In this document: piece by piece, positions 1-64,000 of the stretch | How positions within the stretch are numbered: position 1 is the stretch's first letter | How the letters are laid out: every line of letters begins with the position of its first letter | NCBI RefSeq assembly: GCF_916619195.1 | Contig: NZ_CAKAKL010000001.1 | Location: forward strand, 620,001-684,000 | Reading direction: 5' to 3' | Length of the DNA: 64,000 bases | Origin: Inquilinus sp. Marseille-Q2685 | GTDB taxonomy: Bacteria > Pseudomonadota > Alphaproteobacteria > DSM-16000 > Inquilinaceae | Notes under the pieces: model-generated | Databases searched by the model: none | The model's input: the letters and a program-made list of their open reading frames with translations, nothing else | What the model was told of the DNA's origin: nothing | Made by a program: the position numbers and the translations under genes

Positions 1-5
1 TCCTG

Positions 6-437
6 ATGCTTCTCGCCGTGCTGCTGCCGGCCACCTCCGCCCGGGCACAGGATGCTCGTCCGGCCCATATCGACTACATGCTGAAATGCTCGGGCTGCCA
101 CGGCGCCGACGGCTCCGGCAGCCCGGACCGCGGCATCCCCGATTTCCGCGGTTATGTCGACGGCTTCGGGCGGACCGAGGCAGGCCGCACCTACGTCATG
201 CATGTCCCGGGCGTGGTCAATTCCAGCCTGTCGGACGCCCGGATCGCTGCCGTCATGAACTATGTCGTGGCCAGCTTCGGCGCGCCCGCGACCCGGTCCA
301 GCGTCCGGCCTTTCACGGCCGAGGAGGTCGGCCGGCTGCGCGCCGTCCCGGTGCCGGACGTCGTCGCCTATCGCCGCGAGGTGGCGGCCGATCTGACCAG
401 GGCCGGGATCCCCGTCGCCGGCTACCCCTGGCCCTGA
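6..437 (+). CDS. c-type cytochrome, possibly 5'-truncated by window edge
   Basis: Small periplasmic class-I-like cytochrome c expected to carry one covalently bound heme for electron transfer. The CxxCH heme motif (CSGCH) is at residues 28-32 and is preceded by a hydrophobic export signal ending ARAQD. A Met in TYVMHVPG is a possible axial ligand. The frame is open to the left edge, so the true start may lie outside the window and residue numbers are relative to the first visible ATG. The next gene starts about 110 bp downstream on the same strand, but a functional link to tryptophan breakdown is not evident. The redox partner cannot be inferred. Confidence 0.8.
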   Translation: MLLAVLLPATSARAQDARPAHIDYMLKCSGCHGADGSGSPDRGIPDFRGYVDGFGRTEAGRTYVMHVPGVVNSSLSDARIAAVMNYVVASFGAPATRSSVRPFTAEEVGRLRAVPVPDVVAYRREVAADLTRAGIPVAGYPWP

Positions 438-545
438 CGGCTTGCCGTCTCCCGCGCCGCCGCGCTAGCCTTCCATCACCATCAGCACTGGACCGCGGTC
501 GACTCCGGTCGGCAACCGGCAGGCACAGCCACCGGGAGACGCGCC

Positions 546-1643
546 ATGGCCGAACCAGGCGTCCACTACGCATCCTATCTCCAGCTCGACCAGCTGCTCG
601 CCCTGCAGGACCGCGAAAGCGAGAAGGCCGGGCGGCCGGCGCATGACGAGATGCTGTTCATCGTCATCCACCAGGCCTATGAGCTGTGGTTCAAGCAGAT
701 CCTGTTCGAGCTCGACGCCGTACAGGCGGTGTTCGCGGCCGACCGGGTCGACGACCGCGCCATCGCCCGCGCCACCCGCGCCCTGCACCGCATCCATGAG
801 ATCCTGAAGCTCGGCGTGCACCAGCTCGACGTGCTCGAGACCATGACGCCGCTCGACTTCCTCGATTTCCGCGACCTGCTGCGCCCGGCCTCGGGCTTCC
901 AGAGCGCGCAGTTCCGGCTGATCGAGATCCGCCTCGGCCTGCGCGCGGCCGACCGGCTGGCCTATGAGGGTCGGTCCTTCGAGGCGCGGCTGGACCCCTC
1001 GGGGCGCGAGAAGATCGAGGCGACGGCCGGCCGGCCCAGCCTGTTCGAGCAGCTCGACGCCGGGCTGGCCCGCCCGCCCTTCATCGAGCTCGGGGGCTCC
1101 CGCTTCCGCGAGGCCTATCGCCAGGCCGTGGTGGCGATGCTGGAGGGCGATATCGGCCATCTGACCGCCCATCCGACGCTGGACGAGGCGGCGGGGGAGA
1201 AGGAGGTCGCGGCGCTGCGCCAGGCGCTGTCCCGCTTCGCCGCGCTGTTCGACGAGACCCGCCATGCCGAGGAGGCGGCGCAGGGGTCCTGGCGGATGTC
1301 CTGGCGAGCCTTGCAGGCAGCGCTGTTCATCACCCTCTACCGCGACGAGCCGGCGCTGCAGGTGCCGTTCGGCCTCTTGAGCCTGCTGATGGACATCGAC
1401 GAGACCATGACGCTGTGGCGCTACCGCCACGCCCTGATGGTCCAGCGCATGATCGGGCTGAAGACCGGCACCGGCGGCTCCTCCGGCCACGACTACCTGG
1501 CCCGCACCGCCGAGCGACACCGGGTGTTCGGCGACCTGTTCACCCTCTCCACCTATCTGACCCCGCGGTCGGCCCTGCCGCCGCTGCCGGAGGAGATCAC
1601 CCGCCGCACCGGCCTGTCCTATGGCGAGGAGGCCGGCAAGTGA
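546..1643 (+). CDS. kynA: tryptophan 2,3-dioxygenase
   Basis: Heme dioxygenase that opens the indole ring of L-tryptophan to give N-formylkynurenine, the first step of the kynurenine pathway; cytoplasmic. Family signatures are clear: the heme-pocket segment HQAYELWFKQ near residues 40-50 and the C-terminal WRYRHALMVQRMIG followed by the substrate-loop motif GTGGSSG. At 365 aa it is longer than many bacterial enzymes (about 280-300 aa). GGGAGA just upstream of the ATG is a good ribosome-binding site. Its TGA overlaps the GTG of the next gene (GTGA), so the two genes are translationally coupled, which fits consecutive pathway steps. Confidence 0.95.
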   Translation: MAEPGVHYASYLQLDQLLALQDRESEKAGRPAHDEMLFIVIHQAYELWFKQILFELDAVQAVFAADRVDDRAIARATRALHRIHEILKLGVHQLDVLETMTPLDFLDFRDLLRPASGFQSAQFRLIEIRLGLRAADRLAYEGRSFEARLDPSGREKIEATAGRPSLFEQLDAGLARPPFIELGGSRFREAYRQAVVAMLEGDIGHLTAHPTLDEAAGEKEVAALRQALSRFAALFDETRHAEEAAQGSWRMSWRALQAALFITLYRDEPALQVPFGLLSLLMDIDETMTLWRYRHALMVQRMIGLKTGTGGSSGHDYLARTAERHRVFGDLFTLSTYLTPRSALPPLPEEITRRTGLSYGEEAGK

Positions 1644-2812
1644 GCTTCAAGCCGCTGTTCTCCCGCTTCCTGGCCGCGGCGCCGGAGCGGCTGCACCTGG
1701 CCGCGCACAGCCACCATTTGTGGCCGGACACGGTGTTCGAGGCGCAGCTGCGCTATGTCGAGGACACCGCCCGCCTGGCCGACCACAAATGGGAGCTGGT
1801 GTTCGGCGATGTGGTGCCGCGGCTGCAGGCGCGGATCGCCGCGATCCTGTCCTTGCCCGACCCGGCCTCCCTCGCCTTCGCGCCGAACACGCATGAATTC
1901 GTCAAGCGCCTCTTGTCCTGCCTGCCGGCGGACCGGCCGGCGCGGGTGCTGGCCACGGATTCCGAGTTCCACAGCTTCCGCCGGCAGCTGGCGCGGCTCG
2001 AGGAGGACGGGCTGGTCGAGGTCACCCGCGTGCCTCAGGAGCCGACAGCGGATTTCCCCACCCGCTTCGCCGCGGCAGCGGCTGCCGGCGGCCATGACCT
2101 GGTATTCTTCAGCCAGGTGTTCTTCAACTCCGGCTACGCCGTACCGGACCTGGCGGCGCTTGTGGCGGCGGTGCCGGACCCGGAGACGTTGGTCGCGGTC
2201 GACGGCTATCACGGCTTCATGGCGCTGCCGACCGACCTGTCGGTCATCGCCGGGCGCGCCTTCTACATCGCCGGCGGCTACAAATATGCCATGGCCGGCG
2301 AGGGCGCCTGCTTCCTCCATGTGCCGCCCGGCTATGGCCCGCGGCCGCGCGATCCCGGCTGGTACGCCGCCTTCGGCGCGCTGGCCGGGGCGCAGGACGG
2401 GCGCGTGCCCTACGGCATCGACGGCAGCCGCTTCCTCGGCTCGACCTTCGACCCCTCCGGCCTCTACCGCCTGCTCGCCGTGTTCGACCTCCTGGCCGGG
2501 CGCGGCATCGGCGTGCCGGCGATCCACGCCCATGTGCTGGCGCTGCAGGAGGCCTTCGCCGAGGCGCTGGACCGGGCCAGGATTCCGGATCTCGCACGCG
2601 GCCGGCTGCTGGTGCCGTTGGACACGCCGGCGCGTGGCCATTTCCTGACCTACCGCACCGACCAGGCCGGCGCGATCGACGACCGGCTGCGCGCGGCGGG
2701 CATCGTCGTCGACCATCGCGACGACCGGCTGCGCTTCGGCTTCGGCCTCTATCACGACCTGGCGGAGGTGCCGGCCATGGCCGGGCGGGTGGCCCGCGCC
2801 CTGGGCCGGTAG
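1640..2812 (+). CDS. kynureninase-like PLP enzyme (aminotransferase class V fold)
   Basis: A 390-aa fold-type I PLP enzyme. The Schiff-base lysine is probably K215 in GGYKYAMAGEG, which resembles the GYKYLNGGPG region of bacterial kynureninases; D188 in VAVDGYHG is a likely pyridine-nitrogen partner. I chose the GTG at 1640 because it overlaps the dioxygenase stop (GTGA) and the N-terminus MSFKPLFSRF begins the conserved fold; longer in-frame starts lie inside kynA. Position after kynA suggests it cleaves kynurenine or a derivative to an anthranilate-type product. The N-terminal region (LHLAAHSHHLWPD) differs from the usual kynureninase YLDGNSLG signature, so substrate specificity is inference. 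Confidence 0.75.
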   Translation: MSFKPLFSRFLAAAPERLHLAAHSHHLWPDTVFEAQLRYVEDTARLADHKWELVFGDVVPRLQARIAAILSLPDPASLAFAPNTHEFVKRLLSCLPADRPARVLATDSEFHSFRRQLARLEEDGLVEVTRVPQEPTADFPTRFAAAAAAGGHDLVFFSQVFFNSGYAVPDLAALVAAVPDPETLVAVDGYHGFMALPTDLSVIAGRAFYIAGGYKYAMAGEGACFLHVPPGYGPRPRDPGWYAAFGALAGAQDGRVPYGIDGSRFLGSTFDPSGLYRLLAVFDLLAGRGIGVPAIHAHVLALQEAFAEALDRARIPDLARGRLLVPLDTPARGHFLTYRTDQAGAIDDRLRAAGIVVDHRDDRLRFGFGLYHDLAEVPAMAGRVARALGR

Positions 2813-2813
2813 C

Positions 2814-3791
2814 ATGCGCGAGAACTGGTCGAGGCCCTATCCGGCCGCCCTTCTCAGCCCGGACCAGGCGTCTGCGCTGGTGCGGTCCCTGCCCGGCCAG
2901 CCGGCGGTGCTGCGGGTGACCGAACTGTCGGGCGGGCTGGCCAACACCAATCTCCGCCTCGACCTCGACGGTCACCCGCCGGTGGTGCTGCGGCTGTTCC
3001 AGCGCGACCCCGCGCAGGCCGTGAAGGAACGGGCGATCCACGCCCTCACCGCCGGGCGCGGCCTTCCCGCTCCGAAGCTCCTGGGCAGCGGCGACGATCC
3101 GGCCACGGGGCTGCCCTTCGCCCTGCTGGAATGGATCGACGGGCAGCGCCTGGACGAAGCCGCCCGCGGCCTCGACGACGCGGCGCTGCCGCCGCTGGGC
3201 CGCTCCGTCGGCTCGGCGCTGGCGGCGATCCATGCCGTGACCTTCGAGCGCACCGGTTTCCTCGACGCGTCGCTGGCCGTGGCCGAACCGGCCGATGCCG
3301 GCGGCGCCGGACTGATCGGATTCCTGCGCCACGTGCTGATCGACGGTCCCGGCGGCGACCGCCTCGGCCGCGACCTCGCCGATCGTCTGGTGGCCTTCGC
3401 CGAGCGCGAGGCCGGGCTGCTCGACCGCTGGCCCGGCCCGCCCTGCCTGACCCATTCCGATTTCGGCGGCACCAACATCCTGGTCCACCGAGGAGCGGAA
3501 GGCTGGGCCGTGGCGGCGGTGCTGGACTGGGAATTCGCCTTCGCCGGCAGCCCGTTCTTCGATCTCGGCAACCTGCTGCGGCCGCCGCTCGGACCGCGCC
3601 CGGGCTTCGCCGATTCCGTCGTCGACGGCTACCGCGCGGCGGGCGGCACGCTGCCGCCGGAATGGCGCCGGATGGCGGCGCTGGCGGACCTGTTCAGCTG
3701 GGCCGAGTTCCTGACCCGCCCGACTGTCTCCGATGCGGTGATCGCCACCGCCCGGCAGCGGATCACGCAGACGATGGCGATGTGGACCTAA
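2814..3791 (+). CDS. APH-family phosphotransferase
   Basis: A 325-aa kinase of the aminoglycoside/choline/homoserine phosphotransferase fold. The catalytic loop reads LTHSDFGGTNIL (equivalent to HxDxxxxN) and is followed by the metal-binding LDWEFAF; the N-terminal lobe has the ELSGGLANTN glycine-rich stretch. It begins two bases after the kynureninase-like gene stops, so it is probably the third gene of that operon. The substrate is unknown: these enzymes phosphorylate small alcohols, sugars or antibiotics, and nothing here favours antibiotic resistance. It converges with the sigma-factor gene, with the two 3' ends overlapping by a few bases. Confidence 0.8.
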   Translation: MRENWSRPYPAALLSPDQASALVRSLPGQPAVLRVTELSGGLANTNLRLDLDGHPPVVLRLFQRDPAQAVKERAIHALTAGRGLPAPKLLGSGDDPATGLPFALLEWIDGQRLDEAARGLDDAALPPLGRSVGSALAAIHAVTFERTGFLDASLAVAEPADAGGAGLIGFLRHVLIDGPGGDRLGRDLADRLVAFAEREAGLLDRWPGPPCLTHSDFGGTNILVHRGAEGWAVAAVLDWEFAFAGSPFFDLGNLLRPPLGPRPGFADSVVDGYRAAGGTLPPEWRRMAALADLFSWAEFLTRPTVSDAVIATARQRITQTMAMWT

Positions 3792-5002
3792 TCCTCGGCG
3801 GCCCGCCGCAGCAGGAAGGCCCGCATCGCCGGATCCTCGCACAGGCCGATCGCGCGGTCATAGGCCGTGCCCGCCGGCTGGCCGAGCCGACGCAGCAGAT
3901 GCGCCGCCAGCGCCCAATAGGGCTGGTAGCTCGCCACCGCCTCGGCCGGGATCGCATTCAGCAGCGCCCATCCCGCCGCGGCGCCGCGGGCCTCGGCGAC
4001 GGCGGCGGCCTGGCCGACCAGGGCGCCGATGGTGGGGGCCAGGCGCACCAGCCCCTCATACAACAGGGCGATCGCCTCCCAGTCGGTCCGGCCGGTCCGG
4101 GCGCGCTGGGCGTGCACCGACTGGATCGCGGCCTCGAGCTGGAACCGGCCGAAGCGCCGGTCCTGGGCGGCAGCCGCCAGGATCCGCTCCGCCTCCGCCA
4201 TCATCGGCTTCGACCACCGCGCCGTGTCCTGCTCCGACAGCGGGATGTACTCTCCGGCCGGGCCGCGGCGCGCGCCCCGCCTCGCCTCGCAATACAGCAT
4301 CAGGGCCAGCAGGCCCTCGACCTCCGGCTCGGCCGGCAGCAGCGGCCGCAGCATCCGGCCGAGGTCGATCGCCTCCACCGCCAGCCCCTTGCGGCGCGGA
4401 TCGGCGCCAGCGATATCGTCCCAGCCGCTGCCATAGGCGGCATAGATCGCCTCAAGCACCGCGTCGAGGCGCGGCGGCAGCTCCTTCGCCTCCGGCAGCT
4501 CGAAGCCGATGCCGGCGTCGCGGATCTTGCCCTTCGCGCGCGACAGGCGCTGGCCCATGGCGGCGGGGCTGACCAGGAAGGCCGAGGCGATGCGCGCGGC
4601 GTCGAGGCCGAGCACGGTCTGCAGCATCAGCGGGGTGTGGATCGCCGGGTCGATCGCAGGATGGGCGCAGACGAAGAGCGGTGTCAGCCGCTCGTCCGGA
4701 AACCTGTCGGCCTCGGCCAAGGCCGCCGCCTCCTCCGCCACGATGCGGAGGTCGGGGACAGCCTCCACCCGTACCTGGACGTGGCGGGCGCCGTCGATCA
4801 GCCGGCGCCGCGCCGCGGTCAGCAGCCAAGCCTCCGGCCGGTCCGGCACGCCGTCGCGCGGCCAGGTCTCCAGCGCCGCGCGGAAGGCGTCGGCCAGCGC
4901 GTCCTCGGCCGCCGCGATGTCGCGTGAGCGGGCGGCGAGGAAGGTCACCAGCCGGCCATAGGAGTCACGCGCCGCCCGCTCGACCGCGCGGCGCGTGTCC
5001 AT
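3788..5002 (-). CDS. ECF RNA polymerase sigma factor with C-terminal helical extension (ECF42-like)
   Basis: A 404-aa sigma factor. The N-terminal sigma-2 region (about residues 10-75) and sigma-4 region (about 110-165, with ASAFLVSPAAMGQRLSRAKGKIR) are followed by a roughly 230-aa helical extension of the DUF6596/TPR-like type. This architecture and the adjacent DGPF-domain gene identify the ECF42 type, in which the extension, not an anti-sigma factor, is thought to control activity. I chose ATG at 5002; a GTG two codons upstream (5008) forms a GTGA overlap with the preceding gene and is an alternative. The regulon is unknown. Confidence 0.85.
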   Translation of the reverse strand: MDTRRAVERAARDSYGRLVTFLAARSRDIAAAEDALADAFRAALETWPRDGVPDRPEAWLLTAARRRLIDGARHVQVRVEAVPDLRIVAEEAAALAEADRFPDERLTPLFVCAHPAIDPAIHTPLMLQTVLGLDAARIASAFLVSPAAMGQRLSRAKGKIRDAGIGFELPEAKELPPRLDAVLEAIYAAYGSGWDDIAGADPRRKGLAVEAIDLGRMLRPLLPAEPEVEGLLALMLYCEARRGARRGPAGEYIPLSEQDTARWSKPMMAEAERILAAAAQDRRFGRFQLEAAIQSVHAQRARTGRTDWEAIALLYEGLVRLAPTIGALVGQAAAVAEARGAAAGWALLNAIPAEAVASYQPYWALAAHLLRRLGQPAGTAYDRAIGLCEDPAMRAFLLRRAAED

Positions 5003-5004
5003 GC

Positions 5005-5367
5005 TCACTGCTGCGGCTTCGGCGGCGCCACCGGCCGCACCTCGACCCCGCCGCCCGGGCCGCCCGGATAGCGCGAGGCCCAGTCGAGCGCCGCGTCCAG
5101 GTTCGGCACCTCGATGATGAAGAAGCCGGCGAGCTGCTCCTTGGTGTCGGCGAAGGGACCGTCCTGCACCTGCCGCCCGCTGCCGCCGATGCGGATCGAG
5201 GTTGCGGTGGCGGGCGGCTCCAACCCGGCGCCGGCGACCACGATGCCAGCCTCCTTCAGCGCCGTCATATAGGGCATGAAGGCGGCCCAGAAGGCGGCGT
5301 GCTTCTCCGGGTCGCGCCGATTGGCGAACTCCTCGGGGGTCTGCTGGAACAGCAGGGCGTACTGCAT
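5005..5367 (-). CDS. YCII/DGPF-domain protein, partner of ECF sigma factor
   Basis: A 120-aa dimeric alpha/beta-barrel protein of the YCII-related (DGPF) family. The signature DGPFADTKEQLAGFFIIE is present and nearly identical to the family consensus. The start at 5367 (MQYALLFQQ) has GGAG six bases upstream; an in-frame ATG four codons earlier is less likely. It is co-transcribed with and overlaps the downstream ECF42-like sigma factor. DGPF proteins almost always accompany this sigma class and may be a target or sensor, but the biochemical function is unknown. Confidence 0.85.
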   Translation of the reverse strand: MQYALLFQQTPEEFANRRDPEKHAAFWAAFMPYMTALKEAGIVVAGAGLEPPATATSIRIGGSGRQVQDGPFADTKEQLAGFFIIEVPNLDAALDWASRYPGGPGGGVEVRPVAPPKPQQ

Positions 5368-5464
5368 GATCGTCTCCATTCCATGGGTCGAGCGCGTCTC
5401 GCTCACCCCCATGACGGGCCGTCGGCAGGCCTTTCGACATCGTCCGTGAAAAAATCCGTGCGGG

Positions 5465-6484
5465 TTAGACCCGCCGGCGGCGCGACTTGGCGAAGGTGTC
5501 GAAGGCCACCGCCAGCACGATGATCACGCCGATGATGATCTGCTGGATGTAGGAGGAGACGTTCATCAGCACGAGGCCGTTCAGCAGCACGCCGATCAGC
5601 ACCGTGCCGATCACCGTGCCGAAGATGGTGCCGATGCCGCCGAACAGGCTGGTGCCGCCGATCACCACCGAGGCGATCACGGTCAGCTCGTAGCCCTGCC
5701 CGGCCACCGCCTCGGCCGAGTTCAGCCGGGCCGACAGGACGAAGGCGCCGAGCCCGACGAAGAAGCCCATGATGACGTAGACGCTGAGCAGCACCCGCCG
5801 CACCTTCAGGCCGGACAGCCGCGCCGCCTCCGGATTGCCGCCGACGGCATAGACCTGGCGGCCGAAGCGGCTGTAGCGCAGCACCAGATGGGCCAGCACG
5901 GCGAACCCCAGGAAGACCAGAACCGGCACCGGGATCTCCAGGATCTTGCCCTGGCCCCAATAGCGGAAATCCGCGTCGAAGCCGCTGATCGGGCCGCCGC
6001 CGGACAACAGCAGCGCGGCGCCGCGGAAGGCGGACATGCCGCCCAGCGTGACCACGAAGGGCGGGACCTTCAGCCGGGTGATGCCGAAGCCCTGGATCGC
6101 CCCCGCGGCCATGCCCAGCAGGATCGAGACCAGCGCGGCCGCGCCCCAGCCCCAGCCCTGGACCTCCTCGGTGCCGAGCGCGAAATTGCCGGTGGCGCTG
6201 CCCTTGGCCACGATCGCGGCGGCCAGGCCGCAGAAGGCCAGGACCGCGCCGATCGACAGGTCGATGCCGGCGGTCAGGATGACGAAGGTCATGCCGATCG
6301 CCAGCAGCCCGTAGATCGAGACCTGGCGCAGCACATTCAGCAGGTTGACGGTGGAGATGAAGCGCGGCTCGGCAATGGCGAAGCCGGCCATCAGCACCAC
6401 TAGGAAGATCAGCGGCGCGAACCGCGCCAGAAGTCCGAACAGGTCGAAGCCGCCGCGGTCCGGAAGCGTGGTGCCCTGCGCCAT
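5465..6484 (-). CDS. sugar ABC transporter permease (RbsC type)
   Basis: A 339-aa inner-membrane subunit of a ribose/xylose/galactose-type importer. Hydrophobic segments occur throughout, and the family loop GLLAIGMTFVILTAGIDLSIG (about residues 60-80) is characteristic. The ATG at 6484 is preceded by GGAAGGA; it lies 11 bp after the ATPase stop. It is the third gene of a binding protein-ATPase-permease operon. The transported sugar cannot be read from the sequence. Confidence 0.93.
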   Translation of the reverse strand: MAQGTTLPDRGGFDLFGLLARFAPLIFLVVLMAGFAIAEPRFISTVNLLNVLRQVSIYGLLAIGMTFVILTAGIDLSIGAVLAFCGLAAAIVAKGSATGNFALGTEEVQGWGWGAAALVSILLGMAAGAIQGFGITRLKVPPFVVTLGGMSAFRGAALLLSGGGPISGFDADFRYWGQGKILEIPVPVLVFLGFAVLAHLVLRYSRFGRQVYAVGGNPEAARLSGLKVRRVLLSVYVIMGFFVGLGAFVLSARLNSAEAVAGQGYELTVIASVVIGGTSLFGGIGTIFGTVIGTVLIGVLLNGLVLMNVSSYIQQIIIGVIIVLAVAFDTFAKSRRRRV

Positions 6485-6495
6485 TCTCGTCCTTC

Positions 6496-8034
<1,539 letters not shown>

Positions 8035-8037
8035 GCC

Positions 8038-8988
8038 CTACTTCACCTCGCCGATGCGCTCGGCCTTGTCGAGATTGGCCTTGGTGATGGCGATCGGGGT
8101 CAGCAGGATCAGCGACGGATCCGGCTTCTTCTCGGTCTTCAGATAGTCGACCAGCACCTCGACCGCCTTGCGGCTCTGGCCGCCCGGGAACTGCTCGATG
8201 GTGCCGGCCAGGCCGCCGTCGCGGATGCTGCCCAGCGCTTCCGGCAGCGCGTCGAAGCCGATGATCCTGATCTTGTCCTGCAGGTTGCGGCCGCGCACTG
8301 CCTCCAGCGCGCCGAGCGCCATGTCGTCATTGGCGGCGACGATCACGTCGGGCGGCGTCGACAGCCCTGCCAGGATCGACTCTGTAATGCTCAGCCCCTG
8401 GTCACGGGCGAAGTTGGCGGTCTGCTCCGCCACGAACTTGTATTTGTCCTTATGCTGGTCGAGGACGTTGTGCAGGCCCTTGTTGCGGTCGATCGCGGGG
8501 CTGGCGCCGGGCTGGCCCTGCAGGTTCACGATCGTGGCGCCGTTCGGATAGGTTTCCATCAGCCATTTCGCCTGGGCCTCGCCGCCCAGCACGTTGTCGG
8601 CGCCGACATGGGCCAGGATGCCGTCGACGCCGGTGACCCGGCGGTCGATGGTAACCACTGGCACGCCGGCCTCCACCGCCTCGGTCAGCACCGGCGCCAT
8701 GGCGTTGACGTCGATCGGGCTGATGACGATGCCGTCGACCTTCTGTACCAGCGCCGCCTCGACATCGGCGGTCTGCTTCGGCGCGCTGTTCTGGCCGTCG
8801 GATTCGACCGAGGCTACGCCCAGCTTCTGCGCCTCCGCCTTCAGCTCGTTCATCATGTGGACGAAGAACGGGAAGCCGAGGCTGGGCACCGATGTCAGGA
8901 TGGTCTTCTTGTCCTGCGCCGCCGCCGGCAGGACGACCGCGACAGCCAGGACCGCGCCCAGCAGGGCGCGCTGCAACGTACCAGTCAT
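8038..8988 (-). CDS. sugar ABC transporter periplasmic binding protein (RbsB type)
   Basis: A 316-aa exported solute-binding protein of the LacI-like periplasmic-binding fold. A cleavable signal peptide (residues 1-24, ending AAAQ) precedes KTILTSVPSLGFPFFVHMMNEL. The core has VDGIVISPIDVNA, VPVVTIDRRV and the C-terminal lobe IRIIGFDALPEAL typical of ribose/autoinducer-type binding proteins. A strong GGAGGAGAG site precedes the ATG. First gene of the importer operon. The ligand is probably a pentose, hexose or sugar alcohol. Confidence 0.92.
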   Translation of the reverse strand: MTGTLQRALLGAVLAVAVVLPAAAQDKKTILTSVPSLGFPFFVHMMNELKAEAQKLGVASVESDGQNSAPKQTADVEAALVQKVDGIVISPIDVNAMAPVLTEAVEAGVPVVTIDRRVTGVDGILAHVGADNVLGGEAQAKWLMETYPNGATIVNLQGQPGASPAIDRNKGLHNVLDQHKDKYKFVAEQTANFARDQGLSITESILAGLSTPPDVIVAANDDMALGALEAVRGRNLQDKIRIIGFDALPEALGSIRDGGLAGTIEQFPGGQSRKAVEVLVDYLKTEKKPDPSLILLTPIAITKANLDKAERIGEVK

Positions 8989-9173
8989 GAGCTCTCCTCC
9001 ACGGCGATTTGGTTGTCGGGACGGTGCCGCGCCGCGATCCCGACTCTTCGATATGGGGAGAATTGTCGGATCATTGCCGAGAGACTGTCAACGGACCGAG
9101 GGATCCCCTAAAGGTTGCGAGACAGGCCGCCGGATCTGCGGCAGAGTCGAGTTTCAGGCAGGGCGAGACGGTG

Positions 9174-10634
9174 ATGGCAAAGGCGAAGACGGTCGAACGG
9201 CCGGTAGCCACGGCGGAGGCCGCCGGCCAGGCTGTGGTGCCGGTGGTGTTGTCGGGCGGGTCGGGGACGCGGCTGTGGCCGCTGTCGCGGGCGGGCTATC
9301 CCAAGCAGTTCCTGCCGCTGGTGTCGGGCAGCACCATGATCCAGGAGACGGTGTCCCGGGTCGGCGAGGCCGACGGCTTCGCCCCGCCGGTGTTCATCTG
9401 CGCCGACGACCACCGCTTCATCGTCGCCGAGCAGATGCGCCAGATCGGCGTGGCGCCGGACGCCATCATCCTCGAGCCCTCGGCCCGCAACACCGCCCCG
9501 GCCGTCGCCGTCGCCGCCCGCTTCCTGGCCGACCGCGACCCAGACACGCTGATGCTGGTGCTGCCCGCCGACCATCACATCGCCGACCCCAAGGGCTTCC
9601 GGGCATCCATCGCCGCCGCGGCGCCGGCCGCCCGCCAGGGCTATCTGATGACCTTCGGCATGCAGCCGACCGCGCCCGAGACCGGCTACGGCTACATCCT
9701 GCCGGGCGACGCCATCGCACAGGCCCCCGGCGCCCGCACCGTCGCCCGCTTCGTCGAGAAGCCGCCGCGCGAGACCGCCGAGCGCTTCCTGGCCGAAGGC
9801 CGGCACCTGTGGAACGCCGGCATCTTCCTGTTCACCGCCGGCCAGTACCTGGCCGAATGCGCCCGCCACGCCCCCCAGGTCCTGGCCGCCGCCGACGCCG
9901 CGCTCAAGGCCGCCTCGCGCGCCCTCACCTTCCTGCGCCTCGACCCTGCTGCCTTCGTCCAGGCCCCCTCGATCTCGATCGACCACGCCGTCATGGAGAA
10001 GACCGCCCGCGCCGGCATCGTCCCCGCCTCGATCGGCTGGACCGATGTCGGCTCCTGGTCCTCGCTCTGGGAGATCGGCGACCGCGACGCCGACGGCAAC
10101 CTGACCCAGGGCGACGCCCTGGCTCTGGCCTCCCGCAACTGCCTGGTCCGCTCCGACGGCATCCTCACCGCCGTCATCGGCCTCGACGACGCCATCGTCA
10201 TCGCCACCGACGACGCCGTCCTGGTCGCCGCCAAGGACCAGGTCCAGGACGTCAAGGCCGTCACCGACGCGCTGAAGAAGGCCAGGCGCCCCGAGGCCGT
10301 GATCCACCGCGAGATCTACCGCCCCTGGGGCACCGTCAAGTCGCTGCATGCCGGCGACCGCTTCCAGGTCAAGCGCGTCCTGATCCATCCCGGCCAGGCC
10401 ATCGCCCTCCAGCGCCACTACCACCGCTCCGAGCACTGGGTCGTGCTCTCCGGCACCGCCCGCGTCACCATGGAAGGCCAGTCCCGCATCCTGCGCGAGA
10501 ACGAGGCCGTCTACCTCCCCATCGGCACCGACCACAAGCTCGAGAACCCCGGCAAGATCGACCTCGAGCTCATCGAGGTCCGCACCGGCCCCTATCTCGG
10601 CGAGGACGACGTCGTCCGCCTCGAGGAGCCCTGA
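9174..10634 (+). CDS. manC: mannose-1-phosphate guanylyltransferase / mannose-6-phosphate isomerase
   Basis: A 486-aa bifunctional type II enzyme (ManC/AlgA/XanB family) supplying GDP-mannose for surface polysaccharides. The N-terminal nucleotidyltransferase has LSGGSGTRLWPLSR (about residues 25-40), a pyrophosphorylase signature, and the FVEKPP motif. The C-terminal cupin has LIHPGQAIALQRHYHRSEHW, the isomerase metal site. The ATG at 9174 gives a family-typical length; an upstream in-frame start adds no conserved sequence. Later codons are markedly C-ending. It converges with a Wzi-like gene, suggesting a role in capsule or exopolysaccharide formation. Confidence 0.93.
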   Translation: MAKAKTVERPVATAEAAGQAVVPVVLSGGSGTRLWPLSRAGYPKQFLPLVSGSTMIQETVSRVGEADGFAPPVFICADDHRFIVAEQMRQIGVAPDAIILEPSARNTAPAVAVAARFLADRDPDTLMLVLPADHHIADPKGFRASIAAAAPAARQGYLMTFGMQPTAPETGYGYILPGDAIAQAPGARTVARFVEKPPRETAERFLAEGRHLWNAGIFLFTAGQYLAECARHAPQVLAAADAALKAASRALTFLRLDPAAFVQAPSISIDHAVMEKTARAGIVPASIGWTDVGSWSSLWEIGDRDADGNLTQGDALALASRNCLVRSDGILTAVIGLDDAIVIATDDAVLVAAKDQVQDVKAVTDALKKARRPEAVIHREIYRPWGTVKSLHAGDRFQVKRVLIHPGQAIALQRHYHRSEHWVVLSGTARVTMEGQSRILRENEAVYLPIGTDHKLENPGKIDLELIEVRTGPYLGEDDVVRLEEP

Positions 10635-10651
10635 GGCTCTGCCCCGCGCCG

Positions 10652-12190
10652 TCAGAACCGGATCGTCGTCGAAACCCCCAGCGCCGCCATCGGCTTCTGC
10701 TCGCCCGGGCTGTTCGGCGAATCGTCCTGCAGCCGCAGGTTGATGCCGACCGTGTTGCGCCGCATCGGGATCGAGACGCCGAGATCGACGATGTTGATGT
10801 CTTCCTTGCTCTGGCTGACCGTATTGCGCTGGTTGTTCTTCGGGTTCAGGAAGGCGTGATAATAGGCCGCCTTGTAGGTCCAGTTGTCGCTGTCGACGAA
10901 GGTGCCGGTGATGCCGAACAGCTCGGCATCGCCATCGAGGCTGTCGCCCATCGAACGGCCGTAGAACCGGTAACCGTCCCGATAGGCGAAGCTCTCATAG
11001 AAGTATCCATAGATCTTTCTGTCGAGGAAGTTCGCGGTCGAGTTCGAGTACTCGACATTGACCTTCCACATCGATCCGTCGCCACCCCAGCCGTTCCACA
11101 GCGACGCGCCGATCACGGCCGCGTTGCGCGACGGCAGCGGGATGCCGATGTCGGAATAGGCGGCGTCTTCGCCGGTCAGCTCGCCATAGATCTCGAAAGG
11201 CTGGCCGAACAGCTGGGCGCTGTAGCGGGCGTCGAAGCCGGCGATCTGGTTCGCCGGATCCTGGGCCTGCTGCGCGGCCTCGAAGTTGGTGTTGCCGAAG
11301 AAGCCGTCGATGAAGGCGCGGAAGCCGCAGGGCCGCCCGCTGCCGCAGAACATCATGATGCGCGAGGCGCCGAGCTCCAGCCCCGGGATCGGGCTGACCG
11401 AGGCCCGCAGCCCGAACATCAGGGTGTTGGAGACGATCCGGTCGTCCGGCAGGACGCCGAGGAAGCCGGTGATCTGCCAGGGGCCGATCCAGCTCAGCCA
11501 CGGCGTCTCGAAGGCATGCGGGTTGGAGCGCATGAAGCCGACCTTCGGGAACGGCCGCGCATTGGTCGAGAGGATCAGGCTGGTGGTCTCGCCCGGCCCC
11601 CACCACTGGTCGAGCCACCCGGCATAGAGGATCCAGTTGTCGACCCGTTGGGCGAGATAGGTGCCGTCCAGCGACGGCTGGAACGAATCCTCGCCGGCAT
11701 AGTACCAGGGGCTGTCGCCCTTGACGAAGCGGGAATAGGCGCCGACCGACAGCCGCAGCGCCGTCGAATCGCCCATGTATTCGAAGGACGCGGTGACCTC
11801 ACCGCGCTGCCGCGCCGTGTACTCGAAGCCGCGCACCAGGGCCGGCTGGTTGGTCAGGTCGGCCCGCAGCTGTGCATGCAGCTGGCCCTGCCGGGTCTCG
11901 GCCGCGGCCCGGGCGCGGACACGGTCGAGCGCCGCCTGGGCATAGGGCGGCAGCAGGTCGCGGTCGGCCTTCGCCAGGCGATAGGTGATCTGCGCCCAGG
12001 GGATCGGCCAGGCGTTCAGCACGCCGTCGATCAGGCGGAAGTTCTCCAGGATGTGGATGTCGTTGCGCAGGGTCGAATCGCCCGGCTCCGCCCATGGGCT
12101 GGCCGTCGCCGTTCCCGTCGTCGCCGCGAGAGTGCCGCCCGCAATGACGGCAGCAGCAACGGCAATGGCAATCTTCCTCGCAACGGCCAT
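10652..12190 (-). CDS. Wzi-like capsule assembly outer-membrane protein
   Basis: A 512-aa exported protein. The signal peptide (about residues 1-31) ends TATASPW and is followed by a helical segment and then alternating amphipathic strands typical of a beta-barrel, ending in the outer-membrane signature ...STTIRF with terminal Phe. Motifs such as LDQWWGPG and GPWQITGFLG are typical of the Wzi/capsule assembly family. Wzi anchors capsular polysaccharide at the cell surface. No other capsule gene is in view, although the convergent manC supplies GDP-mannose. An OmpA-like or unrelated porin role is less likely. Confidence 0.85.
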   Translation of the reverse strand: MAVARKIAIAVAAAVIAGGTLAATTGTATASPWAEPGDSTLRNDIHILENFRLIDGVLNAWPIPWAQITYRLAKADRDLLPPYAQAALDRVRARAAAETRQGQLHAQLRADLTNQPALVRGFEYTARQRGEVTASFEYMGDSTALRLSVGAYSRFVKGDSPWYYAGEDSFQPSLDGTYLAQRVDNWILYAGWLDQWWGPGETTSLILSTNARPFPKVGFMRSNPHAFETPWLSWIGPWQITGFLGVLPDDRIVSNTLMFGLRASVSPIPGLELGASRIMMFCGSGRPCGFRAFIDGFFGNTNFEAAQQAQDPANQIAGFDARYSAQLFGQPFEIYGELTGEDAAYSDIGIPLPSRNAAVIGASLWNGWGGDGSMWKVNVEYSNSTANFLDRKIYGYFYESFAYRDGYRFYGRSMGDSLDGDAELFGITGTFVDSDNWTYKAAYYHAFLNPKNNQRNTVSQSKEDINIVDLGVSIPMRRNTVGINLRLQDDSPNSPGEQKPMAALGVSTTIRF

Positions 12191-12304
12191 TATTCCCCCC
12201 GGACGGCCCCCGACACCCTGCCCTCAATACACAAGACGCTCCCGGAAGCCCAGCCGCCGCATGAGGCGATATGCGGTTCCCCGCTTCCGTCCGCTCGGGT
12301 GAGA

Positions 12305-12316
12305 GACAAATTTGTC
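12305..12316. promoter_or_regulatory. 12-bp perfect palindrome in divergent promoter region
   Basis: GACAAATTTGTC is self-complementary and sits in the A+T-richer part of the 200-bp gap between the divergent Wzi-like gene and the lipoprotein gene. It could be an operator for either gene. I do not recognise the regulator. Confidence 0.3.
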
Positions 12317-12365
12317 ACAACCGTAACGGAGATCCTTGGCGGCCGCGATCCGCTGCGCCATCTCT

Positions 12366-12380
12366 GTGAGATCGATTCTC
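12366..12380. promoter_or_regulatory. TGAGA-N5-TCTCA palindrome upstream of lipoprotein gene
   Basis: TGAGATCGATTCTCA ends immediately before the AGGAGG ribosome-binding site of the gene starting at 12391. The same half-sites and spacing occur upstream of hemP (18925-18939). It may be an operator, or an RNA stem close to the ribosome-binding site. Confidence 0.4.
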
Positions 12381-12390
12381 AGGAGGCGTC

Positions 12391-13014
12391 ATGCGCGCCC
12401 TTCTCCTCGCCCTCACCTCCCTCCTCCTCGCCGCCTGCGTGCAGACGCGGGTCGCCGGCTATGTCGACCCGGCCTATCGCGGCGGCGCGGCCATCCGGTC
12501 GATCGCCGTGGCCGCGGACACGCCGCGGCTGGCGGAGCGCCAAGCGCTCGAAAGCGCGGCCGTGGCGGAGCTCACGGCCCGCGGCGTCCGTGCGGTACGG
12601 ATGATCGACCTGGTGCCGCCGACCCGGCCCGGCGGCCCGGCCGCCGAGGCGGCCGCGATCCGGACGGCTGGCGTCGGCGCCGTGCTGCGCATCACCGTCG
12701 ACCAGCGGGCCATGGTCGCCCGCTACATCCCACCGACCTATGTCGGGGATCCCTTCTGGCCGTATGGCGGCCCCTGGCCCTATGGTGGGTACTGGTACGG
12801 CCGCGGCCCCTTCGCCGGCCCGGCGACCGGCGGCGGCTGGGTCGACGAGCCGGCGGCCCGCTACGAGGCCAGGCTGCAGCAGGCCGGCGATGGTGCCGTC
12901 ATCTGGACGGGCGAGGCCACCGCCCGCGGCGGCTCCAGCACCGACTTCGCCGATCTCGCCGCCCGGGCGGCCAAGGACCTGGTCGCCCGACTGCAGCAGG
13001 ACAAGGTGATCTGA
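12391..13014 (+). CDS. DUF4136-like lipoprotein
   Basis: A 207-aa predicted lipoprotein. The signal peptide ends in a lipobox, LLAAC, with the lipidated Cys at about residue 16. The mature part has the pattern of DUF4136-type proteins: an N-terminal strand segment (IRSIAVAADTPRL), a glycine/tryptophan/tyrosine-rich insertion (residues about 120-145, WPYGGPWPYGGYWYG) and a C-terminal ARYEARLQQ...DLVARLQQDKVI. AGGAGG precedes the ATG. Function is unknown; envelope-associated. It is divergent from the Wzi-like gene. Confidence 0.75.
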   Translation: MRALLLALTSLLLAACVQTRVAGYVDPAYRGGAAIRSIAVAADTPRLAERQALESAAVAELTARGVRAVRMIDLVPPTRPGGPAAEAAAIRTAGVGAVLRITVDQRAMVARYIPPTYVGDPFWPYGGPWPYGGYWYGRGPFAGPATGGGWVDEPAARYEARLQQAGDGAVIWTGEATARGGSSTDFADLAARAAKDLVARLQQDKVI

Positions 13015-13050
13015 GGCTCGCCCGGCATCCGGTTCGTGCCCGAATCGGCG

Positions 13051-13812
13051 TCAATCGGCGACGTGGATGCGGCAGCTGGTGGCGGCGATCGCCTCGCGAA
13101 ACGGCGCCGGCGGGACCCGGTCGGTGAACAGGGCATGGACCTCGCCGATCGAGGCCAGCCGCACCATGGCGTTGCGGCCGAACTTGGTGTGGTCGGCCAC
13201 CAGGAACACCTGGCGTGAATTGTCGATGATCGCCCGCGCGACCCGCACCTCGCGGTAGTCGTAGTCCAGCAGCGTGCCGTCCTCGTCGATCCCGCTGATC
13301 CCGATGATCCCGACATCGACCTTGAACTGGCGGACGAAGTCGAGCGTCGCCTCGCCGACGATGCCGCCGTCACGCGCGCGAATCACGCCGCCGGCGACGA
13401 TCACCTCGCAGCTCGCATTCGAATACAGGATGTTCGCGACGTTGATGTTGTTGGTGATCACCCGCAGGCCGCGATGGCCCAGCAGCGCGCGCGCCACCTC
13501 CTCCGTCGTCGTGCCGATGTTGAGGAACAGCGAGGCGTTGTCCGGCACCTGCCGCGCGACCAGCCGGGCGATCCGGCGCTTTTCCTCCAGGCACAGCACC
13601 TGGCGCGTGGAATAGGCGAAGTTCTCGACGCTGCCGGGCGCGGTGACGCCGCCGTGGAAACGCCGCAGCAGGGCCCGGTCCTGCAGCAGCGAGATGTCGC
13701 GGCGGATCGTCTGCGGCGTCACCTGGAACCGGTCGGCCAGGGTCTCGACCGTGACATAGCCCTCCTGGCGGACCAGCTCGACGATCTGGTTCTGCCGCGC
13801 CGTGGCGTTCAT
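13051..13812 (-). CDS. glpR: DeoR-family transcriptional repressor, GlpR type
   Basis: A 253-aa regulator with an N-terminal winged helix (residues 5-55, VTVETLADRFQVTPQTIRRDI as recognition region) and a C-terminal DeoR sensor domain. The sensor has NIGTTTEEVARAL and TNNINVANIL, typical of GlpR, which binds glycerol-3-phosphate and represses glycerol catabolic genes. No glpD, glpK or ugp gene is in view, so its targets lie elsewhere or outside the window. Some related regulators respond to other sugar phosphates, so the glycerol role is likely but not proved. A candidate operator lies 65 bp upstream. Confidence 0.85.
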   Translation of the reverse strand: MNATARQNQIVELVRQEGYVTVETLADRFQVTPQTIRRDISLLQDRALLRRFHGGVTAPGSVENFAYSTRQVLCLEEKRRIARLVARQVPDNASLFLNIGTTTEEVARALLGHRGLRVITNNINVANILYSNASCEVIVAGGVIRARDGGIVGEATLDFVRQFKVDVGIIGISGIDEDGTLLDYDYREVRVARAIIDNSRQVFLVADHTKFGRNAMVRLASIGEVHALFTDRVPPAPFREAIAATSCRIHVAD

Positions 13813-13876
13813 GGCCGCTCTTCTTCCGTGGCTGGACGAAAAAGAATGCTAATGGGGAAGCGGAAACGACGCCAAT

Positions 13877-13894
13877 ATTTTCATTTGCGAACAT
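13877..13894. promoter_or_regulatory. candidate GlpR autoregulatory operator
   Basis: ATTTTCATTTGCGAACAT lies in an A+T-rich patch upstream of glpR. It is an imperfect inverted repeat (TTTTC/GAACA) resembling the TTTCG/CGAAA half-sites described for GlpR/DeoR repressors. Position and similarity suggest autoregulation. Confidence 0.35.
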
Positions 13895-13966
13895 CGGCCC
13901 GGCACGCCGCCCGCGGCGACGCCCTTGCGATCGGGCCGTCCCGTGCTATGAAGGACGGCAGGAAAC

Positions 13967-14053
13967 ATGGGGATGGACCGGATCATGGGTGCAGAGTGGG
14001 TCATCATCATCGGCGTCATCGCCTTCTTCTTCTGGCAGACCGTCACTCGCTGA
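13967..14053 (+). CDS. possible 28-aa single-span membrane protein
   Basis: ATG at 13967 (a second in-frame ATG at 13985) opens a 28-codon frame, MGMDRIMGAEWV followed by a strongly hydrophobic stretch (IIIGVIAFFFW) and a short QTVTR tail. AGGA lies three bases before the first ATG and GAAGGA about 12 bases upstream. This is the shape of a small inner-membrane protein. It stands alone in the 315-bp gap between glpR and the lipid-transport lipoprotein gene. There is no homology evidence. Confidence 0.35.
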   Translation: MGMDRIMGAEWVIIIGVIAFFFWQTVTR

Positions 14054-14127
14054 GGACGCGGCCGACCCGCTGACGCACGGCGCCGGCCCCAAAGGGACCG
14101 ACGCGATCTTCGACTGCCCTTCTGCTG

Positions 14128-14799
14128 TTACCGCCGCGGCCGGCCCGCGGCGCGGTCGTCGCGCTCGCCGGTGCGCAGCGTCCACTCCACCACCTGCTTC
14201 ATCACCCCGCCCAGGGCGTCGTCCCAGGCCCGGATCACCGCCGAGAACTCGGGGCCCTGCACCTCGACCACCCGTTCGAAGCTCTCGCCGCCGATGATCG
14301 TTCGCTGCGGGAAGCGCACCAGCTTGGCCCCGATCCGCACCCGGACGCGGTAGGGCTCGCCCGCCCAGCGCTCGGCCCGGAACTCGCGGATCTCGGGCTG
14401 CAGCACGTAGTTCGCGCGCAGGCCGGAGATCTGCCGGCCGACCGAGACGATCTTGCCGGTGTTCTCGAAGCTCTCGACCAGGAGGCCGACGATCATCGCC
14501 GGGGCGCGGTCAACCCAGGCCACCTTGGCGAAATAGTCGAGCGAGGTCGGGCTTTCGCTGATCGCGATCCGGTCGGTGTCGATGCCGGCATTGGCCGTCG
14601 GCATGTCGACCAGGAGCTGCCATGACGCCTTCGGCAGACCCGGATCGAAGGTGTTCTTCGGCGTCAGCTCGTAGACCTGCGGCGCCGGCGGGGCCAGGGC
14701 GCTGATCCCGCCGCAGCCGGCCAGGCCGACCGTGGCCGAGGAGAGGGCGGCCTGCCGCAGGAAGAGGCGCCGGGACAGGGGAGAGAAGCTCATCTTCAC
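14128..14799 (-). CDS. ABC-type lipid transport auxiliary lipoprotein (PqiC/DUF330-like)
   Basis: A 223-aa protein with a signal peptide and lipobox-like LAGC (Cys about residue 29) preceded by SRRLFLRQAA, which also resembles a twin-arginine motif. The mature part (VYELTPKNTF...LLVDMPTANAGIDTDRIAISE...) matches the ABC transport auxiliary family that partners MCE proteins. GTG at 14799 overlaps the MCE gene stop (GTGA); ATG at 14793 is an alternative. It is the last gene of the lipid transport operon and probably links the periplasmic MCE complex to the outer membrane. Confidence 0.82.
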   Translation of the reverse strand: MKMSFSPLSRRLFLRQAALSSATVGLAGCGGISALAPPAPQVYELTPKNTFDPGLPKASWQLLVDMPTANAGIDTDRIAISESPTSLDYFAKVAWVDRAPAMIVGLLVESFENTGKIVSVGRQISGLRANYVLQPEIREFRAERWAGEPYRVRVRIGAKLVRFPQRTIIGGESFERVVEVQGPEFSAVIRAWDDALGGVMKQVVEWTLRTGERDDRAAGRPRR

Positions 14800-15773
14800 C
14801 TCGAAGTACCTTCCGGCGCAACGCCGCCGGACGAGCCGCCGAACAGGAACTGCGCCGGGCTGCGGTCGAGCCGCGACAGGGTCCGGTTCAGGTTGTCGGT
14901 CAGTTGGCGGAGCTGGGTGATCAGCTGCGTGATCTCGTACAGCCCGTCGGTGGAGAAGCTCTCCACCCCCGGGCCGGACTGCTTCAGCAGCCGGGCCACG
15001 CCGTCGGCGCTCTGGCGCAGCGACGCGATCATCGCCCGGGCGTCGGCCACCGCGGCATTGACCTGGGTGTTGGTGGTCGACATGAAGCCGGTGGCGCCGG
15101 TGGTGATGCGGTCCAGGTCGGTCCGCGCCTCGGTCACCAGGCCGTCGATGTTCCGGGTCAGCGCATCGATCTGCTCGATCGTGCTCGCGAGCTGGGTCGA
15201 GCGCTGCGCCAGCGCCGCGGTCAGGGTGTTCACATTGGTCAGGACCTCGGAGATGTTCCGGACGTTGTCCTCCGAGAAGATCCGCTGCACCTCGCGCGAG
15301 ATGTCCGACAGCCGGTCGAGGAGCTGCGGCACGGTGTCGACGATCGCCTGCAGCCCGGACTGGCGCGACGGGATCACCGCATAGGCCTTGCCCTCCTCCT
15401 TCTCCAGCCGCTGCGCGCCCTGGACCCCGCCGCTGAGCAGGATGAAGGCGCCGCCGGTCAGGCCCTGGATCTCGAGCGACGCCACGGTGCCCTTGACGAT
15501 CGGCGTGTTCGGCCGGACCGCGATCCGGACCTGCACCCGCTCCACATTGGACGGGTCGATCTGCACGTCCTCGACCGTGCCCACCGGGATGCCGCGGTAG
15601 CGGACCTGGCTGCCCTCCTGCAGGCCGGTGACGTTGCCGGAGAAGTAGATCAGGTAGCGCTCGGCGTTCTCGCGCAGCCCCGATCCGCCGAGCCAGACGG
15701 CGAACACCACCAGCCCGACCATCAGGATCAGAACGAAGCTGCCGACGGCGACATAGCTCGCACGCGTCTCCAT
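14796..15773 (-). CDS. MCE/MlaD-family periplasmic lipid-binding protein
   Basis: A 325-aa protein with one N-terminal membrane anchor (about residues 5-28, YVAVGSFVLILMVGLVVFAVW) and one MCE domain (about 38-120, with VTGLQEGSQVRYRGIPVGTV). It continues into a long helical C-terminal segment (about 150-300) expected to form a hexameric channel or bridge. It is between the ATPase (one-base gap) and the auxiliary lipoprotein (overlapping). Role: passing phospholipids or other lipids between inner and outer membranes. Confidence 0.9.
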   Translation of the reverse strand: METRASYVAVGSFVLILMVGLVVFAVWLGGSGLRENAERYLIYFSGNVTGLQEGSQVRYRGIPVGTVEDVQIDPSNVERVQVRIAVRPNTPIVKGTVASLEIQGLTGGAFILLSGGVQGAQRLEKEEGKAYAVIPSRQSGLQAIVDTVPQLLDRLSDISREVQRIFSEDNVRNISEVLTNVNTLTAALAQRSTQLASTIEQIDALTRNIDGLVTEARTDLDRITTGATGFMSTTNTQVNAAVADARAMIASLRQSADGVARLLKQSGPGVESFSTDGLYEITQLITQLRQLTDNLNRTLSRLDRSPAQFLFGGSSGGVAPEGTSR

Positions 15774-15774
15774 C

Positions 15775-16608
15775 TCAGCCCTCCACCCCCGTCTGCGCCT
15801 GCTCCAGGGCGGCATGCTCGGCCGCCGCCGCGCGGCCGCGCGGCCCGTGGAAATATTCCTGGATCCAGGGGTGGTCGACCTTGAGCAGGTTCTCGTAGGT
15901 GTCGACCAGGATCTTCTTGTCGATCAGCACCGCGATGCGGTCGCAGATCGTGACCAGGCTGTCGAGATCGTGGGTGACCATGAACACCGTCAGCTTGAGG
16001 CTGCGCTGCAATTCCGAGATCAGCTGATCGAAGGCGGCGGCGCCGATCGGGTCGAGGCCGGCGGTCGGCTCGTCGAGGAAGATGATCTCCGGGTCCAGCG
16101 CCAGCGCCCGCGCCAGGGCGGCGCGCTTGCGCATGCCGCCGGACAGTTCGGAAGGATGCTTGATGCCGGCGCTGCAGGCCAGGCCGGCCATGGCGATCTT
16201 CACCCGCGCCAGCTCGTCCATCATGTGGTGCGACAGGTGGGTGTATTCCTTCATCGGCACCTGGATGTTCTCGGCCACGGTCATCGAGCTGAACAGGGCG
16301 CCGTCCTGGAACATCACCCCCCAACGCCGCTGCACCGCCCGGCGTTCCGCTTCGTCCGCCTGGTCCATGTCGACGCCGAGCACCTCGATCGACCCCGCGG
16401 CGGGCCGGATCAGGCCGATGATCTCCTTCAGCAGCACCGACTTGCCGGTGCCGGAGCCGCCGACCACCCCCAGCACCTCGCCGCGCCGGACGTCGAGGTC
16501 CAGCCCGTCATGGATCACCTGGGTGCCGAACTGGGTCCTGAGCCCGCGCACGCGGATCACCGCATCCTCGTCCGGCGCCTGGCCCGGCGCCCGGGGATCC
16601 TCGCTCAT
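15775..16608 (-). CDS. Mla-type lipid ABC transporter ATPase (MlaF-like)
   Basis: A 277-aa single-domain ATPase. Walker A is GGSGTGKSV (about residues 50-58), the signature LSGGMRKRAALARAL, Walker B IIFLDEPTAGLD and switch His in TVFMVTHDLDS. LSGGM and the VVGGSGTGKSV form are typical of MlaF/MkL proteins. It lies between the permease (16611 stop) and the MCE gene in one tight operon. It energises lipid movement by the membrane permease. Confidence 0.92.
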   Translation of the reverse strand: MSEDPRAPGQAPDEDAVIRVRGLRTQFGTQVIHDGLDLDVRRGEVLGVVGGSGTGKSVLLKEIIGLIRPAAGSIEVLGVDMDQADEAERRAVQRRWGVMFQDGALFSSMTVAENIQVPMKEYTHLSHHMMDELARVKIAMAGLACSAGIKHPSELSGGMRKRAALARALALDPEIIFLDEPTAGLDPIGAAAFDQLISELQRSLKLTVFMVTHDLDSLVTICDRIAVLIDKKILVDTYENLLKVDHPWIQEYFHGPRGRAAAAEHAALEQAQTGVEG

Positions 16609-16610
16609 CG

Positions 16611-17765
16611 TCAGACCCCCAGGGTGGCGAACAGGATGGAGAACAGCGCGTCGAGCACGATCACCAGGAAGATCGAGACGACGACGGACTGCGTGGTCAG
16701 CCGGCCGACGCTCTCGGCGCTGCCGGAGACCTTCAGCCCCTCATAGCAGCCGACCATGGCGATGGTGAAGGCGAAGACCGGGGCTTTGACCATGCCGACC
16801 CAGAAGGTGTTGATGCCGATCGCGGCCTGGAACTGGTTCAGGAACTGCACGAAGCTGATGTTCAGAGCGAAATACGACATGAACGCGCCGCCCAGGATCG
16901 CCATCATGCTGGCATAGAAGCTCAAAAGTGGCAGGGTGATGGCGAGGGCGAAGACGCGGGGGATCACCAGCACCTCGATCGGGTCAAGGCCCAGCGTCTC
17001 CATCGCATCGACCTCCTGGTTCACCTGCATGGTGCCGATCTGCGCGGTGAAGGCCGAGCCGGAGCGGCCGGCGACGATGATCGCCGTCATCAGCACGCCG
17101 AGCTCGCGCAGCACCGAGACGCCGAGCAGGTTGACCACGAAGATCTGGGCGCCGAAGCGGCTGAGCTGGTCCGCCCCCTGATAGGCGAGCACCACGCCGA
17201 TCAGGAAGGACAGCAGGCCGACGATCGGCAGGGCGTTGAGGCCCGTGGCCTCGATGTTGTGCGCCAGCGCCGTGAAGCGGATCCGGCGCGGCCGCAGTAG
17301 CGTGGCGACGCTCTTGACCACCAGCATGCCGAGGAAGCTGAGGAGCGCCAGGGCCTCGTCGCGGAAATGGTAGGTCGCCTTGCCGGTGCGGAACGCCAGC
17401 TCGTACAGGATGTTGCGCTCGGGGTGCTTGATCGGCTCGTCGCGCTCGACCCGCGACACGGCCTCGAGCAGGCCCTTCTGGTTGTCCGAAACGCCCTCGA
17501 CCCGGACCGTGGCGCCGGCCGCGGCGAGATCCTCCTGGGTGCGGTGCACCAGCCAGGCGCCGACGGTGTCGAGCCGGGTGACGCCGGACAGGTCCAGCAC
17601 CACCTCGCCCTTCACCGAAGTCCGCACCAGTTCCGACAGCTCGCGATCGAGAGGCGCCGCCGCCCGGGTCACCCAGGGTCCTTCCAGGTGCAGCCGGGTG
17701 ACGCCGCGCTCGACGCGGCTGTCGATCCGGGCCTCGGCGTCCGTGGCCGCCGCCGCCGTGGTCAC
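16611..17765 (-). CDS. MlaE-type ABC transporter permease with N-terminal STAS domain
   Basis: A 384-aa inner-membrane protein. Residues about 15-110 form a STAS-like domain ([21 protein letters not shown]), fused to an MlaE permease (about 140-380). The permease has [44 protein letters not shown] and [17 protein letters not shown], all family signatures. The start is a GTG at 17765 preceded by GGAGG seven bases away. In E. coli the STAS protein MlaB is separate; here it is fused. It is the first gene of the lipid transport operon and divergent from apt. Confidence 0.9.
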
Positions 17766-17804
17766 CGCGCGGCCTCCGGGCCGGCCGGTTCCCGCACCTG
17801 CGAA

Positions 17805-17832
17805 TTGCCTTTCGGGCCGCAGGCACTACGAT
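17805..17832 (+). promoter_or_regulatory. predicted sigma-70-type promoter of apt
   Basis: TTGCCT (17805-17810) and TACGAT (17827-17832) are separated by 16 bp and lie about 35 bp before the apt start codon. Both hexamers are close to housekeeping consensus. Confidence 0.4.
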
Positions 17833-17867
17833 GCAGGGTCGCTCCGGCCCGCAACCAAGGACGTCTC

Positions 17868-18383
17868 ATGGATCTCAAGTCGCACATACGCGGCATCCCG
17901 GATTTTCCCAAGCCAGGCATCCTCTTCTACGACATCTCGCCGCTCCTGGCCCACCCGCAAGCGTGGCGGCATGCCGTCGACAGCCTGGCGGCCAAGGTCC
18001 GCGAATGGCAGCCGGACATCCTGGTCGGCATCGAATCTCGGGGGTTCCTAGCGGCGGCACCACTATCCTATGTGCTAGGCTGCGGCTTCGTGATGTGCCG
18101 CAAGCGCGGCAAGCTGCCGGGCGAGACGATCGGCCATCTCTACCAACTCGAATACGGGTCGGACGCGATCGAGATCCAGGCGGACGCGATCAAGCCCGGG
18201 ATGAAGGCGGTGGTGCTGGACGACCTGCTGGCCACCGGCGGCACCATGGCGGCGGCGATCCAGCTGCTGCGCCGGGTGGGCGCCGATGTCCGCGGCGCGG
18301 CCTGCCTGATCGAGCTGTCCTTCCTCGGCGGCCGCGACAAGATCGACGCGCCGCTGGCCTCGCTGCTGCAATACGACAGCTGA
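17868..18383 (+). CDS. apt: adenine phosphoribosyltransferase
   Basis: A 171-aa purine-salvage enzyme joining adenine and PRPP to give AMP in the cytoplasm. N-terminal [21 protein letters not shown] is the APT signature; the PRPP-binding loop reads [16 protein letters not shown] (about residues 115-131). [18 protein letters not shown] is also characteristic. AAGGA lies upstream of the ATG at 17868, which gives the family length. It is transcribed divergently from the lipid transporter operon. Confidence 0.95.
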
Positions 18384-18406
18384 GGCCATCGGATCGGGCG
18401 GGCGGC

Positions 18407-18724
18407 TCAGCGGACCGCCTGCTCCGCGGCCCGATCGCCGCTGAGATCGTGCCAGGCCGTGCCGATCAGCGCCGCCGCGCCAACTGCGGACAGCGCCACG
18501 ATCGCCACCACGACCAGGCTGCGCAGGCTCGGCACGCTCGGCCTGTACTCCGGCTCGTCGAACAGGCTGCGGTTGAGCCGGCGCAGGAAGTCGGCGTCGC
18601 TGCTCGGGGCCGCGGGACGGTCGAGGAAGCGCTCGACCACGCGATCCTCGCAGACGGAAAGGCCGGTTGAAGGCTGGGTCGGCCGGTCCGCCGGCCTGCG
18701 CTCGATCTCCTGCACTTCGGTCAT
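18407..18724 (-). CDS. hypothetical single-span membrane protein
   Basis: A 105-aa protein that I do not recognise. Residues 1-65 are charged and hydrophilic with an Arg-rich region; residues about 70-92 (LVVVAIVALSAVGAAALIGTAW) form one membrane segment followed by a short charged tail. ATG at 18724 is chosen because upstream sequence is promoter-like and A+T-richer. It is convergent with apt and divergent from hemP. It may be an accessory inner-membrane protein. Confidence 0.55.
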   Translation of the reverse strand: MTEVQEIERRPADRPTQPSTGLSVCEDRVVERFLDRPAAPSSDADFLRRLNRSLFDEPEYRPSVPSLRSLVVVAIVALSAVGAAALIGTAWHDLSGDRAAEQAVR

Positions 18725-18904
18725 CGTCCGGCCCCTGACTCCATCCGCATTCGTCCTCGCGCTCGCGGCATCCGCTGGTGCCTGCATTATATGCGCCCTG
18801 GTGCGGTCCGCACCAAGCATCGCGTTTCCGGAGGTTTCCGGCCCCCGCCCCGTGGCCATGTGAAATATTTTTGATAAATGCAATTAGGAATGACACGCAT
18901 TTGC

Positions 18905-18939
18905 TTGACCGGCGCACAGGGATATGAGAATGACTCTCA
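18905..18939 (+). promoter_or_regulatory. hemP promoter with TGAGA-N5-TCTCA operator candidate
   Basis: TTGACC (18905-18910) is a good -35 element. The inverted repeat TGAGAATGACTCTCA (18925-18939) covers the expected -10 position (GAGAAT, 18926-18931). A repressor bound here would block transcription of hemP and possibly the heme locus. The factor could be Fur, Irr or RirA; the motif is not a clear match to one consensus I can recall. Confidence 0.5.
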
Positions 18940-18979
18940 ACATCGTCTTGTCCGATCAATCTCACCGTGGATGGGGACC

Positions 18980-19150
18980 ATGCTGGATCAACCCACAGCG
19001 CATGCCGTCGAGCCGCCGCAGCGGCCCGCCCCGGCCAGCCTTGACACGCGCGACCTGTTCGGCGCCCGCCGCGAGCTGACGATCCAACACGGCGACGACG
19101 TCTACCGCCTGCGGATCACCCGCAACAGCAAGCTCATCCTCACCAAGTAG
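18980..19150 (+). CDS. hemP: hemin uptake protein HemP
   Basis: A 56-aa protein of the HemP/HmuP family. The conserved block is near the C-terminus: DTRDLFGARRELTIQHGDDVYRLRITRNSKLILTK, with the invariant YxLRxTxxxKLILTK pattern. HmuP-type proteins act as co-activators of heme-uptake genes in some alphaproteobacteria. The start is uncertain: ATG at 18980 has GGGGA close by, and ATG at 18971 adds three residues. It heads the heme utilisation locus, 190 bp before hmuS, and carries its own operator-like palindrome. Confidence 0.85.
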   Translation: MLDQPTAHAVEPPQRPAPASLDTRDLFGARRELTIQHGDDVYRLRITRNSKLILTK

Positions 19151-19340
19151 CCCTTCCCTCGGCTCGCGCCCCCAGCCAGCCGGGCAGCCGCCCGCCGCCA
19201 GGTTTGCGCGAGGACCCGTCGCCCGCACAGGTTCTCGTCATGCTTCGCATCCCTGGCGGCCCATGTTTCGGCCGCGTTTTCGCATGTCCTGTCGCAACCC
19301 GCCGGCCGCCGGCGCCCCTCGTCACCGGTGATCGGAGAGC

Positions 19341-20405
19341 ATGATGCAGAGCCTCGATCCTGACCGTCCGGTCCCGCCGACCGCCCTCGCCGCGCGCTGG
19401 GCGGCGCTGCGCGCCGAGCAGCCACAGCTCCGCGCCCGCGATGCCGCGGCGGCGCTGGGCGTCAGCGAGGGCGAGCTCGTCGCCTCCCAGGCCGGCGCCG
19501 GCACCACCAGGATCGGCGGGGACTGGAGCACGATCCTGCAGGCGGTCGAGGCGCTCGGCCCGGTGATGGCGCTGACCCGCAACGAGAGCGTGGTGCACGA
19601 GAAGACCGGCACCTATCAGAACGTCTCGGCCGGCAGCCATGTCGGCCTGGCGCTGGGCCCCGACATCGACCTGCGGCTGTTCTACACGCGCTGGGCGCAC
19701 GGCTTCGCGGTGGGCGGCGCAGACCACCCCAAACCGAGCCTGCAGTTCTTCGACGCCGCCGGCACCGCGATCCACAAGATCTTCCTGACCGAGGGCAGCG
19801 ACCGCGCCGCCTTCGCCACCCTGGTCGAGCGCTTCCGCCATGCCGACCAGACACCGGTGCTGGCGCCGCAGGAGATCGTCCGTCCGGCGATCCTCGATGA
19901 CGGCGAGATCGACGTCGCCGGCTTCCGCGCCGGCTGGGACGCGATGGAGGACACGCACCAGTTCTTCGGCCTGCTGAAGTCGCACCGGCTCGACCGGCTG
20001 CAGGCGATGCGCCTGGCCGGGCCGCAGCGGGCCGAGCCGGTCGGCCGCGACGCGCTGCGCCGGGTGCTGACCGGGGCGGCCGAGACGGGCGCCGCGATCA
20101 TGGTCTTCGTCGGCAATCCCGGCTGCCTGCAGATCCACACCGGCCCGGTGCACCGTCTGCAGGATGCCGGGCCCTGGCTGAACGTGCTGGACCCCGGCTT
20201 CAACCTGCATCTGCGCGAAGACCGGATCGACACAGCCTGGGTGGTGCGCAAGCCGACCAAGGACGGCGTCGTCACCTCGCTGGAGCTGTTCGACATCGAC
20301 GGCACGCTGATGGCGATGCTGTTCGGCGCCCGCAAGCCCGGCCAGCCGGAACGCGCCGACTGGCGGGAGCTGGTGGCCCGGGTCAGCGCCCTGGGCGCCG
20401 CCTGA
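19341..20405 (+). CDS. hmuS: heme-degrading/heme-carrier protein HmuS (HemS/ChuS family)
   Basis: A 354-aa cytoplasmic protein made of two HemS/ChuX-like repeats (about residues 25-165 and 195-350). It accepts imported heme and degrades it or passes it on to release iron. Recognisable segments are LGVSEGELVAS, TRNESVVHEKTGTYQN and the second repeat's VGNPGCLQIHTGPVHR and WVVRKPTKDGVVTSLELFD. Two consecutive ATGs (19341, 19344) follow GGAGA. Its TGA shares an A with the ATG of hmuT. Confidence 0.92.
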   Translation: MMQSLDPDRPVPPTALAARWAALRAEQPQLRARDAAAALGVSEGELVASQAGAGTTRIGGDWSTILQAVEALGPVMALTRNESVVHEKTGTYQNVSAGSHVGLALGPDIDLRLFYTRWAHGFAVGGADHPKPSLQFFDAAGTAIHKIFLTEGSDRAAFATLVERFRHADQTPVLAPQEIVRPAILDDGEIDVAGFRAGWDAMEDTHQFFGLLKSHRLDRLQAMRLAGPQRAEPVGRDALRRVLTGAAETGAAIMVFVGNPGCLQIHTGPVHRLQDAGPWLNVLDPGFNLHLREDRIDTAWVVRKPTKDGVVTSLELFDIDGTLMAMLFGARKPGQPERADWRELVARVSALGAA

Positions 20406-21283
20406 TGCGCCCGCTCCTGGCCCTCGCCGCTGCGGCGCTGGTTGCGGTCGCCCTGCCCGCCCGGGCGGAGCCGAAGCGGATCGTCGTCGCCGGCGGCGAC
20501 CTGACCGAGATCGTCTACGCCCTGCATGCCGAGGACCGCATCGTCGGGGTCGACACCACCAGCCTGTACCCGCCCGCAGCCCGGGAGCGGCCGGATGTCG
20601 GATATCTGCGCCAGTTGTCGGCCGAAGGCATCCTGTCGCTGAGCCCCGACCTGGTGCTGACCACGGTGTCGGCCGGGCCGCCGCCGGTGCTGGAGCAGAT
20701 CCGCTCCGCCGGCACGCCGGTCGAGATCCTGCCCGAGGCCTTCACGGCGGAGGGCGTGCTCGCGAAGATCGAGGGCGTGGAGACGGCGCTGGGCCTGCCC
20801 GACCAGGGGCTGAGCCAGGCGGTCCGCGCCGATTTCGCGACGGTGGCCGACGCGGTCGCCAAGCTGCCGGCCAAGCCGCGCGTGCTGTTCGTGCTGTCGA
20901 TCACCAACGGCACACCGCTCGGCGGCGGCAGCGGTACCGCGGCGGACGGCATGATCCGCCTGGCCGGCGGCACCAACGCGGTCGGCGAGGCCGAACGCTA
21001 CAAGCCGCTGTCGCCCGAGGTGGTGGCCGCCGCGGCCCCGGAGCTGGTGGTGATCGCCAGCCACGCGGTCGAGCCGAACGGCGGAATCGAGAAGATCGCC
21101 GCGCTGCCGGTCTTCGCCCAGACCCCGGCCGCCAGGACCGGCCGGATCATCGCGATGGACTCGCTCTACCTGCTCGGCTTCGGGCCGCGCACGCCGCAGG
21201 CGGTTCGCGACCTTGCGGCGGCGATCCATCCGGGCTGGACCCCGCCATCCCTGCCCGACCGGGCCTGGAGCACGGGCTCGTGA
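20405..21283 (+). CDS. hmuT: periplasmic heme-binding protein HmuT
   Basis: A 292-aa class III solute-binding protein with a signal peptide (residues 1-22, ending ARAEP). It carries periplasmic heme to the HmuUV transporter. The N-lobe starts RIVVAGGDLTEIVYALHAEDRIVGVDTTS, and the C-lobe contains AIHPGW near the end, both typical of FhuD/HmuT proteins. It overlaps hmuS by one base and hmuU by four (GTGA). Confidence 0.92.
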   Translation: MRPLLALAAAALVAVALPARAEPKRIVVAGGDLTEIVYALHAEDRIVGVDTTSLYPPAARERPDVGYLRQLSAEGILSLSPDLVLTTVSAGPPPVLEQIRSAGTPVEILPEAFTAEGVLAKIEGVETALGLPDQGLSQAVRADFATVADAVAKLPAKPRVLFVLSITNGTPLGGGSGTAADGMIRLAGGTNAVGEAERYKPLSPEVVAAAAPELVVIASHAVEPNGGIEKIAALPVFAQTPAARTGRIIAMDSLYLLGFGPRTPQAVRDLAAAIHPGWTPPSLPDRAWSTGS

Positions 21284-22374
21284 CCGTGCTGGCCGCCAGC
21301 GGCGCCATCCGGGTCCCGGCCGAGCGGCGGCAGGCCCGACGCCTGTCGCTGACCTTGGCGGGGCTGGCGCTGCTGCTGGCAGTGGCGGTGCTGGCGAGCA
21401 TCAGCATCGGGCCGGCGGACATCCCGGTCGGCCATGTGCTCGCGATCCTCGGCCACCATCTCGGGCTCGGCGGCCTCGACGCGGTGACCGCGCGCGATGC
21501 CGCCATCGTCGACGCCATCCGGCTGCCGCGGACGCTGCTCGGCGCCATGGTCGGCGCCGTGCTCGCCGTGTCCGGGGCGATGATGCAGGGGCTGTTCCGC
21601 AACCCGCTGGCCGATCCGGGCCTGATCGGGGTCAGCGGCGGCGCCGCCTTTGCCGGCGTGTCGGTGATCTCGCTCGGCCTGCCGGCGGCGCTGGCCGGCA
21701 TCCCCCTGCTCCGCATCTACGCCCTGCCGCTCGCCGCCTTCCTCGGCGGCCTGGTCACCACCGTCGCCGTCTACCGCCTGTCCAGGCGGGAGGGTCGGGT
21801 CTCGGTGACCATGATGCTGCTGGCCGGCATCGCGGTGAACGCGCTGGTCGCTACCGGCACCGGCTATGTCGTGTTCAAGGCCGACGAGAACGCGATGCGG
21901 ACCATCACCTTCTGGACCATGGGCAGCCTCAGCGGCGCGACCTGGACCTCGGTGCTCGCCGTGCTGCCCTTCGCCGCCGTCCTGCTCGCCGCCGTCGCCC
22001 TGGCCGCGCGGGCGCTGAACGGCATGCTGCTGGGCGAGGCGGTGGCGCTGCATCTGGGCTTCCCGGTCGAGAAGGTGACGCGCCTCCTGGTCGGAACGGT
22101 CGCTCTCGCGGTCGGTTCCGCCGTCGCGGTCAGCGGCATGATCGGCTTCGTCGGGCTTCTTGTGCCGCACATGCTGCGGCTCGGCATCGGCGCCGACCAT
22201 CGCGGCCTGCTGCCGGCCTCGGCCCTGCTGGGCGCCGCCCTGCTGCTCGGCGCCGATCTCGTCGCCCGCGTCGCGGTCGCCCCGGCCGAGCTGCCGATCG
22301 GCATCGTCACCACCGGTCTCGGCGCCCCCGTGTTCCTGGCGCTGCTGCTGCGCCGGCGGAGGTCCGAGCCATGA
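21280..22374 (+). CDS. hmuU: heme ABC transporter permease HmuU (FecCD family)
   Basis: A 364-aa polytopic inner-membrane permease with about ten hydrophobic segments. FecCD signatures are RLPRTLLGAMVGAVLAVSGAMMQGLFRNPLADPGLIGVSGG (in part) and the later GMIGFVGLLVPHMLRL coupling helix. GTG at 21280 overlaps the hmuT stop. With HmuV it drives heme from periplasm to cytoplasm. Confidence 0.93.
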   Translation: MTVLAASGAIRVPAERRQARRLSLTLAGLALLLAVAVLASISIGPADIPVGHVLAILGHHLGLGGLDAVTARDAAIVDAIRLPRTLLGAMVGAVLAVSGAMMQGLFRNPLADPGLIGVSGGAAFAGVSVISLGLPAALAGIPLLRIYALPLAAFLGGLVTTVAVYRLSRREGRVSVTMMLLAGIAVNALVATGTGYVVFKADENAMRTITFWTMGSLSGATWTSVLAVLPFAAVLLAAVALAARALNGMLLGEAVALHLGFPVEKVTRLLVGTVALAVGSAVAVSGMIGFVGLLVPHMLRLGIGADHRGLLPASALLGAALLLGADLVARVAVAPAELPIGIVTTGLGAPVFLALLLRRRRSEP

Positions 22375-23153
22375 TCCGGGCCGACTCCCTCGCCGTGCGC
22401 ATCGGCCGGGCCCTGCTGCTCGACGGCGTCGACCTCACCGTCGCCCCCGGCCGCTTCACCGCCGTGATCGGCCCGAACGGAGCCGGCAAGTCGACGCTGC
22501 TGCGCTGCCTCGCCGGCGAGATCGCGCCGGCCTCCGGCCGGGTCACCCTCGACGGCACACTCATCGCTTCTTGGGACCTGGTCGCCCTCGCCCGCCGCCG
22601 GGCGGTGCTGCCGCAGCAGGTGACGCTGGACTTCCCGCTGACGGTCCGCGAGGTGGTGACCCTCGGGCGCGGTCCGCATCGCGGCGTCGCCGATGCCGCC
22701 GCCGATCGCCGGGCCGTCGACGCGGCGCTGGACGCCGCCGATGTCGCGGTCCTGGCCGACCGCTCCTATCCGAGCCTGTCCGGCGGCGAGCAGCAGCGCG
22801 TCCAGTTCGCCCGGGCGCTCGCCCAGCTCGGCGGGGGCGCGGCCGCCGCGGCGCCGACCTATCTGCTGCTGGACGAGCCGACCGCCAGCCTCGACCTGGC
22901 CCATCAATCCGCGGTGCTGCGCGTCGCCCGCGGCCTGGCCGATGCCGGCACCGGCGTGCTGGCGATCCTGCACGACCTGAACCAGGCCGCCCGCTTCGCC
23001 GACGAGATCGTGCTGCTGCGCCGCGGCCGCGTCTTCGCCGCCGGCCCGCCGGCCGGGGTGCTGACCGCCGCGACCGTGGAGGCCGTGTTCGGCTGCCCGG
23101 TCGAGATCGTTCCCCACCCGCAATCCGACAGGCCCTTCCTTGTTCCGCTCTGA
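22371..23153 (+). CDS. hmuV: heme ABC transporter ATPase HmuV
   Basis: A 260-aa ATPase of the FepC/HmuV type. Walker A is GPNGAGKST (about residues 34-42), signature LSGGEQQRVQFARAL, Walker B YLLLDEPTASLD and switch ILHDLNQA. ATG at 22371 overlaps the hmuU stop (ATGA), fixing the start. It powers HmuTU heme import. Confidence 0.94.
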   Translation: MIRADSLAVRIGRALLLDGVDLTVAPGRFTAVIGPNGAGKSTLLRCLAGEIAPASGRVTLDGTLIASWDLVALARRRAVLPQQVTLDFPLTVREVVTLGRGPHRGVADAAADRRAVDAALDAADVAVLADRSYPSLSGGEQQRVQFARALAQLGGGAAAAAPTYLLLDEPTASLDLAHQSAVLRVARGLADAGTGVLAILHDLNQAARFADEIVLLRRGRVFAAGPPAGVLTAATVEAVFGCPVEIVPHPQSDRPFLVPL

Positions 23154-23160
23154 GGACATC

Positions 23161-23595
23161 ATGACCAGCCGACGCCAATCAGTGTCCGCGCTCTCCGCCC
23201 TGCTCCTGGCCCTCTCCGCCGCGCCGGCCATCGCCGCCAACGCGGCCCCGAACGGCGTCAGCCTGGAGCTCAACACGCTCGAGCCGCGCGGCCAGAACTG
23301 CGCCGTGAATATGGTGTTCGGCACCGGCGACGACGCCTACCAGTCGTTCAAGCTGGACCTCGTCTTCTTCGGCACCGACGGCGCCATCCGCAAGCGCCTG
23401 GCGGTCGATGCGGCGCCGCTGCGCGCCCGCAAGACCAGCGTCAAGGCCTTCGAGGTCTCGGGCCTGGCCTGCGACGCGATCGGCTCGGTCCTGGTCAACG
23501 ACGTGCTCGACTGCCGCACCGAGGCCGGCGCGGTCGCCGACTGCATCGACCGAGTCGAGACCAAGTCCCGCCTGCCCGTCGCCCTGATGCGCTGA
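23161..23595 (+). CDS. exported protein of unknown function between hmuV and exbB
   Basis: A 144-aa protein with a signal peptide (residues 1-25, cleaved near AIAANA) and no membrane segment after it. The mature part has three or more cysteines (NCAVNMVF, LACDAIGS, LDCRTEAGAVADCID) that could form disulfides in the periplasm. ATG at 23161 has GAGGA upstream; it starts eight bases after hmuV stops and is followed by exbB 12 bp downstream. I do not recognise the family. Its place within the heme/TonB operon suggests a periplasmic accessory role in heme or TonB-dependent transport. Confidence 0.7.
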   Translation: MTSRRQSVSALSALLLALSAAPAIAANAAPNGVSLELNTLEPRGQNCAVNMVFGTGDDAYQSFKLDLVFFGTDGAIRKRLAVDAAPLRARKTSVKAFEVSGLACDAIGSVLVNDVLDCRTEAGAVADCIDRVETKSRLPVALMR

Positions 23596-23606
23596 GGAGG
23601 CCATCG

Positions 23607-24275
23607 ATGTCGCACGATCTCTCGATCCTCACCCTGGTGCAGCAGGCGGACGTCATCGTCCAGAGCGTGCTGGCGCTGCTGGTTCTGGCCTCGATCGGCT
23701 GCTGGGGCATCATCCTCGACAAGCTGTTCACCATCGGCCGGCTGCGCCGCGCCGCGGCTGCCATGCGCCGTCGCATGGACACCGAGCATGAGGTCGACCT
23801 GATTCCGGCCGATCCGGCGAAGCCGATCGTCGAGGCCGGCCTGGCCCAGTGGCACGCGGCCGATCCGGAGGAAAGCCGGGCGGAATACCGCGACCGGATC
23901 GAGCGGGCGATGCGCCGTGCCGCCGGCGAGGTGGTGCGCCGGCGCGAGCTGGGCCTGCCCTTCCTGGCCACCATCGGCTCGGCCGCGCCCTTCGTCGGGC
24001 TGTTCGGCACGGTCTGGGGCATCATGAACAGCTTCACCTCGATCGCCAGCTCGCAGGACACCAGCCTGGCGGTGGTGGCCCCGGGCATCGCCGAGGCGCT
24101 GTTCGCGACCGCGATCGGCCTGGTCGCCGCGATCCCGGCGGTGATGGCCTACAACAAGTTCTCCACCGATCTGCGCCGGATCAACCAGACCTTCGTCACC
24201 GCGATCGGCCAGATGGCCGAGCACCTGTCCGGCACGCGGCGCGCTGCGGCCGCCCGGCGCGAGGCCGCCGAGTAA
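23607..24275 (+). CDS. exbB: TonB-system energiser ExbB
   Basis: A 222-aa inner-membrane proton-channel subunit. Three membrane segments are visible: about residues 15-37, 115-140 and 155-180. The family motifs LPFLATIGSAAPFVGLFGTVWGIMNSF and ALFATAIGLVAAIPAVMAYN cover the last two. AGGAGG precedes the ATG. Its TAA overlaps the exbD start (TAATG). It uses the proton gradient to energise TonB for outer-membrane transport. Confidence 0.94.
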   Translation: MSHDLSILTLVQQADVIVQSVLALLVLASIGCWGIILDKLFTIGRLRRAAAAMRRRMDTEHEVDLIPADPAKPIVEAGLAQWHAADPEESRAEYRDRIERAMRRAAGEVVRRRELGLPFLATIGSAAPFVGLFGTVWGIMNSFTSIASSQDTSLAVVAPGIAEALFATAIGLVAAIPAVMAYNKFSTDLRRINQTFVTAIGQMAEHLSGTRRAAAARREAAE

Positions 24276-24763
24276 TGGCCGGCGCCCTGCTCGATTCCGG
24301 CGACGGCGACGATTACGCGCCGCTGGCCGAGATCAACGTCACGCCGCTGGTCGACGTGATGCTGGTGCTGCTGATCATCTTCATGGTCGCGGCGCCGCTG
24401 ATGATGGTGGGCGTGCCGGTCGACCTGCCGAAGACCAGTGCCACCAAGATCGGCCAGCCGCAGAAGCCGGTGATCCTGACCGTCGACAAGGCCGGGACCT
24501 GGTCGATCGACAACGGCCAGGTGCTGACGCCGGAGACGGCGCCCGCGGCGCTGCAGGCGGCCTATCAGGCCAACCCCGAGGCGGTGGTCTATGTCCGCGG
24601 CGACCGCGAGGTGCCCTACGGCAAGGTGATGGAGGCGATGGGCGTGGTCGGTCAGGCCGGCTTCGCCAAGGTGTCGCTGATCGCCCAGGGCGCGCCGACC
24701 CAGCCGGCCGCCGCCGGCGTTCCTGCCGCAGCCGGGGCCGGCGCCGCGCCGACCGCGCCATGA
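24275..24763 (+). CDS. exbD: TonB-system energiser ExbD
   Basis: A 162-aa protein with one N-terminal membrane helix. The conserved EINVTPLVDVMLVLLIIFMV (about residues 18-37) contains the proton-carrying Asp. The periplasmic domain follows and ends in an Ala/Pro-rich tail. ATG overlaps the exbB stop and its own stop overlaps the tonB ATG (ATGA). Confidence 0.94.
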   Translation: MAGALLDSGDGDDYAPLAEINVTPLVDVMLVLLIIFMVAAPLMMVGVPVDLPKTSATKIGQPQKPVILTVDKAGTWSIDNGQVLTPETAPAALQAAYQANPEAVVYVRGDREVPYGKVMEAMGVVGQAGFAKVSLIAQGAPTQPAAAGVPAAAGAGAAPTAP

Positions 24764-25644
24764 CCCGCCTGCGCCTGTCGGGACGCGGCATTGCCTATGC
24801 CGCGTCCGCGCTGATTCACGGCGGGGTGGTGGTGGCGCTGCTGCCCAGCCTGACCGGAGCGGCGGCGCCGACGCCGGCCGAGACGCCGATGGTGGTCGAG
24901 ATGGCCGGCTTCGGCGGCCCCGCGGAGGCGGTGGACACGGCCGAACCGGTCGAGACCGCGCAGCCGGAACAGGTCGAGCCGACCGAGGCGGTGCCCGTCG
25001 AGACCGCGCAGGCCGAGCCGGTCGAGACCGTCGTCGAGGAGCCGCCCCTGCCGGCCGAGGCGCCGGTGACCGAGACGACGGAGATCGAGCCGCCGGAACC
25101 GGCGCCGGAGACCCCGCCGCCGGAGCTCGTGACCACGACCGGCCAGACCGAGGCCGTGGTCGCCGCCGTGCCGGAGACCGTCCAGGCGGAGGAGCCGGAG
25201 ATCGTGCAGCCGCCGCCGACCAGGCCGAAGCCGCCGGCCGAGCGGCGGCCGCAACGCCAGCAACCCCGCCGGGTCCAACAGCCGGCGGAGACCCCGCCCA
25301 CGGCCTCGCAGCAGGCGGCGCTTCCCGCCAACCCATCCCCTCCGCCGCCGCCCGCTGCGGCCGGTGGGGGCATTCGCTCGGCCGACTACGCTGCCATGTT
25401 GCGTGGGCATCTCCAGCGACGGATCAGTCGGGTGGCGTCGATGGTCCGGGAATCGGCCCTGGTGACCGTCACCGTGACGATCGAGCTCGACGGGACCATC
25501 AGCTCGGCGGAGATCTCCCGGTCATCCGGCTCCGCCTCGGTCGATCGCGAGATCCTTCGGCGGGTCAACGGCGCCTCTCCCCTGCCGCCCCCGCCGTCCC
25601 GCATCTCGAGGCAGCCGATTCCCTTCCAGATCGATCCGCGCTGA
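24760..25644 (+). CDS. tonB: TonB-like energy transducer
   Basis: A 294-aa protein with one N-terminal membrane helix (about residues 10-30), a very Pro/Glu-rich spacer (about 40-190, many E-P and P-x repeats) and a C-terminal TonB domain (about 205-294) with RRISRVASMVRESALVTVTVTIELDGTI. The spacer spans the periplasm to contact outer-membrane receptors. It closes the heme locus. No TonB-dependent receptor gene is adjacent. Confidence 0.92.
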   Translation: MTRLRLSGRGIAYAASALIHGGVVVALLPSLTGAAAPTPAETPMVVEMAGFGGPAEAVDTAEPVETAQPEQVEPTEAVPVETAQAEPVETVVEEPPLPAEAPVTETTEIEPPEPAPETPPPELVTTTGQTEAVVAAVPETVQAEEPEIVQPPPTRPKPPAERRPQRQQPRRVQQPAETPPTASQQAALPANPSPPPPPAAAGGGIRSADYAAMLRGHLQRRISRVASMVRESALVTVTVTIELDGTISSAEISRSSGSASVDREILRRVNGASPLPPPPSRISRQPIPFQIDPR

Positions 25645-25650
25645 TCCGCG

Positions 25651-25908
25651 TCAGCCCTGCGCCGGCCCCACGAAGTTGTGGCGGCCGTCGCAGAGGGGCT
25701 GCCGGCCGCTGCGCTTGCAGGTGCAGAAGAAATAGGTCTTGGCCCGGGGCGCCACGAAGGCGACCGGGCCGATGCCGCAGCCTTCATGCGATCCGTCGCA
25801 GAAGGGCTGGGCGGCGCTGCGGCCGCAGGCGCACCAGCGCACCGCCTGGCCTTCCGCCAACTCGACCGGGATCGGCGCATCGCCGGCGCAGACCGGCTCG
25901 TCCGTCAT
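25651..25908 (-). CDS. double CDGSH iron-sulfur protein
   Basis: An 85-aa protein with two CDGSH-type [2Fe-2S] motifs. The first has [16 protein letters not shown] (C26, C28, C37 and H41) and the second [16 protein letters not shown] (C62, C64, C73 and H77), matching the C-x-C-x8-C-x3-H arrangement. Such small proteins hold labile redox clusters in bacteria. ATG overlaps the mobA stop (ATGA), so it is co-translated with mobA. The partner is unknown. Confidence 0.88.
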
Positions 25909-26525
25909 GCCAGCTCCGGATGCCGCGCCAGCAGCCGCTCCGCCTCCGCCAGATCCTCCGGCGTGTTGCCGTTGAGGAAGGGGTCGACCGGGTCGCAGCC
26001 GAACTCGACCACCGCGGTCGGGTGGCGCGCCATCCAGCGCCCGACCTTGCGGATGTCCTCCTCGACCAGGGCCCGCCGCAGGTCGCCGCGCAGCGCCACC
26101 GGCCACAGCGCCACCACCGGATGAGTCCGGCCGCCCGAGGCGGCGACCGCGATCTCCACCCCCTGCTCCCGCCGTGCCGCCGCCAGCCGGGCCACCAGGT
26201 CGCGCGGAAGGAACGGCGCATCGCAGGGAAAGCTCGCCACCAGGTCGACCTCCGGCCGGATCGCGGCGGCCCAATCCAGCGCCGCCAGGATGCCGGCCAG
26301 CGGCCCGGGCGCGCCGGGCACGTCGTCCGGCACCACCGGCAGGCCCCACCGGGCGAAGCGGGACGGGTCGCCATTGGCGTTGAGGCACAGCGCGGACACC
26401 TGCGGCGCCGCCCGGGCGATCACGCGGTCGAGCAGCGTCATGCTGCCGAGCGGCCGCAGCGCTTTGTCGCCGCCGCCCATGCGCCGGGCCAGGCCGCCGG
26501 CCAGGATCACGCCGAACGGGCTCAC
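25905..26525 (-). CDS. mobA: molybdenum cofactor guanylyltransferase
   Basis: A 206-aa nucleotidyltransferase that attaches GMP to molybdopterin to make the bis-MGD cofactor. [15 protein letters not shown] (residues about 7-21) is the signature GTP-binding loop, and [10 protein letters not shown] contains the catalytic metal-binding Asp. The start is GTG at 26525, overlapping the upstream membrane-protein stop (GTGA). Neighbouring moaA is divergent, so two steps of molybdenum cofactor synthesis are close together. Confidence 0.92.
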
Positions 26526-27229
26526 GCCGCGGCGACCAGATAGACGGCCAGGGCCAGCACCACGACGACGAAGATCAGGATCGGGATGGCATTGCTCGGC
26601 CGTTCGACGATGCGGGTCACGGCCGGCCCGCCGGCCCGTTGCACCGTGACCGGGCTGTCGCGCATGCGCTGGACCACGCCCCCCGAGGCAGCCGGGCGCG
26701 CGACGCGGAACGACGCGGCAGCCTGTTGCTGCTGCGGCGCCGATCTGGCCTCCATCCGCCGCGCCGCGACCTGGCGCAGCACCGTCGTGATCGCCGCCGC
26801 CGCGTCGCCGGCCCTTGCCGGCTGCTGCGGCCGGGCCCGCATCAGCGCCAGCCCGACGAGCGCCAGAACGGCACCGATGCCGCCGGCCAGAAGCTGATCG
26901 CCCCAGATCGCCAGCGGGTGGTCCAGCACCGCGCGGTCCTGCCGCTCGGGGTCGATCAGGATGGCGACCCGCTCGCCCGGCTGCGGCGCCGCCGCCAGGC
27001 CGGTGTCGACGGCGGCATAGACGGCGCGCAGCGTGCCCAGGCGCACCACGGTCTTCGCCGCGGCCAAGGTCGGCGTCGAGCGATCCCCGGCGCCGGGCGG
27101 CAGCACCAGCCCCTGCACCTCCACCGCCGCCTCGCGCCATTGCTCGCGGTCCCAGGCCGCCTCGCCGGCGCCGAACACGCGGAACGCGCCGATCACCAGC
27201 AGCAGCACGCCCACCAGTCTGCGGATCAT
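26522..27229 (-). CDS. membrane protein of unknown function (DUF3592-like)
   Basis: A 235-aa protein with three hydrophobic segments: residues about 3-20, 112-130 and a C-terminal one about 212-232 ([20 protein letters not shown]). Between the first two is a DUF3592-like region ([11 protein letters not shown]...[22 protein letters not shown]). A low-complexity Ala/Gln segment precedes the final helix. ATG at 27229. It is upstream of and overlaps mobA by four bases. Function is unknown. Confidence 0.6.
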
Positions 27230-27325
27230 CGGTCCCTGCCGTCTTCTCACATCGCGGAAAAGCATACGCGTTCGGCGAAGGGTGGCCTATCGCGTTCCCG
27301 GGGGGAGCGTCCTATATTGTCGTAT

Positions 27326-28375
27326 ATGACGCTCCAGACGCCGACGCCCAGGATCGATCCGTCGCCCGCCTCCACGGCCCCGCTGGTGGACCCGTTCGGC
27401 CGCGCCATCCGCTATCTGCGGGTCTCGGTGACCGATCGCTGCGACTTCCGCTGCGTCTACTGCATGGCGGAGGAGATGACCTTCCTGCCGAAGGCGGAGC
27501 TGTTGACGCTGGAGGAGCTGGACCGGCTGTGCAGCGCCTTCATCCGCTTCGGCGTCGGCAAGCTGCGCCTGACCGGCGGCGAGCCCCTGGTCCGGCGCGA
27601 CGTGATGACGCTGATCCGCAGCCTGGCGCGGCACCTCGGCACCGGCGCGCTGGAGGAGCTGACGCTGACCACCAACGGCAGCCAGCTCGCCCGCCATGCC
27701 GAGGATCTGGCCGCCTGCGGCGTCCGCCGGATCAATGTCAGCCTCGACACGCTGGACCCGGCCAAGTTCCTCGCCATCACCCGCTGGGGCAAGTTCGAGA
27801 AGGTGATGGAGGGCATCGCCGCGGCGAAGGCGGCCGGGATCCGGATCAAGATCAACGCGGTGGCGCTGAAGGGCGTCAACGACGACGAGTTCGACACGCT
27901 GATCCGCTGGTGCGGCGAGAACGGCCACGACCTGACGCTGATCGAGGTGATGCCGATGGGCGACATCGGCGGCGAGGCCCGGCTGGACCAGTACCTGCCG
28001 CTGTCGCAGGTGCGGGCCGACCTCGCCCGGCGCTGGACGCTGACCGAGACCGACTATCGCACCGGCGGGCCGGCGCGCTATGTGCGGGTGGAGGAGACGG
28101 GCGGAAGGCTCGGCTTCATCACCCCGCTCACCCATAATTTCTGCGAAAGCTGCAACCGGGTGCGGCTGACCTGCACCGGCACCCTCTATATGTGCCTCGG
28201 CCAGGACGACGCGGCCGATCTGCGGGCGCCGCTGCGCGCCGACCCGACCGACGCGGCGCTGGAGGCCGCGATTCGCGAAGCCATCCTGCGCAAGCCGAAG
28301 GGGCACGACTTCTCCATCGCCCGCCGCCACACGCAGCCCGCGGTGGCGCGGCACATGAGCGTGACCGGCGGCTGA
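27326..28375 (+). CDS. moaA: GTP 3',8-cyclase
   Basis: A 349-aa radical SAM enzyme that converts GTP to the first pterin intermediate of molybdenum cofactor synthesis. The SAM cluster is C39-x3-C43-x2-C46 (CDFRCVYC), and the C-terminal cluster uses [13 protein letters not shown]. The C-terminal GG needed for catalysis is present (SVTGG). The ATG at 27326 lies only eight bases after a TATATT box, and an in-frame TTG at 27317 has GGGGGAG ten bases upstream, so the exact start or leader arrangement is unclear. Confidence 0.95.
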
Positions 28376-28384
28376 TCCCGCCGG

Positions 28385-28513
28385 TCACAGCGTCAGCATC
28401 AGGATGGTCCCCGACAGCGCCGTGCCAGCAGTCACCATGGCGAAGCGCAGGCCGCACCGCGACAGCAGGACGGCGATCGTCGCGAACACTCCCACCAAAG
28501 CCGGAATCATCAT
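28385..28513 (-). CDS. possible 42-aa membrane protein
   Basis: Two tandem ATGs at 28513 and 28510 open a 42-codon frame with two hydrophobic stretches (MIPALVGVFATIAVLLS and FAMVTAGTALSGTILML) split by a short RCGLR turn. A G-rich ribosome-binding region (GAGGGGGTGGGG) precedes the start. This topology fits a small inner-membrane protein. No family is recognised. Confidence 0.4.
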   Translation of the reverse strand: MMIPALVGVFATIAVLLSRCGLRFAMVTAGTALSGTILMLTL

Positions 28514-28653
28514 CCCCACCCCCTCTGCGGCTTTCCTCCGTTGATGACCCGGCCACTCTCCCCCATCCACCGTGAAGCGAGCGTGAACGGCCCCTTCACG
28601 CTGCTTCACGGCCGGGGTAGACCGCGGCTCCGCTTCGGCTACAGTCACCGGCC

Positions 28654-29442
28654 ATGACACTCGCATCCCCCGATCCGGCCCCGCCGCGCATGGCGATTCT
28701 CGCCGCCGACACCGCCGAGGCCCTGGCGGCCCAGGCGCGGCTCGTCGCCCGCTGGGGCCAGCATCCGCCGGAAGCGGCGGATGTGATCGTCGCGCTGGGC
28801 GGCGACGGCTTCCTGCTGGAGACGCTGCATCGCTGCGTCGAGCGGCGCCGGCCGATCTACGGCATGAATTGCGGCTCGGTCGGCTTCCTGCTGAACGATT
28901 TCCAGGAGGAGGATCTGGCCAGCCGGGTGACGGCTGCGCGCACCGTGATCCTGCACCCGCTGCGGATGCGGGCGACCACCGCCGACGGCACGGTGCACGA
29001 GGCGCTCGGCATCAACGACGTTTCGGTGCTGCGCCAGACCCGGCAGGCGGCGAAGCTGCAGATCACCGTCGACGGCGTGGTGCGGATGCCGGAGCTGATC
29101 TGCGACGGCGCCATCGTCTCGACGCCGGCCGGCAGCACCGCCTACAACCTGTCGGCGCATGGCCCGATCATCCCGCTCGGTGCCGGCATCCTGGCGCTGA
29201 CCCCGATCAGCGCGTTCCGGCCGCGGCGCTGGCGCGGCGCCCTGCTGCCCCACCGGGCGAAGATCGTCCTCGACATCCTGGAGATGGCGAAGCGCCCGGT
29301 CAGCGCCGTCGCCGATTCGACCGAGGTGCGCGACGTGGCGCGGGTCGAGATCGCCGAGGATCGGTCGGTGTCGCTGCACCTGCTGTTCGACCCCGGCAAG
29401 ACGCTGGAGGAGCGGATTCTGAAGGAGCAGTTCGAGCCGTAG
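28654..29442 (+). CDS. nadK: NAD kinase
   Basis: A 262-aa enzyme phosphorylating NAD to NADP in the cytoplasm. The catalytic GGDG is at residues 49-52 ([10 protein letters not shown]), with [10 protein letters not shown] and the second signature [17 protein letters not shown]. Length is typical of the short alphaproteobacterial enzymes. The start at 28654 puts the GGDG at the usual distance. Downstream sequence becomes A+T-richer. Confidence 0.93.
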
Positions 29443-29614
29443 CTCTACGCGGCGGCTTCTCCACGATCATCTGAACCTGGCTCGCTCGATTGCCGATCCG
29501 TCGAGCAGCAGCCTTGCTGCTCGACGGACCCCGCCCACGATGGAGATAATGTGCAGGACATTTTGAACTGCCCGGCTCGCTGCCGGCCGAATTTCCGAAC
29601 TGGTTTGGCCCGCT

Positions 29615-30433
29615 TCAGGCCGGCTTCCTGGCCACCCAGACATCCTGGAACAGCCCTGCCACATCGGGCGATTCTATGTGCTCCAAGATCTCCCAGTTCT
29701 CGAGAAGGCGACGCACGAAGGCCGGCGGATGGAATGCAGCGTATCCCCGCTTCCCCTCCATCACCTGGTCGCGCACGACGATTTTCCCCTGCTCATAGAG
29801 TTGCAGCTCGGCCGGAGACAACTTGGACTTGTACCAATCACCCTGAAAAGTCGAAATCAGGATTCCGCCGGGAGCCAAACAGCGCTGCAGATCGCGGATA
29901 TAGGCGTGATGCAGTGCATCGGACAGATGCGTAAAGACGGAAAGATTGTAGATTGCATCGATCTCGCCATCAGGCAACGGAAGCGGCGGCCGGAGATCGT
30001 TCCGATGGAGTTCGATGCCGTTGAACTCGGGCTGATTCTTCGCCCAAGCGATCGTATCCGGATTGTAATCCAGCCCGACAAGTCGGACACCGGGGAGCAG
30101 GCTGCTCATATGGCGCAGAATCCGCATCGGGCCACAACCCCACTCGGCAACGGAGCGCACACCGGGCTGATGTCGCTTTATGAGCCCTGCTAGATACTTG
30201 GCGTGTTCAAAGCCGATATTCCTATAGGATTCCGGCGTCCACCGACGATAGGCATCGTAGGCCAGATCAGACGGTGGCAACACGAAATGCGGATTCTGTT
30301 TCTCGAATTCTATTATTTGCTTCTTGATCGATCGATTATGCAACTTTCCTCGGACGTTATCTGCAAATTCAAATAAACCAACCCGCCTTAGCGTCAGCCC
30401 AACCACCGCTTTAACTTTGGCCTTTGTCGTCAT
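29615..30433 (-). CDS. class I SAM-dependent methyltransferase
   Basis: A 272-aa methyltransferase. Motif I is VAEWGCGPMRILR (about residues 93-105), motif II has VGLDYNP and the motif IV region is DAIYNLSVFTHL. SAM-binding fold residues are intact. GGGGGAGAGAT precedes the ATG. Codons are A- and T-richer than neighbouring genes and the gene sits alone in a lower-G+C patch, which suggests recent acquisition. The substrate is unknown; similar proteins occur in surface-sugar or secondary-metabolite loci. Confidence 0.82.
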   Translation of the reverse strand: MTTKAKVKAVVGLTLRRVGLFEFADNVRGKLHNRSIKKQIIEFEKQNPHFVLPPSDLAYDAYRRWTPESYRNIGFEHAKYLAGLIKRHQPGVRSVAEWGCGPMRILRHMSSLLPGVRLVGLDYNPDTIAWAKNQPEFNGIELHRNDLRPPLPLPDGEIDAIYNLSVFTHLSDALHHAYIRDLQRCLAPGGILISTFQGDWYKSKLSPAELQLYEQGKIVVRDQVMEGKRGYAAFHPPAFVRRLLENWEILEHIESPDVAGLFQDVWVARKPA

Positions 30434-31040
30434 ATCTCTCCCCCAACAAGAATGATCCTACGAAATCATGTCAAGCTTGATCGATATTGACCCACAACCA
30501 TGATCACTCTGACGCCGGGCCATTAAGTCCGGAGATGCGATCCACGGTTGCTCTACTTTGCCTCACCGCAATGACGGCAAGCCCACGAGTCCGAATCGGT
30601 GAATATTGAAACCACGCCCATACGCGGAGATAATGCAGAATTTCATCTAACACGGGAAAGCTTAGAAATAAAGCAAATCCGGCGAGGAGGCTCGACGCTT
30701 TTGTTTTCCCTGCTAGGCAACGATTCCAGTTACGGCATTGAGGCGACCCTGCTGCTTTTCTGTCATTGCCCAGCTCGACCGGGGCGATCCGGCGGCCATG
30801 AGAGCGGTTCGGGCCACCCTGGACGCCACGATCGAGTCTTGGCATGACAAGAAGCTTTCCATCAATCAGCGTTCAGCATAACTCTGTGTCGCCTGTCACA
30901 TGAGTTCGCCGCCCTGGTCGTGCTTCAACTCTAGCCTCCGTTCATCGAATCGCTGCGTTTTTGCCATAAAGTTCCAGTCGAATTATTGGGTGGCGGCTTG
31001 CGGCACAGCACGACGGCGCCAAGAGGAGCGGAATTCCATC
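30434..31040. other. 607-bp gene-poor, lower-G+C region
   Basis: No convincing gene is seen. Two overlapping open frames on opposite strands have no recognisable domains, and part of each is encoded by a degenerate copy of the dispersed palindromic repeat at 30761-30849. The SPFH gene ribosome-binding site is at the right end. The region probably contains vestigial sequence. Confidence 0.5.
30761..30849. repeat. degenerate dispersed palindromic repeat
   Basis: Starts TGTCATTGCC and ends GGCATGACA, with CTGGACGCC inside. It has the same size and end sequences as the element at 55394-55483 but is diverged. Probably an old copy of the same family. Confidence 0.5.
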
Positions 31041-32060
31041 ATGTCGGTCTCGCCCTTTGCGATCATCGTCCTGGCCATCCTGGTCCTGGCGGTCCTGGTC
31101 ATCTTCATGGGCGTCAAGTCGGTGCCCCAGGGCCGCGAATGGACGGTGGAGCGGTTCGGCCGCTACACCCGCACCCTGCGCCCCGGCCTGAACCTGATCG
31201 TTCCGTTCGTCGACCAGATCGGCGCCAAGCTGTCGATGATGGAGACGGTGCTGGAGGTGCCGCAGCAGGAGGTCATCACCAAGGACAACGCCATGGTGAC
31301 GGTCGACGGCGTGATCTTCTACCAGGTGCTGGATGCGGCCAAGGCGGCCTATGAGGTCGGCAATCTCGAGACCGCGATCATCAACCTGACCATGACCAAC
31401 ATCCGGACGGTCATGGGCTCGATGGACCTGGACGAGCTGCTGTCCAACCGGGACCAGATCAACGCGCGGCTGATGAAGGTGGTGGACGACGCGACCGAGC
31501 CTTGGGGCGTCAAGGTCACCCGCATCGAGATCCGCGACATCACCCCGCCGCGCGACCTGGTCGACAGCATGGCCCGGCAGATGAAGGCCGAGCGCGACCG
31601 CCGCGCCACCATCCTCGAGGCCGAAGGCACCCGGCAGGCGCAGATCCTGCGCGCCGAGGGCCTGAAGCAGGCCGCGATCCTGGAGGCCGAGGGCCGCCGC
31701 GAGGCGGCGTTCCGCGACGCCGAGGCGCGCGAGCGTTCCGCCGAGGCGGAGGCCAAGGCCACCGCCGCGGTCAGCGACGCCATCGCCTCCGGCAGCGTGC
31801 AGGCGATCAACTATTTCGTCGCCACGAAGTATGTCGACGCGCTGAAGTCGATCGCCGCCGCACCGAACCAGAAGGTGCTGTTCATGCCGGTCGAGGCGTC
31901 GAGCGTGATCGGCGCCATCGGCGGCATCGCCGAGATCGCGCGCGAGGCCTTCGGCCGTGACGGGGCGCCCCCGCCCGCCCCCCCTCCCCGCCGGCCGACG
32001 CCGCCCGCCGATCCGGCCGCGCCAGTGCCCGAGGGCGGGCCGTGGGGGCCGAAGGCATGA
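31041..32060 (+). CDS. SPFH/band-7 (stomatin-like, QmcA-type) membrane protein
   Basis: A 339-aa protein with one N-terminal membrane helix (about residues 5-28), an SPFH domain (about 30-190, [24 protein letters not shown]) and a long heptad coiled coil rich in Ala/Glu/Arg (about 190-260). A Pro-rich tail ends the protein. It forms large membrane-associated assemblies that influence membrane-protein quality control or microdomains. AGGAG lies 12 bases before the ATG. Its stop overlaps the NfeD-like gene (ATGA), a classic pairing. Confidence 0.9.
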
Positions 32061-32500
32061 TCGTCCAGGGCCCGGAATTCTGGTGGTGGTGGATCGCCGG
32101 CGTGGTGCTGCTGATCCTCGAGGTGATGGTGCCCGCCACCTTCTTCCTCTGGCTCGCCATCTCCGCCGGCGTCGTCGGCCTGCTGTCCTGGCTGCTCCCG
32201 ATCGGCTGGGAGTTCCAGGTGCTGATCTTCGCCATGCTGTCGGTGATCAGCGTCGTGGCCTGGCGCGCCTGGCTGAAGCCGCACACCGAGGCCAGCGACC
32301 AGCCGACGCTGAACCGCCGCGGCGAGCAGTATGTCGGCCGCATCGTGACCTTGACCGAACCGATCGCCAACGGCGTCGGCCGCATCCGGATCGCGGACGC
32401 GACCTGGGGCGTGGAGGGCCCGGACCTGCCCGCCGGCACCCGCATCCGCATCGCCGCGGTGGTCGGCACGCGGTTCCGGGTCGAGCAGGATTTCGGATAG
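32057..32500 (+). CDS. NfeD-family membrane protein
   Basis: A 147-aa protein with two to three membrane segments (about residues 8-65, starting [20 protein letters not shown]) and a C-terminal OB-fold (about 85-147, [28 protein letters not shown]). NfeD proteins work with SPFH proteins. I selected the ATG at 32057, which overlaps the stop of the SPFH gene; a GTG five codons upstream is possible. Confidence 0.88.
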
Positions 32501-32676
32501 CCGGCTGCCTCCTCCATCCGGCGCAGGATCGGTGCCGAGGGCTGCTCCAACGACGGACCGGTCGGCCGACTGAGGGTCTGGCATTCGCGGAGGGATCTGC
32601 GAGACTGCCGGATGGGAGTCCCGTCCCATAGGCGGACAGCTGGGACCGGGCCCGCGGGATGGACAGAGGGTCGACC

Positions 32677-34095
32677 ATGCCTCGGAACCAGGACGATTCC
32701 ACCTCGCCACTTGCTCGGCTGGAGCGCGACCTGCAGGAACACGCCATCCGCCAGGTCCGGCTCGGCTGGGGGGACCAGCACGGCATCGTCCGCAGCAAGA
32801 CCTTGACGACCGGGGAGTTCCTCGCCTGCGTCGAGACCGGCAAGGACTTCCCGAGCCTCACCATCTTCGACACGACCAACCACCCGATCCTCTACCCGTT
32901 CACCGCCGGCAATCACCTGGACCTGCCGGGAATATCGGGGCTGCCGGACGTGGTACTGATGCCGGACCCGTCGACCTGCCGCAGGCTGCCCTGGCTGGAC
33001 GGCACCGCCTGGGTGCTCGGCGACATGCATCTGCAGGACGGCGAGCCTGACCCGCTGTGCACCCGCCAGTTCCTCAAGCGCCAGATCGCGCGGCTGAACC
33101 AGGCCGGCTTCGAGCCGATCATCGGCCTGGAGGTCGAGTTCCACGTCTTCAGGCTGGCCGACGCCCGCCTCGGCCCGGAGGAGTCCGGCAATCCCCCCGC
33201 TCCTCCCGCGGTCGCGAATCTCGCGCATGGCTACCAGTACATGTCCGAGAACCGCACCGACGAGCTTGAGGACGTGCTGGCGGCGATCCGCTCCGCGATG
33301 CTCGACATGGGGCTGCCGCTCGCCGGCCTCGACGCGGAATGGGGCCCCGGGCAGTGCGAGATCACCTTCCAGCCGATGCCGGCGCTCGCCGCCGCGGATG
33401 CCATGCTGCTGCTGCGGGGCGCGATCAAGCAGCTGTGCCGTCGCCGCGGCTGCCACGCCACCTTCATGACCCTTCCGAAGATCCCGAACGCGCTGGCGAG
33501 CGGCTGGCACCTGCACCAGTCGCTCCAGGATCTCCAGACCGGCTCCAACGCTTTCGCCGGCGACGGCAGCGGTCCGGGCCCGCTGTCCGGCGTCGGCATG
33601 CGCTATCTCGCCGGGCTGCTGGCGCATGCCGCGGGGACTGCGCTCATGACCACGCCGACGATCAACGGATACAAGCGCTACCGGCCGGACAGCCTGGCGC
33701 CGTGCCACGCCAATTGGGGGCATGAGAACCGTGGCACCATGCTGCGCATCGTCGGCGCGCGACAGAGCGGCCAGATCCACATCGAGAACCGCGTCGGGGA
33801 GCCCTGCGCCAATCCCTATCTCTACATCGCCTCGCAGCTCGTCGCCGGGCTCGACGGCATCGAACGCGGGCTCGATGCCGGACCGCCGGCGAGCGCGGGC
33901 TACGAGGGCGGGCAGCCGCGCCTGCCGCGCAGCCTGATGGAGGCGATCGACGCGTTCCGGCAGGACGACATCCTGCAGGCCGCGCTGGGCCGGCATCTCG
34001 GCACCTATCTCGCCGCCTTGAAGGAGTTCGAGGTCGGCCGCTTCCTGGCGAGCGTCACCGACTGGGAGCACCAGGAGTATTTCGAGACCTACTGA
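32677..34095 (+). CDS. glutamine synthetase family ligase (PuuA/GlnT-like)
   Basis: A 472-aa ATP-dependent amide-forming enzyme. The N-terminal beta-grasp region contains RLGWGDQHGIVRSK, and the catalytic domain has LEVEFHVF and GPGQCEITFQP metal ligands, HLHQSL, NGYKRYRP and HIENRVGEPCANPYLYIAS. The sequence lacks the adenylylation-loop pattern of housekeeping GlnA, pointing to a gamma-glutamyl ligase for an amine or amino acid. ATG at 32677 follows GAGGG; ATG at 32659 is alternative. Its 3' end overlaps the convergent exporter by 7 bp. The amine substrate is unknown. Confidence 0.85.
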   Translation: MPRNQDDSTSPLARLERDLQEHAIRQVRLGWGDQHGIVRSKTLTTGEFLACVETGKDFPSLTIFDTTNHPILYPFTAGNHLDLPGISGLPDVVLMPDPSTCRRLPWLDGTAWVLGDMHLQDGEPDPLCTRQFLKRQIARLNQAGFEPIIGLEVEFHVFRLADARLGPEESGNPPAPPAVANLAHGYQYMSENRTDELEDVLAAIRSAMLDMGLPLAGLDAEWGPGQCEITFQPMPALAAADAMLLLRGAIKQLCRRRGCHATFMTLPKIPNALASGWHLHQSLQDLQTGSNAFAGDGSGPGPLSGVGMRYLAGLLAHAAGTALMTTPTINGYKRYRPDSLAPCHANWGHENRGTMLRIVGARQSGQIHIENRVGEPCANPYLYIASQLVAGLDGIERGLDAGPPASAGYEGGQPRLPRSLMEAIDAFRQDDILQAALGRHLGTYLAALKEFEVGRFLASVTDWEHQEYFETY

Positions 34096-35312
34096 ACTCC
34101 GGGCCGCTCGGCCTGGACGCGGCCGGGGCGCCCGAGGCCCGGACGGACCAGCAGGCGCCAGAGAGCCAGGGCCGCGCAGGCGAACAAGGCCATGGTCAGC
34201 GCCATGCTGCCGGCCCCGAGACTGCTGAAGAGCAGCGAGACGAGGGCGCTGGCCGTCGTCCCGGCGATGATCTCGAAACATCCCAGGACGCCGGAGGCGG
34301 CCCCGGCCCGGTCGCCCATGGGCTCCAGCGCCGCCTCCGTCAGGCTCGGCATCACCAGGCCGCGGCAGAACAGGGCCAGCACCATGCCGGGCATCATCGT
34401 CGCGACGCCAGCCAACCCGGCGGACCACAGCGCCACCAGGAGCACGGCATTGGCGGCGGACAGGCCCAGCCCCCAATCGACGATCGCGCCGGCGCGGACC
34501 CGGCGCCGGCTCAGCGGCCGGTTGACCCAGGCCCCGGTCATGCCGCCGAGCGCGGCGCAGGCGAACAGCAGGCTGAACGTGCCTGCGTCGACATGGAAGC
34601 CTGTCATCAGGACCAGCGACGAGCCGGCCACGAAGGTGAACATGGCCCCGAAGCTGAGGGCGTCGACCAGCACGCGTGCGACGAAGGCGCGGTTTGCGAG
34701 AACCGGGGCGTACCGGCCGGCGATGCTCACGCTTTTCGTCGCCCGGGCGGCGGATTCGCCGAAGGCAGCCAGAACCAGCACGCCCAGCGCCGATCCGATG
34801 ATCGCCAGCGCCCCGAAGATCCCGCGCCAGCCGAAGGACGCCAGAATCCAGCTGCCGATGGCCGGGGCGACCACGGGCGCCACGCCGAAGACCATGTTCA
34901 CTATGGCGAATCTCGCCCGGGCCTGGGGGCCGTCGAAGAGGTCCCGGACGATGGCGAAGACGATCGTCACCGTGGCGGCGGCTCCGAGCCCACCCAGCAG
35001 GCGCCACAGGATCATCGCGGCGACGGATTGCGTCAGCGCGCAGGCCAGCGACGACAGCACCGACAGCGCCAGGCCGGCGAGCAGGCTGGGCCGACGGCCG
35101 AACCTGTCGGACAGCGGCCCGAAGATCAGCTGCCCGACGGCGAGACCGGCCATGAAGGCCGCGATGGTGAAACCGATCTGCGCGGACGATGCCGCCAGCT
35201 GCTGCCCGATCGCCGGAACGGCCGGCAGGACAGTGTCGATCGCCCAGGACGGCAGCGCCGCAAGCCCGCCCAGCAGCACGGTGAAGATCGGCGAATCGGG
35301 TCTGAGTCGCAT
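34089..35312 (-). CDS. MFS efflux transporter (Bcr/CflA family)
   Basis: A 407-aa, 12-segment major-facilitator protein. Family features are DTVLPAVPAIGQQL near helix 1, the A-loop GPLSDRFGRRPSLL between helices 2 and 3, and APVVAPAIGSWI in helix 5. ATG at 35312; a GTG nine codons upstream (35339) is also possible. It probably exports small drugs or metabolites. It is convergent with the glutamine-synthetase-family gene. Confidence 0.85.
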   Translation of the reverse strand: MRLRPDSPIFTVLLGGLAALPSWAIDTVLPAVPAIGQQLAASSAQIGFTIAAFMAGLAVGQLIFGPLSDRFGRRPSLLAGLALSVLSSLACALTQSVAAMILWRLLGGLGAAATVTIVFAIVRDLFDGPQARARFAIVNMVFGVAPVVAPAIGSWILASFGWRGIFGALAIIGSALGVLVLAAFGESAARATKSVSIAGRYAPVLANRAFVARVLVDALSFGAMFTFVAGSSLVLMTGFHVDAGTFSLLFACAALGGMTGAWVNRPLSRRRVRAGAIVDWGLGLSAANAVLLVALWSAGLAGVATMMPGMVLALFCRGLVMPSLTEAALEPMGDRAGAASGVLGCFEIIAGTTASALVSLLFSSLGAGSMALTMALFACAALALWRLLVRPGLGRPGRVQAERPGVQ

Positions 35313-35410
35313 CGCTCGGGCGGACCGACGGAGGTGCACCGGACCGACGAGAGTTGCCCGAACGCCCGGGCGGCATCAATGCCGATCTCGGCCCGCCCGT
35401 CCGGCGGCCC

Positions 35411-36355
35411 TCATACCCCCCTCAGCGCCTCGTCGATCGCGGCGATCTGCGGCAGGCCGCCGGGGATCAGGTGGATCAGGGCATTGAAGGCGTGGATCAT
35501 GCCCGGCGCCATGACATAGGTCACCGGCACCTTCGCCTCCTTCAGCATCCGGGCGTAGACCCGCGCCTCGTCGCGCAGCGGGTCGCATTCCGCCGCCAGC
35601 ACGAAGGTCTTCGGCAGCCGGGGCGGCACCGGGTGCAGGATCGGCGAGGCCAGCGGATGGTCCGGCGCCTCGTCCGGCCCGAGATAGCATTGCCGGAACC
35701 ACTCCAGGTCGGTGCGGTCGAGGCCGTAGCCTTCACCGTAGTCCAGCACCGAATGCTGGCTCAGGGTCAGGTCGAGCCAGGGGCACAGCAGATAGGTCAG
35801 GGCGATGCGCGGTCCGTTCTCGGTCGCCGCCAGCCGGCTGATCGCGGCAGCAAGGCCGGCGCCGGCGCTGGTGCCGCCGACCATCAGCCGGCGCGGGTCG
35901 CCGCCGAAGCCCGCGGCGTGATGCGCGGTCCAGAGCAGTGCGTCATAGGCGTCGTCGATCGCCGCCGGGAACGGGTGGTCGGGGCCGAGGCGGTAGCTGG
36001 CCGAGATCACCAGGGCCGGGGTGTTGGCGGCGATCCGCCGGGCCTCGTCCTCGCTCTCCTCGATGCCGCCGAGGACATAGCCGCCGCCGTGGAAATAGAG
36101 CGCGACCGGCAGCGGGCGCCCCCCCGTCCCCTTCGGCCGCAGGATGCGCAGCCGGCGGGGGCCGGCACGGCCCTCGATCTCATAGTCCTCGACGAGGTCC
36201 ATCTCCGGCAGCGTCGGCATCCGCGACAGCTTCAGCTCGCTGAACACCGCCTTGGCCCTGTCCGCCCCGATATCGGCCCAGGACTGGATGCTCGTCTTCT
36301 CCCGCCACCGCTCCACCGCCTCCAGATACGCCTCGCAATCGGGGTGCAGGATCAT
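35411..36355 (-). CDS. alpha/beta hydrolase of hormone-sensitive-lipase type
   Basis: A 314-aa esterase. Oxyanion-hole HGGG (about residue 90, YFHGGGYVLG) and nucleophile elbow GTSAG (about residue 165) define the HSL/group IV family; the acid is probably in LRDEARVY and the His in GMIHAF. ATG at 36355 follows an in-frame TTG one codon earlier. It hydrolyses short acyl esters; substrate unknown. Upstream are two large palindromes. Confidence 0.88.
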   Translation of the reverse strand: MILHPDCEAYLEAVERWREKTSIQSWADIGADRAKAVFSELKLSRMPTLPEMDLVEDYEIEGRAGPRRLRILRPKGTGGRPLPVALYFHGGGYVLGGIEESEDEARRIAANTPALVISASYRLGPDHPFPAAIDDAYDALLWTAHHAAGFGGDPRRLMVGGTSAGAGLAAAISRLAATENGPRIALTYLLCPWLDLTLSQHSVLDYGEGYGLDRTDLEWFRQCYLGPDEAPDHPLASPILHPVPPRLPKTFVLAAECDPLRDEARVYARMLKEAKVPVTYVMAPGMIHAFNALIHLIPGGLPQIAAIDEALRGV

Positions 36356-36385
36356 CAAGAACTCCGGATCGACGGAACGGCCCCT

Positions 36386-36447
36386 AGAGCCGGATGATTT
36401 GAGATGGAATCGCCATGCGATTCCATCTCAAATCTGAATCCGGCTCT
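36386..36447. repeat. 62-bp palindromic element A
   Basis: Outer arms AGAGCCGGA/TCCGGCTCT enclose a perfect 18-bp inner stem (36396-36413 with 36417-36434) around CAT. As RNA it would form a long hairpin. It resembles short intergenic palindromes common in alphaproteobacteria. Confidence 0.75.
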
Positions 36448-36460
36448 ACACCTCAGAGTC

Positions 36461-36521
36461 AGAGCGCGATTCACGTTTCAGACCGAAGCGAAGGCGCTTC
36501 GGTCTGAAACGATCGCGCTCT
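36461..36521. repeat. 61-bp palindromic element B
   Basis: Outer arms AGAGCGCGAT/ATCGCGCTCT enclose a perfect 16-bp inner stem (36475-36490 with 36495-36510) with loop AAGG. It begins 13 bp after element A and has the same architecture with different sequence. Confidence 0.75.
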
Positions 36522-36568
36522 GGGTGCCCGGCCGAAACGCTCGGCGAGCGACCATCGTTCCGATGACG

Positions 36569-37687
36569 TCATCGAGTTGTCATCGTTCCAATGACGGGCG
36601 CCCACAGCACGTCATCGATATGGTCCGCCCCGGTCGCGAGCATCACCAGGCGATCGAAGCCTAGCGCGATCCCGCTGCAGTCGGGAAGGCCGCCGCCGCG
36701 GTCCGGGTCCAGCGCCGCCAGGAAGTCCTCGTCGATGGGGTAGCGCACGCCGTAGAGCTGCTGCTTCAGGTCCATGTCGGCCTCGAACCGCGCCTGCTGC
36801 GCGGCGGCATCGGTCAGCTCGCCGAAGGCGTTCGCCAGCTCCAGTCCGGCGACATAGAGCTCGAATCGCTCGGCGGTGCGCGGGTCGGCCGGGTTGGGCC
36901 GCGACAGCGCCGCCATCGACACCGGATACTCGGTCAGCACGCAGGGGCTGCCGAGGCCGAGCCGGGGCTCGATCCGCTCCAGGAACACGCGGAAGAACAG
37001 GTCGTCCCAGCGATCGCCCTCGCGCGCCGGGATGCCGATGGCCGTGGTGGCCGCGTTCAGCAGGGTCAGGTCCGGGTTCAACGGGTCCGGCGCCGTCGCC
37101 AGCAGGTCGATCCCGGTGAACTCCAGAAACGCCTCCTGCACCGTCAGCACCCGCCATTCGGCGAAGGGGTCGCACTCCTGCCCGCGCCAGCTCAGCCGGT
37201 CGCGGCCCGCGGCCCGCGCCGCCGCCTGGAACAGGGCGCGGCAGTCGTCGATCAGCGTCCTATAACCCTCCCCCGCCCGGTACCATTCGATCATCGAGAA
37301 TTCCGGATGGTGGGTGGCGCTGCGCTCGGCGTTGCGGAACACGTGGCTCAGTTGGAAGATCCGCTCCAGCCCGGCCGCGAGCAGCTTCTTCATCGCGAAT
37401 TCGGGGCTGGTGTGCAGGTACAGCCGCTGGGCGTCGTCCGGATGCGGCCCGCGCAGCTCGGTCGCGAACGCGACCAGATGCGGCTCCAGCCCGGGCGAGA
37501 CCTGCAGCGCCGGGGTGTCGACCTCGAGGAAGCCGCGCTCGGCGAAGACCTGCCGGACCGCGGCCGTGATCCGCGCCCGCGCCTCCAGATAGGGCCGCTT
37601 GCGGGCATAGACGCCGCTCTGCCACCAGCGGCCGCGCAAGCCCCGAATGCCCGGTTCCGTCGTCATGGTCCTGTCCGATCCAGTCAT
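36569..37687 (-). CDS. epmA: EF-P beta-lysine ligase-type enzyme (lysyl-tRNA synthetase paralogue)
   Basis: A 372-aa class II aminoacyl-tRNA-synthetase-like protein without an anticodon-binding domain. Motif 2 is FRNAERSATHHPEFSMIEWYRAGEGY and motif 3 is GIALGFDRLVML. EpmA/GenX/PoxA attaches a lysine-type group to a lysine of EF-P. The divergent neighbour is efp, which supports this assignment. No epmB or epmC is in view. ATG at 37687 and ATG at 37666 are both possible starts. Confidence 0.92.
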   Translation of the reverse strand: MTGSDRTMTTEPGIRGLRGRWWQSGVYARKRPYLEARARITAAVRQVFAERGFLEVDTPALQVSPGLEPHLVAFATELRGPHPDDAQRLYLHTSPEFAMKKLLAAGLERIFQLSHVFRNAERSATHHPEFSMIEWYRAGEGYRTLIDDCRALFQAAARAAGRDRLSWRGQECDPFAEWRVLTVQEAFLEFTGIDLLATAPDPLNPDLTLLNAATTAIGIPAREGDRWDDLFFRVFLERIEPRLGLGSPCVLTEYPVSMAALSRPNPADPRTAERFELYVAGLELANAFGELTDAAAQQARFEADMDLKQQLYGVRYPIDEDFLAALDPDRGGGLPDCSGIALGFDRLVMLATGADHIDDVLWAPVIGTMTTR

Positions 37688-37734
37688 GCCGCTTCGATAG
37701 CAGGTCGTGCCGGCCGGCGCAGCCGACTCGGCAT

Positions 37735-37763
37735 TTGCCCTTGGCGGGACTTGCTGCTAGGGT
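37735..37763 (+). promoter_or_regulatory. predicted promoter of efp
   Basis: TTGCCC (37735-37740) and TAGGGT (37758-37763) are separated by 17 bp, about 80 bp before the efp ATG. This is a typical alphaproteobacterial housekeeping pattern. Confidence 0.4.
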
Positions 37764-37844
37764 CCGCGCCCATCGCGCCACCCTGTCGTGCCGCCCCGGC
37801 GCGCCAGTGGGGCGCGAAACGCATTTATCTGCAGAAGATCCGCC

Positions 37845-38411
37845 ATGAAGGTCAACGCCATCACGATCCGGCCGGGCAATGTCCTCGAATACGAGGGCAA
37901 GCTGATGCTGGTGACCAAGATCGAGATCATTCAGCCGGGCAAGGGCAACGCCGTCATCCAGGTCGAGATGCGCGACGCCCGCACCGGCACCAAGACGCAG
38001 CAGCGGTTCCGCACCCAGGAGACGGTAGAGCGCGCCCGCCTGGACGAGCACGAGATGCAGTTCCTGTACCAGGAAGGCGATCACTTCACCTTCATGGACA
38101 ATGAGAGCTTCGAGCAGACCCAGGTGCCGGTCGACGTGGTCGGCGAGCCGGCGCGCTTCCTGCAGGAAGGCATGGTCTGCACCGTGACCATGTATGAGGG
38201 CTCGGCCCTGTCGGTCGAGCTGCCGCAGACCGTCACCATGCAGATCACCGAGGCCGATCCGGTGGTGAAGGGGCAGACCGCCTCCTCCTCTTACAAGCCG
38301 GCGGTGCTGGAGAACGGCGTGCGCGTGATGGTGCCGCCGCACATCTCCTCGGGCACCCGGATCGTCATCAACACGGCCGACGGCACCTATCTCGAGCGCG
38401 CGAAGGACTGA
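37845..38411 (+). CDS. efp: translation elongation factor P
   Basis: A 188-aa ribosome-binding factor that relieves stalling at polyproline stretches. KOW-like domain I carries the loop IQPGKGNA with the modifiable lysine K33, followed by two OB domains; VMVPPHISSGTRIVINTADGTYLERAKD is the C-terminal signature. The nearby divergent epmA is expected to modify K33. suhB-like follows after 10 bp. Confidence 0.96.
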   Translation: MKVNAITIRPGNVLEYEGKLMLVTKIEIIQPGKGNAVIQVEMRDARTGTKTQQRFRTQETVERARLDEHEMQFLYQEGDHFTFMDNESFEQTQVPVDVVGEPARFLQEGMVCTVTMYEGSALSVELPQTVTMQITEADPVVKGQTASSSYKPAVLENGVRVMVPPHISSGTRIVINTADGTYLERAKD

Positions 38412-38420
38412 TCCTCCCCG

Positions 38421-39248
38421 ATGGCCGGACGTTCCCCCCTCATCACCGTCATGATCCGCGCGGCCCAGAAGGCCGGGCGCGGTCTCGTCCGCGATTTCGG
38501 CGAGGTCGAGAACCTGCAGGTCAGCCGCAAGGGCCCCGCCGACTTCGTGTCGGCCGCGGACCTGAAGGCCGAGGAGACCCTGCGCCAGGAGTTGACGCGC
38601 GCCCGCCCGCGCTTCGGCTGGGTCATGGAAGAAGGCGGCGTGATCGAGGGCGAGGACAAGGACCGGCGCTGGATCGTCGACCCGCTCGACGGCACCACCA
38701 ACTTCCTGCACGGCATCCCGCATTTCGCGATCTCGATCGCGCTGGAGCAGGAAGGCGTGCCGGTGGCCGGGGTGATCTACAACCCGGTGGCCGACGAGCT
38801 GTACTGGGCGGAGAAGGGCGCCGGCGCCTTCCTCAACGACCGGCGCCTGCGCGTCTCCAGCCGCAAGAACCTGCCCGACGCGCTGATCGGCACCGGCATG
38901 CCCTTCATGGGCCGCGGCGACAGCATCGCGTATCAGCGCGAGCTGCAGATGATCATGCCGCATGTCGCCGGCATCCGCCGGATGGGTGCCGCGTCGCTCG
39001 ACCTCGCCTATGTCGCCGCCGGCCGCTTCGACGGCTTCTGGGAGACCGGGCTGAACCCGTGGGACATCGCCGCCGGCATCGTCCTGGTGCAGGAGGCGGG
39101 CGGCTTCGTCACCGACATCGACGGCAAGGGCCCGGCCCTGACCGCCGAGACGGCGGTCGCCGGCAACGCGCTGATCCACAAGACCCTGGCGATGGCGATC
39201 GCCAAGGCCCGTGCCCCGCGCGCGCCGAAGGCCGCGGCCGCGTCCTGA
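38421..39248 (+). CDS. suhB: inositol monophosphatase family protein (SuhB-like)
   Basis: A 275-aa Mg-dependent phosphatase. The WIVDPLDGTTNF motif (metal ligands D87, D90) and EEGGV give the first metal site; GLNPWDIAAG provides the third Asp. SuhB dephosphorylates inositol phosphate and in enterobacteria assists rRNA antitermination. It follows efp closely and is probably co-transcribed. The physiological substrate here is inferred. Confidence 0.9.
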   Translation: MAGRSPLITVMIRAAQKAGRGLVRDFGEVENLQVSRKGPADFVSAADLKAEETLRQELTRARPRFGWVMEEGGVIEGEDKDRRWIVDPLDGTTNFLHGIPHFAISIALEQEGVPVAGVIYNPVADELYWAEKGAGAFLNDRRLRVSSRKNLPDALIGTGMPFMGRGDSIAYQRELQMIMPHVAGIRRMGAASLDLAYVAAGRFDGFWETGLNPWDIAAGIVLVQEAGGFVTDIDGKGPALTAETAVAGNALIHKTLAMAIAKARAPRAPKAAAAS

Positions 39249-39280
39249 CGCTGCTTGCTGCGGCAGTGAAAAGCGGGGTA

Positions 39281-39307
39281 AGGCTATCGTCCTTCGACCG
39301 ATAGCCT
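39281..39307. terminator. hairpin after suhB
   Basis: AGGCTATCG and CGATAGCCT form a perfect 9-bp stem with a 9-nt loop 33 bp after the suhB stop. No T run follows, so it is a weak terminator or an mRNA-stabilising hairpin. Confidence 0.4.
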
Positions 39308-39387
39308 CGTCCTGTCGCTGGTTGGCGATTGTTTCGCCCTCCTCCGCTGAGCTATGGTCCGCCCCGTTGCATGCGGGTGTATGATCC

Positions 39388-40113
39388 ATGGTCCGTAGCG
39401 TTGTGAGGTTCGGCTTGGCCCATCGTCAGCAGACCGGCCGGCGGGCGTGGCCCCGCTTGGCGGTCATGGTTCTTCCCGCCGTCCTGATCCTGGGCGCGGC
39501 GGCCGCCATGGCGGAGGATCCGCTGGCCTCCGGCGACCTGCCGCTCGACACCCGCATCCTGACCCGCGGCGAGACCGCCCCGCCGGCACCGCTGCCGGTG
39601 CCGACCTCGGCCGGGCCGGTGACCGGCCCGATCCCGTTCGTGCAGCCGTCCCGGCCCGCCATCCCGTCCCTGCCCGGCCTGGTCGACGAGCCGGCGCCGG
39701 CCTATGACGCCGACGTGGTGGTCAGGGGCGCCGGCTTCGCCGACCCGAACGTCAAGGTCAAGGCCATGCCCGGGATGGCCCCCGGCGACATGGTCGGTCT
39801 GGTCGTCGGCGACGGCTTCCGCATCCGCTTCGCCCCTGGCGCCGAGGAGATCGGCACCGAGGCCGGCGACCTGCTGTCCGGCCTGGTCGAGAAGCTGGCC
39901 GCCGACGGCGGCAGCCAGATCGAGATCCGCGCCTATGCCGGGGCCAAGCCGGACCCGGCCAATGCCCGCCGCCTCTCGCTCAGCCGGGCGCTCAACATCC
40001 GGTCCTTCCTGATCGACCGCGGCATCGACAGCAAGCGCATCGCCCTGCGCGCGCTCGGCAACACCTCGCCGCCGGACCAGCCCGCGGATCGCGTCGACCT
40101 CCGGATCCAGTAG
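39388..40113 (+). CDS. exported OmpA-domain protein
   Basis: A 241-aa protein with an N-terminal export segment (about residues 20-42, AVMVLPAVLILGAAAAMAED), a Pro-rich linker and a C-terminal OmpA-like peptidoglycan-binding fold (about 145-241, VGDGFRIRFAPGAEEIGTEAG...RRLSLSRALNIRSFLIDRGIDSKRIALRALG). It starts a three-gene run with an ExbB/MotA-like and a MotB-like gene 12 bp and 3 bp apart. It probably anchors this envelope machine to the cell wall. Confidence 0.78.
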   Translation: MVRSVVRFGLAHRQQTGRRAWPRLAVMVLPAVLILGAAAAMAEDPLASGDLPLDTRILTRGETAPPAPLPVPTSAGPVTGPIPFVQPSRPAIPSLPGLVDEPAPAYDADVVVRGAGFADPNVKVKAMPGMAPGDMVGLVVGDGFRIRFAPGAEEIGTEAGDLLSGLVEKLAADGGSQIEIRAYAGAKPDPANARRLSLSRALNIRSFLIDRGIDSKRIALRALGNTSPPDQPADRVDLRIQ

Positions 40114-40125
40114 AAGGCCCTCCTG

Positions 40126-41340
40126 ATGTCGATCACCGCCCTGGCATCCCGCCCGTCCTCGATGCGCCCGGCGATGTCCAGCCCGCGGCGGTACCTGATC
40201 CGGATGACGGCTTTCGTCATCGTCGTCGCCATCGTCGCCGCCGTGCTGGGGCTGGGCGTGGCCTCCGCCTTCATGGCCAATCCGGCGCTGAACGGCGTGA
40301 TCCTGGCGGCCACGCTGTTCGGCATCGTCTTCTCGTTCCGGGCCGTGCTGAACCTCGAGCCCGACATCCGCTGGATCGAGGCCCATCTGGCGCAGCGCGT
40401 CCAGGGCGGCCGGATGGCGCCGGTGCAGCCGCGCCTCCTGGCCCCGATCGCCCGGGTGATCGCCGAGCAGCAGGGCGAGCTCAGCCTGTCGCCGCTGGCG
40501 ATGCGCTCGCTGCTCGACGCCATCGGCGCCCGGCTCAGCGAAAGCCGCGAGATCTCGCGCTACCTGATCGGGCTCCTGATCTTCCTCGGCCTGCTCGGCA
40601 CCTTCTGGGGCCTGCTCGAGACGGTGCGCTCGGCCAGCGGCGTGATCGCCGGGCTGGACATGGAGGCGGCGGATCCCAGCGCCGCCTTCGCCACGCTGAA
40701 GCACGGGCTGGAAGCGCCGCTCATGGGCATGGGCACGGCCTTCAGCGCCTCGCTGTTCGGCCTCGCCGGCTCGCTCGCTCTCGGCTTCCTCGAGCTGCAG
40801 GCGAGCCAGGCGCAGAACCGCTTCTACAACGAGCTCGAGGACTGGCTGTCGGCCAACACCCGCCTTCCCGCCGCCCCGCAGAACGGCGGCATCGAGATCG
40901 AGGCGGGCGAGCCGGTGTTCCCCGCCTATATCGAATCGGTGGTGGCGCAGACGGCGGAGAACCTCGACGCGCTGCGCCGCCTGACGGTCCAGGCGGGGGA
41001 GGAGCGCCGCGGCCAGGGCGGCGCGCTCGGCCCCGTCGCCCCCCAGCTGGCGGCGATCGACGATCATCTGCAGAACCAGCAGGCGCTGACGGCCAGGCTG
41101 GCCGGGGGCCAGGCGGCGACCGCCGCGGTGCTGGCCCGCCTGGCCACCGCGCTGGAATCCGCCCGCTTCGGCATCGACGAGCCGACCCGCCAGCACATCC
41201 GCAGCCTGGACACCACGGTGCGGCGGATGATCGAGGAGATGTCGACCGGCCGGATGCAGCTCTCCGGCGAGATCCGCGGCGAGATCAAGCTGCTGGCCCG
41301 CACCATCGCCGCCCTGGCCGAAGGCACCGAGGGGCGCTGA
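40126..41340 (+). CDS. ExbB/TolQ/MotA-like proton-channel subunit
   Basis: A 404-aa inner-membrane protein. Two N-terminal membrane helices (about residues 27-48 and 52-72) and two later ones (about 145-165 and 200-225) are seen. LIFLGLLGTFWGLLETV and GMGTAFSASLFGLAGSLALGF match the ExbB/TolQ/MotA channel helices. The C-terminal about 170 residues are helical and coiled-coil-like. The next gene starts three bases after its stop. It is longer than ExbB/TolQ and is not near flagellar or tol genes. Predicted to form a proton-driven motor with the next gene. Confidence 0.82.
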   Translation: MSITALASRPSSMRPAMSSPRRYLIRMTAFVIVVAIVAAVLGLGVASAFMANPALNGVILAATLFGIVFSFRAVLNLEPDIRWIEAHLAQRVQGGRMAPVQPRLLAPIARVIAEQQGELSLSPLAMRSLLDAIGARLSESREISRYLIGLLIFLGLLGTFWGLLETVRSASGVIAGLDMEAADPSAAFATLKHGLEAPLMGMGTAFSASLFGLAGSLALGFLELQASQAQNRFYNELEDWLSANTRLPAAPQNGGIEIEAGEPVFPAYIESVVAQTAENLDALRRLTVQAGEERRGQGGALGPVAPQLAAIDDHLQNQQALTARLAGGQAATAAVLARLATALESARFGIDEPTRQHIRSLDTTVRRMIEEMSTGRMQLSGEIRGEIKLLARTIAALAEGTEGR

Positions 41341-41343
41341 CGC

Positions 41344-42834
41344 ATGGCGATGCGCGGCCGGTACTCCTTCGGCGAACGGCGCCAGGTCGATGTCTGGCCG
41401 GGCTGGGTCGATGCGCTGTCGTCCCTGCTGATGGTCGTCATCTTCCTGCTGATGGTGTTCCTGGCCTCGCAGTTCTACCTGTCGACCGTGGTCAGCGGCC
41501 GCGACGAGACCGTCGGGCGGCTGAACCGCCAGGTGTCCGAGCTGACCGACCGGCTGGCGCTGGAGCAGGACAGCGGCCGCGACCTGAAGACCCGCATCGA
41601 CCGCCTGTCCGCCGATCTCGAGGGCAGCGCCCGCGAGCGGACCGATCTCGGCAACCGCCTCGCCGCCGTGCAGCAGGACCGCGACGCCATCGACCGGCAA
41701 CTGCGCACCGCCCTGACCCAGATCGAGACCCTGACCGGCGGCACCACCGACCGCGACGCGCAGCTGCAGGAGGCGGCGCGGGTGATCCAGGACAACCAGG
41801 CGACGATCGAGCGGCAGCGGCGCGAACTGGCGCAGCTGCAGTCGGACCTGGCGACGCTGCGCACCGGCACCCAGGACCGCGACCTGACGGCAAGCCAGCT
41901 GTCGACCGCGCTGGAGCAGAGCCGCAAGGAGGCCTCGGATCTCGGGGCCGAGCTCGACCGCACCCGGTCCGAGCGGGACCGCGCGCAACAGGACGTGAAG
42001 GCCGGGCAGGACCGTGCCCGGGCGCTGGAGCAGCAGGTAGCGGCTTCGCAGAAGGACGTGCAGGACCTGACCGCCCGGGTGGCGCAGCTCGACGCCCGCA
42101 TCGCCGAGCTCAGCGGCACGCTCGACCGCGCCACCGCGGCGCTGGCGACCGAGAAGTCGACCAGCGAGAGCGAGCGCAGCCGCGGCGAACAGCTGGCCGC
42201 CGAGGCGGCAGCGCTGCGCCGGCAGCTGTCCGACATCGAGAGCACGCTGCGCGATTCGGAGAAGACGGTCAGCGACAAGGATGTCGAGATCGCCAACCTG
42301 ACCTCGCGCCTCAACCAGGCGCTGGTGCGCCGGGTCGACGAGCTCAGCCGCTCGCGCTCGGTGTTCTTCGGCAAGCTGCGCGACGTGCTCGGCGAGCGGC
42401 AGGATGTCCGCGTGGTCGGCGACCGCTTCGTGTTCCAGTCCGAGGTGCTGTTCCCGGTCGGCTCGGCCGAGCTGCAGCCGGGCGGCGAGGAGCAGTTGGC
42501 CGCCTTCGCCGCGACGCTGAAGCGAATCGCTGCCCAGTTCCCGCCCGATGTCGACTGGCTGCTGCGCATCGACGGCCATACCGACCGGCAGCCGATCACG
42601 GGCGGCCCGTTCCCCACCAACTGGCAGCTGTCGACCGCCCGGGCGCTGTCGGTCCTGAACTTCCTGTCGAGCCAGGGCATCCCGCCGCAGCGCATGGCGG
42701 CCGCGGGATTCGGCGAGTGGCAGCCGCTCGATCCGGGCAACACGCCCGAGGCCTATCGCCGCAACCGCCGCATCGAGCTGCGGCTCGACCAGCGCGGCGA
42801 CAGCGGCCCGGACACCGCGGCCGTCGCGCAGTGA
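41344..42834 (+). CDS. MotB-like protein with coiled coil and OmpA domain
   Basis: A 496-aa protein. One N-terminal membrane helix (WPGWVDALSSLLMVVIFLLMVFL, residues 18-40) carries an Asp (D23) in the position of MotB/ExbD proton-binding Asp. Residues about 55-320 are a long coiled coil (RDETVGRLNRQVSELTDRL...). Residues about 355-490 are an OmpA/MotB peptidoglycan-binding domain with RIDGHTDRQPI and NRRIELRL. Together with the preceding gene it forms a stator-like pair extending deep into the periplasm. Not flagellar by context. Confidence 0.85.
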   Translation: MAMRGRYSFGERRQVDVWPGWVDALSSLLMVVIFLLMVFLASQFYLSTVVSGRDETVGRLNRQVSELTDRLALEQDSGRDLKTRIDRLSADLEGSARERTDLGNRLAAVQQDRDAIDRQLRTALTQIETLTGGTTDRDAQLQEAARVIQDNQATIERQRRELAQLQSDLATLRTGTQDRDLTASQLSTALEQSRKEASDLGAELDRTRSERDRAQQDVKAGQDRARALEQQVAASQKDVQDLTARVAQLDARIAELSGTLDRATAALATEKSTSESERSRGEQLAAEAAALRRQLSDIESTLRDSEKTVSDKDVEIANLTSRLNQALVRRVDELSRSRSVFFGKLRDVLGERQDVRVVGDRFVFQSEVLFPVGSAELQPGGEEQLAAFAATLKRIAAQFPPDVDWLLRIDGHTDRQPITGGPFPTNWQLSTARALSVLNFLSSQGIPPQRMAAAGFGEWQPLDPGNTPEAYRRNRRIELRLDQRGDSGPDTAAVAQ

Positions 42835-42923
42835 GCCGGCGGAAAAGCGTTGCGTCGGGTTTCGCGCGCCCGTAATCATCCCGGACCCCGGGGCCCGACC
42901 CCGGCAGGAATGAAGGGTGCAGA

Positions 42924-43553
42924 ATGAAGAAGCTCCTGACCGGCGTCGCGGCGGCTGCCGTCGTGCTCGGATCCGTGCAGGCGGCGCAGGCCGCGTCGGT
43001 GCCCATCTGGATCGGCATCGGCTCGGCCGCGGTCCTCGCCGCCGGCATCCTCGGCGAAAGCTCGGACATCGGCGACATCCGGGTCGGCAACGGCGCCACC
43101 GGCGTGCCGATGTCGCTAACGCTCGGCGCGGGCTACTACAACATCCTGAACGACAAGGGCGACAAGGACCACGAAGACCGCGACAAGGGCGGCGCCGGCA
43201 TCGGCCGGGTGGAGCTGCGCTTCAACCAGGAGTTCCTGCGCATCCGGCCCTTCATCGGCATCGAGGGCACCACGGATTCGGCCGCCTACATCTATGGCGG
43301 CGGCATGTTCGACGTCCGCTTCGGCGAGCACTTCATCCTGTCGCCGAACGCCGCGGTCGGCGCCTATTTCAACGGCGACGGCCGGGACATGGGCTCGACC
43401 CTCGAGTTCCGGACGGGCATCGAGGCGGCCTGGGAATTCGACAACCGGATGCGGATCGGCGCCGCCTTCCACCACATCTCCAACGCCGGCATCGGCGATG
43501 TGAACCCGGGCGTCGAGACCCTGACGCTGAACCTCTCGATCCCGCTGAACTGA
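42924..43553 (+). CDS. PagL-like lipid A 3-O-deacylase / acyloxyacyl hydrolase family protein
   Basis: A 209-aa outer-membrane protein with a signal peptide (residues 1-23). Strand-rich sequence follows, and the C-terminal motif AAFHHISNAGIGDVNPGVETLTLNLSIPL resembles the PagL catalytic region (His-x-Ser with a later Glu). PagL removes an acyl chain from lipid A. Length is slightly above the family norm. It is downstream of the MotB-like gene by 89 bp and may be separately transcribed. Confidence 0.78.
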   Translation: MKKLLTGVAAAAVVLGSVQAAQAASVPIWIGIGSAAVLAAGILGESSDIGDIRVGNGATGVPMSLTLGAGYYNILNDKGDKDHEDRDKGGAGIGRVELRFNQEFLRIRPFIGIEGTTDSAAYIYGGGMFDVRFGEHFILSPNAAVGAYFNGDGRDMGSTLEFRTGIEAAWEFDNRMRIGAAFHHISNAGIGDVNPGVETLTLNLSIPLN

Positions 43554-43600
43554 GCGGCGGCCAACGCCGCTCACAACTCCTAACGGGCGGTTCTTCCCCG

Positions 43601-43636
43601 CTCCTGCTTGGATGCACGCCGCACGCCAAGCAGGAG
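43601..43636 (+). promoter_or_regulatory. hairpin sequestering the Shine-Dalgarno site of the P460 gene
   Basis: CTCCTGCTTGG (43601-43611) is perfectly complementary to CCAAGCAGGAG (43626-43636) across a 14-nt loop. The 3' arm contains the AGGAG ribosome-binding site, seven bases before the ATG at 43644. In RNA the stem would hide the site, so translation may be controlled. Confidence 0.6.
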
Positions 43637-43643
43637 TCCCTTG

Positions 43644-44153
43644 ATGAAGCCCGCCCGCATCGCCCTGTTCGGGGCCGTCCTCGCCTCCTCCGTCGTCGCC
43701 GCGGCCGCCCTGGCCGCGCCGGGCCGCGGCGCTGACAATGCCTCGCCGATCTACGGGGTCACCATCCCCGAGGGCTACCGGCAGTGGCCGTTCATCGCGC
43801 CGGCGCATGAGACCGACCCGCTGAACGAGCTGCGCGTCGTGGTCGGCAACCCCACGGCGGTCAAGGCCTACCAGGACGGCACCCTGCCCTTCCCCGACGG
43901 CACCATCCTGGTCAAGCTGGCCTGGAAGCACGTCCAGTCCACCGAGTTCGCACCCGCCTATGTCCCCGGCGCGGCGACGACGGTGCAGGTCATGGTCAAG
44001 GATTCGAAGCGCTACGCCGCCACCGGCGGCTGGGGCTTCGGCCGCTTCATCGACGGCAAGCCGGTCGACCAGGCCCAGCACGAGACCTGCTGGGCCTGCC
44101 ACCAGGCCAATGTGAAGGACCATGACTACGTCTTCACGCGATTTGCTCCCTGA
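43644..44153 (+). CDS. cytochrome P460 family protein
   Basis: A 169-aa exported heme protein. Signal peptide is residues 1-24; the P460 fold follows with GVTIPEGYRQWPFIAPA, and the single CxxCH is CWACHQAN (about residues 150-157). Cytochromes P460 have an unusual Lys-crosslinked heme and oxidise hydroxylamine; many members, as here, are in non-nitrifiers and have an unknown role. ATG at 43644 has AGGAG seven bases upstream. Its 3' end overlaps the convergent lyase-like gene by 20 bp. Confidence 0.87.
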   Translation: MKPARIALFGAVLASSVVAAAALAAPGRGADNASPIYGVTIPEGYRQWPFIAPAHETDPLNELRVVVGNPTAVKAYQDGTLPFPDGTILVKLAWKHVQSTEFAPAYVPGAATTVQVMVKDSKRYAATGGWGFGRFIDGKPVDQAQHETCWACHQANVKDHDYVFTRFAP

Positions 44154-45642
44154 AGACGGATTCCAGCTCGCCCGAAGCGATGAGGCCGGCCGCCGCCGCG
44201 ATGTCCGGCGCGGCCGGGCGGTCGGCCTCCAGCCGCGGCACCAGGCCGCGCACGGCCGCGTGGATCGCCGCCGTGCCCCGGCCGAGCGTCGGGGCGCCCC
44301 GCAGGTCGACCGCCTGGGCCGCCACGATCAGCTCCAGCGCCGCCAGCAGACGCAGCCGTTCGACGATCCCCGCCGTCTTGTCGACGGTCGCGGTCGCCAT
44401 GGTGGCGTAGTCCTCGACCCCGTCGGCGACCGGCAGCACCGCGACCGGCATTGGGGCCGCCAGGTGGCCGATCTCAGCCAGGAGCGCCGCGGCGGTCTTC
44501 TGCGCCGGGCCGTAGCCGGCGCTGCCGTCCTGCACCGGCGCCAGGAAGCGCGGCAGGCCGCTGGCGGCCGGGGACATCAGCTTGACGACCCGCGCCGCCG
44601 AGATCGCCGCTGCCCGCGCCAGCGCTGCCCCCAGCGCCTCGAAGGCCAGGGCCAGATGGGTCGGGTCGAAATTGGCGTTCGGCAGGGCGACGCCGTCCTC
44701 GGCGATCACCGCCGGGTTGTCCCCGGCCCCTGCCAGCTCCAGCTCGACCGAAGCCCGCGCCGCCTGTACCGCGGCCAGGGCGGCGCCCAGCACCGAGGGC
44801 GCGCAGCGGAAGCTGAGCGGGTCCTGCAGCTTCCTCGCCGCGCCCGGCCGCGCCAGATCGCCGCCCTGCAGCAGTGCGAGCATCGCCCGCGCCGCCTCCG
44901 CCTGCCCCGGCGCCGGCCGCAGCAAAGCGGCGCGCGGGTCCAACGGTGCGACGCCGGCGCGGAAGCCCTCGAAGGACAGCGCGGCGGCGGCGAGCATCGC
45001 CCGCAGCGCCTGCGCCGCGTCCTCGACCACCAGCGCGCCGGCGCCGACCGAGGCGGCGTTGGCCGAGACCAGGGCCAGCCCGTCCTTCAGGCCGAAGGCC
45101 GGCTGCGCGATGCCGGCGCGAGCCAGCGCCTCGGCCGCCGGCAGGATCTCGCCCTGCAGCTCGGCCTCGCCCTGGCCCAGCAGCACGAGGGCGATGTGCG
45201 ACAGCGGCGGCAGGTCGGATTCGCCGACCGAGCCCGTCATTGGCACCACCGGGTGCACGCCCCAGTTCAGCAGGGCCGCCAGCGCCTCGGCCACGGCGCG
45301 CGACGCTCCCGATCGGCCGGCGCAGAGCCCCGCCAGCCGGGCTGCGACGATCGCCCGCACCTGGTCTCGCCGCGCGTCCCGCCCCACACCGACGGCGCGG
45401 CCGATCGGGATCCGGCGCTGCACCACCGCGGCGTCCGGCGCGATCCTTGTGTCGACGGCAGCGCCCAGCCCGGTGCTGACGCCGTAGATCGCGGTCCCGG
45501 CGGCGGCAAGCGCCTCCAGGGCGCGGTGGCCGGCCTCGATCCGCTGCAGGGCGGCGGCGTCGAGCTCGACGGCCGCGCTTTCCCGGGCGATGGCGAGGAT
45601 GTCGCGGGTGGAGAGCGGGCCGGCGCCGAGGCGGATCGTCAT
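44134..45642 (-). CDS. histidine/phenylalanine ammonia-lyase homologue lacking the MIO triad
   Basis: A 502-aa protein with HAL/PAL family architecture. Conserved are the Tyr of AIYGVSTGLG, QDPLSFRCAP containing the equivalent of the HAL catalytic Arg, and GVEDYATMAT. However, the MIO-forming site reads GSVGESDLPPLSH (residues 137-149) instead of GSVGASGDLAPLAH: the cyclising Ala-Ser-Gly (A142-S143-G144 in P. putida HAL) is absent, and the GLALxNGTQ region is replaced by GLALVSANAAS. Classical lyase activity is therefore unlikely. ATG overlaps the stop of the cyclodeaminase-family gene (ATGA). Confidence 0.8.
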   Translation of the reverse strand: MTIRLGAGPLSTRDILAIARESAAVELDAAALQRIEAGHRALEALAAAGTAIYGVSTGLGAAVDTRIAPDAAVVQRRIPIGRAVGVGRDARRDQVRAIVAARLAGLCAGRSGASRAVAEALAALLNWGVHPVVPMTGSVGESDLPPLSHIALVLLGQGEAELQGEILPAAEALARAGIAQPAFGLKDGLALVSANAASVGAGALVVEDAAQALRAMLAAAALSFEGFRAGVAPLDPRAALLRPAPGQAEAARAMLALLQGGDLARPGAARKLQDPLSFRCAPSVLGAALAAVQAARASVELELAGAGDNPAVIAEDGVALPNANFDPTHLALAFEALGAALARAAAISAARVVKLMSPAASGLPRFLAPVQDGSAGYGPAQKTAAALLAEIGHLAAPMPVAVLPVADGVEDYATMATATVDKTAGIVERLRLLAALELIVAAQAVDLRGAPTLGRGTAAIHAAVRGLVPRLEADRPAAPDIAAAAGLIASGELESVFREQIA

Positions 45643-46643
45643 GCGAAGCGCAGCCGCTGGCCGATCTCCAGCCGCTTCGCCTTCTCCAGCATGGCGTGGC
45701 CAAGGGCGATGTCGCTGAGGCTGAGGCCGCGGTGCCACAGGAGGATGGTCTCGTCCTCGCGCTCCCGGCCCGGCTTCAGCCCGGCGACGACCTGGCCCAG
45801 CTCCGCATGCAGCGTCGCCTCGGAGAGCTTGCCGGCCTCGACATGGGCGCGCAGGGAGCCGAACTGGCCGCTGCGGCACTGACCCCAATCGTCGACCACC
45901 ATCTTGGCCATGATGTCGGTCAGCGACAGCTCGACCGCGCTCATCGTGCCGTAGGGCACCACCAGCGCGCCGGGCTTGATCCACTCGGTCCGCAGCAGCG
46001 GCTCGGGCTGCAGCAGGCGCGAGGCCTCGACCACGATGTCGGCGCCGCGCACGGTCGACTCCCAGTCCGCCATGGCGCGGACCGGCTTGCCGAGGTCCCG
46101 CGTCAGCCGCTCGGCGAAGCCCTCGCGGCTTTCCGGCCGGCGGGAATGGACGCGGATCTCGTCGAAGTCGAACAGCCTGTCCAGCAGCCGGACGTTCCAA
46201 TAGGCGGTGCCGCGCGCGCCGACATGGCCGAGCACGCGGCTGCCCTTGCGGGCCAGGTGCCTGGCGCCAATCGCGGTTACCGCCCCGGTGCGCATGTCGG
46301 TGATGGCGGTCGCGTCCAGGATCGCCTTCGGCATGCCGGTCGCCGGGTCGAACAGGTTCAGGATCGCCATCTCCGACGGCAGGCCGCGCTTGTAGTTGTC
46401 GACATAGTCGCCGACCACCTTGACCCCGGCGGCGTTGACCGGCGCGCCGATGGCGCCGCGCAGCACGTTGAAATGGCCGTGCACCTGCGGGTCGGGCTTG
46501 AGGTGGACCCGCGGCTCGATCACGGTCTCGCCACGGCCCTGCGCCGCCAGGCTGGTCTCGATCGCCTGCAGGATCTCGTCGTCGGTGATCGCCAGCGCCT
46601 CGATGTCGAGGCCGTTGAGGAAAGTCACGTAGATCGGGTGCAT
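45639..46643 (-). CDS. ornithine cyclodeaminase / mu-crystallin family protein
   Basis: A 334-aa NAD(P)-binding protein. The N-terminal dimerisation part includes GVKVVGDYVDNYKRGLPSEMAILNLFDPATGMP and DMRTGAVTAIGARHLA, typical of the family. The Rossmann motif is atypical (VLGHVGARGTAYWNVRLL), and the segment holding the catalytic Asp in ornithine cyclodeaminase is replaced by VVPYGTMSAVEL. It is likely a dehydrogenase, imine reductase or cyclodeaminase of another substrate. It precedes and overlaps the lyase-like gene. Confidence 0.82.
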   Translation of the reverse strand: MHPIYVTFLNGLDIEALAITDDEILQAIETSLAAQGRGETVIEPRVHLKPDPQVHGHFNVLRGAIGAPVNAAGVKVVGDYVDNYKRGLPSEMAILNLFDPATGMPKAILDATAITDMRTGAVTAIGARHLARKGSRVLGHVGARGTAYWNVRLLDRLFDFDEIRVHSRRPESREGFAERLTRDLGKPVRAMADWESTVRGADIVVEASRLLQPEPLLRTEWIKPGALVVPYGTMSAVELSLTDIMAKMVVDDWGQCRSGQFGSLRAHVEAGKLSEATLHAELGQVVAGLKPGREREDETILLWHRGLSLSDIALGHAMLEKAKRLEIGQRLRFA

Positions 46644-46705
46644 GTCGGCTCCAGCGGTGTGGGAGGTGCGCTCCCGCAGGCAAGGTCTCTTTCAAACCTC
46701 TTCAC

Positions 46706-46793
46706 CGTCATTGCGAGGAGGCGAAGCCGACGAAGCAATCCAGGGGCCGGTGCGCACCGGCCCCTGGATTGCTTCGCTGCGCTCGCAATGACG
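46706..46793. repeat. palindromic repeat with 46-bp perfect core
   Basis: The element begins CGTCATTGCGAG and ends CTCGCAATGACG. Its core 46731-46776 is a perfect palindrome (arms starting CGAAGCAATCCAGGGG). Similar intergenic repeats are common in Rhizobiales and Rhodospirillales. It lies between two minus-strand genes. Confidence 0.85.
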
Positions 46794-46846
46794 TAAAGGA
46801 TGAGCACGAAGAGGTCTCATCGGCGAGCGTGGCGTTGTCGCGGCCT

Positions 46847-47551
46847 TCAATGCCGCCCCGGCCGGCCGTGGCCGACATCGCCGATGCTCATGGCGAGGAT
46901 GCGGCTGATCTCGGTCAGGTCGCGGCCCGATTCCGCCGACCAGCGGTTGAAGGCCTGCTGCATCGTCTTGAAGTCGCCCTTGCCGCCCGGCGCCCTGGTC
47001 AGCACGCTCTCGCGGATCAGCGCCGCCACGACGTCGCCGGTCGGGATGAAGGCCGGCTTGCCGATCGCCCGCAGGAAGCGCATGCCGGTGTCGCCGCCCA
47101 GGCGGTTACCGCGCTTCTTCAGGATCTCGAGTAGGCCGACATAGTCCGCATCCGGCCAGCCCGCCAGGAATGCGGCGGCGCTGCCGTGCTCGGCCGCCAG
47201 GTCCAGCAGGAAGCGGGCATTGGCGACGACCGACTGGATCTTGGCGCCGTGCCGGACGATCCGGTCGTCCTTCAGCAGGGCGTCGAGCTTCTCCTCCGAC
47301 AGCGCGGCGCAGCGGCGCGGATCGAAGCCGTCGAAGGCGGCCTCGAATCCGTCCCATTTGGCCGTGATCACCCTGGAGGCGAAGCCGGCATTGAAGACGC
47401 GCCGCGTCATCTCCGCCAGGATGCGGTCGTCCGGCGTGGCGGCGATCTCGGCGGGCGTCCGCGATTTCGTTTCGGCGAGCGCGCGTTCGAGCACGTCCAT
47501 GCCGCCGCGGCGCTCGGCCGCCAGCGCGACGATCGTCGCGAAATCCCCCAT
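46847..47551 (-). CDS. tag: DNA-3-methyladenine glycosylase I-like (alphaproteobacterial type)
   Basis: A 234-aa base-excision repair enzyme related to Tag, removing alkylated adenine. Segments AEMTRRVFNAGFASRVITAKW, KDDRIVRHGAKIQSVVANARFLLDLA and YVGLLEILKKRGNRLGGDTG match alphaproteobacterial proteins annotated as 3-methyladenine DNA glycosylase I. It lacks the N-terminal Cys/His zinc ligands of E. coli Tag. ATG at 47551. A repeat separates it from the cyclodeaminase-family gene. Confidence 0.8.
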   Translation of the reverse strand: MGDFATIVALAAERRGGMDVLERALAETKSRTPAEIAATPDDRILAEMTRRVFNAGFASRVITAKWDGFEAAFDGFDPRRCAALSEEKLDALLKDDRIVRHGAKIQSVVANARFLLDLAAEHGSAAAFLAGWPDADYVGLLEILKKRGNRLGGDTGMRFLRAIGKPAFIPTGDVVAALIRESVLTRAPGGKGDFKTMQQAFNRWSAESGRDLTEISRILAMSIGDVGHGRPGRH

Positions 47552-47652
47552 GCCCGCCTCCCTCGGTTCGGCGCCGGCGGACAGGAGACCCCCTTCATCC
47601 GCGCCGATCCAGAGGAAATCGACGGTCCTTGGGGGACGCGGTCGCCGGACCG

Positions 47653-48489
47653 CTATCCGGTGTCGGGTCCGCTGGGTTTGCCTGGTTCGTGGGGTTCGGG
47701 GGGCTCCTCGTAGTCGCCGGCGAAATCGACAGCGAGGGAGCGGCAGAGGCGGGCGGCGGCCCGGGCCGGCGGCTCGGTGTCGATCAGGGCCGGGACGTCG
47801 GGCTCCTGCAGCCGGGCCTCGATCCCGGCCTCGAGGCCGGGAGCCTTGCCGGGATCGACGGCCTTGAACGCCCGCCTCATCAGTTCGTGCAGCCGGGCCC
47901 GGCGCCGCTCCCGAACCTCCGCCGGGCTGCCGGTCGGCGGCGGCGGATAGGGCGGGTCCGACCAGTCGGCCGCCCGGCGGCGCCATTCGTCGGACAGGCC
48001 GAGGCCGCAGGCCAGGCCGGTGATGACCGAGCCCACCGGCCGGTCCTCGATCCGGTCCTCCTCGTCCTCGTACAGCGCGTCGAGCCGCTCGTGCAGATTG
48101 TTGGTGTGGTAGTCGGCCTCGTCGAGCTCCCGGGTCGCCTGGGCGGGGTCCCAGATCAGGGCGTAGAGGGCCTCGGTGACATGGTTGCGCTGGCGGGCCC
48201 GGCGGGCCTTCCGGTCGGCCTTGTCGCGGGCGCAGAGGTCGGCGGCGGCGCGGGAGCGCAGATCGAGCGAGCGCTGCACCGAGCGGGAGAAGCGGCCGAA
48301 GGCCGTCCCGGCCTGCTGCGCCTCGGCCCGGGCCTGCGCTTCAATGGCGCGGGTGCCTTCGGCCTCGGCCAGCTGCATGGCGATCTCGGCCAGGCGGGTG
48401 AGCATCCGGACCTGCTGCAGCGCGAGGCTGCGGCAGTAGGCCTGGATGTCGAGATCGGAGTCCGCGCCTGTGTCCATGGAACACATCAT
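47653..48489 (-). CDS. hypothetical charged helical protein
   Basis: A 278-aa protein I do not recognise. Residues about 10-110 are helical and rich in Ala, Arg and Glu (AEAEGTRAIEAQARAEAQQAG; DKADRKARRARQRNHV). Then comes an acidic stretch (LYEDEEDRIEDRP) and a Pro-rich tail. No signal or membrane segment. Possible starts are ATGs at 48489, 48486 and 48477; none has a strong ribosome-binding site. It lies alone between tag and the RTX gene. Confidence 0.5.
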   Translation of the reverse strand: MMCSMDTGADSDLDIQAYCRSLALQQVRMLTRLAEIAMQLAEAEGTRAIEAQARAEAQQAGTAFGRFSRSVQRSLDLRSRAAADLCARDKADRKARRARQRNHVTEALYALIWDPAQATRELDEADYHTNNLHERLDALYEDEEDRIEDRPVGSVITGLACGLGLSDEWRRRAADWSDPPYPPPPTGSPAEVRERRRARLHELMRRAFKAVDPGKAPGLEAGIEARLQEPDVPALIDTEPPARAAARLCRSLAVDFAGDYEEPPEPHEPGKPSGPDTG

Positions 48490-48554
48490 GAACAAGATGC
48501 GCGAGTTAAGGCAATGAACATTGCGTTTACAACCGTCCCCGACCGCGTAGCCAT

Positions 48555-48581
48555 GTTGGGTTCGCGTGCCGCGAACCCAAC
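48555..48581. repeat. hairpin repeat copy 1 (GTTGGGTTCGCG/CGCGAACCCAAC)
   Basis: A perfect 12-bp stem with loop TGC, followed by CTACGGAT. A second copy at 50840-50866 differs by a compensating pair change (T-A to C-G). The two copies flank the RTX gene. Confidence 0.75.
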
Positions 48582-48613
48582 CTACGGATCGGCGTCGCGC
48601 GGCTTCGTGCCGG

Positions 48614-50623
48614 CTAAAGCAGGAACTCGGACGGCGAGGCCCTGCCCTGGTCGAACACGACTTCGCCGTTGAGCAGCACGTCGGTACCGGCATTGCCGAT
48701 CAGGATGTCGCTCCCTGCGCCGCCGTCGAGGACATCGTCGCCCTCTTCGCCACGGAGGACGTCGTCGCCACCGCCGCCGAAGGCGACATTGTCGCCGGAG
48801 CCGGCGAACCCCACGTCGGCGCCGTCTCCCCCCGACAGCACGTCGTCGCCCGCACCGCCGAGGATCGTATCGTTGCCGGCGCCGCCATCGGCCAGGACCC
48901 GGATCTCCAGAGTCCCAACGTCGGATGCATCGATGGAATCGTTGCCGCCGAGCCCGCGGATCTCGAGCCGGTCGCCCGCCGCATCCGTCCCGGTGATCCG
49001 GATCGTCGCGGCCAGGCCCAACACCGTGATCACGCCGGCATCTTCGACGATCCTGATGGTGTCGTCGCCGGCGGTGCCGTCGATGACGACCACGTCGCTG
49101 GCGCCGCCGGGGACCGCGAAATCGAACAGGCTGATCTCGACGGCCTGGACGCCGGTCCCGCTGAGGTCATGGATCTCGAACCTGTCCGAGCCGCCGAAAG
49201 ACAGGAGGCTGATCAGTTCGGCATCGTCGGTGTCCAGCCTGGCGCCGTCGACGTCGCGCGAGATCCCGACCTGGCCGCCGAGGGCCGAAACCGCGAACAC
49301 CTCGTTGGCCGAGTTGCCGGAGAGGCGCACCCCGTCGAAGCCGGCGCCGCCTTCGACGAAATCGTTGCCGTCGCCCGGTTCCCAGACGAACGTGTCGTCG
49401 CCGGCGCCGAGCAGGGCGACGTCGCTGCCTCGCCCGCCGTCGATGAAGTCGTTGCCGGCACCGCCCAGCAGCACGTCGTGGCCCCGGGTGCCGAAGACGA
49501 CATCGTTGCCGTCGCCGCCATCGAACGCGAAGGTGCCGGCACCGGCCGCGATCGAGCCCGCCTCGATGCGGTCGTTGCCGGCCCCGGCGTTGATCGCGAT
49601 CGTGTCGGTGGCGTCGGCACGCTGCACGGTCACGAAGCTCGGCAGGCCGAGGATGAAGAGGCCGGAAGGATGGCCGAGCACGCTGACGACGTCGCCGAGG
49701 CCGGTGCCGTCGAGGGTGATGCTGTCGACCTTGCCGTCGCCGACGCCGCCGTTGTCAACGCCCTCGAGGTCGATCCTCACCTCCTGGACGCCGGTTCCGG
49801 TCAGGTCGCCGACGGCGATCCTGTCGGCACCGCCCACCGGCTGCACGTCGATCCGCTCGAGACCGTTCACGTCCATCGCGATGCCGCCGACATCGCGGGT
49901 CAGCACCGCCCGCGGGCCGTCGGCCGAGACGGCGATGGCCTCGTCGGCGCCCGAGGTGTCGAATGCGAGCGTGTCGAAGCCCGCCTCGCCCTCGATGCGG
50001 TCCGAGCCGTCCCCCGGCATCCATCGGGCCGTGTCGTTTCCGTCGCCGAGGGCAATCCGGTCGGCATCACGCCCGCCGATGACAAGGTCGTTGCCGGCGC
50101 CGCCGAAAAGCTGGTCGCCGCCGCTTCCCCCTTGCAACGTGTCGTTGCCGTCCTGGCCGAACAGCGAGTCCGCGCCGGAACCGCCGATCAGGACATCATT
50201 GCCCAGGCCGCCGAGGAGCTGCGCGGCCGGCAGCGGGCCATTCGTCTCGTCCAGCGAGAGGATGTCGTTGCCGCCGAGCCCGAACAGCGAGATCGATTTG
50301 GTGTTGAAGACCGTCGGAACGGCGCCCTTCACGCCGCCCGCGGGGACGATCGCGTCGTTGACGAGAATGAACCCGCGGGCGTCGCGGCCGATGACCACGG
50401 CGTTGTCGAGAGCGTCGCCGATGACCGTGAGCGTGCCCGAAGCCGGATGGAACACCGGTGACACGGCCGCCGGCGCAGGCTCATCCTCGGCCGGGATGAT
50501 CGGCGGGGTTTCCCCTCCGCCCGGCGCCGCCTGAGATCCGGCCGGCGCCCCCGCGACGACCGTCGGGAAAGAAGCGTCGGACGACATGTCGCCGTGGCGG
50601 TTCGCTGTCCTGTCGATGAGCAC
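48614..50623 (-). CDS. RTX (hemolysin-type calcium-binding repeat) protein
   Basis: A 669-aa protein, predicted to be secreted by a type I system. Glycine-rich GGxGxDxhx nonapeptides occur in three blocks: residues about 136-200, 365-420 and 575-650. Two copies of a non-RTX module lie between (about 195-350 and 405-565), each beginning with a GDGxD...EGxAGFD pattern and containing a DLTGTGVQ/DLSGTGVQ segment. GTG at 50623 has GGGGAGGGG upstream and is chosen over ATG at 50587, which has no such site. No ABC exporter, membrane fusion protein or enzyme domain is adjacent, so the function may be a surface or biofilm adhesin-like protein. Confidence 0.88.
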   Translation of the reverse strand: MLIDRTANRHGDMSSDASFPTVVAGAPAGSQAAPGGGETPPIIPAEDEPAPAAVSPVFHPASGTLTVIGDALDNAVVIGRDARGFILVNDAIVPAGGVKGAVPTVFNTKSISLFGLGGNDILSLDETNGPLPAAQLLGGLGNDVLIGGSGADSLFGQDGNDTLQGGSGGDQLFGGAGNDLVIGGRDADRIALGDGNDTARWMPGDGSDRIEGEAGFDTLAFDTSGADEAIAVSADGPRAVLTRDVGGIAMDVNGLERIDVQPVGGADRIAVGDLTGTGVQEVRIDLEGVDNGGVGDGKVDSITLDGTGLGDVVSVLGHPSGLFILGLPSFVTVQRADATDTIAINAGAGNDRIEAGSIAAGAGTFAFDGGDGNDVVFGTRGHDVLLGGAGNDFIDGGRGSDVALLGAGDDTFVWEPGDGNDFVEGGAGFDGVRLSGNSANEVFAVSALGGQVGISRDVDGARLDTDDAELISLLSFGGSDRFEIHDLSGTGVQAVEISLFDFAVPGGASDVVVIDGTAGDDTIRIVEDAGVITVLGLAATIRITGTDAAGDRLEIRGLGGNDSIDASDVGTLEIRVLADGGAGNDTILGGAGDDVLSGGDGADVGFAGSGDNVAFGGGGDDVLRGEEGDDVLDGGAGSDILIGNAGTDVLLNGEVVFDQGRASPSEFLL

Positions 50624-50839
50624 CGGTCCCCTCCCCTTCCGAGTGGCTGTGACGAGCTGGTGCGGATGCGCCGCGATTGGCCCCGCAGGCTTCGTTCTGA
50701 CAGGACGGTCCGCGATCCGGTGTGACCTGCGGAACTGTCGGGGATTTTTTCCGATGTCTGCCCGACGCCGCGGACAGCGGCAGCGACGGAATCGTCATCG
50801 CGGGCACAGCGAAGCGACCCGGGGCGGCAGCAACAGGGT

Positions 50840-50866
50840 GTCGGGTTCGCGTGCCGCGAACCCGAC
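50840..50866. repeat. hairpin repeat copy 2 (GTCGGGTTCGCG/CGCGAACCCGAC)
   Basis: Same 12-bp stem and TGC loop as 48555-48581, with C-G replacing T-A at one stem position. It is followed by CTGCGGAT and lies 18 bp beyond the 3' end of ettA. Confidence 0.75.
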
Positions 50867-50884
50867 CTGCGGATGCCGTCCGCC

Positions 50885-52558
<1,674 letters not shown>

Positions 52559-52677
52559 CGGAAGCCGCTCCGTTCGCAAACCGGTCGTGGGAGGCCCGGG
52601 TTTTAGCCCATGGGGGCGGCGATGGCCAGCACGGCGGCAATGCCGCAGCAGCACAGGCGCCCGCCGCCTGCTATGTA

Positions 52678-53868
52678 ATGCGCATGACTCGCACGTCCAG
52701 GACACACGAAGCCGACGCGATCGTTGTCGGCGGCGGCCCGGCCGGGCTGCTGGCGGCGCTGCTGCTGGCGCAGGGCGGCGTCGACACCGTGCTGGTCGCC
52801 CCGCCGGCGCCGGAGGACCACCGCACCACCGGCCTCCTGGCCGGATCGGTCGCGATCCTGGAGCGGGCCGGGATCTGGCCGGCCCTGCGGCCCGTGGCGG
52901 CGCCGATGCGGGCGATCCGGCTGATCGACGACGGCGGGCGGCGGATCCGCGGGCCGGAGGTGGTGTTCCGCGCCGCCGAGATCGGGTTGGAGGCCTTCGG
53001 GCACAACGTCGCCAACCGGGACCTGGTCGCCGCCCTGGCCGAGGCCGTCGCCGCGGCGCCGGGCCTGCGCCGGGTGGCGGACACGGCCGCGGAGATCCGG
53101 ATCGGCCAGGGCGGCGTGACAGTGCGGACCGGCGCCGGCGAGACGGTTCGCGGCCGGCTGGCGGTCGGGGCCGACGGCCGCCATTCCGCGGTCCGGACGG
53201 CGGCCGGCATCGGGGTGCGGCGCTGGGGCTACGACCAGGCGGCGCTGGTGACGACGCTGCGCCACGCCCGCGGCCATGACGACGTCTCCACCGAGATCCA
53301 CACCGCCGCCGGCCCCTTCACCCTGGTGCCGCTGGGCGAGCGGCGGTCCAGCCTGGTCTGGGTGACCCGCCCGGCCGAGGCCGCGGCGCTGGCGGCGCTG
53401 GACGACGCGGCCCTGGCCCGGGCGATCGGGCGGCGGGCCGAACCGATCCTGGGTGCGGTGACGCTGGACGGGCCGCGCCAGGTGTTCCCGCTGTCCGGCC
53501 TGGCGGCGCGGCGCCTGGCGCTGCCGCGGGTGGCGCTGGTCGGCGAGGCGGCGCATGCCCTGCCGCCGATCGGGGCCCAGGGCCTGAACCTCGGCTTCCG
53601 CGACGCCGGTGCCGTCGCCGAGGTCGCGGCCGCTTCCGTCCGCGGCGGCACGGATCCGGGCGCCGCGGCGATGATGGCGCGCTACGAGGCCCGGCGGCGC
53701 GGCGACGTCGCCAGCCGCAGCGCCGGGGTCGACCTGCTGAACCGGTCGCTGCTGACCGACGCCGCCCCTGCCCTCGCCCTGCGCGCTTTGGCGCTGCAGG
53801 CGGTGAAGCGGGTGGCGCCGCTGCGCCGCCTGCTGATGCGGGAAGGCATCGCGCCGGGCGGGATCTGA
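52678..53868 (+). CDS. UbiH/COQ6-like FAD-dependent monooxygenase
   Basis: A 396-aa flavoprotein. The FAD-binding [17 protein letters not shown] (about residues 18-35), the DG motif [12 protein letters not shown] and the second FAD motif [22 protein letters not shown] define the UbiH/UbiF/VisC family. It may hydroxylate a ubiquinone precursor. Two starts are plausible: ATG at 52678 and at 52684. It is divergent from ettA. Confidence 0.88.
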
Positions 53869-53965
53869 CATCCGACGGCAGGACGGTGGCGGCGGGCGGC
53901 GGGCACTGCTACCGTTCCGTGACGGGCCGCGACGGCCCGCCCGCTTCACAACCGACGACCTTCCG

Positions 53966-54307
53966 ATGCCCGCCAAGAAGAATCCGCTCGGCCTCAACCC
54001 GCTGCAGCTGAAGACCCTGACCGTGCTGCAGCAGATGGCGCAGACGCCCCGCTTCGCCACGCAGCAGGAGGACGGCACGGTGCTGGTCTCCAGCTTCCCG
54101 CCGCCGCATGGCGACCACTATCATGTCGGCGACGCGGTGGTGATGGGCCGGGACATGACCGGGCTGCACAACGTCGCGGTGTTCGCGGCGCTCGAGCGCA
54201 AGGGGCTGATCCGCTCCGGCTTCCCCGGCGCCGCCATCGTCACCGCCGACGGCCTGGCCTATGACACCGGGCTGGCCGGCACGATCCTGCACCGCGCCGA
54301 CCACTGA
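53966..54307 (+). CDS. conserved-looking hypothetical protein
   Basis: A 113-aa soluble protein that I cannot assign to a family. It has a helical start (KKNPLGLNPLQLKTLTVLQQMA) and a His-rich central region (PPHGDHYHVGDAVV), followed by ALERKGLIR and a short C-terminal strand segment. The layout resembles a small winged-helix fold, but this is a guess. It is followed 13 bp later by a dehydrogenase gene on the same strand. Confidence 0.65.
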   Translation: MPAKKNPLGLNPLQLKTLTVLQQMAQTPRFATQQEDGTVLVSSFPPPHGDHYHVGDAVVMGRDMTGLHNVAVFAALERKGLIRSGFPGAAIVTADGLAYDTGLAGTILHRADH

Positions 54308-54320
54308 CCGGCCGGTCCCG

Positions 54321-55361
54321 ATGGCGCCCCGCTTCACCATCCTGACGCCCGACGCGCAATATGCTGACGACGCCGTGATCGAACGGCAGGTCGGCGGCGC
54401 CGATGTCGAGTTCGTGATCCGGCGCGAGCGCGACCGGAAGAAGATCCCGGACGAGGTCTATGCCCGCGCCGACGCGCTTCTGACCTGGCACGAGCTCAAG
54501 GTCGACCAGTCGGTAATCGACAAGATGCCGCGCTGCCGGATCATCGTCCGCGCCGGGGTCGGCTTCGACCATATCGACCTGGCCGCCGCGGGGGCCGCCG
54601 GCATCCCGGTGGCGAACACGCCGGATTACGGCACCAGCGAGGTGGCCGACCATGCGATCGGCCTGATGCTGGCCCTGCTGCGCGGCATCCCGGCCTACGA
54701 CCAGGCGCTGCAGGCCGACCCGGCCGGCCGCTACACGCTGGAGGCCGGGCGCCTGACCCGGCGGATCCGAGGCACCCGCCTCGGCATCGTCGGGCTGGGC
54801 CGGATCGGCACCGCCATGGCGATGCGGGCCAGGGCCTTCGGGCTGGAGATCCTGGCCTACGACCCCTACATCCCGCGGGGGCAGGAGATCGCGCTGGGCA
54901 TCACCCGGGTCGAGATCCTGTCCGACCTGCTGGCCGCCAGCGACATCGTGTCGATCCACGCGCCGCTGACGCCGGAGACGCACCGGCTGTTCGGCGACGC
55001 CGCCTTCTCGGTGATGCGGCCGCATGCGGTGCTGATCAACACCGCCCGCGGCGCCATCGTCGACCTCGACGCGCTGCACGGCGCGCTGCAGGCGGGGCGG
55101 ATCGCCGGCGCCGCGCTGGACGTGCTGCCGGAGGAGCCGCCGCCCGAGCCGCTGCCGGCGCTGCTGGCCGCCTATCGCGAGCAGCCGGAGTGGCTGCGCG
55201 GCCGGCTGATCCTGACCCCGCACGCCGCCTGGTCGAGCCCGGAGAGCCAGGCCGACGCCCGCCGCCTGTCGGCCGAGACCACGGTCGCCTATCTGCGCAG
55301 CGGCGCCCTGCGCAACTGCGTCAACGAGGCGTTCCTGGACCGGAAGAAGCTCAGACGGTAA
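54321..55361 (+). CDS. D-isomer-specific 2-hydroxyacid dehydrogenase (CtBP-like)
   Basis: A 346-aa NAD-dependent enzyme reducing 2-oxoacids. The Rossmann motif is GIVGLGRIG, the catalytic Arg is in NTARGAIVDLDAL, the Glu in DVLPEEPP and the His in LTPHAAW. Domain order and the R/E/H triad match the CtBP-like subgroup. ATG at 54321 is inside a longer open frame and matches the family start (APRFTILTPDAQ). Substrate is not predicted. Confidence 0.88.
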   Translation: MAPRFTILTPDAQYADDAVIERQVGGADVEFVIRRERDRKKIPDEVYARADALLTWHELKVDQSVIDKMPRCRIIVRAGVGFDHIDLAAAGAAGIPVANTPDYGTSEVADHAIGLMLALLRGIPAYDQALQADPAGRYTLEAGRLTRRIRGTRLGIVGLGRIGTAMAMRARAFGLEILAYDPYIPRGQEIALGITRVEILSDLLAASDIVSIHAPLTPETHRLFGDAAFSVMRPHAVLINTARGAIVDLDALHGALQAGRIAGAALDVLPEEPPPEPLPALLAAYREQPEWLRGRLILTPHAAWSSPESQADARRLSAETTVAYLRSGALRNCVNEAFLDRKKLRR

Positions 55362-55393
55362 CGGGGCGTGAATCGTAGGTCGCCCCCCCTTTT

Positions 55394-55483
55394 TGTCATG
55401 CCCGGGGCTTGACCCGGGCATCCAGAGATGCCGATGCCGCTCCGGGTGACCCCTGGATTGCCGGGTCAAGCCCGGCAATGACA
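55394..55483. repeat. dispersed inverted-repeat element
   Basis: Arms of about 31 bp begin TGTCATGCCCGG and end GGCAATGACA, with CCAG/CTGG inner ends and a 27-bp centre. The arms are imperfect inverted repeats containing CTTGACCCGG/CCGGGTCAAG. A diverged copy is at 30761-30849. No gene is present in 55362-55598 other than the terminator. Confidence 0.75.
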
Positions 55484-55526
55484 ACAAGAGACAATCCGCG
55501 CCCGTCCGTCCTGCAGCTCAAATGCG

Positions 55527-55555
55527 AAAAGCCGGCCTCCCTCGCGGGGGCCGGC
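55527..55555 (-). terminator. rho-independent terminator of rpmE
   Basis: On the minus strand a 7-bp perfect GC-rich stem (GCCGGCC at 55531-55537 with GGCCGGC at 55549-55555) is followed by TTTT, 43 bp after the rpmE stop. Confidence 0.7.
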
Positions 55556-55598
55556 TCGCGGACCGGTATCGGCAGGCGCCCGTCCGGGCGCCGCGCGA

Positions 55599-55826
55599 TC
55601 AGGACTTCTTCAGGCCGAACGCCTCGAAGCGCTTGTTGAACTTGGCGACCTGGCCGCCGCGGTCCACCAGCTTCTGCACGCCGGTCCAGGCCGGGTGCGA
55701 CTTCGGGTCGATGTCGAGACGGAGGGTATCGCCCGCCTTGCCATAGGTGCTGCGAGTCTTGAACTCGGTCCCGTCGGTCATGACGACGGTGATCTCATGG
55801 TAGTCGGGGTGAATTTCGGTCTTCAT
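55599..55826 (-). CDS. rpmE: 50S ribosomal protein L31, cysteine-free type
   Basis: A 75-aa ribosomal protein ([22 protein letters not shown] start). The zinc-binding CxxC of C-plus L31 is missing, as is usual in many alphaproteobacteria. [24 protein letters not shown] is the C-terminal signature. A rho-independent terminator follows. Confidence 0.96.
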
Positions 55827-55903
55827 GGCCGGGGGCTCCGCACAAACGAGGGGGCCGTATAGCCAAACCGGCGGCGAAATGCAAGGTCGCCGCCGCGCAT
55901 GGC

Positions 55904-56335
55904 TCACGTCGCCTCGTCGAGGACGGCCGCCAGCCGGGCGAGAAGCGCCTCGGCCTCGCCGGGGCCGTAGGGCTCGGCGGCGCCGGCGCCCCAGACCGGC
56001 CCGGGCCAGGCGGCATCGCCCGGCTGCCGTGCCAGGACATGGACATGCAGCTGCGGCACGACGTTGCCGAGCGCGCCGATGTTGATCTTCATCGCCGGGA
56101 ACACCGCGGCCAGGGCGCAGGCGGCCAGCATCGTCTCCTGATGCAGCGCCACCTGGTCCTCCGGCGCCAGGGTGTGCCACTCGACCGCCTTGGCCCGGCG
56201 CGGCACCAGAAGCAGCCAGGGGAAGCGGCGGTCGTTCATCAGCCGCAGCTGCGACAGCGACCAGTCGCGCCATTCCAGGGTCGAAGCGGCGATCCGCGGG
56301 TCGAGGGCGAAGCCTGTCTCCTTCGCAGCGCTCAT
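55904..56335 (-). CDS. HIT-family (histidine triad) protein
   Basis: A 143-aa nucleotide-binding hydrolase. The active loop reads [10 protein letters not shown] (H97, H99), so the first His of the usual HxHxH is Gln as in many proteobacterial members; the likely nucleophilic His is retained. It overlaps the downstream end of the SDR gene (ATGA). Probable role is hydrolysis of adenylated or nucleotide substrates. Confidence 0.85.
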
Positions 56336-57126
56336 GACGGCAGCCCCCCCGATGGCAAACCGACCCGGCGGCGCAGCTCCGGGTCGCGGATGGTGAGCTC
56401 CCGGCCGACCAGGTCCTGCGCCTCGGGCCCGCACAGCCAGGCGATGACCCGGGCCGGATGCTCCGGCGGGGCATGCGCCTCGCGCGGCATTTGGCTGACC
56501 GGGTTGATGCCGGAGGCGCGGATCTCGCCCTGCATACGGGTGTCGACGGTGCCCGGGCGGAAGCCGAAGGCGCGGATGCCCTGGCCGCCATATTCCAGGT
56601 GCAGCGACCGGGCCAGCATCGCCAGCCCGGCCTTGCCGGCGCAATACGCGCTCCAGCCCTCATAGGCGTTCTCGGCGGCGCCGGAGCTGACATTGACCAC
56701 GGTGCCGCCGCCGCGCGCCACCAGGCCGGGCAGCACCGCGCGCAGCACGGCGTAGGCGCCGAGCAGGTTGACCGTGACGTTGCGGGCCCAGTCGGCGGGA
56801 TCGCAGTCGAGCAGCCGCCCGATCGGCCCGACCATGCCGGCGTTGTTGACCAGGATGGTCGGGGCGCCCAGCGCCTCGGCCGCCTGCCGCACCAGCGTGC
56901 CGGCCCAGGCGACGTCGCCGATGTCGCCGGCGATGGCGACGGCCCGGCCGCCGGCGTCGCGCAGCTCGCGGGCGAGGCCATCGATCTCCCCGGCCGAGCG
57001 GGCGGTCAGCGCCACCGCCGCCCCCCGGGCCGCCAGCGCCCGCGCCGCCGCGGCGCCGATGCCGCGGCTGGCCCCGGTGACCAGGGCCACCTCCCCGTCC
57101 AGGCGGAACGCGTCAGCTTCGGTCAT
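56332..57126 (-). CDS. short-chain dehydrogenase/reductase
   Basis: A 264-aa NAD(P)-dependent oxidoreductase. Cofactor motif TGASRGIG (residues 17-24), NNAG at about 94-97 and the catalytic Ser148, Tyr161 and Lys165 (YCAGK) are present. The C-terminus is extended (about 215-264). The gene overlaps the HIT gene. Substrate is unknown. Confidence 0.9.
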
Positions 57127-57170
57127 GGTCGTGCATCCCTTCTTCGTCTCGCACAGTCTATCCCGGACGC

Positions 57171-57740
57171 TCACCCCTGCCACGCCCGGCCCTCGAGGAC
57201 CCGGAACGACAGCACCCGCCGCACCCGCTCCTCGACCGTGGTGTCGCCCTCGATGCGCAGCACCGGGCAGGGCAGCCGGGCCAGCCAGGCCTCGTGCGCC
57301 TCGCGGTTGCGGCCGACCCGGGTGCCGACATCGTAGGCCTCCGCCCAGTCGAGGAAGGCGTGGTGGATCGCGTGCATCTTCCCGCCGGGGGCCAGCGCCG
57401 CGGCGCCGTAGCGCTCGACCTCGCGGGCCCGCAGCCGCGCCATCCGCAGCGCCGGCGGAATGGCGAGGAAGACCACCAGGTCGAATCGCGGGATCAGCGG
57501 GTCGCCCCAGCTGATCAGCGAGCCGGTCAGCACCCAGCGATCGGCCCGGGCGAACGCCTGCTCCAGCAGGGCCAGCCGCTCGGGAACCGGCCGCTTCTCC
57601 TGGAACGGCGGATCGGTCGGCAGCCAGTAGACATCGTCGGTGTCCAGGTGCAGCGCACCGGTCCCGGCGGCCAGCGCCAGGCCCAACGTCGTGGTGCCGG
57701 ATCCGGATGCGCCGGTGATGTGGATGCGCCTGGGCGCCAT
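57171..57740 (-). CDS. P-loop adenylate-kinase-like protein
   Basis: A 189-aa P-loop nucleotide kinase. Walker A is GASGSGTTT (residues 10-18), with Thr replacing the usual Lys, and the lid/base segment has LHLDTDDVYWLPTDPPF. The absence of the Walker-A lysine (GSGTTT rather than GSGKST) is unusual, although this form occurs in related proteins annotated as adenylate kinase. The substrate is unknown. Confidence 0.7.
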   Translation of the reverse strand: MAPRRIHITGASGSGTTTLGLALAAGTGALHLDTDDVYWLPTDPPFQEKRPVPERLALLEQAFARADRWVLTGSLISWGDPLIPRFDLVVFLAIPPALRMARLRAREVERYGAAALAPGGKMHAIHHAFLDWAEAYDVGTRVGRNREAHEAWLARLPCPVLRIEGDTTVEERVRRVLSFRVLEGRAWQG

Positions 57741-57837
57741 GATCGCCTCCGTCCCCCGCCGTCTGCCTTGCACATAGCGCAGCGGCATGGTGTTGTCGCC
57801 CCGCCTTTCCCGCCGCCTTCTTCTGCCCGGGCCTGCC

Positions 57838-58587
57838 ATGCTGGTGATCTTCGACTGCGACGGCGTGCTGATCGATTCGGAAGTGATCTTCTGCGCCATC
57901 GATTCCGAGGCGCTGGCCCGGCTGGGCCACGCGGTGGCGCCGAGCGAGATCGCCCGGCGGTTCTGCGGCACGCCGCACCACGTGGCTTGGAGCACGCTGG
58001 CGGCGGAGCTGGGCTTCACCGTCGAGGAGCGGATGATCGAGGAGATCCGGGCGGAGAGCGCCCGGCGCTTCGTCACCGAGCTGCGCGCCATTCCCGGCGC
58101 CGCCGAGGCGGTCGCGGCCGCCGCAGGCCTGGGCCACCCGGCCTGCGTCGCCTCCTCCACCGGCCTGCCGAACCTGCGCCGCAACCTGGAGATCGCCGGG
58201 CTGCTGCCGCGGCTCGACCCGCATGTGTTCTCGGCCAGCCAGGTGGCGCGCGGCAAGCCGGCGCCGGACGTCTTCCTCTACGCCGCCTCGCAGATGGGCG
58301 CCGACCCGGCGGACTGCCTGGTGATCGAGGATTCAATCCACGGCGTCACCGCCGCCCGCCGGGCCGGCATGAAGGTGGTCGGCTTCACCGGCGGCGGCCA
58401 TGCCGACCCCGAGCTGGGGCAGCGCCTGAGGGCGGCCGGCGCCGGCCGGACCTTCGCGACGATGCCCGAGATCGCGGACTGGCTGGCGGCGGGGGCCCCG
58501 CCGCCGCGCTACAACCTGGGCGAGGTGCTCAAACCAGCGCCCGGAGCTGGCGCGCCAGGTCCGCGACGCCCGGCGCCACGGCGGTGA
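57838..58587 (+). CDS. HAD-superfamily phosphatase (subclass IA)
   Basis: A 249-aa hydrolase with nucleophile motif I FDCDGVLIDSE (residues 4-14), motif II VASSTG, motif III Lys in GKPAPDVFLYAA and motif IV VIEDSIHG. Such proteins dephosphorylate sugar phosphates or similar. ATG at 57838. Its 3' end overlaps the convergent inositol-phosphatase-family gene by 59 bp. Confidence 0.88.
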   Translation: MLVIFDCDGVLIDSEVIFCAIDSEALARLGHAVAPSEIARRFCGTPHHVAWSTLAAELGFTVEERMIEEIRAESARRFVTELRAIPGAAEAVAAAAGLGHPACVASSTGLPNLRRNLEIAGLLPRLDPHVFSASQVARGKPAPDVFLYAASQMGADPADCLVIEDSIHGVTAARRAGMKVVGFTGGGHADPELGQRLRAAGAGRTFATMPEIADWLAAGAPPPRYNLGEVLKPAPGAGAPGPRRPAPRR

Positions 58588-59314
58588 CCGGGCCGCTCTG
58601 CGCCCCGCTCTCGATGAAATCGTCGGTGACGCCGCCCGCCTCGCGCACCAGCACCAGCCCGGCCAGCACGTCCCAGGCGTTGATGGGGGCGGCGGAGAAG
58701 CCGTCGACCCGGCCGTCGGCCGTATAGGCCAGCAGCAGGGCCGAGGAGCCGATCCGCCGGTACTCCGCGCCGTGCGACAGGAGGTGGTCGATCTGGCGGA
58801 CATGCGCGTCGACCTTCCGGCCCGGCGCATAGCCGACACCGATCACCGCCGCCTCCGGCCGGGCGGCGGCGTTGACCGCGATCGGCGTGCCGTTGCGGGT
58901 GGCCCCCTGCCCCGCCACGGCGCTGTACAGCTCGTCATGCACCGGGTCGTAGATCACGCCCAGCGCCGGCTTGCCGTCGACGGTGGCACCGATCGAGACG
59001 CACCAGATCGGCCGACCGCGCATGAAGTTCGCGGTGCCGTCGATCGGGTCCAGCCCCCAGACGATGCGGGCGCCCTGCCGGTCCAGCCCGAACTCCTCCC
59101 CCAGCACGGCGTGGTCGGGGAAGATCTCGCGCAGCCGGCCGCGGATCAGGGTCTCGACCGCCTTGTCGACCGCGGTGACGAAATCCTGCGGCCCCTTGGC
59201 CTCGACCGCGAGGTCCCGGCGCTCGGCCAACTGGGCCAGGGCCAGGCGGCCGCCGGCCCGGGCCAGGGCCTCGGCCACGATCCGCATCAGGGCGAGGGTC
59301 TGTTGGTCGCTCAC
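58529..59314 (-). CDS. inositol monophosphatase family protein (second copy)
   Basis: A 261-aa Mg-dependent phosphatase paralogous to suhB at 38421. The motif LDPIDGTANF (D89, D92) and GEEFG provide metal ligands; INAWDVLAG is the third. GTG at 59314 has AGGAG upstream. Possible substrates are inositol phosphate, histidinol phosphate or PAP. It overlaps the HAD gene end. Confidence 0.87.
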   Translation of the reverse strand: MSDQQTLALMRIVAEALARAGGRLALAQLAERRDLAVEAKGPQDFVTAVDKAVETLIRGRLREIFPDHAVLGEEFGLDRQGARIVWGLDPIDGTANFMRGRPIWCVSIGATVDGKPALGVIYDPVHDELYSAVAGQGATRNGTPIAVNAAARPEAAVIGVGYAPGRKVDAHVRQIDHLLSHGAEYRRIGSSALLLAYTADGRVDGFSAAPINAWDVLAGLVLVREAGGVTDDFIESGAQSGPVTAVAPGVADLARQLRALV

Positions 59315-59345
59315 CGCGCACTCCTGTCACTTCGGAAGGCCGGGA

Positions 59346-59663
59346 TCATCCGGGACCCGGCCCCTCCTCGACAACCGTGTAGTGGTGGACCCTGCCATCG
59401 AACCGGGTCAGCGCCGCGACGGCGGCCGGCTCGACCACCGCCTGCTCCGGATCGTCGCCGGCGAAGGCGCGGATCGCGTCCAACGACTCCCAGCGCGTCA
59501 GCACCATGAACTCGATCTCGTCCGGCCGGTCCCGGCGCAGCAGCGAGGCGCCCCGGAAGCCGGCGATGCCGCGCAGCGCCGGCAGCACCGCGCCGCGGAA
59601 ATGCTCGGGATAGGCCGACGGGTTGGACGAGGCGGCATAGCCGCGCCAGATTCGGACGATCAT
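59346..59663 (-). CDS. antibiotic biosynthesis monooxygenase (ABM) domain protein
   Basis: A 105-aa ferredoxin-like dimeric fold. MIVRIWRGYA, the central GFRGASLLRRDRPDEIEFMVLTRWESLDAIRAFAG and the C-terminal HYTVVE fit the ABM family. The role is unknown; family members include small oxygenases and heme-degrading proteins. ATG at 59663, 13 bp after the GntR gene stop. Confidence 0.78.
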   Translation of the reverse strand: MIVRIWRGYAASSNPSAYPEHFRGAVLPALRGIAGFRGASLLRRDRPDEIEFMVLTRWESLDAIRAFAGDDPEQAVVEPAAVAALTRFDGRVHHYTVVEEGPGPG

Positions 59664-59675
59664 CTCCGGCCTCCT

Positions 59676-60401
59676 TCAGCCATCCAGCTCGAACAGCTCC
59701 GGCCGCCGCTGCGCGATCGGGCCGAGCGACGACAGGATCTCGCGCAGGTGCCGGCGCATCGCCGCCTCGGCGGCGTCGGGGTCGTGCGCCCGCAGCCCGG
59801 CCACGATCTCCTCATGCTGCGAAATCAGCATCTCCAGCGGCGAGACGTCGGGCAGGCTGAGATAGCGCACCCGGTCCATCTGCGCCTTCATGTGCTCGAT
59901 CGTGCTCCAGGCCGGCAGGCAGTCGATCGCCTCGATGATCAGGCGGTGGAAGCCTTCGTCCAGCGCCAGGAAGCCGGCATGGTCGTGCCGCCGGGCGGCA
60001 TCGCGCTGGGCTTCCAGGTTGCCCTCCAGCCGCCGCAGGGCGCGGTCGTCGATGCTCTCGGCGGCAAGCCGGACCACCGCGGCCTCCACCGCCTCGCGGA
60101 TGAAGCGGCCCTGTTCGACCTGCCGCCTCGAGATCTTGCGCACCCGGGTGCCCCGCTGCGGCAGCACCTGCAGCAGCCCGGCCTCGACCAGCTTGATGAA
60201 GGCCTCGCGCACCGGCTGGCGCGACACGCCGAACATCTCCGACCCGTCCTTCTCGGACAGCGCCGTGCCGGGCGGCAGCAGGCCGGTGATGATCGCCTGG
60301 CGCAGCCCCTCATAGACCTGCCGGCCGATCGGCCCCTCGCCGCTGAGCGGGATGCTTCGCGGCAGGGTCTCGGCCTCCTGCGCCCTTCGTCGTCCGGCCA
60401 T
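59676..60401 (-). CDS. GntR-family regulator (FCD subfamily)
   Basis: A 241-aa repressor with N-terminal winged helix (about residues 25-90, SEKDGSEMFGVSRQPVREAFIKLVEAGLLQVLPQRGTRV) and a helical FCD sensor domain (about 95-235). It is divergent from the mannonate-dehydratase-family gene and probably controls that cluster through the palindrome at 60472-60485. The effector is likely a sugar acid, by context. Confidence 0.9.
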   Translation of the reverse strand: MAGRRRAQEAETLPRSIPLSGEGPIGRQVYEGLRQAIITGLLPPGTALSEKDGSEMFGVSRQPVREAFIKLVEAGLLQVLPQRGTRVRKISRRQVEQGRFIREAVEAAVVRLAAESIDDRALRRLEGNLEAQRDAARRHDHAGFLALDEGFHRLIIEAIDCLPAWSTIEHMKAQMDRVRYLSLPDVSPLEMLISQHEEIVAGLRAHDPDAAEAAMRRHLREILSSLGPIAQRRPELFELDG

Positions 60402-60471
60402 CGTTCCTCCCGTTCCGGTTCGTTGTGCCCCCAGCATACAGGGGATCAGCCGACCCGCCAGAGGATGTTCG

Positions 60472-60485
60472 CCATACTTGTATGG
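60472..60485. promoter_or_regulatory. candidate GntR operator CCATAC-TT-GTATGG
   Basis: A perfect 6-bp inverted repeat with a 2-bp spacer in the divergent region between the GntR gene and the sugar-acid dehydratase gene. It resembles the GTATAC-centred sites of FCD regulators. Confidence 0.5.
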
Positions 60486-60566
60486 TGATTCAAGTTGCGC
60501 TATGGATCGCATCGCTTCCCGCTGCGAGAACGCGGCGATGGGCAAGCCACCGGGAGAGAACGCGCC

Positions 60567-61775
60567 ATGAAGATCGTCCGCGCCGATGTCATCGTCACCT
60601 GCCCCGGGCGCAACTTCGTCACGCTGAAGCTGGTCACGGACGAGGGCGTCCACGGCATCGGCGACGCCACGCTAAACGGGCGCGAGCTGGCGGTGGCCAG
60701 CTATCTCCGCGACCATGTCTGCCCTCTCCTGGTCGGGCGCGACCCGCACCGCATCGAGGACATCTGGCAGTACCTGTACAAGGGCGCCTATTGGCGCCGC
60801 GGCCCGGTGACGATGAGCGCGATCGCCGCCGTCGACATGGCGCTGTGGGACATCAAGGCGAAGGTCGCCGGGCTGCCGCTGTACCAGCTGCTGGGCGGCG
60901 CCTCGCGCGAGGGCGTGATGGTCTACAGCCACGCCACCGGCCGCGACATTCCGGAGGCGCTGGACCGCTTCGCCGCCTATCAGGAGAAGGGCTACAAGGC
61001 GATCCGCGTGCAGTGCGGCGTGCCCGGCATGGCCTCGGTCTACGGCGTCAGCAAGGGCGGCGACGCCTATGAGCCGGCGACCAAGGGCTGGCCCGAGGAG
61101 CAGCCCTGGTCGACCGAGAAGTACCTGAACTTCGTGCCCGAGCTGTTCGAGGCGGTGCGTGCGACCTTCGGCTTCGACACCCATCTGCTGCACGACATCC
61201 ACCACCGGCTGACGCCGATCGAGGCGGCGCGGCTGGGCAAGGCGGTCGAGCCCTACGCCCTGTTCTGGCTGGAGGACCCGACCCCGGCGGAGAACCAGGA
61301 AGGCTTCCGGCTGATCCGGCAGCACACCACCACCCCGATAGCGGTCGGCGAGGTGCTGAACAGCATCTGGGATTGCAAGCTGCTGATCGAGGAGCAGCTG
61401 ATCGACTACATCCGCACCACGCTGACCCATGCCGGCGGCATCACCCATCTGCGCCGGATCGCCGATTTCGCCGCCCTGCACCATGTGCGCACCGGCTGCC
61501 ACGGCCCGTCGGACCTGTCGCCGGTGTGCATGGGCGCGGCGCTGCATTTCGACCTGTGGGTGCCGAATTTCGGCGTCCAGGAATACATGGGCTATCCCGA
61601 GCCGGCGCTGGAGGTGTTCCCGCACGCCTGGTCGTTCCAGGACGGATACATGCATCCCGGCGAGGCGCCCGGCCACGGCGTCGACATCGACGAGGATCTC
61701 GCCGCCCGCTTCCCCTACGAGCCGGCCTATCTGCCGGTGGCGCGGCTCGAGGACGGCACGCTGACCAGCTGGTGA
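60567..61775 (+). CDS. manD: mannonate dehydratase family enzyme (ManD subgroup, enolase superfamily)
   Basis: A 402-aa enolase-superfamily enzyme dehydrating D-mannonate (or D-gluconate in some members) to 2-keto-3-deoxygluconate. ManD features are [18 protein letters not shown] (catalytic Arg/Tyr region), [17 protein letters not shown] (His) and [27 protein letters not shown] precedes the ATG. It is followed 51 bp later by an MHS permease and then by a dehydrogenase, forming a sugar-acid catabolic unit. Activity on mannonate versus gluconate cannot be resolved here. Confidence 0.9.
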
Positions 61776-61826
61776 CGCGGCAACCGCGATCGAAGAGGCC
61801 GAGGACGGCCCGGACGGGAGGAGAGG

Positions 61827-63158
61827 ATGGAAGGGCAGCAGAACACCACGTCACCGGCGATGATGCGGCGGATCGCGATCGCGTCCTGCATCGGCACGAC
61901 GGTCGAGTGGTACGATTTCTTCATCTACGCCACCGCCTCGGCGCTTGTGTTCAACAAGCTGTTTTTCACCAGCATCGATCCGTTGGCAGGGTCCCTGGCG
62001 GCGCTCGGCACCTATGCCGCCGGCTTCTTCACCCGGCCGCTGGGCGGCCTCTTGTTCGGCGCCATCGGCGACCGCTACGGCCGCAAGCAGGCGCTGGTCA
62101 TCACCCTGCTGATCGTCGGCATCGCCACCTTCGTCATCGGGCTGATGCCGACCTATGCCGAGATCGGCATCTGGGCGCCGCTGGCCCTGCTGTTCATCCG
62201 CCTGCTGCACGGCTTCGGCATCGGCGGCGAGCAGGGCAACGCCATCCTGATCATGTGCGAGCACGCGCCGTCGCGCGCCCGCGGCTTCTTCGGATCCTGG
62301 GTGCAGATCGGCGCGCCGGCCGGCTTCGTGCTGCCGCTCGGCATCTTCGCGCTCTTGACCTCGACCCTGTCGGAGGAGGCATTCCTGAGCTGGGGCTGGC
62401 GCATCCCCTTCCTGCTCAGCATCCTGCTGGTCGGCATTGGCATGTACATCCGCCTGCAGCTGACCGAATCGCCGCTGTTCCTGGAGATGCGGAAGCGCCG
62501 GGCCGAGGATGCGCATCCGCTGGTCGAGGTGGTGCGCAGCCAGCCGCGGGAGCTGATCCTGGGCTGCGGCAGCAAGCTGGCCGAGAGCATCGCCTTCACC
62601 AGCTTCGCCGTGCTGATCGCCGCCTACGCCACCAGCCGCGGCATCGACCGGCCGACCATGACCACGGCGATGCTGATCGCCATCCTGCTGGAGCTGGTGA
62701 CCCTGCCGCTGTTCGGCGCGCTGTCGGACCGGATCGGCCGCAAGTCGGTCTACCTGTTCGGCGCCGCCGTCGTCCTCGTCGCGACCTTCCCCGTTTTCGG
62801 CCTGGTCTATGCCCGGATGGACGGGCTGGTCTGGCTGGGCCTGATCGCCGCGCTCGCCATCGGCCACAGCGCCATGTACGGACCGCAGGCGGCGTTCTAT
62901 TCCGAGCTGTTCCCGACCAAGGTGCGGGCCAGCGGCGTGTCCTTCGTGCAGCAGATCGGCGCGCTGATCGGGTCTGCCGGCACGCTGGCGGCGGGCTGGC
63001 TGCTGGAGATCGGCGACGGCACGCCCTGGTATCTGTGCGCCTATATCGCCCTGGGCTGCGTCATCACCCTGCTCTGCGCCCGGGCGCTGCCCGAGACGGC
63101 GCCACGCCTGTCCCGCACCGGGGACCTGATCGGCGGCCCCGCCGCCGCCCATTCCTGA
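61827..63158 (+). CDS. MFS transporter of the metabolite:H+ symporter (MHS) family
   Basis: A 443-aa transporter with 12 membrane segments. ASCIGTTVEWYDFFIYATASAL at helix 1 and GDRYGRKQAL in the loop between helices 2 and 3 are MHS signatures (ShiA/ProP-like). It likely imports the sugar acid degraded by its neighbours. It is 14 bp from the dehydrogenase gene and has GGAGGAGAGG at its start. Confidence 0.9.
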   Translation: MEGQQNTTSPAMMRRIAIASCIGTTVEWYDFFIYATASALVFNKLFFTSIDPLAGSLAALGTYAAGFFTRPLGGLLFGAIGDRYGRKQALVITLLIVGIATFVIGLMPTYAEIGIWAPLALLFIRLLHGFGIGGEQGNAILIMCEHAPSRARGFFGSWVQIGAPAGFVLPLGIFALLTSTLSEEAFLSWGWRIPFLLSILLVGIGMYIRLQLTESPLFLEMRKRRAEDAHPLVEVVRSQPRELILGCGSKLAESIAFTSFAVLIAAYATSRGIDRPTMTTAMLIAILLELVTLPLFGALSDRIGRKSVYLFGAAVVLVATFPVFGLVYARMDGLVWLGLIAALAIGHSAMYGPQAAFYSELFPTKVRASGVSFVQQIGALIGSAGTLAAGWLLEIGDGTPWYLCAYIALGCVITLLCARALPETAPRLSRTGDLIGGPAAAHS

Positions 63159-63172
63159 CCCAGGAGACGCCC

Positions 63173-64000
63173 ATGTTCGCCGCCGTGCTGCACCAGGCCA
63201 AGGATCTGCGGATCGAGGATCGCGAGCCGCCGAGCGTCGCCCCCGGCGAGGTCAAGGTGCGGTTCCGCGCCGGCGGCATCTGCGGTTCCGACCTTGCCTA
63301 CTACTCCAAGGGCAAGACCGGCGACTTCTATCTGCGCGAGCCGCTGATCCTCGGCCACGAGATGGCCGGCGAGGTCGCCGAGGTGGCGCCGGACGTCGAG
63401 GGCCTGTCGGTCGGCCAGCCGGTCGCGGTGAACCCGAGCCGGGCCTGCGGCCGCTGCGAGTACTGCATGGCCGGGCTGGAGAACCAGTGCCTGAACATGC
63501 GGTTCCTGGGCAGCGCCTCGATCTTCCCGCACATGCAGGGCGCCTTCCGCGAATACCTGACCGTGCCGGCCCGGCAATGCGTCCCGGTGCCGGAGCATGT
63601 CAGCTTCGCCGAGGCCTCGATGGCCGAGCCGCTGGCGGTGTCGCTGCACGCCGTGCGCCGCGCCGGCCCGATCCTGGGCGAGGACGTGCTGATCGTCGGC
63701 TGCGGCCCGATCGGCGCCCTGGTGCTGCTGGTCGCCCGCCAGGCCGGCGCCCGCCGCATCACCGTGGTCGACCTGGCCGAGAAGGCGCGCGAGACGGCGC
63801 TGGGCCTGGGCGCCGACGAGGCGGTCGATGCCCGGGACGAGGAGCGGATCGCGGCCTGGAGCCGGAACCGCGGCCGCTTCGGCGTGACGATCGAGGCCTC
63901 GGGCGCCCCGGCCGGCCTCGACACTGCGTTGCGCGCCGCCCGCGCCCGCGGCCGGGTGGTCCAGCTCGGCAACCTGCCGAGCGGCCAGTCGCCGGTCTCG
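63173..64000 (+). CDS. L-idonate/L-gulonate 5-dehydrogenase-like zinc alcohol dehydrogenase (cut by window edge)
   Basis: The first 276 codons of a medium-chain dehydrogenase; the frame is open to the window end. The catalytic zinc site uses C in GGICGSDL and H-E in LGHEMAGE; the structural zinc site is CGRCEYCMAGLENQC. The Rossmann motif is VGCGPIGAL. CAGGAGA precedes the ATG. L-idonate 5-dehydrogenase-like proteins oxidise L-idonate or L-gulonate at C5, which fits the adjacent ManD and MHS genes. 3' end is not seen. Confidence 0.85.
   Translation, partial: MFAAVLHQAKDLRIEDREPPSVAPGEVKVRFRAGGICGSDLAYYSKGKTGDFYLREPLILGHEMAGEVAEVAPDVEGLSVGQPVAVNPSRACGRCEYCMAGLENQCLNMRFLGSASIFPHMQGAFREYLTVPARQCVPVPEHVSFAEASMAEPLAVSLHAVRRAGPILGEDVLIVGCGPIGALVLLVARQAGARRITVVDLAEKARETALGLGADEAVDARDEERIAAWSRNRGRFGVTIEASGAPAGLDTALRAARARGRVVQLGNLPSGQSPVS

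Follow-up and report, generated by a model that had tools for sequence, protein, structure and literature searches.

An MIO-free aromatic-amino-acid-lyase homologue of Inquilinus predicted to be a trimethylamine lyase

The Ala-Ser-Gly (ASG) triad is described in a passage of PMC3903478 as strictly conserved in MIO enzymes, and replacement of its Ser by Ala in histidine ammonia-lyase (HAL) or PAL is given there as lowering activity >1000-fold. One member of the family, ergothionase, works without MIO; according to an excerpt of PMC13405746, which cites Maurer 2019, it frees trimethylamine from ergothioneine and is held by Treponema denticola, Burkholderia, Cupriavidus, and Agrobacterium radiobacter. 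Part of a second source, PMC8364193, counts ergothionase among the C-N lyases that release trimethylamine. Furthermore, a study of an ergothioneine sulfonate catabolic pathway (Yan, Huang and Zhang 2022, ACS Catal. 12:4825) is cited under A. radiobacter in the same excerpt of PMC13405746. An earlier, sequence-only reading of the locus described below had drawn attention to the loss of MIO but had overlooked ergothionase; because this MIO-free family member is already known and solved, absence of MIO alone is not new.

The window analyzed here is the whole stretch of 64,000 nucleotides from Inquilinus sp. Marseille-Q2685 (contig NZ_CAKAKL010000001.1, positions 620,001 to 684,000). Its relevant features, in window coordinates, are as follows:

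44134..45642, minus strand: MIO-free aromatic-amino-acid-lyase homologue of 502 aa, a predicted quaternary-ammonium (trimethylamine) lyase
45196..45234, minus strand: shortened MIO loop GSVGESDLPPLSH, codons 137-149, from the alignment and the reading of relatives
45397..45399, minus strand: Arg82 codon; His at the same site in HAL and in ergothionase 6s7j
44497..44499, minus strand: Lys382 codon (QKT); ergothionase 6s7j likewise has Lys here, and HAL has Val
44413..44415, minus strand: Glu410 codon; aligns with the Glu of HAL QED and of ergothionase IED, invariant in 81 rows
45639..46643, minus strand: ornithine cyclodeaminase/mu-crystallin family protein (OCD), PF02423, 334 aa, the upstream gene of the two-gene unit
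45639..45642, minus strand: ATGA in which the stop of OCD overlaps the start of the lyase, from the sequence

The lyase reading frame runs without interruption from an ATG at 45642 to a stop codon at 44134-44136. A cytochrome P460-domain protein (PF16694) is encoded convergently with it on the plus strand at 43608-44153. Membership of the lyase in its superfamily was indicated by a Pfam match to PF00221 of 426.7 bits over residues 10-465 (gathering score, 27.3), and the score for NCBIfam hutH (TIGR01225) was 349.8 bits, under the curated cut-off of 539.15. The AlphaFold2 model, for which the input was the window protein plus 23 locus sequences, had a mean pLDDT of 91.5 and a pTM of 0.92. The top PDB match was ergothionase 6s7j (E value, 4.2e-72), followed by HAL at 2.8e-66. 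We take 6s7j and 6s7q to be the T. denticola ergothionase (ergothioneine trimethylamine-lyase) of Maurer 2019.

The sequence-only reading had described residues 137-149 as GSVGESDLPPLSH, with ASG replaced and the loop one residue shorter, and the reading frame and the alignments bear this out. The later replacement of NGTQ by VSANAAS is likewise present in the sequence, as are the residues said to be retained, namely, the family Tyr (Tyr53), the Arg of QDPLSFRC (Arg279), and the ED of GVEDYATMAT (residues 410 and 411). The loop has one residue less than that of HAL, GSVGASGDLAPLAH, and the comparison with family structures which that reading had proposed, made here with the Pseudomonas HAL chains and 6s7j, places the single-residue gap within the MIO triad. 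A candidate identity as an ordinary HutH was excluded by the loss of the triad together with the hutH score under the curated cut-off.

A contig scan for relatives found 113, of which 80 loci were kept, from Inquilinus, Pseudomonas, Rhizobium, Bosea, Labrys, Salinicola, Azospirillum, and other genera; with the window these make up 81 rows, in which close relatives were left unthinned. ASG was absent from all 81 rows, and the loop was one residue short throughout. The window reads GE-S-D at this site, and its 88% relative, encoded by a different genome of the genus, has GEADL there. Position 142 was Ser in 24 rows, Ala in 56, and Asp in 1, and position 141 was Glu in 37, Ala in 42, and Met in 2, while Tyr53, Gly140, Asp143, Asn195, Gln273, Arg279, Phe325, Glu410, and Asp411 were invariant in 81/81 rows. 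Since Ser142 varies while Gly140 and Asp143 do not, the Ser appears not to be retained as an MIO precursor. Judged from the alignment, a loop with drifting Ser and Glu combined with invariant active-site residues is the pattern of an enzyme working without MIO. In HAL, the residue equivalent to Glu410 faces the imidazole, and in ergothionase the Lys and Glu of the QKT and IED sites and the family Tyr are essential. The position of Lys382 was occupied by Lys in 60 rows and by Arg in 21. Position 82, where HAL has His83 (HAL numbering), was Arg in 79 of the 81 rows and His in the other 2.

A quick tree of 58 rows, with loop columns removed, rows thinned at 82% identity, and the root not known, contained a HAL group of 11 rows (10 ASG and 1 ACG; support, 100), an ergothionase-type group of 8 (support, 83), and an Arg82-type group of 39 that included the window (support, 98). 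In this tree of unknown root, the 47 MIO-free rows lay jointly on one side of a branch with support of 100, and 6s7j and the window lyase fell into different subgroups. Five long-branch rows (L007_6799, L033, L098_2084, L006_6538, and L134_8016) were left out of the 58. In a tree that included them, thinned in the same way, all MIO-free rows except L007_6799 and L098_2084 again held together, with support of 91. The lyases of the actinobacterial loci L121 and L122 have His at position 82 and group with ergothionase, and OCD was not found at either locus, L122 being only 4 kb long. An ergothionase-type lyase labeled hutH was seen on Sinorhizobium meliloti pSymA (L125:8917-15734), near an ABC transporter and a gene annotated as dimethylsulfoniopropionate lyase.

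The ATGA overlap between OCD and the lyase makes translational coupling of the two genes likely. Upstream of OCD, at window positions 46690-46800, lies a long palindrome, GCAATCCAGGGGCCGG...CCGGCCCCTGGATTGC, with flanking repeats, which by eye resembles a repetitive extragenic element. The OCD protein matched 13 NCBIfam families, none of which reached its curated cut-off, and it represents its own subfamily, 60-96% identical across the linked loci. PF02423 is common to OCD and to archaeal alanine dehydrogenase (AlaDH), pyrroline-2-carboxylate reductase, and iminosuccinate reductase. Lys75 and Arg118 of AlaDH are retained; however, the Y-D-x-R of AlaDH 1omo is an invariant H-S-x-R in the 86 OCD rows, with Ser167 in place of the AlaDH Asp after the second strand, and many additional Arg and His residues are invariant in these rows. 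Ser instead of Asp at this point of the fold suggests NADPH, and Ser167 in H-S-x-R thus suggests that OCD may use it.

Orthologues of OCD with 60-80% identity occurred in 84 plasmid records, and an orthologue was found in 27 of the 385 genomes of the window's class. A strong match to the window lyase was present in 12 of the 385; 11 of these matches had the short loop (the window and 10 others), and 1, in G101, was an ordinary ASG HAL. OCD was present in all 11 genomes with a short-loop lyase, a co-occurrence with a hypergeometric probability of 3e-13 for the 10 nonwindow genomes when phylogeny is ignored. Only three of these 10 (G120, G363, and G367) had the two genes ≤7 kb apart. At the threshold used, a short-loop lyase was not found in 16 of the 27 OCD genomes; the single PF00221 match in each of the OCD genomes G071, G192, G287, and G382 was an ASG HAL, and G214 had no match. 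OCD adjoined an ordinary ASG HutH at two loci on plasmids; at one of these, the OCD match was partial and unannotated. No common theme was recognized in OCD neighborhoods without a short-loop lyase. The idea that OCD is a strict partner of the lyase is ruled out by the 16 genomes just mentioned. OCD must therefore serve some other use too, perhaps acting apart from the lyase on a substrate imported from outside. In the literature searched, no assignment of reductive desulfonation of an aromatic ring to the OCD/mu-crystallin family was found, OCD and ergothioneine were mentioned together in a single paper, once each, and the term “urocanate-2-sulfonate” was not encountered. The ergothioneine sulfonate study may name a urocanate-2-sulfonate reductase, to which no weight was given as evidence.

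Neighboring genes, identified from Pfam and the record annotation, were counted at 73 clade loci spanning 13 kb or more, which are mostly from Rhizobium and Pseudomonas and hence not independent, and at 20 HAL-type control loci (15 reading ASG, 3 reading ACG, and 2 matching no pattern), two of which were short, at 7.9 and 8.3 kb. OCD was present at 66 of the 73 clade loci and missing from 7, and it was found at none of the 20 controls. The same absence from all 20 controls applied to an OpuAC betaine-binding protein of either type (51/73 clade loci), a PhnD-like protein (45/73), MaoC (21/73), a CoA transferase (19/73), and an NMT1/SsuA-like protein (18/73). The YeiH exporter, at 13/73 clade loci versus 0/20 controls, did not reach significance (Fisher, 0.06). 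SDR genes were found at 22/73 clade and 3/20 control loci. A HutC-like regulator was not commoner in the clade (20/73 versus 10/20), HutI occurred at 1/73 versus 8/20, and HutU within 6 kb was found at 0/73 full clade loci versus 10/20 controls. Of the two kinds of OpuAC, one was confined to Pseudomonas loci and the other to non-Pseudomonas loci. CoA-transferase and MaoC matches were absent from the Pseudomonas and Bosea clade loci, and neither gene was found near the window lyase.

OCD and the lyase lay on the same strand at 65 of 84 loci, with OCD immediately before the lyase in 26 of those 65. Five plasmid loci bear no annotation, and one of them (Cupriavidus, L128) was OCD positive with no lyase within 7 kb. 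Genes of the hut pathway accompanied the lyase or OCD in several lineages: in Salinicola, hutI adjoins the lyase at two loci, joined by hutU and hutF at one; in Paraburkholderia, the gene order is OCD-hutU-lyase; in Paracoccus, hutU, hutI, hutG, hutH, and a formimidoylglutamate deiminase gene occur with OCD, YeiH, and an MIO-free lyase; in G101, OCD adjoins hutU; and in Comamonadaceae OTU4NAUVB1, hut genes adjoin the lyase or OCD. The window genome itself holds the genes that later parts of the proposed path would require, none adjoining the lyase: hutU (L006), hutI, eight OpuAC matches, and a single YeiH gene, which shares the contig of the lyase but lies some 33 kb away, beyond the window. 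In the 88% relative (L038), the lyase and OCD stand side by side as in the window, and another genome of the genus (L040/L112) carries the complete cluster of the Rhizobium type, its lyase being a 48% relative; the two forms within one genus suggest that the cluster has been exchanged between lineages.

YeiH was present, with a flanking LysR gene, at Rhizobium (pRL12, strain 3841) and Polaromonas loci as well as in Paracoccus. We take CuyZ to be a member of the PSE family. In passages of three sources, YeiH is treated as a PSE-family protein that is a candidate for sulfite export and has a LysR gene alongside (PMC11582611), a PSE member is a sulfate exporter in organosulfur breakdown (PMC5373536), and cuyZ is listed as a sulfite exporter beside cysteate sulfo-lyase (PMC4334477).

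The OpuAC transporters indicate a betaine substrate, the hut genes near the lyase or OCD together with the invariant Glu410 indicate an imidazole, and YeiH with its LysR gene indicates oxidized sulfur; combined, these signs make ergothioneine-2-sulfonate a plausible substrate, from which two steps would lead to urocanate. The explanation that we favor overall, with moderate confidence, is that the protein is a HAL-fold trimethylamine-lyase that acts on ergothioneine or, more probably, on its 2-sulfonate, with desulfonation by OCD as a possible next step. Its components are not equally secure. The protein is very probably a catalytic MIO-free lyase and probably a trimethylamine-lyase acting on a betaine. 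The balance leans toward a substrate of the ergothioneine type, the 2-sulfonate specifically is a plausible but somewhat doubtful candidate, and the assignment of desulfonation to OCD is tentative.

In the proposed mechanism, a HAL-fold enzyme would have given up MIO, which would be dispensable because the group to be expelled is a quaternary ammonium from the outset. As reported for ergothionase, the window lyase would deprotonate the beta carbon of an imidazole amino acid trimethylated at N-alpha and expel trimethylamine, so that an imidazole acrylate remains. Given Arg82 in place of His and the partner genes, the lyase may convert ergothioneine-2-sulfonate to urocanate-2-sulfonate. OCD, which its family marks as an NAD(P)H imine reductase, might then transfer a hydride to imidazole C2, with sulfite leaving; this more speculative step is in keeping with the imine-reductase family, and the resulting urocanate would enter the hut pathway. 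The overlapping gene pair could, quite tentatively, be a minimal two-step module from ergothioneine-2-sulfonate to urocanate, carried by many bacteria associated with plants, soil, and mushrooms, in which the Arg of the lyase would read the sulfonate and OCD would be an NADPH-dependent reductive desulfonase. Counting against this reading are the lack of a nearby HutU at all 73 full loci, the weak enrichment of YeiH, HutC-like regulators no more frequent than in controls, the seven clade loci lacking OCD, the OCD genomes in which no short-loop lyase was found, the OCD genes next to an ordinary HutH, and the small share (3 of 10) of other genomes in which the two genes lie close together.

A plain ergothionase, which would convert ergothioneine to thiourocanate and leave OCD to a different or later step, is a rather unlikely alternative. 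It accords with the identity of the nearest solved chain, with the Lys and Glu at matching sites, and with the 16 of 27 OCD genomes in which no short-loop lyase was found, but the His of ergothionase is replaced by Arg in 79/81 rows, the ergothionase-type and Arg82-type lyases form separate tree groups, and the exporter and reductase neighbors suggest oxidized sulfur. Somewhat less probable again is a lyase for another betaine, such as hercynine or a nonimidazole amino-acid betaine, with the acrylate passing through a CoA transferase, a MaoC hydratase, and an SDR. The CoA-transferase, MaoC, and SDR genes at 19 to 22 of the full loci would fit CoA-dependent degradation of the acrylate rather than urocanase, and the betaine transporters also fit such a substrate; however, CoA transferase and MaoC are missing at the Pseudomonas and Bosea loci and from the surroundings of the window lyase, several loci adjoin hut genes, and Glu410, whose HAL counterpart faces the imidazole, is invariant.

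The sequence-only reading had noted the missing MIO-forming triad and had concluded that the enzyme either catalyzes another reaction or is a binding or regulatory homologue. MIO is indeed not to be expected from this loop and another reaction is likely, while the binding or regulatory role found no support. Such a catalytically dead homologue would explain the missing triad but is very improbable: Tyr53, Asp143, Gln273, Arg279, Phe325, and Glu410 are invariant in the 81 rows, position 382 is always Lys or Arg, and transport genes are linked to the lyase, with betaine-uptake genes at 51/73 loci. Moreover, the MIO-free relative 6s7j has been solved and, in an excerpt of PMC13405746, is reported to be active. 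Nothing was found in favor of a degenerate gene or of a sequencing error that hides ASG. The loop has the same length in 80/80 relatives, the frame is intact and full length, and the active site is kept, so this explanation was excluded as having a negligible probability.

Several other variants of the family came to light. The window genome encodes, on contig C4 (L007:6577-8097), an MIO-lacking PF00221 homologue, with relatives, that has the loop GQGGAGE and the motif QAPVSYR and neighbors what by eye is an ATP-grasp gene; its match to the Pfam model breaks in two around the MIO region, and similar splits occurred in 11 of 26 genomes, the loop having been read only in G137 (NGGAGE). A third MIO-lacking paralogue, on contig C14 of the window genome (L006:6538-7872), reads GSSIGASDIVAMSQ and has no Lys at the QKT site; it lies within the hut locus, where hutU and a HutC-like gene are its neighbors and the canonical ASG hutH is some 3 kb away. 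The 2.7-Mb genome G101 has 52 PF00221 stretches, a large expansion. HAL homologues with Ala-Cys-Gly for Ala-Ser-Gly were seen at L160, L161, and L162 and also at L014 and L016, the last two having RDGLSLRC where HAL has QDPYSLRC. In Salinicola corii (L098:2084-3427), a HAL-like protein adjoining hutI reads GSVGYLTHMAH and has apparently lost the MIO triad separately.

Among the 40 plasmid records listed, 19 label the branch gene histidine ammonia-lyase or hutH, and the other 21 are mostly unannotated. As a result of these labels, pathway predictions assign a histidine lyase that the genes are unlikely to be. If the favored explanation is true, a sequence test that asks for the short loop, Arg82, and OCD within one genome would pick out those bacteria of soil, roots, and mushrooms that degrade ergothioneine derivatives with release of trimethylamine. 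It would also show a route by which an MIO enzyme drops its cofactor, given a good enough leaving group, and would mean that bacteria recycle nitrogen, carbon, and sulfur from a spent fungal antioxidant.

Compared with known systems, the window lyase shares with HAL HutH (1gkm) the family, Tyr53, the Arg of QDPxSxRC, and the Glu of ED. It differs from HAL in lacking ASG and MIO, in having Arg for His83 and Leu for the Tyr of QDPYSLRC, and in having Lys382 for Val. The likeness to ergothionase 6s7j is more extensive and takes in PF00221, the ASG-less loop one residue shorter, VSxNA, QDPLSFRC, ANF, QKT, ED, and GE-x-D; in addition, the ergothionase Lys and Glu at QKT and IED and the family Tyr are matched by Lys382, Glu410, and Tyr53, with Arg replacing the Lys in 21/81 rows. 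The two proteins are nevertheless only about 32% identical, and the window branch is set apart by the OCD partner, by a separate tree group, and by Arg82, where ergothionase has His. The ergothioneine sulfonate catabolic pathway of Yan, Huang and Zhang (2022) resembles the present proposal by its title alone, which matches the proposed substrate, and a window-type cluster is carried by Rhizobium rhizogenes OV677 (L074). From these sequence comparisons, the Arg82 branch with its OCD partner is probably a distinct variant, separate from both ergothionase and HAL and mislabeled in current records.
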